Of a DNA stretch of 38,336 nt, positions 1 to 38,336 are shown in pieces. A program made the translations under genes and the position numbers. This DNA is from an uncultured Eubacterium sp. (GTDB lineage Bacteria > Bacillota > Clostridia > Lachnospirales > Lachnospiraceae): assembly GCA_947089855.1 (NCBI GenBank), contig CAMUML010000041.1:1-38336 (forward strand), given 5' to 3'. Positions within the stretch are counted from its first letter, which is position 1, and the number at the start of each line of letters is the position of its first letter. The notes below the pieces were generated by a model. The model ran no database searches. It worked only from the letters and a program-made list of their open reading frames with translations, and was not told the origin of the DNA.

Positions 1-53
1 ATGAAACCGTAACCTTTCTGATTGTTAAACCATTTTACTGTACCCTTATTCAT
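1..53 (-). CDS. Cold-shock protein, 5' end only (runs off the window)
   Basis: Reading leftward from the ATG at 51-53, the first 17 residues are MNKGTVKWFNNQKGYGF. This is the start of a CspA/CspB-type cold-shock domain: the KGxVKWFN strand and the beginning of the RNP1 motif (KGYGF). Proteins of this family are about 65-70 residues, bind single-stranded RNA/DNA and act as RNA chaperones in the cytoplasm. A GGAGGT ribosome binding site lies at 60-65, six bases before the start. Only the first quarter of the gene is in the window, so completeness cannot be judged. Confidence 0.88.
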   Translation of the reverse strand, partial: MNKGTVKWFNNQKGYGF

Positions 54-133
54 GACAGTACCTCCAAATCATATTAGCTGTTGACAGCTTACGCTAAGAA
101 TATCATACGAAAATAGAAAAGTAAAGTGTGAAA

Positions 134-228
134 CAGCTAAATTTGCGAAAAAAAAGCACTATTTTTCTTAAAAAACATTGTATTGTAAACTTTTCCCATT
201 ATTTCTTAAAACTATTGGCCCGGATAAA
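134..228 (-). pseudogene. Decayed duplicate of the 3' end of the neighbouring DUF5721 gene
   Basis: The stretch 134-216 aligns directly with 240-320, which encodes the C-terminus of the adjacent leftward gene. Shared blocks include CAGCTAAATTT, TTGTAAA and TTTTCCCATT. Read leftward, the left copy still gives NSFKK-stop-WEKFTIQ against NSFEKEWEKFTIQ in the intact gene, with a stop and a later frameshift. It is therefore a remnant of a tandem gene duplication or of a recombined paralogue, lying between the cold-shock gene and the intact copy. There is no sign that it is expressed. Confidence 0.6.
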
Positions 229-242
229 AAGGTGCTGCGCAG

Positions 243-746
243 CTAAATTTCGGAAAAAATAATGCTGTTTTTTTTCAAAAATTGAATTGTAAATTTTTCC
301 CATTCCTTCTCAAAACTGTTATCCAGGACAAATGTCCGGTATGAAATGCCGGTTGTAAGCATAAGCTGGTTGTTTTGGAACAAGATATTGAAAAAAGCTG
401 CGCTTATATCTGCCGGGCTGACCGGGGTGCCAGATGCTTTGACTGTGTTGGACAGGTTGGCAGGGGAGAGCATCAGCACAAACTTAAAATAGGACGGTGT
501 GCGTCGGCCTTTAATCAATTCATAGCAAAATGGCCGTACCTGCCCATAAGGCATATAGTCCAGCCCTTCCAGGTGGTTTTGCTCCAGTTCCTCTTCGGTA
601 AAGAATCCTTTATTCAAGTGCCCGTCGATTTCGTAGTTGATCGATGTGCGGATGGCCGCTTCTGCCAGCAGGAAATTATCAAACAATCCTGTCCTAAGGA
701 GCAGGTGCATAAATTCTTTTTTTTCGATTAATTGAAATGCTTTCAT
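243..746 (-). CDS. DUF5721 family protein
   Basis: This 167-residue soluble protein has no signal peptide or membrane segment. It resembles the uncharacterised DUF5721 family, which as I recall is largely restricted to Lachnospiraceae. Recognisable features are the N-terminal MKAFQLIEKKEFMHLLL helix, the FxxFLLxEAxIRTxxxYxIDGHLNKxFFTEEE block (residues about 23-53) and the PYGQVRPxCYELIKGxRTP segment (about 66-84). The function of the family is not known. The start is the ATG at 744-746, with a weak AGGGT site about seven bases upstream. The 3' end is part of a direct repeat with 134-216. The family call is from memory of the pattern and is moderately sure. Confidence 0.65.
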   Translation of the reverse strand: MKAFQLIEKKEFMHLLLRTGLFDNFLLAEAAIRTSINYEIDGHLNKGFFTEEELEQNHLEGLDYMPYGQVRPFCYELIKGRRTPSYFKFVLMLSPANLSNTVKASGTPVSPADISAAFFNILFQNNQLMLTTGISYRTFVLDNSFEKEWEKFTIQFLKKNSIIFSEI

Positions 747-841
747 GTTTTTTACCCTATCTTTCTGTTTGATGTTCCTTTTATATCCAGTATACGTGAA
801 ATTTTATGCCGCTGCAATAGGTTTTGCGGTGGATGCGCCAG

Positions 842-1058
842 AAGCTAATGGTACTATTCACGGGCCAGGAATGCGCATAAACTGCGCATTCCGTGAGAAC
901 ATGATTCAGGAGTGAGGGGCGATTTTGCGAAGCAAACTTCCAATATCGCCCCGAACGGTTACTATGAGCGGCCCCGGCCGTGAATAGTAACTTACTATTC
1001 ACGGGCCAGGAATGCGCATAAACTGCGCATTCCGTGAGAACATGATGCACAAGCTAAT
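842..1058. mobile_element. MITE-like element A: full copy plus truncated tandem copy, bracketed by an 8-bp direct repeat
   Basis: A full element (850-991, GGTACTATTCACGGGCC to GGCCGTGAATAGTAAC) is followed directly by a second copy that stops after about 54 bases (992-1050). The pair is bracketed by AAGCTAAT at 842-849 and 1051-1058, which looks like an 8-bp target duplication. The interior can fold into a hairpin at GGAATGCGCA/TGCGCATTCC and another at GGGGCGAT/ATCGCCCC. No transposase is encoded. It occupies most of the 472-base gap before the transglutaminase gene. Confidence 0.85.
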
Positions 1059-1124
1059 AGGTGCCGCTTGGCTTTGCCCCTGTTTTCCTAACGCCAAAAA
1101 TTTTAGAAAAATCCTAAAAAATAA

Positions 1125-1153
1125 TTGAAATTAAGCTGCCGGCCATATATGAT
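1125..1153 (+). promoter_or_regulatory. Sigma-A-type promoter for the transglutaminase lipoprotein
   Basis: TTGAAA at 1125-1130 and TATGAT at 1148-1153 are separated by 17 bases. The -10 hexamer lies about 65 bases before the ATG at 1219. The rest of the gap between the repeat elements and the gene shows nothing else I can interpret. Confidence 0.7.
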
Positions 1154-1218
1154 AGAAGCTGGCAGTATTTATTTGCAGCAGAAATGCAGCATTTTCTTTG
1201 AGAGAGGGATTGTCAAAT

Positions 1219-2514
1219 ATGGTTTGGTATAGAAAATGGAGAGGAAAGGGAAAAAAGGGGGATTCAACACAGATAAAAAACTGGAAACCGCCAGTGTCCA
1301 GCAGAAGGCTGGCTGCCGGCCTGTGCATTGCCGCATTGGCCAGTGCAATATCGGGCTGCCAGTTCCCAGAGGAATTTGCAGGCATTATTGAACCAGTAGA
1401 GGAAGTCGTAAGCACTGTCCGCCAGAATATGGAATTAAAACAGCAGATGGATGCGTTGGAACTCCCGAAAGACATCCGAAGTATTTCCAAAGGCAGGTAT
1501 GCATATGGGTCACTGTCCAAAGAGGAGCAAAAAATTTATGACCAGATGCTGGATGCTGTCTTAAACCATGATAAGGAAGTTACGCTTTCGACGGCTGAGG
1601 GCGGGCGGCTGGAAGATATTTTTAACTGTATTAAGGCAGATTACGGCGGGCTGTTTTGGGTAGAGAGCTTCCGGTATACACAGTACCAACGGAACGGGGA
1701 AACGGAGATGGTATCTTTCTCGCCCAATTATACAATGGCTGTGGAAGAACGGGAGGCAGTGCAGAAAAAAATAGACAAACGGGCAAAAAAATATTTAAAA
1801 GCCATTCGGCCAGATGCATCCGACTATGAAAAAGTGCGGAATATCTACCGCATGTTGATCCAAAAGGTGGATTATAACCTAAAGGCAGAGAACAACCAGA
1901 ACATTATCAGTGTGTTCCTGGATAGGGAGACGGTCTGCCAGGGGTATGCGAGCGCAATGCAGTACCTGTTGGATCAGCTGGATATACCTTGTGTTATTAT
2001 TACTGGGACTGCAAAAGGGGGGCCGCATGCCTGGAATATGGTGAAACTGGATGGAGAATGGTATTATGTGGATGTCACATGGGGCAATTCCAAATACCAT
2101 GATGAAGAGGAAAACGATGTAAAATATGTAGAATACGATTATTTAAATATAACGACGGAAGAAATGCTGCGTGGGCATAATCCGCAGGTAACGTTTGACC
2201 TGCCGGAATGTACAGCGGTCAAGGATAATTATTTTGTACGAGAGGGGAAATATTTTTCATCGCTGGATGAAGCGTCGGCTGCAAAAATCGGCGCTATTTT
2301 TAAAAAGGCTTTCCAAAAAGGCAAAAAGAATGTTTCGGTAAAATTCAGCAGCAGTGAATTGTGCAGAAAGGCCAAAGAATATTTTTTGACAGAATACCAT
2401 ATCAGCGAGTATTGCGGCGGCCTGGAAACGGTATATTATAAGACGGATATGGAATTGCATATTTTTGTTATTATATTTCCAAATTATACTGTAAATTATA
2501 CTCACGGGCGATAA
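1219..2514 (+). CDS. Exported lipoprotein with transglutaminase-like domain
   Basis: The predicted 431-residue protein has a basic N-terminus, a hydrophobic segment and a lipobox (AISGC, Cys at about residue 45), so it should be lipid-anchored outside the membrane. The central region is a transglutaminase-like (cysteine protease fold) domain: Cys240 in RETVCQGYASAMQYLL, His270 in GGPHAWNMV and Asp285 in WYYVDVTWG form the expected catalytic triad. Family members cut or cross-link peptides; the substrate here is unknown. The C-terminal ~110 residues match nothing I recognise. The start is the ATG at 1219 with GAGGG upstream; a TTG at 1198 in frame is less likely. The last codons run into a repeat element (2497-2576), so the extreme C-terminus may have been altered by that insertion. 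Confidence 0.85.
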   Translation: MVWYRKWRGKGKKGDSTQIKNWKPPVSSRRLAAGLCIAALASAISGCQFPEEFAGIIEPVEEVVSTVRQNMELKQQMDALELPKDIRSISKGRYAYGSLSKEEQKIYDQMLDAVLNHDKEVTLSTAEGGRLEDIFNCIKADYGGLFWVESFRYTQYQRNGETEMVSFSPNYTMAVEEREAVQKKIDKRAKKYLKAIRPDASDYEKVRNIYRMLIQKVDYNLKAENNQNIISVFLDRETVCQGYASAMQYLLDQLDIPCVIITGTAKGGPHAWNMVKLDGEWYYVDVTWGNSKYHDEEENDVKYVEYDYLNITTEEMLRGHNPQVTFDLPECTAVKDNYFVREGKYFSSLDEASAAKIGAIFKKAFQKGKKNVSVKFSSSELCRKAKEYFLTEYHISEYCGGLETVYYKTDMELHIFVIIFPNYTVNYTHGR

Positions 2515-2576
2515 AGTTTGCCACATGATTCAAGATAACAACGCCCGTGAGTCGGCGTTATTTGGCAAACTTTAGT
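2497..2576 (+). repeat. Degenerate ~80-bp 3'-end repeat, copy 1
   Basis: The left end TATACTCACGGGCG and the following TAAAGTTTGCCA are both repeated in inverted form (CGCCCGTGAG at 2542-2551 and TGGCAAACTTTA at 2563-2574), giving two interleaved stem arms. The same order of blocks is found at 23873-23949 (opposite strand) and partly at 29518-29575. It overlaps the last codons and stop of the transglutaminase gene and could serve as its transcript end. Confidence 0.6.
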
Positions 2577-2654
2577 GTTTTTCAGTATAAACTGGTGTGC
2601 AGTATAGATAGCAGCCTGCACTGCCTGTATTTTTGATGGAACAAAACAGGGTAA

Positions 2655-2814
2655 CTGTGGACGTTGCTATTCACGGGCCAGGAATGCGCATAAACTGCGC
2701 ATTCCGTGAGAACATGATTCAGGAGTGAGGGGCGGTTTTGCGAAGCAAACTTCCAATATCGCCCCGAAAGGTTACTATGAGCGGCCCCCAGGCCGTGAAT
2801 AGCAACCTGTGGAC
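2655..2814. mobile_element. MITE-like element A, full copy with 8-bp target duplication
   Basis: The element is 2663-2806 (144 bases), from GTTGCTATTCACGGGCC to GGCCGTGAATAGCAAC. It is flanked by exact CTGTGGAC direct repeats at 2655-2662 and 2807-2814. Both termini carry the same compensating change (GTTGC/GCAAC instead of GTTAC/GTAAC). The interior is nearly identical to the other copies. Confidence 0.9.
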
Positions 2815-2983
2815 AGTTACTTTTCACACCCCAGCCAAAAAGCGGCTGTACTGTAAAAAGTAACGGCATCCGGCCCATTGGAAGTTCGCCTTTGGCGAAG
2901 GGCCGGATGCATGGCAAGCCGCATTCTTTGGCCCAGACCAAGCAGCAGGTGCTTGGTCTGAGTGTGAAAAGTAACTGTGGACA
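2808..2983. mobile_element. MITE-like element B, related ends but different interior, with 8-bp target duplication
   Basis: The element is 2816-2975 (160 bases), starting GTTACTTTTCACAC and ending GTGTGAAAAGTAAC. Exact TGTGGACA repeats lie at 2808-2815 and 2976-2983. The inside folds into three stems: CAGCC/GGCTG, CATCCGGCCC/GGGCCGGATG and CAGACCAAGCA/TGCTTGGTCTG. An internal AAAAGTAAC near 2855-2864 repeats the terminal sequence. Its duplication overlaps that of the neighbouring element A, so one element landed in the target duplication of the other. Confidence 0.85.
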
Positions 2984-3014
2984 GCGGCAATTGTTACTGC
3001 TGTATAAAAAAGTA

Positions 3015-3043
3015 TTTACAAACCGCCTGGAACGTGCTATTAT
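3015..3043 (+). promoter_or_regulatory. Sigma-A-type promoter for degV-GNAT
   Basis: TTTACA at 3015-3020 and TATTAT at 3038-3043 are separated by 17 bases. They lie about 140 bases before the DegV start, just outside the inserted repeat elements. The leader between them shows no structure I recognise. Confidence 0.6.
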
Positions 3044-3183
3044 CATGTAGTAATGAATACTATGTAAAATAATTTGAAATAAGATATAAAGTCGTAAAAT
3101 AGAAGTTTATTTGCGGGCAGGATGTATAAATCAGCCTTTCTGCCGTAAAATACTTAGGGAAATAGCATGTTCAGGAGGAAGTT

Positions 3184-4023
3184 ATGGATTACAAGGTTAT
3201 TGTGGATAGCTGCGGGGAACTTTCAAAGGGGATGAAAGAGGATGGGCATTTTGCATCGGTGCCGTTAGAGCTGGATGTAGATGGCTACCATGTGGTGGAC
3301 GATGAAAGCTTTTGCCAGCTGGAGTTTTTGGAGAAAGTCAGGCGCAGCCCAAATTGCCCGAAATCGGCCTGCCCGTCGCCGCAGCGGTATTATGATGCGT
3401 ACTTATCGGATGCGGAGCATGTGTATGTTGTGACGCTGTCATCGAAATTAAGCGGGTCTTATAATAGTGCGCTTGTGGCAAAACAGATGTTTGAAGCAGA
3501 TTTTCCGCAGAAAAAAATACATGTGTTTGATTCCTGTTCTGCTTCTGTTGGGGAAACGTTGATCGGGCTGAAACTGCAGGAACTGGAAGAAACAGGGCAT
3601 ACGTTTGAGGAAACAGTAACGTTGGCTGGCCAGTATATCGAAAGCCAGCAGACTTTTTTTGTATTGGAAACGCTGGAAACGCTGCGCAAAAATGGGCGGT
3701 TAAGCAATTTAAAGGCATTTGTCGCGGGCGTTTTAAAGATCAAGCCGGTTATGGGGTCGACACCCGATGGGCAGATCTGCCAGCTGGGCCAGGCACAGGG
3801 CATGAATAAGGCGTTGGAGCGTATGGTGAAAGAAATTGCAGAACGTACTACGGATCATAGCCAGAAGCTGCTTGCGATCTCACACTGCAACTGCCCGAAG
3901 CGTGCACAGAAAGTAAAAGAACAGATAGAGAAAGCCATGCATTTTAAACAGATTTTAATCCTGGAAACAGCAGGGGTAAGCAGTATGTATGCGAATGACG
4001 GCGGTATTATTGTTGCTGTGTAA
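3184..4023 (+). CDS. DegV family protein (fatty-acid binding)
   Basis: This 279-residue protein has the DegV fold. It begins with the conserved YKVIVDSCGELS strand-loop, followed by VPLELDVDG, the SACPSPQRYYDAY segment (about 58-72) and VVTLSSKLSGSYNSALVAK (about 83-101). DegV proteins bind a fatty acid in a buried cleft; FakB-type members present it to the kinase FakA for phosphorylation. No fakA is in the window, so the role here is by family only. Length is typical (about 280). AGGAGG at 3173-3178 fixes the ATG at 3184. The GNAT gene follows 35 bases downstream and is probably co-transcribed. Confidence 0.9.
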   Translation: MDYKVIVDSCGELSKGMKEDGHFASVPLELDVDGYHVVDDESFCQLEFLEKVRRSPNCPKSACPSPQRYYDAYLSDAEHVYVVTLSSKLSGSYNSALVAKQMFEADFPQKKIHVFDSCSASVGETLIGLKLQELEETGHTFEETVTLAGQYIESQQTFFVLETLETLRKNGRLSNLKAFVAGVLKIKPVMGSTPDGQICQLGQAQGMNKALERMVKEIAERTTDHSQKLLAISHCNCPKRAQKVKEQIEKAMHFKQILILETAGVSSMYANDGGIIVAV

Positions 4024-4058
4024 AGGTATATTGGGCAATGGCAGCAAAGGGGAAAATA

Positions 4059-4556
4059 ATGTTGGATCAATGCATAGTCAGGGGATATACACCAAAAGAC
4101 ATTCCGGACATGGTTGTAGTCTGGAATGAAGTTGTAGAAGAGGGGATTGCATTTCCCCAGGAAGAATGTTTGGATGAAGTAGGAGGGGCGGCATTTTTTG
4201 CAAGCCAAAGCTACTGTGGGGTAGCACAAAGAATCCAGGATGGAAAAGTGCTGGGATTGTATATCCTGCATCCAAATAATATTGGCCGGTGCGGGCATAT
4301 CTGCAATGCAAGCTATGCGGTCTGCAGGCAGAGCCGTGGGCTGCATATTGGGGAGCAGCTGGTATTGGACTGCATCAGGCAGGCAAAAGAAACCGGATTC
4401 CGGATCCTTCAGTTTAATGCAGTTGTTGCAACAAACTTGCATGCTAGGCATTTGTATGAAAGGGTGGGTTTTAGCCAGCTGGGGACAGTTCCAAAAGGCT
4501 TCCGGTTAAAAAATGGGCAGTATGAGGATATTTGCCCATACTATATTACGTTGTAA
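4059..4556 (+). CDS. GNAT family N-acetyltransferase
   Basis: The 165-residue protein has the Gcn5-related acetyltransferase fold: VRGYTPKDIPDMVVVWNEVVEEG at the N-terminus, the VLGLYILHPNN strand, the acetyl-CoA loop region QSRGLHIGEQLVLDCI (about residues 94-109; the usual Q/RxxGxG/A is RGLHIG), and the NLHARHLYERVGFSQLG signature near the C-terminus. It should transfer acetyl groups to an amine or amino acid; the substrate cannot be told. I start it at the ATG at 4059 because AAAGGGG lies six bases before it. An in-frame ATG at 4038 has no such site. It lies 35 bases after degV. Confidence 0.85.
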   Translation: MLDQCIVRGYTPKDIPDMVVVWNEVVEEGIAFPQEECLDEVGGAAFFASQSYCGVAQRIQDGKVLGLYILHPNNIGRCGHICNASYAVCRQSRGLHIGEQLVLDCIRQAKETGFRILQFNAVVATNLHARHLYERVGFSQLGTVPKGFRLKNGQYEDICPYYITL

Positions 4557-4601
4557 AATTGCGTACAAAGTGTGAATTTTATATGAAATTTGCCTGTCTA
4601 T

Positions 4602-4652
4602 CCAAAAAATCCCGTCTGCTTTGACGGATATATAAAGTAAGGGATTTTTTAT
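4602..4652. terminator. Hairpin terminator after the GNAT gene
   Basis: AAAAAATCCC at 4604-4613 pairs with GGGATTTTTT at 4641-4650, leaving a T run on the rightward transcript and an equivalent run on the other strand. A smaller CCGTC/GACGG hairpin sits in the loop at 4612-4628. Confidence 0.65.
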
Positions 4653-4679
4653 CCATATCTGTAAGTACTTGAGGTTATC

Positions 4680-6896
4680 GTGAAAATGGCAATGGAAAAA
4701 TTTGGAAAAGACAGGAGATTTATGACTATGGAAAGACGGTTAGGTACAGGGCTGCTGGCAGCAGCAATGGCTTGTTTGCTGGGCCTTTTTGGTACGATGT
4801 TTCCGCTGTGCAGGGCGTATGCGCAGGATAGCGGCCAGGCGCAGGTACCGCAGCTGGAAGAGGGTACCTATGTCCAAGGGGAGGCATTGGTATCTATGAC
4901 TACAACGCAGGCGGCTGCGTTGACAAAAGAAGGGGCGGCAAGCTTTGACCGGGATATTCAGGTAGAAGAATGCTGGGATTTTGGCCAGGCGCAGGGGGCG
5001 CAGTCCGGGCAGGTAAAAGATTACGTTGCCTTAGTCAGTTCGGATACTTATACGACACAGGAATTAATGGAAATTGTATCAGAAAAGTACTATGTGGATG
5101 CCGTTGCGCCAAATAGCTATGCACATTTATGCGGAAGCCGGAAGGACCCGCTTTCAGATTACCAATGGTATTTAAATGGTACCGGGGCTTTGGAAACTGG
5201 CAGCAAGGGGATTGGGCTTGCAGGCATGAAAGCAGCGCCTTCTATGCAGCCAGTTGTAGCGTTGATTGATACTGGGGTGGATTATACGCATGAAGATATT
5301 AAGGATTCCATGTGGGTCAACCCTTACCAGTCCGAGGGCCTGGAAGGGGTTTACGGCTATGATTTTGCAAACGAAGATGCTGACCCGATGGATACGCATG
5401 GGCATGGGACGCATTGTGCAGGCGTGATTGCTGCACAGACGGGCAATGGGATTGGGGTTGCTGGTATCAGCAATGCCAAGATTATGGCGTTAAAAGTGGC
5501 AAAGGATGGAAAAGAAACATTTGATACGGCGGGCGTAGTCGCTGCTTTTGAATATGTCGTTCAGGCGCAGCAGCTTGGCGTGCCGGTTGCGGCTGTCAAT
5601 TGCTCCTGGGGCGGCGGCCGTGATACTGGGGCTGTTTTAAATACCTTGATCAATAAAATGGGCAAAAACGGCGCTTTAACCATATTTGCAGCAGGCAACG
5701 ATGCGGTGAATTGGGATGCGGTTTCCTTGCCAAAACGCCAAACGCCATATGATTTGACGAGCAAATATGTCGTAGTCGTAGGCGCCAGTGATGAAAATGA
5801 TGCAAGGGCGTATTTTTCCGATTATGGGAATACGCTGGTCGATCTGTTTGCACCTGGCATGAATATCTTATCTACTGTGCCGGAAGCGAAATTTTTACCG
5901 CAGTTTTGGGAAGAAAGCAAGCGTGCCCGTATGACGGCCTACTACAATACGTTTACGAATATAGACGGGCTATATACGTCTGCACAGATCAGCGGCCTTC
6001 AAAGCGATTATACCGTCAGCCTTAGCTATGAACCAAATGTCGGGTTCCGTGACCAGCCGGACGGCTGCCTGAAATATACCGTAAAACGCAATATGAGGAC
6101 GGCTGCATCGGGGCAGGCGGGCGCTGCCGTATTACATAACGGAAAAGAACAGGCCGGATTTATTTACCTGGATGTAACGCCGCTTGAATTAGATACAAGC
6201 CGTACCTATTATATCAGTGGCCTGATGGCTGAAAATGACGGGGACGGCACGCCGAATTGGGAAACATTCCAAAAAATCAGCAGCGCCGCAGATTCCCGCT
6301 TTGTAACGGCGGGCGGCAGAACCTACCTTGCACTTATCGGGATTAATATGAACAGTACAAAACCGGCCACCTATTATTTTGACAACCTTGCATTGTCGAT
6401 GGAAGACCCGGATACGTCACAGTTTGAAAAATGCGACATCACATCAGGTTCTTCTATGGCAGGCCCGATGGTAACGGCTGCGGCTGCTGTTTTGCGCGGG
6501 GCTAACCCATACCTGGACGCAGCCAGCATCCGTAAACTGCTGATGAAATGTACCAGAAGTGCGGATACCGTTGAAAATGCATGCGTAACCGGCGGGATTT
6601 TGGACCTTTCGGGGGTTGTTATCCAAGCGTCTGGGCTGAAATTAAATAAAACATCGGCAAACGTGCGCTACGGCGCTACCTTGCAGCTGAAAGCGACAGT
6701 ATCGCCTTCCAACGCAACAAATGCAAAAATTAAATGGACCAGCAGCAATACGGATTATGCAACGGTATCATCGAATGGTACCGTTGCCGTAAAAAAAGCA
6801 GGCGTCGGCAAAACCGTAAAAATCACGGCGGTGACAAGGGATGGTACAAAACTAAAGCGGACGTGCAAAGTAAAGATATTAAAAGCAAAAATATAA
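4680..6896 (+). CDS. Secreted subtilisin-like serine protease (S8) with inserted domain and C-terminal Big2 domain
   Basis: Counting from the GTG at 4680, the 738-residue protein has a signal peptide ending near CRAYA. The S8 catalytic residues are Asp197 (VVALIDTGVDYTHED), His242 (HGHGTHCAGVI), Asn340 (IFAAGNDAV, oxyanion hole) and Ser592 (SGSSMAGPM). Asn and Ser are about 250 residues apart, against roughly 65 in classical subtilisin, so some 180 residues (about 400-585) are inserted before the serine motif; this part ends in a beta-rich stretch (TYYFDNLALSMEDP) that looks like a carbohydrate-binding-type sandwich. A bacterial Ig-like Big2 domain (about 650-735, WTSSNTDYATVSSNGTVAV) closes the protein, suggesting cell-surface association. 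The start is uncertain: GAGG precedes the GTG at 4680, and AGGAG precedes an ATG at 4722. A MITE begins nine bases after the stop. Confidence 0.9.
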   Translation: MKMAMEKFGKDRRFMTMERRLGTGLLAAAMACLLGLFGTMFPLCRAYAQDSGQAQVPQLEEGTYVQGEALVSMTTTQAAALTKEGAASFDRDIQVEECWDFGQAQGAQSGQVKDYVALVSSDTYTTQELMEIVSEKYYVDAVAPNSYAHLCGSRKDPLSDYQWYLNGTGALETGSKGIGLAGMKAAPSMQPVVALIDTGVDYTHEDIKDSMWVNPYQSEGLEGVYGYDFANEDADPMDTHGHGTHCAGVIAAQTGNGIGVAGISNAKIMALKVAKDGKETFDTAGVVAAFEYVVQAQQLGVPVAAVNCSWGGGRDTGAVLNTLINKMGKNGALTIFAAGNDAVNWDAVSLPKRQTPYDLTSKYVVVVGASDENDARAYFSDYGNTLVDLFAPGMNILSTVPEAKFLPQFWEESKRARMTAYYNTFTNIDGLYTSAQISGLQSDYTVSLSYEPNVGFRDQPDGCLKYTVKRNMRTAASGQAGAAVLHNGKEQAGFIYLDVTPLELDTSRTYYISGLMAENDGDGTPNWETFQKISSAADSRFVTAGGRTYLALIGINMNSTKPATYYFDNLALSMEDPDTSQFEKCDITSGSSMAGPMVTAAAAVLRGANPYLDAASIRKLLMKCTRSADTVENACVTGGILDLSGVVIQASGLKLNKTSANVRYGATLQLKATVSPSNATNAKIKWTSSNTDYATVSSNGTVAVKKAGVGKTVKITAVTRDGTKLKRTCKVKILKAKI

Positions 6897-7056
6897 AGGC
6901 AAAGGTTACTTTTCACGGCCTGGGGGCCGCTCATAGTAACCATTCGGGGCGATATTGGAAGTTTGCTTCGCAAAATCGCCCCTCACTCCTGAATCATGTC
7001 CTCACGGAATGCGCAGTTTATGCGCATTCCTGGCCCGTGAATAGTAACAGGCAAAG
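6897..7056. mobile_element. MITE-like element A, inverted copy with 8-bp target duplication
   Basis: The element is 6905-7048 (144 bases), opposite in orientation to the other copies: GTTACTTTTCACGGCC at the left, GGCCCGTGAATAGTAAC at the right. Exact AGGCAAAG repeats lie at 6897-6904 and 7049-7056. It fills most of the gap between the protease stop and the DUF1653 gene. It may add folded 3' sequence to the protease mRNA. No coding capacity is likely, although all three copies happen to be open in one frame. Confidence 0.9.
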
Positions 7057-7157
7057 GGCAGCCGGCAACAGCTGCAAGTTATGCTTGTGGATTCAGGCAA
7101 AAATGAATATAATAGACTGTGTTAACATTGATTCTTAAAAGTAAGGAAGTAATGTAA

Positions 7158-8450
7158 ATGGACAGGACACCAAGGCCAGGGGAGCTGTACCGGCATTTTA
7201 AAAATAACCTTTATCAGATCATCACAACTGCAGTCTATACGGAAACAGGCGAACCGCTTGTTATTTACCAGGCGCTGTATGATGATTTCAGTATTTATGC
7301 CAGGCCGCTTTCCCAATTTGTAAGTAAAGTAGACCATCAGAAATATCCGCAGGCCACGCAAGCCTACCAGTTTGAAAAAGTAGCGCCCAGGCAAGCCGTG
7401 CAATGCGTTCCGGGTATGCAGGGCCGGACGCTGGAAACAAAGGCGCCGGATACCCAGGGCCAATACCGGGCAGCGCAAAAACCGCATATGCAAAACCAGA
7501 CATTAGAAGAAAAGGATCCGGATGCGCAAGGCCAGGGCAGTGCAGTGCAGGATCCAGGGATGCAGGGGCCGCAAATCCAGGCCCAGCGCGGGAGGGTGCA
7601 GAGCCTGGATATACGCAAACGGAGGGAAAATGTGCAAAACCTGCATAAAGCGGCACGTATAAGGAGCTTGAAGCGGGAGGAAGAGCTGTGGAGCTTAAAG
7701 CAGACAGCAGATATGCATTCATTGCAGGCCGATGCACTTTCCGATTCCGATAAAGGCCAAACGCCTGCCAGCCTAGGGCAGCCGCACACAGATACTAGCC
7801 AGCCGGTTTTGGATAAATCTGGGACTGGTATCAGCCAAGCAGGCAGTGGCGTAAACCAGCCAGGGCTGGATGGAACAAGTGCTGGCACAGGCCCGAAAGG
7901 GATGGACCATACAAGTGCCGGCGCCAGTCAAGTAGGGATGGACCATATAAGTGCCGGCGCCAGCCAAGTAGCGGTGGATCAAGCAGATACGAATACCGGC
8001 CAGGGCCAGCCAGCTGCGGCTGGACCGCCTGTACCGGCAGCAGGGCAGCGGCCGCGTACCTATAGCCCGGCAGAATCCAGGCGGGCGCTGCGGCAGGATG
8101 AGTCCGAATTATCCGGGCCGGAAGCCGATTATTTAAAAAGGCGCCGTCGGCAGATGGAGGAGCGGGAGCAGCGCAGGGAGCTGTTCCGCAAAAAGGAAAA
8201 GCATGCCAGCGCCACCGAAGAGCTTCAGGCGAACCCAAATCTGATAAAATTTTTGGATACAGATACATATGAAGAGAAATATCGGGTTTTGACGGAAATA
8301 CAAAACGATATAACCGACCGTTTGATTGATGATATTGCAGTCGTATTAGACGTTGTCATCCCCGAAGGGCCGTTAACCGACCGGTTCCATCAGTTAAGGA
8401 ACATTGTGCTGACAAGGCAGAAATACGAAGTCAACCGTTTCCGGCGCTAA
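7158..8450 (+). CDS. DUF1653-type protein with long low-complexity linker
   Basis: The 430-residue protein starts with a DUF1653-like domain (residues about 5-73: [38 protein letters not shown]), usually a stand-alone small protein of unknown function. Residues about 75-300 form a Gln/Gly/Ala-rich, probably disordered linker with irregular repeats, including two near-identical SAGASQV units. The C-terminal 75 residues ([42 protein letters not shown]) look like a helical domain. There is no signal peptide or membrane span, so it is probably cytoplasmic. GTAAGGAAG lies just before the ATG at 7158. Its last four bases overlap the convergent CYTH gene. The linker is compositionally unlike the neighbouring genes and may be expanded by repeat slippage. 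Confidence 0.75.
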
Positions 8451-8926
8451 AACAGCGGTTCCATTATGCGGCCGGTGCGGCTCATTTCGCTGTTATGGTA
8501 ACGTTTATCATAAGTAACGTCCGCACCAAACCATTCTGGCGGCACAAACGCGTCTGCCTGTGCAACCGAAGCAAACTCCACTTCTGCCAGAATGGTCCCT
8601 TTTAAACTGCCTTCAAACAGGTCAAGTTCCACGGTATATGATTGGCCTTGCCCTAACCCTAAAGGGATCATATATCTACGCTTCGTAATCAGGAAGCCAT
8701 CTATTTTCTGGCGCAGATGCATATAGCTTGCTTCGGTAAGCGGCATCTCATATTCTTCATGGGCCAGCATACCCCGGGATTTATAAGTAAGGAAATACGA
8801 TGTATCCATTTTCCGGATACGGACGACAGGGTCGGTACATAGATAGCCTTGTTCAATATCGTGGAACGGGTATTGTTCCAGGTTTTCCGGGATTTGTTTG
8901 AGAATAAATTTTCGTTCGATTTCCAT
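8447..8926 (-). CDS. CYTH domain protein (triphosphatase/adenylate cyclase-like)
   Basis: The 159-residue protein opens with MEIERKFIL, carrying the ExExK signature of CYTH triphosphate tunnel enzymes. Further acidic and basic tunnel strands follow: [47 protein letters not shown]. Members hydrolyse inorganic tripolyphosphate or nucleoside triphosphates using Mg2+ or Mn2+; bacterial stand-alone forms of this length are most often tripolyphosphatases. The substrate cannot be fixed from sequence. GGAGG lies seven bases before the ATG. It is convergent with, and overlaps by four bases, the DUF1653 gene. Confidence 0.88.
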
Positions 8927-9125
8927 GTAGGTTCCTCCTTTATTGTAATGGATAAAAAGAATCTGGTTCTATTTTTCTATTTCTTAATATTTATCAATAA
9001 CACAAAAGGGTTTAAATAACAATAAATGGACTGTTCTTTTATTTTAACAGAACGGCCCCAAATTTTCCAATAAAATAATTCCTCCACTATTTCATCCCTG
9101 CACACCAGTTAAATTTATTATAGCC

Positions 9126-9155
9126 TTTACATGTAATGATAAATTGTGGTATTAT
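9126..9155 (+). promoter_or_regulatory. Promoter for the DJ-1 family gene
   Basis: TTTACA at 9126-9131 and TATTAT at 9150-9155 have an 18-base spacing, about 80 bases before the start. The remaining 8927-9125 is AT-rich and must also hold the promoter of the leftward CYTH gene, but I cannot single one out there. Confidence 0.5.
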
Positions 9156-9231
9156 CAATCATATTCAGTTTAGCCACCCAGTCCGCACGCATAGAAACGG
9201 ATAAGGTGGCCATGCATAAAGGAGGATAAAA

Positions 9232-9786
9232 ATGGGTAAAATAGCAGTTTTTTTTGCAGATGGATGCGAAGAGATTGAAGGTTTGACTGTTATCGATATG
9301 CTGCGCCGGGCAAAAGTAGAGGTTGCCAGCGTATCTATTATGGGGCGCAAGGAAGTTCATGGCTCCCATGGGATTACATTTTTAACAGATAAAGTATTGG
9401 AAGAAACCGCAATAGATGAATTTGATGGGGTAGTCCTGCCAGGCGGGATGCCGGGGACAACAAACCTGGGCGCACACGCAGGCGTCGTGGCAGCGGCAAA
9501 GAAATTTGCAGAAGAAGGCAAACTGGTAGCCGCCATCTGTGCAGCGCCAAGCGTCCTAGGGCAAAATGGTATTTTAAAAGGGCGCCGCGCTACATGCCAC
9601 CCAGGCTGGGAAGGAAAACTGGAAGGTGCCGCCTTTTGCGAAGACAAAGCGGTTACGGACGGCAATATTATTACAAGCCGCGGCATGGGCACCGCAGTGG
9701 ATTTTTCGCTGGCAATTATCAACTGGCTTACGGATGAAGAGACAGTTGCGCACGTGAAACAGGGGATCGTATATGCTGCCTGCTAA
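9232..9786 (+). CDS. DJ-1/PfpI (ThiJ) family protein
   Basis: The 184-residue protein is a full-length DJ-1 superfamily member: MGKIAVFFADGCEEIEGLTVIDMLRRA at the N-terminus with the conserved glutamate in the EEIE segment, VVLPGGMPGTTNL (about 66-78), and the nucleophile-elbow cysteine, Cys103, in AAICAAPSVLG. The ITSRGMGTAVDFSLAII segment is characteristic of the bacterial YajL/DJ-1 branch. Such proteins are implicated in glyoxal/methylglyoxal detoxification, deglycation or oxidative-stress protection, with the activity disputed. Cytoplasmic. AAAGGAGG about seven bases upstream fixes the start. A MITE lies 28 bases after the stop. Confidence 0.92.
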   Translation: MGKIAVFFADGCEEIEGLTVIDMLRRAKVEVASVSIMGRKEVHGSHGITFLTDKVLEETAIDEFDGVVLPGGMPGTTNLGAHAGVVAAAKKFAEEGKLVAAICAAPSVLGQNGILKGRRATCHPGWEGKLEGAAFCEDKAVTDGNIITSRGMGTAVDFSLAIINWLTDEETVAHVKQGIVYAAC

Positions 9787-9806
9787 AAAGTTTTCAAAAA
9801 GCTCTG

Positions 9807-9966
9807 CAGGGCTGGTTACGGTTCACGGGCCAGGAATGCGCATAAACTGCGCATTCCGTGAGGACATGATTCAGGAGTGAGGGGCGATTTTGCGAAGCAA
9901 ACTTCCAATATCGCCCCGAATGGTTACTATGAGCGGCCTCCAGGCCGTGAATAGTAACCAGCGCTG
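9807..9966. mobile_element. MITE-like element A, full copy with imperfect 8-bp target duplication
   Basis: The element is 9815-9958 (144 bases), GTTACGGTTCACGGGCC to GGCCGTGAATAGTAAC. The flanks are CAGGGCTG (9807-9814) and CAGCGCTG (9959-9966), seven of eight identical. It sits between the DJ-1 gene and the promoter of the choline-binding-like gene. Confidence 0.88.
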
Positions 9967-9989
9967 TGCCAAACAATGTTTTTAACCTA

Positions 9990-10018
9990 TTGTTATTGGC
10001 GCCAGGGTTTGGTATAAT
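9990..10018 (+). promoter_or_regulatory. Promoter for the secreted repeat protein
   Basis: TTGTTA at 9990-9995 and a consensus TATAAT at 10013-10018 are separated by 17 bases, about 85 bases before the ATG. Confidence 0.75.
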
Positions 10019-10103
10019 AGGCTTTACTTGAGTTTGTAAAAATAGCGCCAGCCCTGGCCCGTCAGGCATTGGCCAGATACGTAGCATGTAAGGAGGGGTA
10101 GTT

Positions 10104-10829
10104 ATGCCTAATAAGACGGTGCATCCGATGCTGTGTGCGGCAATATTGGCAGGCAGCCTTTGTGTGGCATTGTTGCCGGGTGCAAATGTGGAAAAAGTGC
10201 CTGCAGCCGTAGGAACAAGTATGCGGCTGCAGGAAAAAAGCGGGCTTGTAAAGGAAAGTGGCGCTTACCGTTATTATGAGGACGGCAAGCTTGTAAAAAG
10301 CTGTTGGCGCAAGCTGGATGGTGGAACCTATTATTTTAAAAAGAATGGAAATGCAGCAGTTGGCAGCTGTAAAATTAAAGGCAGCTACTATATTTTCGAT
10401 GCCCAGGGAAAATTGATCCAGCCATCGGCTGTTACGGTTATAGACATCCAGATTGGCGGCGCATCTGTGAAATACCGTGTAAACCCGGATGGTACGGCAG
10501 CAGCTGGCTGGGATAAAAATAAAACGCATTATTTTTTTGAAACAGGGGAAATGGCCAAGGGTGTCCAGGTGCTGGAGGAGAAATTTTACGGGTTCAAACC
10601 AAATGGGGCATATGATGAAGCAAGGACAAAAAAACTCCGGAAAGCTGCAAAATATGAAAAGCCTTTTGCTGCACTCAAAAAAATGATTGGCGAGCCAAAA
10701 AACGCGGTGTATTATCCGAGCGGCGATAAGCAGGGGAAAGAGGGCATTTTAGCTTATGGCGATTATGAAGTCTATACTTTCCAGCCAGAGCAGGGTGCGG
10801 AACTTTATATGGGTGCAGAATATAAGTAA
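10104..10829 (+). CDS. Secreted protein with choline-binding/glucan-binding-type repeats
   Basis: The 241-residue protein has a signal peptide (hydrophobic stretch about residues 9-27, cleavage near AGTSM or earlier). It is followed by a run of aromatic-rich beta-hairpin repeats of the cell-wall-binding type: GAYRYYEDGKLVKSCWRKLDGGTYYFKKNGNAAVG, GSYYIFDAQGKLI, then THYFFETGEMAKGVQVLEEKFYGFKPNGA. The last 60 residues are a distinct Lys-rich segment ending in YEVYTFQPEQGAELYMGAEYK. Repeats of this kind bind teichoic-acid choline or polysaccharide and hold proteins at the cell surface. No enzymatic domain is visible. AAGGAGG lies about eight bases before the ATG. Confidence 0.8.
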   Translation: MPNKTVHPMLCAAILAGSLCVALLPGANVEKVPAAVGTSMRLQEKSGLVKESGAYRYYEDGKLVKSCWRKLDGGTYYFKKNGNAAVGSCKIKGSYYIFDAQGKLIQPSAVTVIDIQIGGASVKYRVNPDGTAAAGWDKNKTHYFFETGEMAKGVQVLEEKFYGFKPNGAYDEARTKKLRKAAKYEKPFAALKKMIGEPKNAVYYPSGDKQGKEGILAYGDYEVYTFQPEQGAELYMGAEYK

Positions 10830-10875
10830 GGCAAGGGCCGGCAAATAGGGCAGATAGGAAAAGGAAATTTGAAAG

Positions 10876-10928
10876 TAGCATAGAAAGGGGTTTGGCGCCG
10901 TAGTATGCGGCCCGCCTTTTCTACTATG
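10876..10928. other. Imperfect inverted repeat between the repeat protein and the alpha-galactosidase
   Basis: GCATAGAAAGG near 10879 can pair, with a two-base bulge, with CCTTTTCTACTATGC ending near 10928; an inner GCCG/CGGC closes the loop. There is no T run, so it may be a weak transcript end or a processing site rather than a terminator. Confidence 0.3.
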
Positions 10929-11021
10929 CATATGGGGAGCCGGTATATGTGTTTCTTATAACAGCGGCTTCTTTTTTCATGATCGGATGAAGAAGGCACC
11001 GCAAGGAGAAGGGGGAGGAAT

Positions 11022-13205
11022 ATGGCGATTCACTATGAGCAGAAAAATCGTATTTTTACGCTGCAAACAGCCCATACGGCTTATCAAATGAAAGTGGATG
11101 CGTATGGTTTTTTGCTGCATCTGCATTATGGCGGATGGGCAGAGGGTAATATGGATTACCTGCTGGCCAACTATGAACGGGGGTTTTGCAGCAATCCAGC
11201 GGATGCAAGAAAAGACCGGTCCTATTCCCTGGATGTGCTGCCACAGGAATATCCAGCATTCGGGATGGGCGACTACCGCAGCAGTGCATTGGTTTTACGC
11301 AATGCAGATGAATCGGAATGCTGTGACCTGCGGTATGCCAGCCATAGCATATACAAGGGCAAGTATGCGTTAAAAGGGCTGCCTGCAGTATATGCACAGG
11401 AGGATGAAGCCGAAACGCTGGAAATTATGCTGGAAGATGCGGCAAACGGAGTCCATGTGCGGTTATTGTATGGCGTTTTAGAAGACGACGATGTGATAAC
11501 TAGGAGTGCGGTTATCTGCAACCAGGGAAACGGCAAGGTAGTGGTGGAAAAAGCAGCATCCGCATGCCTGGATTTTTTGCATGGGGATTATGAGATGGTC
11601 AGTTTTTATGGACGCCATGCGATGGAGCGGAATTTTCAGCGTACCGAAATCCGGCATGGCAATTATTCCATCGGCAGCCGCAGGACTGCTTCCAGCCATC
11701 AATACAACCCAGGCGTGGTAGTTGCGCAAAAAGGTGCCAGTGAAGATGCCGGAAGCTGCTATGGATTACTGTTTGTCTACAGCGGGAATTTTTTGTGTGA
11801 GGCAGAAAAAGACCAGCTGAACCAGACGCGTATCCTGATGGGGCTGCAAAGCGACCTATTCCACTATCCGCTTGGGCCAGGGGAAGAACTGTATATCCCG
11901 GAAACGGTTTTAAGCTATTCTGCCACCGGGTTTGCAAAGTTGTCCAACCAATTCCACCATTGTATCCGCAGGCATATATGCAGGGGCAGGTATACACACC
12001 AGCCAAGGCCTGTACTGGTGAACAGCTGGGAAGCTTCTTATTTTTCATTTGATGGGGAAGCTATTTACCGGCTAGCCGGGCAAGCCGCAGCGCTTGGGCT
12101 GGATTTGGTGGTTATGGACGATGGATGGTTTGGAAAGCGGGAAAATGACCACAGCAGCTTGGGTGACTGGCAGGCCAACGAGGAAAAGCTGGGGTGTACG
12201 CTTGGAGAACTGGCCAGCCGGATTAACAAGCTTGGCCTAAAATTTGGTATTTGGATTGAGCCGGAGATGGTTTCCGAGGACAGCCGCCTGTACCGGGAAC
12301 ATCCAGACTGGGCATTGCAGATTCCAGGGCGCAGCCCGGTTTATTGCAGGGACCAGCTAGTGCTTGATTTTTCAAGGCCAGATGTCCGGGATTCTATTTT
12401 TGAACAAGTGTGCGCCGTGTTGGACCAAGGGAATATTGAATATGTAAAATGGGACATGAACCGCAGCCTGTCGGATTTATATTCCCAGGCACCGGGAAGC
12501 TTCCCAGGAAAGCTTTCCTATGACTATGTGGCTGGTGTCTACGATTTCCTGGAAAGGCTTTTGGAACGTTACCCATACCTTTTTATCGAAGGGTGCAGCG
12601 GCGGTGGCGGCCGTTTTGATGCCGGTATGCTGTATTATACCCCACAAATATGGTGCAGTGATAACACCGATGCTGCCGACCGCATCCGGATACAGTATGG
12701 GACATCGTTTTTTTATCCAGCCTCTACGGTTGGTTCCCATGTGTCAGCCGTACCAAACCACCAGACGGGGCGTAGCATTTCCCTGCATACAAGGGGGATT
12801 GTTGCAATGGCAGGCACGTTTGGCTATGAACTGGATTTTGGTACGTTGGGGGATGCGCAGAAAGAGGAAATCAGGCGGCAGGTAGCCCAATATAAAAAAT
12901 TTGCCGATTTGATCCAGCACGGATATTATTACCGCCTGTCCAACCCGTTTGAAGATGGCTATGGGGCTTGGATGTTTGTTTCTAAAAATAAAAAACATGT
13001 ATTGGTAAATGTAGTGTTGCTAGAGGTACATGGAAATATGACGGTTACCTATGTACGTTTAAAGGGCCTTAGCCCGCATGCAGTTTATGCCGATGCCGCG
13101 ACGGGGACCTGCTATTATGGGTCTGCGTTAATGGAAGCTGGAATACCGATGCCGGTAGAAAAGGAGGAATATGCCGCTTATCAGATAGAATTACGTAAAT
13201 GCTGA
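11022..13205 (+). CDS. Alpha-galactosidase, glycoside hydrolase family 36
   Basis: The 727-residue protein is a full-length GH36 alpha-galactosidase, hydrolysing terminal alpha-1,6-galactose from raffinose-family oligosaccharides or melibiose. After the N-terminal beta-sandwich (about 1-330) comes the TIM barrel: VVMDDGWFGKRENDHSSLGDW, the nucleophile Asp478 in YVKWDMNRS, ECGGG-like EGCSGGGGRFD and the acid/base Asp547 in WCSDNTDA. These positions match those of characterised Geobacillus enzymes closely. There is no signal peptide, so it acts on imported sugars in the cytoplasm. GGGGGAGGA lies just before the ATG. No dedicated sugar transporter flanks it. Confidence 0.95.
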   Translation: MAIHYEQKNRIFTLQTAHTAYQMKVDAYGFLLHLHYGGWAEGNMDYLLANYERGFCSNPADARKDRSYSLDVLPQEYPAFGMGDYRSSALVLRNADESECCDLRYASHSIYKGKYALKGLPAVYAQEDEAETLEIMLEDAANGVHVRLLYGVLEDDDVITRSAVICNQGNGKVVVEKAASACLDFLHGDYEMVSFYGRHAMERNFQRTEIRHGNYSIGSRRTASSHQYNPGVVVAQKGASEDAGSCYGLLFVYSGNFLCEAEKDQLNQTRILMGLQSDLFHYPLGPGEELYIPETVLSYSATGFAKLSNQFHHCIRRHICRGRYTHQPRPVLVNSWEASYFSFDGEAIYRLAGQAAALGLDLVVMDDGWFGKRENDHSSLGDWQANEEKLGCTLGELASRINKLGLKFGIWIEPEMVSEDSRLYREHPDWALQIPGRSPVYCRDQLVLDFSRPDVRDSIFEQVCAVLDQGNIEYVKWDMNRSLSDLYSQAPGSFPGKLSYDYVAGVYDFLERLLERYPYLFIEGCSGGGGRFDAGMLYYTPQIWCSDNTDAADRIRIQYGTSFFYPASTVGSHVSAVPNHQTGRSISLHTRGIVAMAGTFGYELDFGTLGDAQKEEIRRQVAQYKKFADLIQHGYYYRLSNPFEDGYGAWMFVSKNKKHVLVNVVLLEVHGNMTVTYVRLKGLSPHAVYADAATGTCYYGSALMEAGIPMPVEKEEYAAYQIELRKC

Positions 13206-13351
13206 CAAAGCCAATGTTGCATAAAATAGCTTTTGGGCTACCTTGTTTTTAACAGATGATAACCCGCATTTTATTATGGGACAGTTTTTCATCGTATTAG
13301 GAATAAGAATATCAGGCAGACATCGGGTTGCCTGGGAAGGAAGGTTATAGA

Positions 13352-14824
13352 ATGGGAAAACAGAAGTCGGCAGCAAAGTCTATACTTATCGTTTTGGGCA
13401 TTCTTACTGCGTTTTTGCTGATCGCACTCCTGGTCTGTTTTTTCCTTACGGCATCCTATTATGCAAAGCATTTTTTTCCGGGGACGGTACTTAATGGCAT
13501 TGCAGTGGATAAGCTGACGGTAGAAGAAGCAGAGAAAAAAGTGGCACAGGAAGTTGCAGATTATATGTTAAACATTCAAACAAGGGATGGCGAAACTTAT
13601 CAGATTATAGGGCCGGATATTGCTTATGCGTATGACCCAGGTACAGAAATCAGTGATATATTAAATGCGCAGGAAAATTATAAGTGGATAACACAGCGTA
13701 AAGGTACCAAAGCGGTTGATCTGGAAGTATCCACGTCTTTCGACGCAGACAAGCTCGATGAAAAGGTTGCCGGGCTGCCATGTTTTCAAAAGGAGAATAT
13801 TACGGCACCAAAAGATGCATACTTGAAAGAGACGGATAAAGGCTACGAGCTGGTTGCATCGGTGGATGGGAACAAGCTGAAGCTGGCCAAAGTACAAAAA
13901 TTAGCTCGCAAAGCGGTAGAGGCAGGCGAAAATGAACTAAAGCTTACCGATGCAGCGTATGAAAAGCCAAACGTAACTTCCGATGATGAGGATTTAACAA
14001 AAGCGCTGGCAAACATCAATTCCTACCTAAATACAACGATCAAGTACGATGTAGGCGAAAACGGCGAAGTGCTGGACAATACAATGATAAAAGACTGGAT
14101 TACGGTGGCCGACGACTATTCCGTAACATTTGACCAGGAGAAAGTAACCAGCTATGTCCAGTATTTGGCCAGCAAATATAACACGTATGGCGACGTGCGT
14201 AAATTTAAGACGTCAAAAGGGGATACCGTAGAAATCGGCGGCGGCGATTTTGGATGGGTGATCGATAAAGAGAAAGAAAAGGCACAGATTTTATCCGAGA
14301 TACAGTCAGGCAAGACCATTGAACGGGAGCCGATATTTAACCAAAAAGGGATTGTAAAAAGTGAATCGTATGATATTGGCGATACCTATGTAGAAATTGA
14401 TTATACAAATCAGCATATGTATTACTATGAAAAAGGGGAGCTGAAGCTGGACTCAGACGTTGTAACCGGCAATATCAGCCTGCATAATGGTTCGCCAGAC
14501 GGGATATATAAAATCGTGTATAAGGAACGGGATACAACGCTAATAGGGGAAGATTACCAGTCAGAGGTAAAATACTTTATGGTATTTGCCTACAATGTTG
14601 GATTCCATGATGCAAGCTGGCGGTCAGAGTTTGGTGAAGAAATCTATAAAACGTCCGGTTCGCATGGATGTATCAATATGCCGGAGAAAAAGGCGGAAAA
14701 ATTATTCCAGATGCTGGAAACAGGGACGCCGGTAGTAGCCTATTATCGGGAACCGGTAGAGCTTACAGCAGAAAATGCAAGGATTTCCAATGCATTTTCG
14801 TATGTAAACAGGAGCGGGCAGTAA
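13352..14824 (+). CDS. L,D-transpeptidase (YkuD) with putative peptidoglycan-binding domain
   Basis: The 490-residue protein has an N-terminal membrane anchor (about residues 10-38), an extracellular region of the PG-binding-4 type (VLNGIAVDKLTVEEAEKKV..., with a second unit about 190-300), and a C-terminal YkuD domain (about 345-470). The catalytic motif is SGSHGCINM with His438 and Cys440. Such enzymes form 3-3 cross-links in peptidoglycan or attach proteins to it, outside the membrane. The start at 13352 is chosen because AAGGAAGG lies seven bases before it; a TTG at 13328 is an alternative in the same frame. It stands alone between the galactosidase and the convergent fhs. Confidence 0.92.
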   Translation: MGKQKSAAKSILIVLGILTAFLLIALLVCFFLTASYYAKHFFPGTVLNGIAVDKLTVEEAEKKVAQEVADYMLNIQTRDGETYQIIGPDIAYAYDPGTEISDILNAQENYKWITQRKGTKAVDLEVSTSFDADKLDEKVAGLPCFQKENITAPKDAYLKETDKGYELVASVDGNKLKLAKVQKLARKAVEAGENELKLTDAAYEKPNVTSDDEDLTKALANINSYLNTTIKYDVGENGEVLDNTMIKDWITVADDYSVTFDQEKVTSYVQYLASKYNTYGDVRKFKTSKGDTVEIGGGDFGWVIDKEKEKAQILSEIQSGKTIEREPIFNQKGIVKSESYDIGDTYVEIDYTNQHMYYYEKGELKLDSDVVTGNISLHNGSPDGIYKIVYKERDTTLIGEDYQSEVKYFMVFAYNVGFHDASWRSEFGEEIYKTSGSHGCINMPEKKAEKLFQMLETGTPVVAYYREPVELTAENARISNAFSYVNRSGQ

Positions 14825-14908
14825 CAGGATGCCTGTGGGCTGCCTTTTGGTGTCCTTCGGGTAGATGATGAATGAGAGGGATAGACATCGGATAGGCGAT
14901 TGCTTTTT

Positions 14909-14960
14909 GGCCGATGGACCAGACAGGAAAGCTGCCGTGGCCCATCGGCCTTATTTTTAT
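14909..14960 (+). terminator. Rho-independent-type terminator after the L,D-transpeptidase
   Basis: GGCCGATGG at 14909-14917 pairs with CCATCGGCC at 14942-14950, followed by TTATTTTTAT. The 24-base loop can form an additional small stem. It lies about 85 bases past the stop and 45 bases from the end of the convergent fhs gene. Confidence 0.75.
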
Positions 14961-15003
14961 CTACAAAAAGCCTGGGCAGCGGGATGCAGCTGGCATGGCC
15001 AGA

Positions 15004-16674
15004 TTAAAACAGGCCAGTAATCCGCCCTTGGCTATCGACATCAATTCCATACGCTGCCGGTGTTTTGGAAAGCCCTGGCATTGTCATAATAGCACCGGTT
15101 AATACTACCACAAACCCGGCCCCGGCGCTTACATAAACGTCCCGGACGGTAATGGAAAATCCAGTTGGCCGTCCAAGCTTATGCTGGTCGTCGGAAAGGG
15201 AGTACTGGGTTTTTGCAATGCATACCGGCAAATTGCCAAACCCAAGCTCTGTTAAGCGGGCCAGCGTTTTTTCCGCAGCGGGGGTATAAACTACGCCGTC
15301 GGCACCATAGATCTGGGTTGCGACGGTGTGTATTTTTTCTTTGAGCGGCATCTCATCCGGATAAAGCGGCTGGAATGCGGACGGTTTTCCTTCCAGTGCC
15401 TGCAGTACCTTTTGGGCAAGTTCGACCCCGCCTTCGCCGCCGTTTTCCCATACTTTGGACAAAGCGAAATCGCAGCCTTTTTCTTCGCAGAATCGGCGGA
15501 TAAATTCATATTCCGCAGGGGAGTCTGACAAGAAGGAATTTAAAGTAACGATAATTGGTACGTGGTATTTTTGCAAGTTTTCGATATGTTTTTCCAGGTT
15601 GCAGATGCCTTTTTTTAATGCGTCCAGGTTTTCGTCCGCCAGTTCGGATTTTGGCACGCCGCCGTTGTATTTTAGCGCGCGTACGGTAGCAACCAGCACA
15701 GCGGCATCCGGTTTTAGCCCTGCCTTGCGGCATTTAATGTCAAAGAATTTTTCAGCGCCTAAATCTGCGCCAAATCCGGCTTCTGTAACTACATAGTCTG
15801 CAATCTTTAAAGCTGTTTTTGTAGCACGGATAGAATTGCACCCATGCGCGATATTGGCAAATGGGCCGCCGTGTACAATAGCGCCGGTGTGTTCCAGTGT
15901 CTGGATTAAGTTTGGCTTTAAGGCATCTTTCAACAAGGCTGCCATTGCGCCGACTGCCTGAAGCTGCCCGGCTGTTACCGGCGCCCCGTCATAGTCGTAC
16001 GCTACAATTATCCTACTAAGCCGTTCCTTTAAATCAGCCATATCGGAAGCCAGGCACAAAATGGCCATAATTTCCGTAGCAACGGTAATTACAAAATGGT
16101 CTTCCCGTACAAACCCGTCTGATTTCGTGCCAAGCCCCACAACAATATTGCGCAGCGAACGGTCGTTCATATCCATGCAGCGTTTCCAGACGATCTGGCG
16201 GGTATCGATCCGTAACGCATTGCCTTGCTGGATATGGTTGTCGAGCAGGGCCGCCAGCAGGTTATTAGCAGAGGTAATCGCATGGAAGTCCCCGGTAAAA
16301 TGGAGGTTTAAGTCTTCCATTGGCACGACCTGCGCATAGCCGCCCCCAGCGGCTCCTCCTTTGATGCCAAAACAAGGGCCAAGCGACGGCTCACGCAACG
16401 CCAGCAGGCAGTTTTTTCCAAGGCGGCCAAATGCCTGGGCCAATCCGATACTAGTGGTCGTTTTCCCTTCACCAGCCGGTGTCGGGTTGATTGCGGTAAC
16501 TAAGATCAGCTTTCCGTCTGGGTTGGATTTCGTTTGTTCAACCAGTTCATCGGAAAGCTTTGCTTTATATTTGCCGTATAACTCCAGTCCGTCTTCTGCA
16601 ATCCCGTATTTTGCTGCAACGTCTTTGATATGCAAAAGCGGCGCTTCTTGTGCGATTTGAATGTCTGTTTTCAT
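15004..16674 (-). CDS. fhs: Formate--tetrahydrofolate ligase
   Basis: The 556-residue protein is full length for this enzyme. It activates formate with ATP to 10-formyl-tetrahydrofolate, feeding one-carbon metabolism, purine synthesis and, in acetogens, the methyl branch of the Wood-Ljungdahl pathway. The ATP-binding loop is [18 protein letters not shown] (about residues 64-81); other blocks are [40 protein letters not shown] and, near the C-terminus, [30 protein letters not shown] lies before the ATG. No other folate-pathway gene is adjacent, so the window does not show whether the host is an acetogen. Confidence 0.97.
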
Positions 16675-16706
16675 GCGGGTTCCTCCTTTTGCGGGTGTAG
16701 TAACTA

Positions 16707-16735
16707 ATTATAGCAGATGCATAGGATAAAGTCAC
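16707..16735 (-). promoter_or_regulatory. Promoter for fhs
   Basis: On the leftward strand GTGACT (16730-16735) and TATAAT (16707-16712) are separated by 17 bases, about 30 bases before the fhs start. A TGGCAGG/CCTGCCA hairpin (16801-16830) lies further upstream in the divergent region; its role is unclear. Confidence 0.65.
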
Positions 16736-16896
16736 GTGGTTTTCTGGGACATTTTTGTGGATGCCCCTCCTCCGGCTGGTATTCACAACAGTAGGCAAAG
16801 TGGCAGGCTTACAATAATAGCTACCTGCCATACGAAAACAACAGCCATCCCCTTTTTTTGTATAAAAATTATATTTTTTTCAAAATTCCACTTCCA

Positions 16897-16910
16897 CTTT
16901 TGGCCAAAAG
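16897..16910. promoter_or_regulatory. Perfect 14-bp palindrome upstream of the binding-protein/chemoreceptor operon
   Basis: CTTTTGGCCAAAAG is fully self-complementary and lies about 60 bases before the start at 16971, where an operator would be expected. No regulator gene is adjacent, so the assignment as an operator is inference. Confidence 0.35.
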
Positions 16911-16970
16911 GTGCAATAATAAAAGATAAATACTTATCAATGAATGGACATCAGCAAAGGAGGAATTGTA

Positions 16971-18287
16971 ATGGATAGGAAAGGCAGAATAAATGGGATG
17001 ATCGTAGCGGCCCTGCTTACATCGGCCTTCCTGGCAGGATGCGGTGGAAAGGAAAAACAGGATGGGTCCAGACAAGGGGAGGGGGCACAGGGCCAAACCG
17101 ATACCGGCATCGAAGGCAGTGGGCAGGAAGAAAAAAACTTGGAGGAAGGGCAGTCCGGTGGCAACGTCAACCTAACGTTTTGGTGCGATGAGAGCGAGGC
17201 AGCTGTATTTGAGGAACTGCTGCGCAAATTTGAACAGACGTACCAAAACGAGGCACATATCCAGGTTACCTGTGAAACGGTAGCTGCCAGTGACTGCAAG
17301 GATACGTTTTTAAGCGATGTGGAAAACGGGGCGGATGTCTTTTGTATGCCGGACGACCAGCTGTTGGCAATGGCATCGTCCGGTGTACTGGAAGCTGTCA
17401 GCAATGCCCAGGAAATAGCCGGGCGCAGCCTGGAAGGGGCGGCAGAGGCGGCCTCTATAGATGGGAAGCTGTATGCATATCCGCTAACGGCTGATAATGG
17501 GTATTTTTTGTACTATGATAAACGGTATTTTGACGAAGAAGACGTACAGACACTCGACCGGATTTTGGAAGTCTGTGCACAGAATAACAAAAAATTTGTA
17601 ATGTCATTTGAAAGCGGCTGGTATTTGTATTCCTTCTTTGGCCACACGGGGCTGGAAATAAAGATGAATGAAGATGGCTTGACCAATTCCTGCAACTGGA
17701 ATGCGAAAACGGGTGAAATCAGGGGTGTGGATATTGCAGAGGCGATGCTGGACATTGCAGGGCATCCAGGTTTCCAGGTATCGGACGCTTCAAAGTTTGC
17801 TGCGTTGGCAAAAGACGGGACTGCCATCGCAGTTGTTAGCGGCGTATGGGATGCTGCCAGCCTGAAGGAAGCGTTTGGTGGGGAATATGGCGCGTGCAAG
17901 CTGCCAACCTATACTTGCCGGGGCAAACAGGTACAAATGGCTTCTTTTAAAGGGTACCGCCTGGTTGGTGTCAATTCCTATTCAAAAAACAGGGGATGGG
18001 CAGAAAAACTGGCGGATTACCTCACCAGCGAAGAAAGCCAGAAGTTCCGGTTTGAACAAGCGCAGCATGGCCCGGCCAATAAAAATGCGGCGGCTTCCGA
18101 CGAGGTAGTTAAGGTCCCTGCGATTGCCGCGGTATTGGAACAGGCGGACTATGGGGTACTTCAGCAGATAGGGCAGAAATATTGGAATCCAGTGGCTTCC
18201 TTTGGGGTTACCATAGCCAAAGGCAATCCAAACGGGATACCCGTACAGGAATTGATGGACCAGATGGTAAGTGGGATTACGGAATAA
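16971..18287 (+). CDS. Extracellular solute-binding lipoprotein (family 1, sugar type)
   Basis: The 438-residue protein has a lipoprotein signal peptide with lipobox LAGCG (Cys at about residue 24), a Gly/Glu-rich linker and an ABC-type binding-protein fold: VNLTFWCDESEAAVFEELLRKFEQTYQNEAHIQVTCE at the start of lobe 1, FKGYRLVGVNSYSKNRGWAEKLADYLTSEESQKFRFEQ near the hinge. Family 1 members bind oligosaccharides such as maltose. No permease or ATPase gene is nearby; instead a chemoreceptor starts 30 bases downstream, so the pair may sense rather than import the ligand. AAAGGAGG fixes the ATG at 16971; an upstream in-frame ATG at 16944 would overlap this site. Confidence 0.88.
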   Translation: MDRKGRINGMIVAALLTSAFLAGCGGKEKQDGSRQGEGAQGQTDTGIEGSGQEEKNLEEGQSGGNVNLTFWCDESEAAVFEELLRKFEQTYQNEAHIQVTCETVAASDCKDTFLSDVENGADVFCMPDDQLLAMASSGVLEAVSNAQEIAGRSLEGAAEAASIDGKLYAYPLTADNGYFLYYDKRYFDEEDVQTLDRILEVCAQNNKKFVMSFESGWYLYSFFGHTGLEIKMNEDGLTNSCNWNAKTGEIRGVDIAEAMLDIAGHPGFQVSDASKFAALAKDGTAIAVVSGVWDAASLKEAFGGEYGACKLPTYTCRGKQVQMASFKGYRLVGVNSYSKNRGWAEKLADYLTSEESQKFRFEQAQHGPANKNAAASDEVVKVPAIAAVLEQADYGVLQQIGQKYWNPVASFGVTIAKGNPNGIPVQELMDQMVSGITE

Positions 18288-18317
18288 GTTGGATAATGGA
18301 AATAGGGGGATTCAAAG

Positions 18318-20051
18318 ATGAAACAAAAAAAACGGGGAAGTATCCGTATGCATATTATGCTTCCAGTCCTAGTTTTGGGGATTGCTGCTGTGCTGTCTAA
18401 CCTGGCTGCGCTGTCCAATATCCGCAAGGTGAATGAAAATGCGTCAGGCATTGCAGACCACTATATGGTTAGCCTTACGAAACTTAGCTCTATTAAAGAA
18501 ACGATACATGAAATACATAACCTGGGCCTATCCCATGCAACTGCATCCAGCGCATCCCGTATGATACAGACAGTGGATACGATGAAAGCCAAAGAAGCCG
18601 AACTGGCAGAAAAACTGGATGCATATCAGCAATACTTGGACAGTGGGGACAAAGGGCCCTATCAGGCACTGGTGCAAAAGTATGATGAATTGATCCTTTC
18701 CGTGCGGCGTATCTGTGCATTTAGTGCGGACAGGCAGCAGGCAAAAGCGAATGAAACGGCAAATGGGGAAATCGCCCCATGCGTGGAACAGATGCTTGGC
18801 AGCATTGCCGAAATTGAAGCCCATGCCCAACAGGCGACACAGGATGCAAGGGAGCAGCTTGCCCATGTATACCAGTTAAGCATAGAGATTAATGTTGCCA
18901 CGATCGCAGTCAGCGTGCTGGCGATCATTTATGCTATCTTTAGCGTAAACCGGCATGTTGTACGGCCGATTAAAAGGGCGGAACATGATTTGTCTGGCAT
19001 GATCGCAGCCATTGACCAAAAAGAAGGCGACCTGACGAAGCGGGTCAGTATTTTGTCCAACGATGAAATTGCGGCCCTTAGCCGCGGTATCAATATCTTT
19101 TTGGAAAAACTGCAGAATATCCTGCGCACCATTACGGATAATTCCAATAAAATGGACGGGATCGTAACCGAAGTGCTGGATAATGTAAAAACATCAAATA
19201 ATAGCGTTACGGAATTATCTGCCTTTACCGAAGAACTGTCCGCCACAATGGAAGCCATTTCGGACCATACACAGACGATCAATGAAAATGCAGAGTCCGT
19301 CCGTGAAGAAGTATCCGGCATTGCCGCACGCACGAATGAGATCAACGGCTATGCCAAGAAGATGAAAAGCCACGCAGACGGGATGGCATCCAATGCACGC
19401 ACAAACCGCGAGACAACGAACGAGAAGGTCAATGAAATCCTATGTGTACTAAACCAGGCTATTGAAGACAGCAAGAGCGTCGACCAGGTCAATACGCTGA
19501 CCAGCGATATATTAAAAGTAGCAAGCCAGACAAACCTGCTGGCGCTGAATGCCTCTATTGAAGCAGCCCGGGCAGGTGAAGCCGGGAAGGGGTTTGCCGT
19601 GGTAGCGCATGAAATCAGCGAATTGGCGGACTCTACCAGGGAATCGGCCAATAATATCCAAAAGATCAACTCGGTCGTGATCGGTGCGGTCCATAACCTT
19701 GCCGAACAGGCAGGCAGCCTGGTAGATTATATGAAAGATACGATATTGCCGGAATTTGAAAGCTTTGTCGGCACAGGGGAAGAATATAAACAGAATGCGG
19801 CTTATGTGGAAGAAGTGATCCAGGAAATCACCGGAAAGACAGATACATTAAAAGAAACCATTTCCGAAATCGCAGGCGCTATCCATACGATTAGCCAGGC
19901 CATCCACGAAGGCGTAGATGGTGTAACTGGTACAGCGGAAAATATGCAGGTGCTGGTTATGGATATGAATAACATCCATACGCAGATGGATGAAAATAAA
20001 GGGATTGCAACCAAATTAAAACACGAAACTGAAATATTTACAAAATTATAA
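18318..20051 (+). CDS. Methyl-accepting chemotaxis protein
   Basis: The 577-residue protein has a transmembrane helix at about residues 10-30, an extracellular all-helical sensor of the four-helix-bundle type (about 31-190), a second helix at about 193-213, a HAMP linker (about 214-268) and a long coiled-coil signalling domain. The conserved CheA/CheW-binding tip is [28 protein letters not shown], here split in my reading at about residues 398-425. It transmits ligand occupancy to CheA and flagellar motility or another output. It lies 30 bases after the solute-binding protein gene, with GGGGG nine bases before the ATG, and is very likely in the same transcript, so the binding protein may be its ligand-presenting partner. 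Confidence 0.93.
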
Positions 20052-20099
20052 AGGCAGGTTTGGCCATTTTGTATGCCGGGCTGTCCAAAATACGGTACT

Positions 20100-20141
20100 G
20101 CACACTAAAAAAGTTCCCTGTATCGGGGCTTTTTAGTGTGC
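20100..20141. terminator. Bidirectional hairpin terminator between the chemoreceptor and the DUF6512 gene
   Basis: GCACACTAAAAA pairs with TTTTTAGTGTGC (12 base pairs), with a GC-rich loop between. The convergent genes end at 20051 and 20151. The A/T-rich part of the stem gives short T runs on both strands. Confidence 0.6.
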
Positions 20142-20150
20142 GTTCCTGTT

Positions 20151-20660
20151 TTATGCCGCATATGGCGAAAAAAGCGGGATCCGTGGCGGCATCCAGGTAA
20201 ATACCACAAATGATAAAGCTGCTACAGCCAGTATGAAAAAAAACGGCAGGTTCGAGAGTGTATAGCGGGTGCCTTCTTTTAGATAACGGTAGCTGTACCA
20301 GTAAGAAAATATGACGCCGCCAAAAAATATAGCAATATCGGCAGGCAGGTACGTAAACCCTAAAATGCCGCTGTACGTGTAAAAACATGCGACAATAAAC
20401 AACATCCCAAGAAGGATCGCATAGGTTTTAATATTCCAGTAGTCGGTTTCCGGTTTTTTAAGCAGGTAATATTCTACAATGCTAATAAACAGCAGCGGGT
20501 AAAACAATAGTTTTAGATGTTCCCAAGTAGATTCATTTACAGGGGAAATCCAGGCGGCAAACGGAGACTGCCCGCTCCAGCCATATACAAAATGCAGCAG
20601 TACACCGGCAGCCAGCGCAGCCAGGCAGCTTATGGTTTCTATGGATTTTAATTTACGCAT
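20151..20660 (-). CDS. DUF6512 family membrane protein
   Basis: The 169-residue protein is mostly hydrophobic with about five membrane helices. The loop SPVNESTWEHLKLLFYP (about 38-54) after the first helix is characteristic of the DUF6512 family as I know it, which is frequent in Firmicutes and has no known function. GGAGGA lies four bases before the ATG at 20658-20660. It is divergent from the GH3 gene and convergent with the chemoreceptor. Confidence 0.75.
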   Translation of the reverse strand: MRKLKSIETISCLAALAAGVLLHFVYGWSGQSPFAAWISPVNESTWEHLKLLFYPLLFISIVEYYLLKKPETDYWNIKTYAILLGMLFIVACFYTYSGILGFTYLPADIAIFFGGVIFSYWYSYRYLKEGTRYTLSNLPFFFILAVAALSFVVFTWMPPRIPLFSPYAA

Positions 20661-20815
20661 AGGTTCCTCCAGGTACGCATGCAGAGTAGGCGGTATGGCA
20701 TGCGCCAGTTTTTATCAATATGTGCAGAAGCTGGGATTTTTATACGTTTTGGGGAGTGGCAGCCAGTTTTTTTCGTTTATCAGTAGACGGCGGCGGAAAA
20801 CATGCTATAATAAAA

Positions 20816-20821
20816 TAATAG
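20816..20821 (+). promoter_or_regulatory. Probable -10 box for the GH3 gene
   Basis: TATAAT at 20816-20821 matches consensus; the sequence 17 bases upstream (GTAGAC) is a poor -35. It lies about 50 bases before the ATG at 20873. Confidence 0.45.
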
Positions 20822-20872
20822 AAAAATACGGTAAAACGATGTAATGGACGTATGAAAAAGGAGGTTAACCAT

Positions 20873-23320
20873 ATGGACCGGACAAAACGGTGGTTTAGGG
20901 CAAGGTTCCAGCCGAATTTAGCGCTTGGGGCAAACCAGCAAAAGGCCACAGCATCCGCCGCACATTTAGCGCTTGCACGCCAGGCGGGCAGGGAAGGCAT
21001 TGTGCTTTTGAAAAACAAGGGGAATTTGCTCCCAATAAAAAAAGGCACGCGCCTGGCACTGTTTGGCAAAGGCATCTTTGATTATGTCAAAGGCGGGGGC
21101 GGCAGCGGCGATGTGACCGTATCCCATATACACAATCTTTATGACGGCCTGGTCAAACGGGAAGAAGCAGCGGATGTATTCCAGCCGCTGGCACAGTTTT
21201 ACAGGCAGAACGTACAGCAGCAGTACAAGGATGGTGCAATGCCTGGCATGACGGTGGAGCCAAAAGTACCGGCTGGGCTATTGGAAGAAGCACGCCAGTA
21301 CGCGCAGGTTGCAGTCATTGCAATCAGCCGGTTTTCCGGGGAGGCTTGGGACAGGAAGAGCGTACCCTATGAAGGCGCCGTTTCCAGCGAAATAGAACAG
21401 GCGGAATTAAGCCGCCGTATTTTTGAAAATGGAGACTACTGCCTGACAAACGCGGAACAGGCCCTTGTCGATGCGGTCTGTGGCGCATTTACGCAGGTTG
21501 TAGTCGTGCTGAATGTAGGCGGCATGGTCGATACCAGCTGGTTTGCCGGCAATGATAAGATTGCTTCGGTTATGCTGGGCTGGCAGGGCGGTATGGAAGG
21601 CGGGTATGCGATGGCAGATATTTTGCTTGGCCTGGAAAGCCCGTCCGGAAAATTGCCGGATACGTTTGCATCCGGGCTGGACGGCTACCCATCCAGCGCA
21701 AATTTCCACGAATCGCCGGATTATGTAGATTATACCGAAGACATCTATGTAGGCTACCGGTATTTTGAAACAATGGCGCATGCACACAGCCTTGTCAATT
21801 ATCCATTTGGGTTTGGGCTTTCCTATACATCTTTCCAGATGGATGTAGTTTGGGCAGGCGAAAAAGACGGCCTTATTTCCATTGGCGTACAGGTAAAAAA
21901 TACCGGCAGCATGGCGGGCAAGGAAGTTGTGCAGGCATATTACAGCGCACCGCAGGGCGTGCTGGGCAAACCGGCAAGGGAACTGGCCGCATACCAAAAA
22001 ACAGACGGGCTAAAACCAGGCCAGGTCCAGGTAGTAACGCTTACATTTGCCACAGAAGCAATGGCATCGTTTGACGACACTGGCAAGCTGGCAGCATCCG
22101 CCTATGTCTTGGAAAAAGGGATATACCGTTTTTATGTGGGCAATTCCGTGCGCGATGCGAAACCAATTGATTTTGTTTATGAACTGGCAGAAAACCGTAT
22201 CGTGCAGCAGCTTACGAAAAAAGCAGCTCCTACACAGCTGAAAAAACGTCTTTGTGCTGACGGTTCCTATGAAGAACTGCCACAGGCACAGCCAAATGAC
22301 TTTATGGAAAACGGCCTTGGATGGAGCAGTGAGGAAACCGAAGGCGTAGCGCCTATGGTCCGTGCCCAGGCACGCTACCTGCTGTTCCAGGCAGAGGATG
22401 GCAGCAGCCAGGAAAAAAAGAAGATTATGCTGGATGACGTGGCGGATGGGTCAGCTACCCTGGATGCATTTTTAGCGCAGCTTTCCGACAGCGACCTGGC
22501 CGAGCTGCTTGGCGGGCAGCCAAATACCGGCGTAGCCAATACCTTTGGGTTTGGCAACCTGCCGGAATATGGCGTCCCAAACTTGATGACGGCGGACGGC
22601 CCTGCAGGGCTGCGTATTGCACCGGAATGCGGAGTTTATACGACAGCATGGCCTTGCGCAACGATGCTGGCATCCACCTGGAACCCACAGCTGGTGAAAG
22701 AAGTCGGGCAGGCTGCCGCACAGGAAGTGAAAGAAAATAACCTGTCCATCTGGCTGGCGCCTGCTATGAATATCCACCGGAGCCCGCTTTGCGGCCGAAA
22801 TTTTGAATATTATTCCGAAGACCCGTACCTGGCAGGTACCATTGCATCCGCTATGGTAGATGGCATCCAGTCGCAGCAGATAGCAGCTACCGTAAAGCAC
22901 TTTGCCTGCAACAACAAAGAGACCAACCGCAAAAACAGCGATTCCAGAGTTTCTGAACGTGCGCTGCGTGAGATTTATTTAAAGGGCTTTGAGATCTGTG
23001 TCAAACAGTCGCAGCCTTGGGTACTTATGACCTCCTATAATCTGGTCAATGGGCACCGGGCGTCCGAAAGCAAAGACTTGTTAGACGGAATCCTCCGTGG
23101 CGAATGGGGGTATCAGGGTGTTGTTACAACAGACTGGTGGACCAAAGGGGAGCATTATAAAGAAATTAAAGCCGGAAATGACATCAAAATGGGCACCGGC
23201 TACCCGGAGCGCGTCCTGCTGGCATTGGAAAAGGGGCTGCTGTCAAGGGCAGAACTGGAAGATTGTGCACGCAGGGTGCTGGAGCTGATCTTAAAAGCCG
23301 ATGGGGCTTTATGCAGCTAA
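20873..23320 (+). CDS. Beta-glucosidase-type glycoside hydrolase, family 3, with permuted domain order
   Basis: The 815-residue protein carries the GH3 domains in swapped order. The alpha/beta sandwich normally found at the C-terminus comes first (about 35-280, EGIVLLKNKGNLLPIKKG, VVVLNVGGMVDTSW), then a fibronectin-III-like domain (about 330-440), and the catalytic TIM barrel last (about 540-815). The nucleophile is Asp754 in VVTTDWW; substrate-binding KHFACNNKETNR is also present. This arrangement is known from Butyrivibrio and Ruminococcus beta-glucosidases. No signal peptide, so it hydrolyses imported beta-glucosides or related oligosaccharides in the cytoplasm. AAAAGGAGG before 20873 fixes the start; an in-frame ATG at 20852 lies upstream of that site. 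Confidence 0.93.
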   Translation: MDRTKRWFRARFQPNLALGANQQKATASAAHLALARQAGREGIVLLKNKGNLLPIKKGTRLALFGKGIFDYVKGGGGSGDVTVSHIHNLYDGLVKREEAADVFQPLAQFYRQNVQQQYKDGAMPGMTVEPKVPAGLLEEARQYAQVAVIAISRFSGEAWDRKSVPYEGAVSSEIEQAELSRRIFENGDYCLTNAEQALVDAVCGAFTQVVVVLNVGGMVDTSWFAGNDKIASVMLGWQGGMEGGYAMADILLGLESPSGKLPDTFASGLDGYPSSANFHESPDYVDYTEDIYVGYRYFETMAHAHSLVNYPFGFGLSYTSFQMDVVWAGEKDGLISIGVQVKNTGSMAGKEVVQAYYSAPQGVLGKPARELAAYQKTDGLKPGQVQVVTLTFATEAMASFDDTGKLAASAYVLEKGIYRFYVGNSVRDAKPIDFVYELAENRIVQQLTKKAAPTQLKKRLCADGSYEELPQAQPNDFMENGLGWSSEETEGVAPMVRAQARYLLFQAEDGSSQEKKKIMLDDVADGSATLDAFLAQLSDSDLAELLGGQPNTGVANTFGFGNLPEYGVPNLMTADGPAGLRIAPECGVYTTAWPCATMLASTWNPQLVKEVGQAAAQEVKENNLSIWLAPAMNIHRSPLCGRNFEYYSEDPYLAGTIASAMVDGIQSQQIAATVKHFACNNKETNRKNSDSRVSERALREIYLKGFEICVKQSQPWVLMTSYNLVNGHRASESKDLLDGILRGEWGYQGVVTTDWWTKGEHYKEIKAGNDIKMGTGYPERVLLALEKGLLSRAELEDCARRVLELILKADGALCS

Positions 23321-23373
23321 AACCGGTATTTTGTTGGTAGTGGATCAAAATTTGTGGAAAAGGAGGAGGACCT

Positions 23374-23877
23374 ATGAATGCAAAAATTATGGAAGGGCTG
23401 TCAGGGGCAGGCACGAATATGAACTTGGTAGGAGTACCGATGAAAGTGTTCCGCAAAGCAGTTCAGGATGAAAATGCAAAGAAAATGCAACGGTCGGCAA
23501 ATGTTGCCGGTGAACTGAAAGGAAAAGCTGACAAATATCAGGTAAAAGCGAAAAAAGGCATGGCCGAACAGGCCGAAGAAGCCCGCGAAAAGGCAAAAGC
23601 AGCACGTGAAGAAGCCATTGAAAAGCGCAGGAACGAACGCGTCCAGAAAGATGGTACGCAGCCTGGCCGGGAAACCGATACACGCCAAAAGCCAGACAAA
23701 AAAATGGGTGCCTTTGTCCAGATCAGCAATGAAGGCAAAGAAAAGGCCCGCCTGGCAGCGGAAGGCAGCGTGCGCCAGACAGCTGGCATATTTGGGAAAA
23801 AAGCCGTGCAAAAGCAGCCTATGATATTTATGCAGGCAGGCAAAAAGGCGAATGCCATATATACTGGCGGGCAATAA
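23374..23877 (+). CDS. Hypothetical Lys/Glu-rich coiled-coil protein
   Basis: This 167-residue protein is not recognised. It is highly charged: residues about 28-95 are a Lys/Glu/Ala-rich predicted coiled coil (ADKYQVKAKKGMAEQAEEAR...), followed by a polar linker and a C-terminal segment with RLAAEGSVRQTAGIFGKK. It has no signal peptide or membrane helix. A strong AGGAGGAGG site lies before the ATG, 53 bases after the GH3 stop, so it is probably translated from the same message. Its stop codon lies inside a degenerate repeat (23873-23949). Confidence 0.65.
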   Translation: MNAKIMEGLSGAGTNMNLVGVPMKVFRKAVQDENAKKMQRSANVAGELKGKADKYQVKAKKGMAEQAEEAREKAKAAREEAIEKRRNERVQKDGTQPGRETDTRQKPDKKMGAFVQISNEGKEKARLAAEGSVRQTAGIFGKKAVQKQPMIFMQAGKKANAIYTGGQ

Positions 23878-23949
23878 AATTTGCTAGTAGCGCCGGTTCA
23901 CAAGCGTCAATACAAGAGGCTATATGGCAAATTTTGGCTCGTGAGTATA
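23873..23949 (-). repeat. Degenerate ~80-bp 3'-end repeat, copy 2
   Basis: Read on the leftward strand this begins TATACTCACGAGCC, continues with AAAATTTGCCATAT and ends with GGCGCTACTAGCAAATTTTATT. Every block has a counterpart in the same order at 2497-2576. The ends are again complementary (ATAAAATTTGC against GCAAATTTT). It covers the stop codon of the coiled-coil gene. Confidence 0.55.
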
Positions 23950-23976
23950 GCAAGCATAAAGGAAAGGCAGCCGCCA

Positions 23977-24022
23977 GCAAAAAGCCACCCATGTACCGTA
24001 CAGCGTACAGGGTGGCTTTTGC
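23977..24022. terminator. Hairpin terminator upstream of glnA
   Basis: AAAAGCCACCC (23980-23990) pairs with GGGTGGCTTTT (24010-24020); the flanking GC bases extend the stem. The loop contains a further TGTA/TACA pair. It should end transcription of the GH3 operon. Confidence 0.7.
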
Positions 24023-24096
24023 ATGTGCTGGAAATATGCCAAAAATATAATAGTATTTAGCCCGCCTTCCGCAATAGCAAACATTTCAGAAACAAG

Positions 24097-24125
24097 TAGA
24101 CAGATGTCGCGTATCAGTGTAAAAT
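24097..24125 (+). promoter_or_regulatory. Promoter for glutamine synthetase
   Basis: TAGACA at 24097-24102 and TAAAAT at 24120-24125 have a 17-base spacing, about 45 bases before the ATG. I see no GlnR-type operator. Confidence 0.55.
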
Positions 24126-24169
24126 AAAATAGCATCTAGCAATTTGCACATAAAAGAAAGGAAAAACGA

Positions 24170-25612
24170 ATGGGGATTAGTAAAGAAGTACAAAAGCAAA
24201 TTCAGGATCTGTGTGAAAAGCAGCAAATACGGATGATCGATTTTAAAATGACGGACATCGACGGCCGCTGGCGGCATATTACGATTCCAGTGGAACGTTT
24301 TGGCGAACATACCTTTACCCAGGGGATTGGGTTTGACGGGTCGAATTATGGATATGCGCCGATTGAAAAAAGCGATATGGTATTCCTGCCGGATGCGGAT
24401 ACTGCATATGTGGATCCGTTTGCATCAGTGCCAACGTTGACGATGTGCGGAAATGTCTGTACGATTGGAGCCGGGGAAAATAAGCCGTTTGACCAGTACC
24501 CAAAAAATGTAAGCCTGCGGGCCATTTCCTATATGCAGGAGGCTGGGATTGCCGACCGGATGCTGATCGGGCCGGAATTTGAATTCTACCTGTTTGACCA
24601 GGCACGGTTTGAAGTGTCTTCCAGGCAGTGCGGCTACCGCATTGATACTAGGCAGGCAGGCTGGAACTGCAGCCTGGATACACCGGGCAATAACGGTTAC
24701 GAAGTGCCGGATAAGGGCGGCTACCATATCGCCTCCCCGCAGGATGTCGGCTATGACCTGCGTAGCCGTATGTGCATGATGATGGAACAATGGGGCATAA
24801 AAGTCAAATACCATCATCACGAAGTCGGCGGCCCAGGGCAGATGGAGATTGAAGTAGAACTTGCAGATATGCCGCAGATGGCAGATAATACAATGATTAC
24901 CAAATACATTGTAAAAAATATGGCGGCCCAGGAAGGCAAGACAGCTACTTTCCTTCCAAAACCAATATATAAGGAAGCTGGCAGCGGGATGCATGTCCAT
25001 ATGCTGCTGCTCAAAGATGGAAAGCCGCTGTTTTATGATGAAAACGGCTATTCAGGCTTAAGCCGCACGGCACATTACTTTATCGGCGGCCTGCTAAAAC
25101 ATGCAGCATCTTTATGCGCATTTACCAATCCGTCTACCAACTCCTTCAAACGGCTGGTACCAGGCTATGAAGCACCGGTTACGGTCGGGTATGCAACCTC
25201 CAACCGCAGTGCGGTCATACGCATCCCTGCTTATGCCAAAACCCCGGAAACCAAGCGTTTTGAACTGCGCTGCCCGGATGCGACAGCAAATCCATACTAT
25301 GCGTATGCGGCAATTTTAATGGCCGGCCTAGACGGCATCCAGCATCAAGTCGACCCTGCTGAAAATGGCTGGGGCCCTTATGACTTTAATTTGTATACAC
25401 TGTCTAAAGAAGAGCAAAAAAATATCAAAGGCTTGCCAAAATCGCTCGGTGATGCACTCGATGCATTGGAGGCAGACCATGGCTACTTAACACAAGGCGG
25501 CGTATTCCCGCAGCGCCTCATTGATGTATGGGTTGCCCGCAAGCGCAGCGAATTAAGCAAACTGGAGCAGATACCAAATCCTGCGGAATTTAAGATGTAT
25601 TATGACCTATAA
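24170..25612 (+). CDS. glnA: Glutamine synthetase, type I
   Basis: The 480-residue protein makes glutamine from glutamate, ammonia and ATP. Recognisable parts are the beta-grasp domain ending in GIGFDGSNYGYAPIEKSDM, the LIGPEFEFYLFD and GGPGQMEIEVE metal-site strands, the ATP-site KPIYKEAGSGMHVHMLL, and the glutamate flap and arginine region with LVPGYEAPVTVGYATSNRSAVIRIP and FELRCPDATANPYYAYAAIL. The Tyr-bearing adenylylation loop of enteric GlnA (NLYDLP) is not present. It is slightly longer than the Bacillus enzyme (444). It stands alone, between a terminator and the hydrogenase operon. Its start has GAAAGGA six bases upstream. In some clostridia such homologues act on amines rather than ammonia, which cannot be excluded. 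Confidence 0.92.
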   Translation: MGISKEVQKQIQDLCEKQQIRMIDFKMTDIDGRWRHITIPVERFGEHTFTQGIGFDGSNYGYAPIEKSDMVFLPDADTAYVDPFASVPTLTMCGNVCTIGAGENKPFDQYPKNVSLRAISYMQEAGIADRMLIGPEFEFYLFDQARFEVSSRQCGYRIDTRQAGWNCSLDTPGNNGYEVPDKGGYHIASPQDVGYDLRSRMCMMMEQWGIKVKYHHHEVGGPGQMEIEVELADMPQMADNTMITKYIVKNMAAQEGKTATFLPKPIYKEAGSGMHVHMLLLKDGKPLFYDENGYSGLSRTAHYFIGGLLKHAASLCAFTNPSTNSFKRLVPGYEAPVTVGYATSNRSAVIRIPAYAKTPETKRFELRCPDATANPYYAYAAILMAGLDGIQHQVDPAENGWGPYDFNLYTLSKEEQKNIKGLPKSLGDALDALEADHGYLTQGGVFPQRLIDVWVARKRSELSKLEQIPNPAEFKMYYDL

Positions 25613-25726
25613 AAGTATTGCAAGCAGAAACAGGGTTTTTAGGGCGGAATAAGAACCGTTTTTTAGATAAAACAATCCCCATCCCCTTGCATTTTCCCTC
25701 AAAATCGTTTAAAATATAATAAGATT

Positions 25727-25755
25727 TTGTCAGAATAATAATTTTTTTGTATATA
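25727..25755 (+). promoter_or_regulatory. Promoter of the hydrogenase operon
   Basis: TTGTCA at 25727-25732 and TATATA at 25750-25755 have a 17-base spacing. They give a leader of about 125 bases before the ATG at 25887. Confidence 0.6.
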
Positions 25756-25793
25756 GTCAACAACCATTATTCTGCATAATCCGAACCTGCATG

Positions 25794-25819
25794 GCAAACG
25801 GCATCCAACAGCCGTTTGC
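25794..25819 (+). promoter_or_regulatory. Leader hairpin of the hydrogenase operon
   Basis: GCAAACGGC (25794-25802) and GCCGTTTGC (25811-25819) form a perfect nine-pair stem with an eight-base loop; outer TGC/GCA can extend it. There is no T run, so it is not a simple terminator. It could be a protein operator or an RNA element. Confidence 0.4.
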
Positions 25820-25886
25820 TACGCATTATCGTTGCGGGATATATTCAAAACAACCGCACAAAAGAAAATTACAGGGGGGAAAGGAC

Positions 25887-27719
25887 ATGAGCAGGTTATC
25901 AGTAGTTTCTACGGACAAGGTAAATTCCACCACAGAAAAACTGATGAAAGAATTTACGCAGCGTATCGTCGCAAACCCGCCAGGGGTCTGTCCGGTAGAT
26001 ATGCAGCTTGCATTCTTAAAGGTCTGCCACGCACAGACCTGCGGGAAATGCGTGCCGTGCCGCATTGGGCTTGGGGTCTTGGAAGAGCTGTTAGAGAGCG
26101 TCTTGGATAACACGGCGACCATGGAAACGCTGGATTTGATCGAGCATACGGCGACAAATATTAAGAATTCGGCGGACTGTGCCATCGGCTTTGAGTCGGC
26201 GCGTATGGTACTGGCAGGGTTTGAGGGGTTTAAGGAGGATTATATTTCCCATGTCAGGGACCATCAGTGTACAGGTACGTTTGAGCAGCCAATCCCATGT
26301 GTGACGCTGTGCCCGGCAAATGTAGATATTCCAGGTTATATTGCACTGGCAGGAGAAGGACGCTGTGCAGATGCGGTGCGCCTGATACGTAAGGACAACC
26401 CGTTCCCGACAGCGTGTGCGTTGATCTGTGAACATCCATGTGAATCCAGGTGCCGCAGGACCATGATTGACGATGCCATTAATATCCGTGGCATTAAACA
26501 CTATGCATTGGACAAGGCGCGTGCCAGCGAAGTGCCGGTTCCGGCATGCGCGCAGGCTACCGGCAGGAAAGTAGCCATTATCGGCGGTGGCCCGGCAGGG
26601 CTTACGGCGGCTTATTTCCTGCAGCTGATGGGGCACCAGACGACCGTTTTTGAAGAAAAAGCACAGCTTGGCGGTATGCTGCGCTACGGAATACCAAACT
26701 ATCGGTTTCCACGGGAACGGCTGCAGGAAGACATTGATGCGATCCTGTCTACCGGCGTGGAAGTGAAACTGAACGCAGCGGTAGGGACGGAAGAACTTAG
26801 CGAGATTAACGACACGTTTGACGCAGTATTTATCGCAATCGGAGCACATGCCGAAAAACGCTTGAACTTAGAAGGCGAGGATAGCGGCAATGTAGTATCG
26901 GCTGTTGAAATGCTGCGCGAGATCGGCGACAACAAGTATCCGGATTTTACTGGAAAACGCGTACTGGTCGTAGGCGGCGGAAATGTGGCGATGGACTGCG
27001 CAAGGACTGCGATCCGTTCCAATGCCAAGACCGTCAGCATTGTTTACCGCAGGCGGAAAGAAGATATGACGGCGCTGCCTGCCGAAGTAGAAGGCGCGAT
27101 CGCAGAAGGCATCGAGCTTTTAACATTGAAAGCACCGCTCCGTATCGAAGCGGACGAAGCCGGCAATGCCCAGGCATTGTGGGTGCAGCCGCAGATTATC
27201 GGTATGGTAAGGGGCGGGCGGCCATCGCCTAGAAAAGCGAATAAAGAAGAAGAACGGCTGGAATGCGATGTCATTTTGATGGCAGTCGGACAGGATATTG
27301 TTTCCGCACCATTTGAAAAGGCCGGAATTGCTACCAAGCGCGGGCAGTTCCAGGCGGACGCTTCCGGTGCCTTAAACCGCGTGGGCATGTATGCCGGCGG
27401 CGACTGCGTGACCGGGCCAGCCACTGTGATCAAAGCGATTGCAGCCGGCAAAGTGGCAGCGGCCAATATAGACGAATTCCTCGGGTTCCACCACTCCATT
27501 TCGGTCGACGTAGAAATACCGGAGCCGCTGTTAAATGATAAAGTGCCATGCGGGCGCGTAAACCTGGCAGAAAAAGAGTCCTGGGCGCGCAAAGATAATT
27601 TTGAAGGCATTGAGCATACGATGAGCGACGAAGAGGCATTGCAGGAAGCAAGCCGCTGCCTGCGGTGCGACCGCCACGGATGCGGCGTATTGAGAGGAGG
27701 CAGGCAAGACAAATGGTAA
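25887..27719 (+). CDS. GltD-like FAD/NAD(P) oxidoreductase with NuoF-type Fe-S domain, hydrogenase partner
   Basis: The 610-residue protein is a fusion. Residues about 30-100 match the C-terminal 4Fe-4S domain of NuoF/HydB (CGKCVPCRIGLGVLEELLE). Next comes the glutamate-synthase-small-subunit type Fe-S domain (CVTLCPANVDIPGYI, CEHPCESRCRR, about 135-195), then an FAD-binding Rossmann fold (VAIIGGGPAGLTAAYFL) and an NAD(P)-binding fold (RVLVVGGGNVAMDCARTA). A short Cys pair near the end (RCLRCDRHGC) may hold another cluster. Its coding end overlaps hydA by seven bases, so it should pass electrons between NAD(P)H and the hydrogenase, possibly with flavin-based bifurcation. It is not a glutamate synthase subunit, since no GltB is nearby. 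ATG 25887 has a GGGGGG site seven bases upstream. Confidence 0.85.
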   Translation: MSRLSVVSTDKVNSTTEKLMKEFTQRIVANPPGVCPVDMQLAFLKVCHAQTCGKCVPCRIGLGVLEELLESVLDNTATMETLDLIEHTATNIKNSADCAIGFESARMVLAGFEGFKEDYISHVRDHQCTGTFEQPIPCVTLCPANVDIPGYIALAGEGRCADAVRLIRKDNPFPTACALICEHPCESRCRRTMIDDAINIRGIKHYALDKARASEVPVPACAQATGRKVAIIGGGPAGLTAAYFLQLMGHQTTVFEEKAQLGGMLRYGIPNYRFPRERLQEDIDAILSTGVEVKLNAAVGTEELSEINDTFDAVFIAIGAHAEKRLNLEGEDSGNVVSAVEMLREIGDNKYPDFTGKRVLVVGGGNVAMDCARTAIRSNAKTVSIVYRRRKEDMTALPAEVEGAIAEGIELLTLKAPLRIEADEAGNAQALWVQPQIIGMVRGGRPSPRKANKEEERLECDVILMAVGQDIVSAPFEKAGIATKRGQFQADASGALNRVGMYAGGDCVTGPATVIKAIAAGKVAAANIDEFLGFHHSISVDVEIPEPLLNDKVPCGRVNLAEKESWARKDNFEGIEHTMSDEEALQEASRCLRCDRHGCGVLRGGRQDKW

Positions 27720-29452
27720 ATTTAACAATTGATCATAAAAACGTACAGGTACCGGAAGGGACGACCATTTTAAAAGCTGCTGCGGCCGCCGGTGTCGAGA
27801 TACCAACGCTTTGTTTTCTAAAAGATTTGAATGAAATCGGCGCATGCCGTATCTGCTGCGTCGAAATCGAAGGCAAGGAAACACTGGTCGCATCCTGCAA
27901 TACGAAGGTAGAAGAAGGCATGGTCGTATACACGAGCAGCCTGAAAGCGCATTATGCCCGCCGCATGAACCTGCAGATCATATTATCCCAGCACGATTTC
28001 CGGTGTGCAGCCTGCCAGCGGAACGGGAGCTGTTCCCTGCAGAAAATCTGTGCCGATATGAACATCAATGACGTACCATTCCAGCAGGATTATGAAAAAA
28101 GCGAATGGGATTTGAGCTTCCCGCTGATCCGCAATGCCGGCAAATGCATCAAATGTATGCGGTGCGTGCAGATTTGCGACAAAGTCCAGTCGCTAAATGT
28201 ATGGGATATTGTAAACACCGGCAAACGTACTGGCGTCGGCGTATCCAAAATGCGCAAAATAGCGGATGCCGACTGCTCTTTATGCGGCCAGTGCATCACC
28301 CATTGCCCGACCGGTGCGCTCCGTGAAAGGGATGATGTGCGTAAACTGATGGACGCCGTCAACGACCCGGAAAAGATAGTCGTAGCACAGATTGCACCGG
28401 CAGTACGCTCTGCCTGGGGCGAAGGGCTGGGGCTTGCCGAAGAGATGGCGACCGAAAAGCGTATGGCTGCTGCAGCCCGCGCACTCGGCATCGACTATGT
28501 ATTCGACACGAATTTCAGCGCCGATCTGACGATTATGGAAGAAGCAAACGAGTTTTTGGAGCGTATGGCACACCGCAGCGAATACCAGTGGCCGATGTTT
28601 ACCTCCTGCTGCCCAGGCTGGGTGCGGTTTGTAAAATCACAGTACCCGGAAATGGCAAAACAGCTTTCCACGGCCAAATCCCCGCAGCAGATGTTTGGCG
28701 CCATAGCAAAAACCTATTTTGCCGAAAAAGTGCTGGACGTCGACCCGGAACGGATCTTTTGCGTATCCATTATGCCTTGTACGGCCAAAAAAGCGGAAAG
28801 CGCCCTGCCTAATATCAATGACGCAGGCGCAGGCCGCGATGTCGACGTAGTGCTTACGACACGGGAATTTGACCGGATGCTGCGCAGCGAACTGATTATG
28901 CCGGCAAGCCTGGAAGAAGAAGAGTTCGACTCCCCGCTTGGGACCGGCTCCGGTGCAGGCGTAATCTTTGGCGCAACCGGCGGCGTTATGGAAGCGGCGC
29001 TTCGGACAGCCTATTATGCATTAAACAAAGAAAACCCGAAACCGGATATGTTCCAGATGGTGCGCGGCCTGGACGGCATCAAAGAAGCCACCCTGGAGAT
29101 CGCAGGCACTCCAGTACGTGCGGCCGTTGTACACGGGCTAGGCAATACCCGCAAGCTGATGGAACGCATCCAGTCTGGAGAAGCAGAATATGATTTCGTA
29201 GAAGTCATGGCATGTCCAGGCGGCTGCGCAGGCGGCGGCGGGCAGCCGATTACCGAAGGGCGCGAAATGGCAGGCGAACGGGGCAGCAAGCTCTATGAGC
29301 TAGACCGCAAAAACCCACTGCGTTTCTCGCATGAAAACCCATCCGTCATCGTGCTGTATGACCAATACCTGGAAAAACCACTCTCCCACCGTGCGCATGA
29401 ACTGCTGCATACGGACCATTTAGGATGGACTATGCCGTCAGAGAAACATTAA
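27713..29452 (+). CDS. hydA: [FeFe] hydrogenase catalytic subunit
   Basis: The 579-residue protein has the layout of a monomeric-type [FeFe] hydrogenase: an N-terminal 2Fe-2S domain (CFLKDLNEIGACRICCVE), a His-ligated 4Fe-4S site (HDFRCAACQRNGSC), two 4Fe-4S ferredoxin motifs (CIKCMRCVQIC, CSLCGQCITHCPTG) and the H-cluster domain. The L1, L2 and L3 motifs are TSCCPGWVRF (Cys299/Cys300), MPCTAKK (Cys356) and MACPGGCAGGGGQP (Cys501/Cys505), matching clostridial CpI closely. It reduces protons to H2 or the reverse, in the cytoplasm. The ATG at 27713 overlaps the upstream stop by seven bases; the AGGAGG at 27695-27700 is rather far (12 bases). The hydEFG maturases are not in the window. Confidence 0.95.
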   Translation: MVNLTIDHKNVQVPEGTTILKAAAAAGVEIPTLCFLKDLNEIGACRICCVEIEGKETLVASCNTKVEEGMVVYTSSLKAHYARRMNLQIILSQHDFRCAACQRNGSCSLQKICADMNINDVPFQQDYEKSEWDLSFPLIRNAGKCIKCMRCVQICDKVQSLNVWDIVNTGKRTGVGVSKMRKIADADCSLCGQCITHCPTGALRERDDVRKLMDAVNDPEKIVVAQIAPAVRSAWGEGLGLAEEMATEKRMAAAARALGIDYVFDTNFSADLTIMEEANEFLERMAHRSEYQWPMFTSCCPGWVRFVKSQYPEMAKQLSTAKSPQQMFGAIAKTYFAEKVLDVDPERIFCVSIMPCTAKKAESALPNINDAGAGRDVDVVLTTREFDRMLRSELIMPASLEEEEFDSPLGTGSGAGVIFGATGGVMEAALRTAYYALNKENPKPDMFQMVRGLDGIKEATLEIAGTPVRAAVVHGLGNTRKLMERIQSGEAEYDFVEVMACPGGCAGGGGQPITEGREMAGERGSKLYELDRKNPLRFSHENPSVIVLYDQYLEKPLSHRAHELLHTDHLGWTMPSEKH

Positions 29453-29458
29453 TGGCAG

Positions 29459-29515
29459 CCCGGCCGTTTTCCGGCTACCTTCCAATTAGGTAGCTGGAAG
29501 GCGGCCGGGTTTTTC
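29459..29515 (+). terminator. Strong terminator after hydA
   Basis: CCCGGCCG (29459-29466) pairs with CGGCCGGG (29502-29509), with an inner stem CCGGCTACC...GGTAGCTGG, followed by TTTTT. It ends seven to sixty bases after the hydA stop. Confidence 0.9.
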
Positions 29516-29517
29516 GT

Positions 29518-29575
29518 TATACTCACGAGCAATAAAATTTTCCATATAGATTTCGATTTTGACGCTAGCCTTTTG
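29518..29575 (+). repeat. Degenerate 3'-end repeat, copy 3 (partial)
   Basis: TATACTCACGAGCAATAAAA, then TTTTCCATATAG and GACGCTAGCC, match the order seen at 2497-2576 and, inverted, at 23873-23949. The right-hand arm is poorly kept. It directly follows the hydA terminator. Confidence 0.45.
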
Positions 29576-29624
29576 GATCCACGGATTCAGATCTGGCCAT
29601 ATTTGGAAACAGGGCAGTTTGTCC

Positions 29625-29822
29625 CTATGCAGAAAAACGTTTTACCAGTGTTGTAGCAACTTCAATCTTAACCGTATGTGGGACAGGGCATGCCAGCTGC
29701 TTTATTAACTGGCATGCCGCTGTCTGCCCCATGAATTTTCTGGGAATGTCGATAGTCGTCAGGGAGGGGTCAATAATGCGGCTTTCTGAGATATGTGTGC
29801 CTATGAAGGAAACATCAATTTT
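29625..29822 (-). pseudogene. 3' remnant of a LacI-family regulator
   Basis: Read leftward this encodes IDVSFIGTHISESRIIDPSL, then TTIDIPRKFMGQTAACQLIKQL, ending LVKRFSA and a stop. It matches the last 60-65 residues of LacI/PurR regulators (DISVIGFD..., PPLTTVDIP, ..G..A...L, LVVRxS). The DNA-binding domain and most of the sugar-binding domain are missing. The open frame continues rightward to 29957 only because it shadows the adjacent glycosidase remnant. A GGCATGCCAG/CTGGCATGCC inverted repeat lies inside it (29687-29718). Confidence 0.7.
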
Positions 29823-30290
29823 GGCTGGGGGAATATAACAGGCGAGGAGATGACGCGCAGGTTCTGGGAAGGCTGCATACGCGGAGGCTATCTTTCCCAC
29901 GGGGAAGTTTATGTACAGTATGAGCAGATCTGGTGGGCCCACGGCGGGAAACTGCATGGAACCTGCCCGGAAAGGATTGCGTTTTTGAAAAAGGTAATGT
30001 CAGAGGTGCCAAAAGGCGCGGCCCCGTTAAAGCTTACCCCAAAGAACCATGAGGCGAACTGGGATGTCCCATGCCTGTGCAAAGAAGACAACTCTTATTT
30101 TTTATATTATTTTGGATTCTTTAAGCCTGCCTTCCGGACCTATGAACTGGCCCAAGGGTGTTCCTATGAGATAGAACTGATTGATACATGGGATATGACA
30201 ATCCGTAAGCTGCCGGGGGTGTATTTAGGAAACATCAGGATTGACATGCCGGAAAAGCAGTATATGGCTATCCGGATGAGGAAGGTCTGA
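29793..30290 (+). pseudogene. 3' remnant of a DUF5060/DUF5605-type glycosidase
   Basis: The 165 residues (CAYEGNINFGWGNITGEEMT..., GYLSHGEVYVQYEQIWWAHG, FYFGFFKP-like YYFGFFKPAFRTYEL, then IDTWDMTI) correspond to the end of the barrel and the C-terminal DUF5605 beta domain of a family of putative glycosidases that are normally 500 or more residues. No N-terminal DUF5060 domain or barrel start is present, there is a stop (TGA) just upstream, and no ribosome binding site is visible. It abuts the LacI remnant head to head, so the shared 5' halves appear to have been deleted. Confidence 0.72.
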
Positions 30291-30340
30291 CTTAAAAAAT
30301 ATGTTGTATAGATGAAAATGAAGTACAAATTTTTGGTATG

Positions 30341-30378
30341 ATCGGGGAATGGCAGCTTTTAGAGTGCCATTCCCCGAT
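30341..30378. terminator. Perfect 14-bp hairpin between convergent ends
   Basis: ATCGGGGAATGGCA (30341-30354) pairs perfectly with TGCCATTCCCCGAT (30365-30378) around a ten-base loop. It lies between the glycosidase remnant and the end of proB. The T runs on both sides are poor, but its position suits a two-way transcript end. Confidence 0.6.
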
Positions 30379-30409
30379 GCCTTATTCTGCACTTGTGAAC
30401 GCTTAGAAG

Positions 30410-31213
30410 CTATTCTATATTTTTACCAATGAAAATTGTCCCCACGTTATCCCCTTTTACTATTTTATAAAGGGCAGCGGGATTTTTGCCGTTTGTGATT
30501 ATCGTGTCAATCCCCTGTGACATAGCCAGTTTTGCCGCCTGCAATTTTGTTTTCATGCCGCCAGTCCCCCGGCGTGAGCCTGCGCCGCCTGCCAGTGGCA
30601 AAACCTTTTCATCAATGGCCGATATACGTTCAATTAGCTTTGCGTCCGGGTGCAGGCGTGGATCGCTGTCATAAAAACCGTCAATGTCTGAAAAGATCAC
30701 AAGGCTTTTTGCTTTGCAAAGTACCGAAACAACAGCCGATAGGGTGTCATTGTCCCCAAAAAGTTTATCTTCCGACTGTATTTCCGTGTAGCTTACAGAG
30801 TCGTTTTCATTGACGATTGGGATAATACCCATTTCTAACAGCGTGTTAAATGTGTTGATTAGGTTTTCCTTTTTTTCCTCGTTTTCCATATCCTCCGCAT
30901 TTAACAAAATCTGTGCCACTGTTTTGTCGTAGTCGCTGAAAAACTTATCATACAGATACATGATACTGCATTGCCCCACGGCGGCGGCAGCCTGCTTTAT
31001 ACGCATACTCGTTGGGCGTGGTTTTGTCCGCAATTTGTTTATGCCTACTGCGATTGCGCCGGATGACACAAGGATAACCTCATATCCCATGTTCTGAATA
31101 TCAGACAATACACGGGCAATACAGTCAAAGGCTTTTAGGTTATTCTGCCCGATTTCATTTGTGAGAGTGGAAGTGCCTACTTTGACAACAATCCTGTTAT
31201 AATAAAGTCCCAT
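30410..31213 (-). CDS. proB: Glutamate 5-kinase (short form, no PUA domain)
   Basis: The 267-residue protein consists of the amino-acid-kinase domain only: RIVVKVGTSTLTN, ILVSSGAIAVGINKL, NENDSV...FGDNDTLSA, DIDGFYDSDPR and the RGTGGMKTKLQAAKLA nucleotide loop. It phosphorylates glutamate, the first step of proline synthesis. The RNA-binding-like PUA domain of longer enzymes (about 370 residues) is absent, as in some other bacteria. proA and proC are not in the window. I start at the ATG at 31213 because GAGGTG lies six bases before it; a GTG at 31219 overlaps the upstream stop. The gene follows the YbaK-type gene after only two bases, so translation is probably coupled. Confidence 0.92.
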   Translation of the reverse strand: MGLYYNRIVVKVGTSTLTNEIGQNNLKAFDCIARVLSDIQNMGYEVILVSSGAIAVGINKLRTKPRPTSMRIKQAAAAVGQCSIMYLYDKFFSDYDKTVAQILLNAEDMENEEKKENLINTFNTLLEMGIIPIVNENDSVSYTEIQSEDKLFGDNDTLSAVVSVLCKAKSLVIFSDIDGFYDSDPRLHPDAKLIERISAIDEKVLPLAGGAGSRRGTGGMKTKLQAAKLAMSQGIDTIITNGKNPAALYKIVKGDNVGTIFIGKNIE

Positions 31214-31215
31214 AA

Positions 31216-31755
31216 TCACACCTCGATAACAGCCGGAATATGTTTTACATACGGTAAAAATATGTCTGTAATGTATTCCGTTTTTATTTTCATATAGCTT
31301 GTGGTTATCCCGTCACTACACCCGTACCATTCGGAATTAGCGACGTCTTTGTCTAACGCAATCTGAACAGCATTTTGTTTGTCCAGTATGGCACTGAAAA
31401 CAGTTGCAGCCCCAATCTTAGTGCCTAACATTGTTTCCATAAGTTCCGCAGGCGCAAAGGAAACACGGGATACGCCTAACGCATTGCTGAAATCTTTGGA
31501 ACGGAACGGCTTGCTGCCTGCGGTAATGAACAGATAAAAAGCGGTCTGCTGCCTGTTGCATAAAAACAGTGTTTTTACCATTTCCATATCCAGTTTTTTG
31601 TTGATTGCAATACAATCTTCCATAGTGATAACTTCGTCCGTTTCCACCCGTTCAAAGGGGATATGCAGCTTTTCAAGTGTTTGGTAGGCCTGTTGCTGCA
31701 AAGGGGTATGGTATTCATTTGGTGCTGTGTTATAAATATCGCTTACATAAATCAT
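31216..31755 (-). CDS. YbaK/prolyl-tRNA-editing domain protein
   Basis: The 179-residue protein matches the YbaK/ProX/PrdX family: LEKLHIPFERVETDEVITMEDCIAINKKL, VKTLFLCNRQQTAFYLFITAGSKPFRSKDFSNALGVSRVSFA (with the conserved Lys of the editing pocket) and the GAATVFSAI strand. Such proteins hydrolyse Ala or Cys wrongly attached to tRNA(Pro). The gene lies directly before proB in the same transcript, which fits a link with proline supply. An in-frame extension to 31866 has no ribosome binding site; GGAAGGA precedes the ATG at 31755. Divergent from the LysR gene. Confidence 0.85.
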   Translation of the reverse strand: MIYVSDIYNTAPNEYHTPLQQQAYQTLEKLHIPFERVETDEVITMEDCIAINKKLDMEMVKTLFLCNRQQTAFYLFITAGSKPFRSKDFSNALGVSRVSFAPAELMETMLGTKIGAATVFSAILDKQNAVQIALDKDVANSEWYGCSDGITTSYMKIKTEYITDIFLPYVKHIPAVIEV

Positions 31756-31818
31756 GGCGTATCCTTCCTTTCTTTTGGCGAATTTTTGGCGGCCTTGAAA
31801 TCTTCCAGTGCATAGGGT

Positions 31819-31846
31819 ATCATAAAAAACAAAATCACAAAAGCAA
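31819..31846 (-). promoter_or_regulatory. Promoter of the YbaK-proB operon
   Basis: On the leftward strand TTGCTT (31841-31846) and TATGAT (31819-31824) are separated by 16 bases. The palindrome at 31850-31872 overlaps its upstream side. Confidence 0.6.
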
Positions 31847-31849
31847 ATA

Positions 31850-31872
31850 TTTATCATGCTTAACATGATAAA
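31850..31872. promoter_or_regulatory. Probable operator: 9-bp inverted repeat between YbaK-proB and lysR
   Basis: TTTATCATG and CATGATAAA form perfect nine-base arms with a five-base spacer (CTTAA). The site is in the divergent intergenic region, next to the operon's -35 and about 25 bases before the lysR start, as expected for a LysR-type regulator that controls its neighbour and itself. Confidence 0.55.
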
Positions 31873-31895
31873 ACCAGATGAAAGAGGGCGCAGCT

Positions 31896-32765
31896 ATGGA
31901 TATGAATATTCAGAAATATTTGGCGTTTGTTAAGACGGTGGAATACGGGAGTTTTACAAAAGCCGCTGAAAGGTTGCATTATTCCCAATCGGGAATTAGC
32001 CGCATGATTAACGATTTGGAGAAAGAATGGAAAATATCACTCCTTGAACGCAGCCGGTCCGGGGTGCGGTTAACATCAGACGGCTTGGCACTTTTGCCTT
32101 ATGCAAAAAGCGTGTGTGCGGAATATGAAAAGCTACAGGCGCAGGTCGATGAAATAAACGGCCTGCAATCGGGTATCATCAGAATAGGGACGTTTTCAAG
32201 TGTGGCTACACACCTGCTTCCCAATATCATAAAAAGGTTTCAGGCTGATTATCCAAACATAGATTATGAGCTGTTGTTGGGGGACTACACGGAAATTGAA
32301 AGCTGGATATTAGAGGGGCGGGTTGATTGTGGCTTTTTGCGCCTGCCTGCACACCCGGATTTGGAAACGTATTTTTTGGAACAGGACAAATTGCTTGTTG
32401 TGCTGCCGGAAAACCATGCGCTTGCAGACAGTGGACGTTTTCCGGTGAAAGCCCTTGCCGATTATCCCTTTATGCTGTTGGAAAAAGGGGCAAAAGCTGA
32501 AATATCAGAAATTTTTGAAAGGTGTAATGTTATACCGAAAATACATTTTACAACATGGGACGATTACGCTATTATGTCTATGGTGGAGAGTGGTTTGGGT
32601 ATCAGCATATTGCCGCAGCTTATTTTGCAGCGGGTGCCGTATAAAATCATAACAAAGGAATTAGATGTCCCGGCGTACCGCAATATCGGCCTTGCCCTGC
32701 GGAGTAAGAAAAACAGTTCCTTGGCTGTAAAACGGTTTTTGGAATATATAGAATACAGGTTGTAA
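31896..32765 (+). CDS. LysR-family transcriptional regulator
   Basis: The 289-residue protein has the LysR winged helix-turn-helix at residues about 4-62 (YLAFVKTVEYGSFTKAAERL, then HYSQSGISRMINDLEKEW), a linker helix and a periplasmic-binding-like effector domain (IIRIGTFSSVATHLLPNIIK, GRVDCGFLRLP, MVESGLGISILPQLI). It probably controls the divergent YbaK-proB operon through the palindrome at 31850-31872; the effector is unknown but may be proline-related. The ATG at 31896 is preceded by GAGGG; an in-frame ATG at 31878 is upstream of that site. Confidence 0.9.
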   Translation: MDMNIQKYLAFVKTVEYGSFTKAAERLHYSQSGISRMINDLEKEWKISLLERSRSGVRLTSDGLALLPYAKSVCAEYEKLQAQVDEINGLQSGIIRIGTFSSVATHLLPNIIKRFQADYPNIDYELLLGDYTEIESWILEGRVDCGFLRLPAHPDLETYFLEQDKLLVVLPENHALADSGRFPVKALADYPFMLLEKGAKAEISEIFERCNVIPKIHFTTWDDYAIMSMVESGLGISILPQLILQRVPYKIITKELDVPAYRNIGLALRSKKNSSLAVKRFLEYIEYRL

Positions 32766-32913
32766 AGTAGTGTAAAAAATAAGTTACTGATTGAATAAAA
32801 TCTGAAAATAGCTTTCATAATACATTTTTTTATGTTTTATGCAGTTTAGGCATTGTTGATTATTTAATATAGGTATTGGATTTTTGCAAAAACTCATTTT
32901 ATAATAAATTTAA

Positions 32914-33268
32914 TTCAACAGAAATTTTTTTGTGAATGGTGATACAGATTATGCTTTGTCTGTGTCTGAAGCCTTCTGCGAAGGCTTTTAGGGAAATGCT
33001 TTTGGAAGGGCCGGTTGCCATACAGATGAGCGGTTACGGGGATATGGAAAAAGTCGGGCCGCTGGGAAAAAGCCTGCCGGCAAATGATGAAAGTATTACG
33101 GCTGGCCCTGGAGGCCTGATTCTTTATCAGGGCAATTCACCGGTCATTTACTATGATACGAATACATGGAATTTTATAAGGCTTGGGAAAATTGATGGTG
33201 TTACAGGACAGGAGCTTCTTGCAGCTTTTGGGAGAGGTGATGTAACGGTCACATTGTCGCTTTCGTAA
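32914..33268 (+). pseudogene. Cyclophilin-like domain gene, truncated and frameshifted
   Basis: The main frame encodes PSAKAFREMLLEGPVAIQMS, then GYGDMEKVGPLGKSLP, LILYQGNSPVIYYDT and NFIRLGKIDGVT, ending VTVTLSLS. This matches the small cyclophilin-like domain (PF18050 type) often found as secreted lipoproteins in gut Firmicutes. The expected first strand, VNGDTDYALSVSE, is present but in the other frame (32932-32970), so about one base has been lost near 32970-32975. No signal peptide, lipobox or ribosome binding site precedes it. The gap 32766-32913 is AT-rich with nothing I can interpret. Its stop codon abuts a long palindrome. Confidence 0.68.
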
Positions 33269-33424
33269 GGATTCTTAAAGAAATAACGTGACATATTGCT
33301 TGTCTTTTTCTCCGATAGCACAAGGCAAAAATTAGTTACATAGCCCGCTATGCGCCTAATTTTTGCCTTGCACTCTCGAAGAAAAATCCTGCGCAATCTT
33401 GTCACGTTATTTCTTTAAGAATCC
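33269..33424. repeat. 156-bp palindromic element
   Basis: The outer 24 bases at each end (33269-33292, 33401-33424; starting GGATTCTTAAAG) are perfectly complementary. An inner stem CAAGGCAAAAATTAG/CTAATTTTTGCCTTG and partial pairing between them make the whole unit one long hairpin. It is flanked by TAA on both sides (33266-33268, the stop of the cyclophilin remnant, and 33425-33427), compatible with a 2-3 bp target duplication. It may be a non-autonomous mobile palindrome and a strong transcript end. Confidence 0.75.
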
Positions 33425-33448
33425 TAAGTAAATCAGGAAAGGCATGGT

Positions 33449-34357
33449 ATGCAGGAAGTTTTATACAGGGAGTCTGTCTACCTCTGGTATTATTTTATCA
33501 TCCAGTTCAGGCAGATTTTCAGATACTGGATATTAGGCATGGCAATCGGTTCCGCAGTTTCTGTATTTGCAAAGAAGAAAATACATGGGATATTTCAGAG
33601 CCTGTCCAGCAGAAAAATTGGGTTATTGGGAATTGTGGCAGGCAGCGTGCTTGGGATTGCTTCGCCGTTATGTATGTATGGAACGATCCCGGTTGCTGCG
33701 TCGTTTTCAAAAAGCGGCATGAAGGACAGCTGGCTGGCTTCCTTTATGATGAGCTCCATCCTGCTGAACCCGCAGCTGATCCTTTATAGTGCAGCTCTTG
33801 GAAAGACAGCGCTGGCTGTCAGGATTGTTACCTGTTTTTTTTGTGGGATTGCAGCAGGGGTGCTTATCCATCTTTTTTACAAAGACAGCGCATTTTTTCA
33901 TTTTAACGGGTTTTATGTACAAACAGACCGGGATACAGACCCAAACCTTTTTTTACGGCTTTTAAAAAATTTTGGCAGGAATGTCCGTGCGACGGGGGTG
34001 TATTTTCTTGCGGGAATCCTGCTGTCAGCTGTCTTCCAGAGGTATGTGCCTCCAGATTTTGCAGGGAAGCTGTTTGGCGGGAACGGGCGGTTTGGGATAT
34101 TTATGGCGGCAACGATAGGGGTTCCCCTTTATGCCTGCGGCGGCGGTACGATACCTCTGCTTCAGACGTGGCTGTATGAAGGTATGGGAATGGGGAGCGC
34201 GGCTGCATTTATGCTTACCGGCCCTGCAACAAAGATCACAAACCTGGGTGCAGTGAAAATCGTGCTTGGTATGAAGAAATTTCTGCTGTATCTGGCATTT
34301 GTTATGATTTATGCATATCTGTCAGGTTTTATCGTTGATGTAGTGGTTCATGGATGA
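33449..34357 (+). CDS. Permease of the ArsP/YraQ (DUF318) type
   Basis: The 302-residue protein has eight or more membrane helices in two similar halves. Each half carries a characteristic loop: ASPLCMYGTIPVAASFSKSG (about 71-90) and GVPLYACGGGTIPLLQTWL (about 227-245), followed by GPATKITNLGAVK. These match the predicted permease family that includes ArsP; some members export organoarsenicals or other toxic solutes, but the substrate here is unknown. The single Cys in each loop could bind a thiophilic substrate. AGGAAAGG lies seven bases before the ATG. It may be co-transcribed with the secreted DUF362 gene 112 bases downstream. Confidence 0.8.
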   Translation: MQEVLYRESVYLWYYFIIQFRQIFRYWILGMAIGSAVSVFAKKKIHGIFQSLSSRKIGLLGIVAGSVLGIASPLCMYGTIPVAASFSKSGMKDSWLASFMMSSILLNPQLILYSAALGKTALAVRIVTCFFCGIAAGVLIHLFYKDSAFFHFNGFYVQTDRDTDPNLFLRLLKNFGRNVRATGVYFLAGILLSAVFQRYVPPDFAGKLFGGNGRFGIFMAATIGVPLYACGGGTIPLLQTWLYEGMGMGSAAAFMLTGPATKITNLGAVKIVLGMKKFLLYLAFVMIYAYLSGFIVDVVVHG

Positions 34358-34365
34358 TTTTTATA

Positions 34366-34433
34366 AAGGCAGTATCTGTGTAACATATTGCAGTTGAAGA
34401 AGGCAGTATCTGTGTAACATATTGCAGTTGAAG
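34366..34433 (+). repeat. Two exact tandem copies of a 34-bp unit
   Basis: The unit starts AAGGCAGTATCTGTGTAACA and is repeated without change at 34366-34399 and 34400-34433. It lies between the permease stop and the DUF362 start. With only two copies and no spacers it is a simple duplication, recent because the copies are identical. Confidence 0.9.
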
Positions 34434-34469
34434 AAAAAAGAAGCGGAATCATGGTTTCGGGAGGCATTT

Positions 34470-35801
34470 ATGGAAAGAAAAAGACGAATAAATCTTTGGG
34501 CTTTGCTGATGTGTATCGTATGTCTGGCTGTTTTAACGGCAGGCGTGCTGTATGCACAGACGGCAGGCGGCCGGACGGTAAAATCCATAAGTATTAGGAT
34601 TGGGAAGAAAGATGTAACAAAAAGAACGTACCGGATGAAAACAGGAAAAACAAAAAATTGCAAAGTATTGGTTAAGCCATCGGACGCAAAAGACAAAATC
34701 AGCTATCAGTCAGACCATCCGGCTGTTGTATCTGTAAATAACAGTGGGAAGCTTACGGCGAAACGTTCCGGGAGTGCAAAGGTTACTGTTACAGTAAACC
34801 GCAGAGGGAAAAAGAAACGTACATGGATGGAAGTCAGGGTAACAGGCAGCAGTTCAGGTAAACAGGAGAACCAGCCTTCAGGCGGAGATGAAAAACCGTC
34901 GGATGGCCAAAACAGTGAAGCGGCAGGAACGCCTATTGTCTATATGACTAGAAATATAGACAGCGCAGGGCTTATGAAAGTCTATCAGGCGCTTCAATGG
35001 GCACCGTCAGGCAGGGTTGCCGTAAAATTGAGTACAGGGGAGCCGCCTGCAAGCAATTATCTTGACCCGGACCTGATCCGGGAGCTTGTACAGTCTGTGG
35101 ATGGGACGATTGTAGAATGCAATACCGCATATGGCGGTTCCAGATCTTCTACTGCAATGCATATGCAGGTAGCAAAAGATCATGGATTTACAGAAATTGC
35201 AGATGTGGACATCCAGGACGCGGATGGTTCTATGGAAATACCAGTGAAAAACGGGTCGAAGCTGTCCGTAAATTATGTCGGAAAGAATTTCGGGCATTAT
35301 GGCTCTTATCTGGTACTGTCACATTTTAAAGGGCATGCTATGGCAGGGTTCGGCGGGGCAGTGAAAAATATTTCCATCGGCCTTGCATCCAGTGAAGGAA
35401 AGTGCTGGATTCATTCCGGCGGGACAAGCAGGACGAATGCATGGAGCGGGAAGCAGAATGATTTTCTGGAATCTATGGCGGAAGCCGGAAAAGCAGTATC
35501 TGATTATCTTGGAAACGGGAAACGGATCATGTATATCAATGTTATGAACCGCCTTTCGGTGGACTGTGACTGTGACGGGCACCCGGCAGAGCCTGACATG
35601 CATGATATAGGGATATTGGCGTCCGAAGATCCAGTTGCGCTTGACCAGGCATGTGTGGATTTGATATATAGACAGAAAAACGGGGACGGCGCCTCCCTTG
35701 TAAACCGGATCGAAAGCAGAAACGGGCTGCTTACACTGGAACATGCAGAGGAAATAGGGCTTGGGAGCAGGGTGTATTCGCTTGTGGATGTTGACAGGTA
35801 A
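34470..35801 (+). CDS. Exported DUF362 protein with Big2-like N-terminal domain
   Basis: The 443-residue protein has a signal peptide or anchor (about 8-30), a Big2-like immunoglobulin domain (about 36-125: SISIRIGKKDVTKRTYRMKT, VVSVNNSGKLTAKRSGSAKV), a polar linker, and a DUF362 domain (about 150-440). Landmarks of the latter are VAVKLSTGEPPASNYLDPDLI, TIVECNTAYGGSR, YLVLSHFKGHAMAGFGGAVKNISIG and VDCDCDGHPAEPDMHDIGILASEDPVALDQA. DUF362 is linked to Fe-S proteins in other bacteria; here the only clustered cysteines are the CDC pair. The function is unknown and extracytoplasmic. The ATG at 34470 has GGGAGG six bases before it; a longer in-frame start at 34422 lies inside the tandem repeat. Confidence 0.85.
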   Translation: MERKRRINLWALLMCIVCLAVLTAGVLYAQTAGGRTVKSISIRIGKKDVTKRTYRMKTGKTKNCKVLVKPSDAKDKISYQSDHPAVVSVNNSGKLTAKRSGSAKVTVTVNRRGKKKRTWMEVRVTGSSSGKQENQPSGGDEKPSDGQNSEAAGTPIVYMTRNIDSAGLMKVYQALQWAPSGRVAVKLSTGEPPASNYLDPDLIRELVQSVDGTIVECNTAYGGSRSSTAMHMQVAKDHGFTEIADVDIQDADGSMEIPVKNGSKLSVNYVGKNFGHYGSYLVLSHFKGHAMAGFGGAVKNISIGLASSEGKCWIHSGGTSRTNAWSGKQNDFLESMAEAGKAVSDYLGNGKRIMYINVMNRLSVDCDCDGHPAEPDMHDIGILASEDPVALDQACVDLIYRQKNGDGASLVNRIESRNGLLTLEHAEEIGLGSRVYSLVDVDR

Positions 35802-35821
35802 AGAGAATTTTATAAGCGTCT

Positions 35822-35902
35822 GGCTGCCATGTTTCTCTGTCTGTTTGTGGATGGCAGCCCGATCTTTGATACTGCCGCAGGACTGTAAAGGCTACGGCAG
35901 TA
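35822..35902. terminator. Two hairpins after the DUF362 gene
   Basis: GGCTGCCAT/ATGGCAGCC (35822-35859) and TACTGCCG/CGGCAGTA (35870-35902) are perfect inverted repeats. T runs are weak, so termination is plausible but not certain. Confidence 0.45.
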
Positions 35903-35912
35903 CAAAGGGTAA

Positions 35913-36209
35913 CGGGCCAGGAGCAGATGGAGTTGGTTAGATACCTTTCAGTTCCAGCCGCCTGGCAGCTATACAACGGTTCAGATTCAAAACGGGCTGC
36001 AGGATGCGGCAAAAAGCCAGGGCAGGCTGCTTGTCGGCAGCATCCGTATTATCAGACTGACAGAAAATTCTGGCAATTATCAGTATAGAATTGAATTGCC
36101 TAAAGATGCCCTCATGAAAGTGCGGGTGAAATCAGAACAGGAAGCCGTAAAAGCTGCGGCAAAAGTTTTAAAAAGCGGAAAATATGCGGTGTTGGCTTTT
36201 TCTATGTAA
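35913..36209 (+). pseudogene. Orphan 3' coding fragment
   Basis: An open frame from 35913 to the TAA at 36207-36209 encodes FQPPGSYTTVQIQNGLQDAA..., then LLVGSIRIIRLTENSG and EQEAVKAAAKVLKSGKYAVL, ending AFSM. There is no usable start codon with a ribosome binding site in the first two thirds, and a stop precedes it in frame, so it looks like the 3' end of a gene whose front has been lost. I do not recognise the family. It occupies the second half of the 438-base gap before the ATPase/TOPRIM pair. Confidence 0.5.
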
Positions 36210-36239
36210 AGAGTAATTATCTTACATACCAATCAACAT

Positions 36240-36839
36240 TTAGTTTTTATCTACGCCAAGAGCCTTATATAAAGGATTCAACTGGTCTTTTACTGCATTT
36301 GCTATTTTTTCCATATCCAGATGCTCTATCATTCCATTACTCTTTATTCCTTTATAATATACTTTATTGGCCTGCTTGTACAAACGCTGAAGTTTATCAT
36401 ACCCACTCTTTCCAGACACTTTTGTATTTTTATTCAACCTTAAAAATGCTAAAATCCCTTCTAGGTCACATAAAAACCAATCTTCAATTGACCTTTTTGC
36501 TTGTACATGAATGATTTTTGAAGCCCCATTATTTATAAGTTCTCTCTTTACTTCATCCCATTTTATCGGGGGCTTGGAAGCAAACTCAAACACATCTGTA
36601 TCACTGCATAATACAATAGTAAAGTTACAATCATCTTCATATTTGGGCTTGATTTCCTTTACAAATTTTCTGAGAGCAATACTTTTGAACCCTCCTACAC
36701 CTCTAACGTTTCTATATTCAATATTAGTATCAAATCTATCCTCAGAACGCAGTTTTCTAATATTAGCAACCAATTGCTTATAAAATTCAATCTCTGTATC
36801 ACCTTCGACAAAAAGTACAAGGCATTTATTCATCAGCAT
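36240..36839 (-). CDS. TOPRIM-like protein (RloB/DUF4276/AriB-like), partner of the ATPase
   Basis: The 199-residue protein begins with CLVLFVEGDTEIEFYKQLV, in which the Glu of a TOPRIM fold is expected, and has VLCSDTDVFEF (about 78-88) as the DxD-like acidic strand. A third stretch, IIHVQAKRSIEDWFLCDLEGILAFL, is typical of small proteins annotated RloB or DUF4276. Such proteins accompany AAA ATPases in abortive-infection systems (AbiL, PARIS, OLD-like pairs), where they act as nucleases or toxins. The start overlaps the end of the ATPase gene; ATG 36839 has GGAG four bases upstream and ATG 36833 has it ten bases upstream. The region is clearly richer in A/T than the rest of the window. Confidence 0.75.
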   Translation of the reverse strand: MLMNKCLVLFVEGDTEIEFYKQLVANIRKLRSEDRFDTNIEYRNVRGVGGFKSIALRKFVKEIKPKYEDDCNFTIVLCSDTDVFEFASKPPIKWDEVKRELINNGASKIIHVQAKRSIEDWFLCDLEGILAFLRLNKNTKVSGKSGYDKLQRLYKQANKVYYKGIKSNGMIEHLDMEKIANAVKDQLNPLYKALGVDKN

Positions 36840-38112
36840 CACACTCCAGATAGTCCCTTATATTACTCTCTGTGTCAGCCAGCACTGAGAACAAATAATC
36901 CCCTATACTCATATTCAGTTCTTCAGCATCATTCTCTAATTGCTTCTGGCCAGTTTTCTTAAACGCAAAGAACTCTGCCACACCAGGCTTCCTATTCATA
37001 CCAATATGAATCCATGAAGGATTTAAATAACTAATAATATATGGAGAATGGCTAGTAATAATCACCTTACAATCATCTAATAACTGGCTAATAATCTGTA
37101 TATATGCCTGAAACAACCCTGGATGAACAGAGTTTTCCGGTTCTTCAATGGCTATCAAAGAAATGTTGCTAACACTAGACACAATTATCTTAGTCAGTAT
37201 CATAAATACCCTCTTAGCGCCATCTGACATCATTGAAAAATTAACAGGATTTGTCAAGTTTTTATCTTTAACAAATAAAACATATATAGAATTTGTAAAT
37301 ATGAACGGTGCATCTTCAGGAAATTGTCCTTTTTCTGTAGCATTGATTTTAAAATTCTTTACTATCACATCTTCTATATCTGGAAACAATTGAAAATACA
37401 CGTCCTTCAGCAACTCGAATTTATCTGCATTTTGTTTCTTCAGATTGAAAATAATACGAGGAAGATTATCAGCGTTAATCATTTCATTTTCAAATCCTTT
37501 ACGAATGATGGGATCAGCCTGATAGAAGCTCTTTGCATCCAAATTGTCTTCCATATATATTCTCATACTATTTAGCTTCTTAATAATTGCCGCATAAAAG
37601 AGCTCATCATATGCTCTTAGTTTATTCACAACTAGTTCTGACGGTTCAACTCTAAGTTTTGAAGAACATCTTCCAGTCTCAGAACTTTTATACAATGCAA
37701 ACTCTTTTGTTCTATTTATTAGTTGCGTATATTTTTTCCCCTTTTCATCTAATTTGATTTTTAGATATTCCTTAACAATTTTTGGTTCGTCATCTTCATC
37801 ACACTGCCATGAAAACTCATATCCATACTGAACACGATATTCCTGTTCTTCGTCCGCTGTTAAAACATCTACCTCGAACTTGTAGTTTCGCCCCTGCATA
37901 CTCTGGTTAATTGGAATAAGATTAGTATTAGCCATCATCCCCATTTTGTCATCAAGAGGTGCTTTTATAAAAGCTAATCCAAAGTCAATGCCAGAAAGCA
38001 CATTAGATTTTCCAAAATTATTAAGTGCAACAAGTGCTGTAATATTATCAAATGTAATTTTCACATTAGATAAATTTTTAAATCCATCTATTACTACAGC
38101 CTGTATCTTCAT
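36826..38112 (-). CDS. AAA family ATPase (AAA15/AAA21, OLD/AriA-like)
   Basis: The 428-residue protein has an SMC/ABC-type split ATPase fold. The N-terminal strand IQAVVIDGFKNLSNVKITFD leads to a Walker A variant, ALNNFGKSN (residues 29-37), in which the usual first Gly is Ala. The signature-like MMSDGAKRVF, Walker B LIAIEEPENSVHPGLF and SHSPYIISYL His-switch follow near the C-terminus. Proteins of this type sense phage components in two-gene defence systems or work in DNA repair; the adjacent TOPRIM gene, overlapping by 14 bases, points to the former. The start is ATG 38112 with AAAGGA about ten bases upstream; the promoter at 38144-38172 rules out the longer frame. Confidence 0.82.
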   Translation of the reverse strand: MKIQAVVIDGFKNLSNVKITFDNITALVALNNFGKSNVLSGIDFGLAFIKAPLDDKMGMMANTNLIPINQSMQGRNYKFEVDVLTADEEQEYRVQYGYEFSWQCDEDDEPKIVKEYLKIKLDEKGKKYTQLINRTKEFALYKSSETGRCSSKLRVEPSELVVNKLRAYDELFYAAIIKKLNSMRIYMEDNLDAKSFYQADPIIRKGFENEMINADNLPRIIFNLKKQNADKFELLKDVYFQLFPDIEDVIVKNFKINATEKGQFPEDAPFIFTNSIYVLFVKDKNLTNPVNFSMMSDGAKRVFMILTKIIVSSVSNISLIAIEEPENSVHPGLFQAYIQIISQLLDDCKVIITSHSPYIISYLNPSWIHIGMNRKPGVAEFFAFKKTGQKQLENDAEELNMSIGDYLFSVLADTESNIRDYLECDADE

Positions 38113-38143
38113 AATGACGCATCCTTTCTCTTTGCTCATATAT

Positions 38144-38172
38144 ACTATATCACCCCTTTTAAATATATGCAA
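38144..38172 (-). promoter_or_regulatory. Promoter of the ATPase/TOPRIM operon
   Basis: On the leftward strand TTGCAT (38167-38172) and TATAGT (38144-38149) are separated by 17 bases, placing the transcript start near 38137 and a ~25-base leader before the ATG at 38112. The remaining sequence to the window end is very AT-rich, with no further gene visible. Confidence 0.6.
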
Positions 38173-38336
38173 TAATTTTTTTCGTATTATTTTATATTAT
38201 TATATTCATTATAGTTTTTTGTATTCATGGCGCAATTCCATTTTGCATATTTTATAATACTTTTTCACAATGCAAAAGGTTTTAAGTCCAGCTAAGAAAT
38301 GTCAATGGGTAAAATGAAAAATGTTTAAAAAGTTTT

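Follow-up and report, generated by a model that had tools for sequence, protein, structure and literature searches.

Comparison with described elements

The BOX and RUP repeats of Streptococcus pneumoniae are reportedly short, dispersed, intergenic and structured. The elements described here resemble them in these respects but have other ends and another host group, and to our knowledge BOX and RUP have no link with IS66. According to the available sections of a review (PMC10969869), bacterial MITEs measure 50-500 bp, have inverted ends and direct repeats, lack a transposase, lie between genes, give stable hairpins in transcripts and are moved in trans. The words IS66, Clostridi and Lachnospir are absent from the main text of this review. 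Our elements share with these MITEs the size, the inverted ends, the direct repeats, the intergenic position, the hairpins and the absence of a transposase; unlike the MITEs in the available sections, most of their families have in common a core that compensatory changes have preserved and that is present in 51 of the 334 genera sampled. The ends of IS66 elements from Pseudomonas are given as GTAAGCGTCCGG and GTAACCGTCCGGGCA in the available part of PMC12888890. With the IS66 family the elements share ends beginning with GT(A/T)AC and 8-bp duplications (present in part of the IS66 loci), but they have no transposase ORF, measure about 50-270 bp and have an interior that is not IS66 sequence. 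No description of these elements was found in the literature covered, which includes the available parts of PMC12888890, PMC13001229, PMC10969869, PMC8632094 and PMC3189936 and excludes most subscription journals.

Copies of the repeat in the window

The window (the whole stretch of 38,336 nucleotides analysed here, from an uncultured Eubacterium sp. of the family Lachnospiraceae) contains four family-A copies of a 144-bp element and one 160-bp relative. The following features were delimited:

842-849, no strand: left target duplication AAGCTAAT of the composite, repeated at 1051-1058
850-991, + strand: full family-A copy of 142 bp, first bases GGTACT, unit 1 of the composite (core match 864-952)
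992-1050, + strand: partial second tandem copy (left ~57 bp), ending just before the second AAGCTAAT (weak core match 1005-1082)
1051-1058, no strand: right target duplication AAGCTAAT of the composite (flank comparison)
2655-2662, no strand: left target duplication CTGTGGAC (flank comparison)
2663-2806, + strand: 144-bp family-A element with ends GTTGCTATTCACGG (copy, end and flank comparisons)
2677-2765, + strand: structured core, with hairpin 1, a linker and hairpin 2 with a 3' bulge (covariance model R2, 76.5 bits)
2771-2806, + strand: right-end hairpin, in which the internal inverted end copy GTTACTAT pairs with the right end (helix 129-143/178-192 of alignment A1)
2807-2814, no strand: right target duplication CTGTGGAC (flank comparison)
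2816-2975, - strand: 160-bp family-C element with ends GTTACTTTTCACACCC / GTTACTTTTCACACTC and target duplication TGTGGACA (8/8; core 2865-2963, - strand, 89.8 bits)
6897-6904, no strand: left target duplication AGGCAAAG (flank comparison)
6905-7048, - strand: 144-bp family-A element, inverted (copy and flank comparisons)
7049-7056, no strand: right target duplication AGGCAAAG (flank comparison)
9815-9958, + strand: 144-bp family-A element with flanks CAGGGCTG/CAGCGCTG, 7/8 (copy and flank comparisons)

The first-pass annotation had reported four full 144-bp copies. Three of them stand (2663, 6905 and 9815), whereas the copy at 850 is one unit of a 201-bp tandem composite (850-1050), because its left flank AAGCTAAT recurs beyond the partial second copy. 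The three single copies, described earlier as nearly identical inside, display 94-97% pairwise identity; their flanks agree with those first reported (8/8, 8/8 and 7/8), as does the single inversion. Plausible genes, judged by eye, lie on either side of the window copies, in agreement with the intergenic position proposed for them. The 160-bp element has a target that overlaps the 8 bp duplicated at the 2663 copy.

The internal repeat that had been proposed to pair with the right end was located in the hairpin 2771-2806. With this second inverted end copy, the last 36-64 bp of the element constitute a minimal two-ended unit. Elements of 50, 63 and 64 bp carry perfect duplications, which shows that such a unit can move alone.

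The presence of four copies in 9 kb had been considered a notable density. This argument is weak: at least four elements, as many as observed, fell in some 9.2-kb stretch in 188 of 2000 random trials (30 elements, 816 kb). When the composite is counted as a fifth element, 11 of 2000 trials reach five, a value obtained with composites elsewhere uncounted and with a window picked for its density. The local density of copies is weak evidence.

Target duplications and mobility in the genome

The ends GTTACTNTTCAC occur exactly 311 times (155+156) in the 4.08-Mb genome, versus once for the reversed control pattern. The 815,852 sampled bases contain 64 end pairs, of which 30 delimit elements with an 8-bp target duplication of at least 7/8 (24 at 8/8 and 6 at 7/8); none was obtained in any of the 20 controls with shuffled ends. 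The element itself was searched in the whole genome, and 23 of the 30 listed 144-bp loci have a duplication of 8/8 and one of 7/8, the six other listed copies having none of 7/8 or better. The size families range from 143 to 175 bp, with inverted ends of 12-16 bp and no transposase; for the 144-bp element, the first-pass annotation had stated inverted ends of about 16 bases and no transposase.

An empty-site comparison, proposed earlier for sister strains, was made within the genome itself, where a 144-bp copy is nested inside a 175-bp relative. The host that remains after removal of the insert and of one 8-mer measures 175 bp and differs from five intact 175-bp copies at 4, 5, 5, 4 and 10 positions. 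The target duplication is thus proven, since the host without insert and one 8-mer matches these copies. The duplication counts and the nested empty site agree with the identification as a MITE with 8-bp target duplications. On these comparisons, the repeats are real mobile DNA that duplicates 8 bp of its target and has no transposase gene of its own. The first reading was therefore right on the MITE and on its 8-bp duplications; it had overlooked that the first copy is composite and that there is a fifth element, and it did not see further size families, the link to IS66 or the covarying core.

A structured core with covarying pairs

The strong hairpins proposed for the interior are reflected in RNA fold z-scores of -8.4 (+ strand) and -6.8 (- strand) for 2663-2806, and of -6.3 for the 6905 copy. 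Most size families have a two-hairpin core in common. Across 91 distinct copies in a model-fitted alignment, compensatory change (changes on both sides) is observed at 25 of the 27 core pairs, and core pairing reaches 97.0% versus 69.7% in the control; these values come from alignments fitted to the model (A4 and A5, A5 with a few truncated matches), which favours the model. In the plain MAFFT alignment (A3), 98.5% of core cells are paired versus 82.8% after shuffling. Members of the 175-bp family give weak core-model scores of 19-23 bits, with E values of 0.004-0.04 for a search of 80 kb. Rfam gave no match in the window at gathering score; with a relaxed threshold, the best candidate between 2600 and 3000 scored 17.8 bits (gathering score 55) with an E of 2, which is chance level, and was rejected. 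Of the 397 genomes sampled in the family Lachnospiraceae, 59 contain the core. The aligned copies show the core pairing to be under strong constraint, kept by paired mutations across many genera of related gut bacteria.

The strong fold and the covariation of the pairs would also be expected of a dispersed structured RNA or regulatory hairpin, resembling a terminator or an mRNA element and spread by recombination rather than by transposition. One strand seems favoured by the 46 G-U pairs counted against 12 A-C mismatches in the 91 distinct copies, but this excess drops to 19:9 (p 0.09) in 51 clusters at 85% identity. Core matches are over-represented in divergent gaps (10/26, versus 59/342 gaps), whereas convergent gaps contain none (0/26, versus 53/342 gaps) and the 16 tandem contexts split evenly, with eight on the strand of the genes and eight on the other, showing no preference. 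Spread by recombination is contradicted by the exact boundaries of the 8-bp target duplications, the nested insertion and the empty site, and we hold this explanation to be very unlikely. Since the insertions have no preferred strand, the core more likely serves the element itself than the neighbouring genes.

Of the 30 sampled core matches, 26 are intergenic, one has no neighbour and three lie within ORFs, which look spurious, as frames read through the repeats. The repeats can produce spurious ORFs, for instance at 2582-3046 of the window.

IS66-type transposases as the probable mobiliser

The repeats are non-autonomous MITEs, most likely of IS66 type, whose ends would be recognised by an IS66-family transposase (TnpC) made elsewhere. 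The enzyme would act in trans on the 12-16-bp ends, and its 8-bp staggered cut at insertion would generate the 8-bp target duplication; its source may have been lost from this genome or be unassembled in it.

A transposase with the same ends and 8-bp duplications, which the first-pass annotation had proposed to look for, has IS66-type candidates in other genomes, with duplications at part of the loci; no intact representative was found in the genome itself. Among 31 loci of the candidate type (L166-type IS66 transposase), inverted GTTAC-type ends (at most one mismatch) were found on both sides at 22, on one side at eight and on neither at one. Away from contig ends, 7 of 20 end pairs have an 8-bp duplication: it is of 8/8 at L251, L257, L260, L272, L274 and L275, and of 8/8 with a one-base slip at L267, on the contig of L166. 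The 13 other testable pairs have no duplication of at least 7/8, and the pair at L284, with a 7/8 duplication, has no GTTAC ends. The L166 TnpC matches the Pfam family DDE_Tnp_IS66 (5.1e-11, 43 bits, over the cut-off of 23.1) and, under the cut-off of 180, the NCBIfam IS66 model (8.7e-35, 120.5 bits). Fragments of L166-type transposase adjoin the same end, to within one base, in genomes G007, G008 and G010, and L272, an L166-type element of Lachnospiraceae bacterium A4, has a 586-codon open frame and adjoins a 144-type MITE.

Canonical IS66 elements in genome G004 end in GTAACTGTTCAG/GTAACTATTCAG, with duplications of 8/8 at eight and of 7/8 at two of the 12 loci inspected among 15 hits. Outside the genus, inverted IS66-type ends with a target duplication of at least 7/8 border the core at 13 of 26 loci (9 perfect), compared with 0 of 2443 decoy positions; L346 and L357 display the same difference between left and right ends (GTAACTGTTCAG / GTAACTATTCAG) as the G004 elements. 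The MITEs and the IS66 elements have in common the outer 12-15 bases of their ends and not the full inner repeat. When 43 loci with IS66 or related elements were scanned with the core model, the single match lay outside the IS, and there was none inside the IS66 elements. The MITEs are thus not simple deletion derivatives, because their core is not IS66 interior.

No intact member of the matching IS66-type subgroup was detected in the genome itself (89.7% complete); contig C21 carries a fragment of 66 residues that includes a stop. The IS66 pieces on C3 and C16 were rejected as partners, as the stretches retrieved around them have no such ends. This absence of an intact partner in an incomplete genome would also fit an unrelated, unseen DDE transposase, and 8-bp duplications are also made by other transposase families. 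Such a mover appears improbable; of the families searched, IS256-type transposases have no match in the genome and the three DDE_Tnp_1 matches (two IS1634-type, one broken IS4-type) include no fitting partner. The IS1634 transposase of C82, with GTTACTATTCACGGGCAATGTC upstream, was discarded as a mere neighbour given its own inverted repeat TTTGACAGTT (seen by eye) and its long flanking direct repeats. Host genes adjoining solo ends, one of them presumably recX-like, were also discarded, these ends being truncated copies.

An IS4-family transposase, that of L165, was also considered as mobiliser. Its element in G004, which we take to be IS231-like, measures 1823 bp, encodes a 450-aa transposase (140 bits against the NCBIfam IS4 model, over the cut-off of 115) and has outer GTTACTGTTCACACC ends with the target duplication AATTTCTG (8/8); its ends, of 33 bp, are GTTACTGTTCACACCCAATGTCATTTACTTAA(A)G. 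Similar two-sided ends are present at L232 (7/8) and L222 (no duplication), as well as in 313-bp MITEs (L169, 8/8; L168, 7/8). Yet, among the 29 loci examined for this transposase and its relatives, 15 are bounded by ends of their own, CAATGTCATT... or a close variant, and have duplications of 9-12 bp; five of these 15 (L224, L227, L229, L230 and L234) are insertions into one IS66-type end. Likewise, two 144-bp elements of the genome itself are interrupted at an identical position by a 113-bp CAATGTC element, with opposite orientations in the two cases and with the 9-bp duplication ATTCACGGG. These IS4-type loci and 113-bp insertions led to the rejection of CAATGTC as a component of the repeat carried by the partner. 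Because CAATGTC elements insert into such ends, the GTTAC part of L165 is best explained by capture of an IS66-type end outside the IS4 ends, and mobilisation by the L165 transposase is unlikely. IS231A (IS4 family) is said to prefer the terminal repeats of Tn4430 as insertion site. The CAATGTC elements resemble this case as IS4-family insertions into the ends of another transposon; in the present case, however, they insert into IS66-type ends, and there are also two-sided chimeras.

Significance for the Lachnospiraceae

One local repeat becomes a dispersed class of elements, detected in the 59 sampled genomes, for which the likely transposase family can be named. The structural constraint is not what is expected of a passive deletion derivative, and it makes the function of MITE hairpins a testable question. 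The covariance model R2 may help annotators, as it detects most size families, the 175-bp family weakly. Tentatively, and with some doubt, we propose that these elements form a family-wide, IS66-dependent non-autonomous class in which spread or persistence depends on folding of the core, either as RNA or as single-stranded DNA. The third inverted end would then give every element an internal mobile unit of minimal size, and the selected payload may be a structure and not a gene.

MITE copies in the window

On re-checking the sequence, the positions given in the first-pass annotation for four copies of a 144-bp element were correct and the assignment to the MITE class was borne out. The first copy, listed there as a full copy, is part of a tandem composite flanked by AAGCTAAT at 842-849 and 1051-1058. 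A fifth element had been missed; it adjoins the copy at 2663-2806, and the target is common to both. The features of the window are the following (TSD, target site duplication).

850-1050, 201-bp tandem composite including the first copy (850-991)
2663-2806, 144-bp copy, flanking 8-mers matching 8/8
2816-2975, fifth element, 160 bp, TSD TGTGGACA (8/8)
6905-7048, 144-bp copy, flanking 8-mers matching 8/8
9815-9958, 144-bp copy, flanking 8-mers matching 7/8
2582-3046 (-), 154-codon open frame crossing two MITEs, likely a false gene call
2498-2580, inverted repeat distinct from the MITEs (CTCACGGGCGATAAAGTTTGCCA...CAACGCCCGTGAG), downstream of ORF 1198-2514
33261-33432 and 34366-34433, inverted repeats (arms of 33 and 40 nt), with a perfect 34-bp tandem duplication nearby

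The repeat at 2498-2580 may represent a second repeat family, since a similar sequence is present near position 33353 of contig C3.

Copy number and target duplications in the genome

The 144-bp element was used as query against the draft assembly G000 (4.08 Mb, 89.7% complete), of which the window is contig C41. At least 42 matches were obtained, a lower bound because 40 of 210 candidates were scored. Among the 30 loci listed, the 8-bp duplication was recovered at 8/8 in 23 and at 7/8 in one. Six have no duplication: L019 is accounted for by an inserted element, L017 shows a one-base shift and the other four show neither feature. The ends GTTACTNTTCAC occur 155 + 156 times in G000, against 1 + 0 for the reversed control pattern.

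A sample of 815,852 bases (11 segments from contigs C1-C7 and including the window, picked partly for the listed matches on them) contains 64 inverted end pairs at 30-450 bp spacing, with duplications of at least 7/8 in 30 and perfect in 24. Twenty shuffled versions of the end pattern yielded between 0 and 3 pairs apiece on this sample, none with a duplication of at least 7/8. The 30 duplicated elements measure 144 bp (14), 175 bp (5), 160 bp (3) and 143 bp (2), with single elements of 145, 206, 266, 327, 63 and 64 bp. In the 327-bp element, a 144-bp element is nested inside a 175-bp one; once the insert and one TTGACAAA are taken out, the remaining 175 bp differ from five intact copies at 4, 5, 5, 4 and 10 positions. 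This case constitutes an empty-site test within a single genome.

The 175-bp family contains an internal GTTACTATTTACAGC, 64 bp from the right end, that pairs with this end. The 63- and 64-bp elements correspond to this right-end segment alone, with perfect duplications, and a 50-bp equivalent is present in the relative G007; it follows from these units that the internal copy is able to act as a left end.

Conserved structured core

The elements constitute a superfamily of IS66-type MITEs with a conserved structured core, a two-hairpin module, in most families. The alignment of 24 elements of eight size types (A to H; A, 144 bp; B, 175 bp; C, 160 bp) reveals that stem sequences diverge and pairing is retained. 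For 10 elements from four types aligned with MAFFT, 27 pairs were scored and 98.5% of cells are paired, against 82.8% when shuffled and 22-43% when slid, and both-sided changes affect 15 of the 27 pairs. The covariance model built from these detected types A, C, D, E, F, G and H in 66 sources (46 matches at E <= 0.01); type B was not detected in the same sources. Kinship of type B is on weaker evidence, because its elements scored only 19-23 bits under a second model (R2), yet at the expected places. When 99 matches (91 distinct rows) were aligned by fitting to the covariance model, both-sided changes were found in 25/27 pairs, and 97.0% of cells were paired against 69.7% when shuffled. The inner stem of hairpin 2 is approximately TTYGC(C)/(G)GCRAA, and its 3' bulge of about 8 bases is often CTTTCAAT or similar. 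No Rfam family matched in the window.

Probable link to IS66 transposases

Exact GTTACTATTCACGG was found in 9/61 genomes, all in one genus, and in 0/48 genomes outside it. All 13 genomes of the genus contain GTTACTNTTCAC, with 311 matches in G000, 256 in G012 and only 2-5 in G003, G005, G010 and G011, where controls gave 1-3. Two longer units lie between such ends. L166 (2314 bp; ends GTTACTTTTCACACCCACGCCAG) encodes a 575-aa IS66-type TnpC and has a TSD with a one-base slip. The rival candidate L165 (L165:1491-3313 in G004, 1823 bp) encodes a 450-aa IS4-family transposase and has an 8/8 TSD.

L166-type transposases were recovered at 31 loci, with inverted GTTAC-type ends on both sides in 22, on one side in 8 and on none in 1. 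Twenty end pairs are clear of contig ends, and six of them have 8/8 duplications: L251 (GCCGGAAT), L257 (CAAAGCCC; ends GTTACCATTCACGGGG), L260 (GTATTAGA), L272 (CTATTCTT), L274 (AACATACA) and L275 (GATAGATG). The duplication on L267, the contig of L166, is 8/8 with a one-base slip. The remaining 13 match at no more than 6/8, perhaps through age or metagenome-assembly joins. Canonical IS66 elements of G004 have ends GTAACTGTTCAG / GTAACTATTCAG and duplications of 8/8 in 8, 7/8 in 2 and lower in 2 (12 loci examined of 15 matches). The Pseudomonas IS66 ends described in a 2026 paper (PMC12888890) also start with GTAA. In strain A4, an L166-type element with 586 open codons adjoins a 144-type MITE. 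As for a transposase between the same ends, envisaged in the first-pass annotation, L166-type loci are candidates in relatives, part of them with 8-bp duplications, but in G000 itself only fragments of L166-type/IS66 transposase were found. We infer that the MITEs are mobilised by IS66.

IS4-family insertions into IS66-type ends

Of 29 loci of the IS4-family transposase and its relatives, 15 carry ends proper to this group (CAATGTCATT... or near variants) together with 9-12-bp duplications, and 5 of these 15 are inserted into a single IS66-type end. In G000, two 144-bp elements carry a 113-bp CAATGTC element at the identical position, inserted in opposite orientations; both insertions duplicate ATTCACGGG and the outer 8-mers differ (TATACCCC, AGCCTTGT). 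With the insert taken out, the two are again 144 bp long and differ from window 2663-2806 at 7 and 4 positions. Contig C93 contains an IS4-family transposase remnant at the same insertion point. The IS66-type end is an insertion hot spot within the end of another transposon.

IS4-family elements and the 113-bp derivative, which have ends CAATGTCATT and enter IS66-type ends with 9-10-bp duplications, were recorded at L101:13704-13969, L049:1501-1766, L137 (G000:C93), L224, L227, L229, L230 and L234. Two-sided chimeras, with IS66-type outside IS4-type ends, are L165 (G004), L232 (G103), L222 (G337), L168 and L169, some with 8-bp duplications. In L165, L232 and L222 the IS66-type ends lie outside CAATGTC on either side, and the 8-bp duplications are 8/8, 7/8 and none, respectively. 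The chimeras have the look of IS4 elements trapped between IS66 ends; IS4 copies in both ends of one MITE may have recombined into a chimera, which would then have been mobilised through its IS66-type ends. Separately, L135/L136 (G000:C82) are IS1634-family copies arranged in tandem at a period of 2136 bases (575 aa; 362.5 bits in NCBIfam), with flanking direct repeats of about 190 bp as read by eye.

Distribution and possible role of the core

At E <= 1e-4, R2 matched in 59/397 genomes of the bacterial family (51/334 genera); match numbers are minima in 13 of the 59, where 10 candidates were scored. In half of the extra-genus loci returned (13/26), inverted GTAAC/GTTAC-type ends flank the core and the duplication reaches 7/8 or more (perfect in 9), against 0/2443 decoy positions. 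Core and end type thus tend to go together, the end sequence being variable.

Gene context in G000 was obtained by simple ORF calling for 30 of 41 core matches, 26 of which were classed: 16 lie in tandem gaps (8 on the gene strand, 8 opposite), 10 in divergent and 0 in convergent gaps, against 230, 59 and 53 of 342 background gaps. Divergent gaps are enriched in core elements (10/26 versus 59/342). The even strand split and the gap classes argue against a shared role in mRNA tails. Because G-U pairs outnumber A-C mismatches (46 to 12 in distinct copies), one strand of the core is suggested to be the folded one; with the copies grouped into 51 clusters, this excess is only 19 to 9 (p 0.09). We favour a core that serves the element itself, acting possibly as RNA or possibly as single-stranded DNA.
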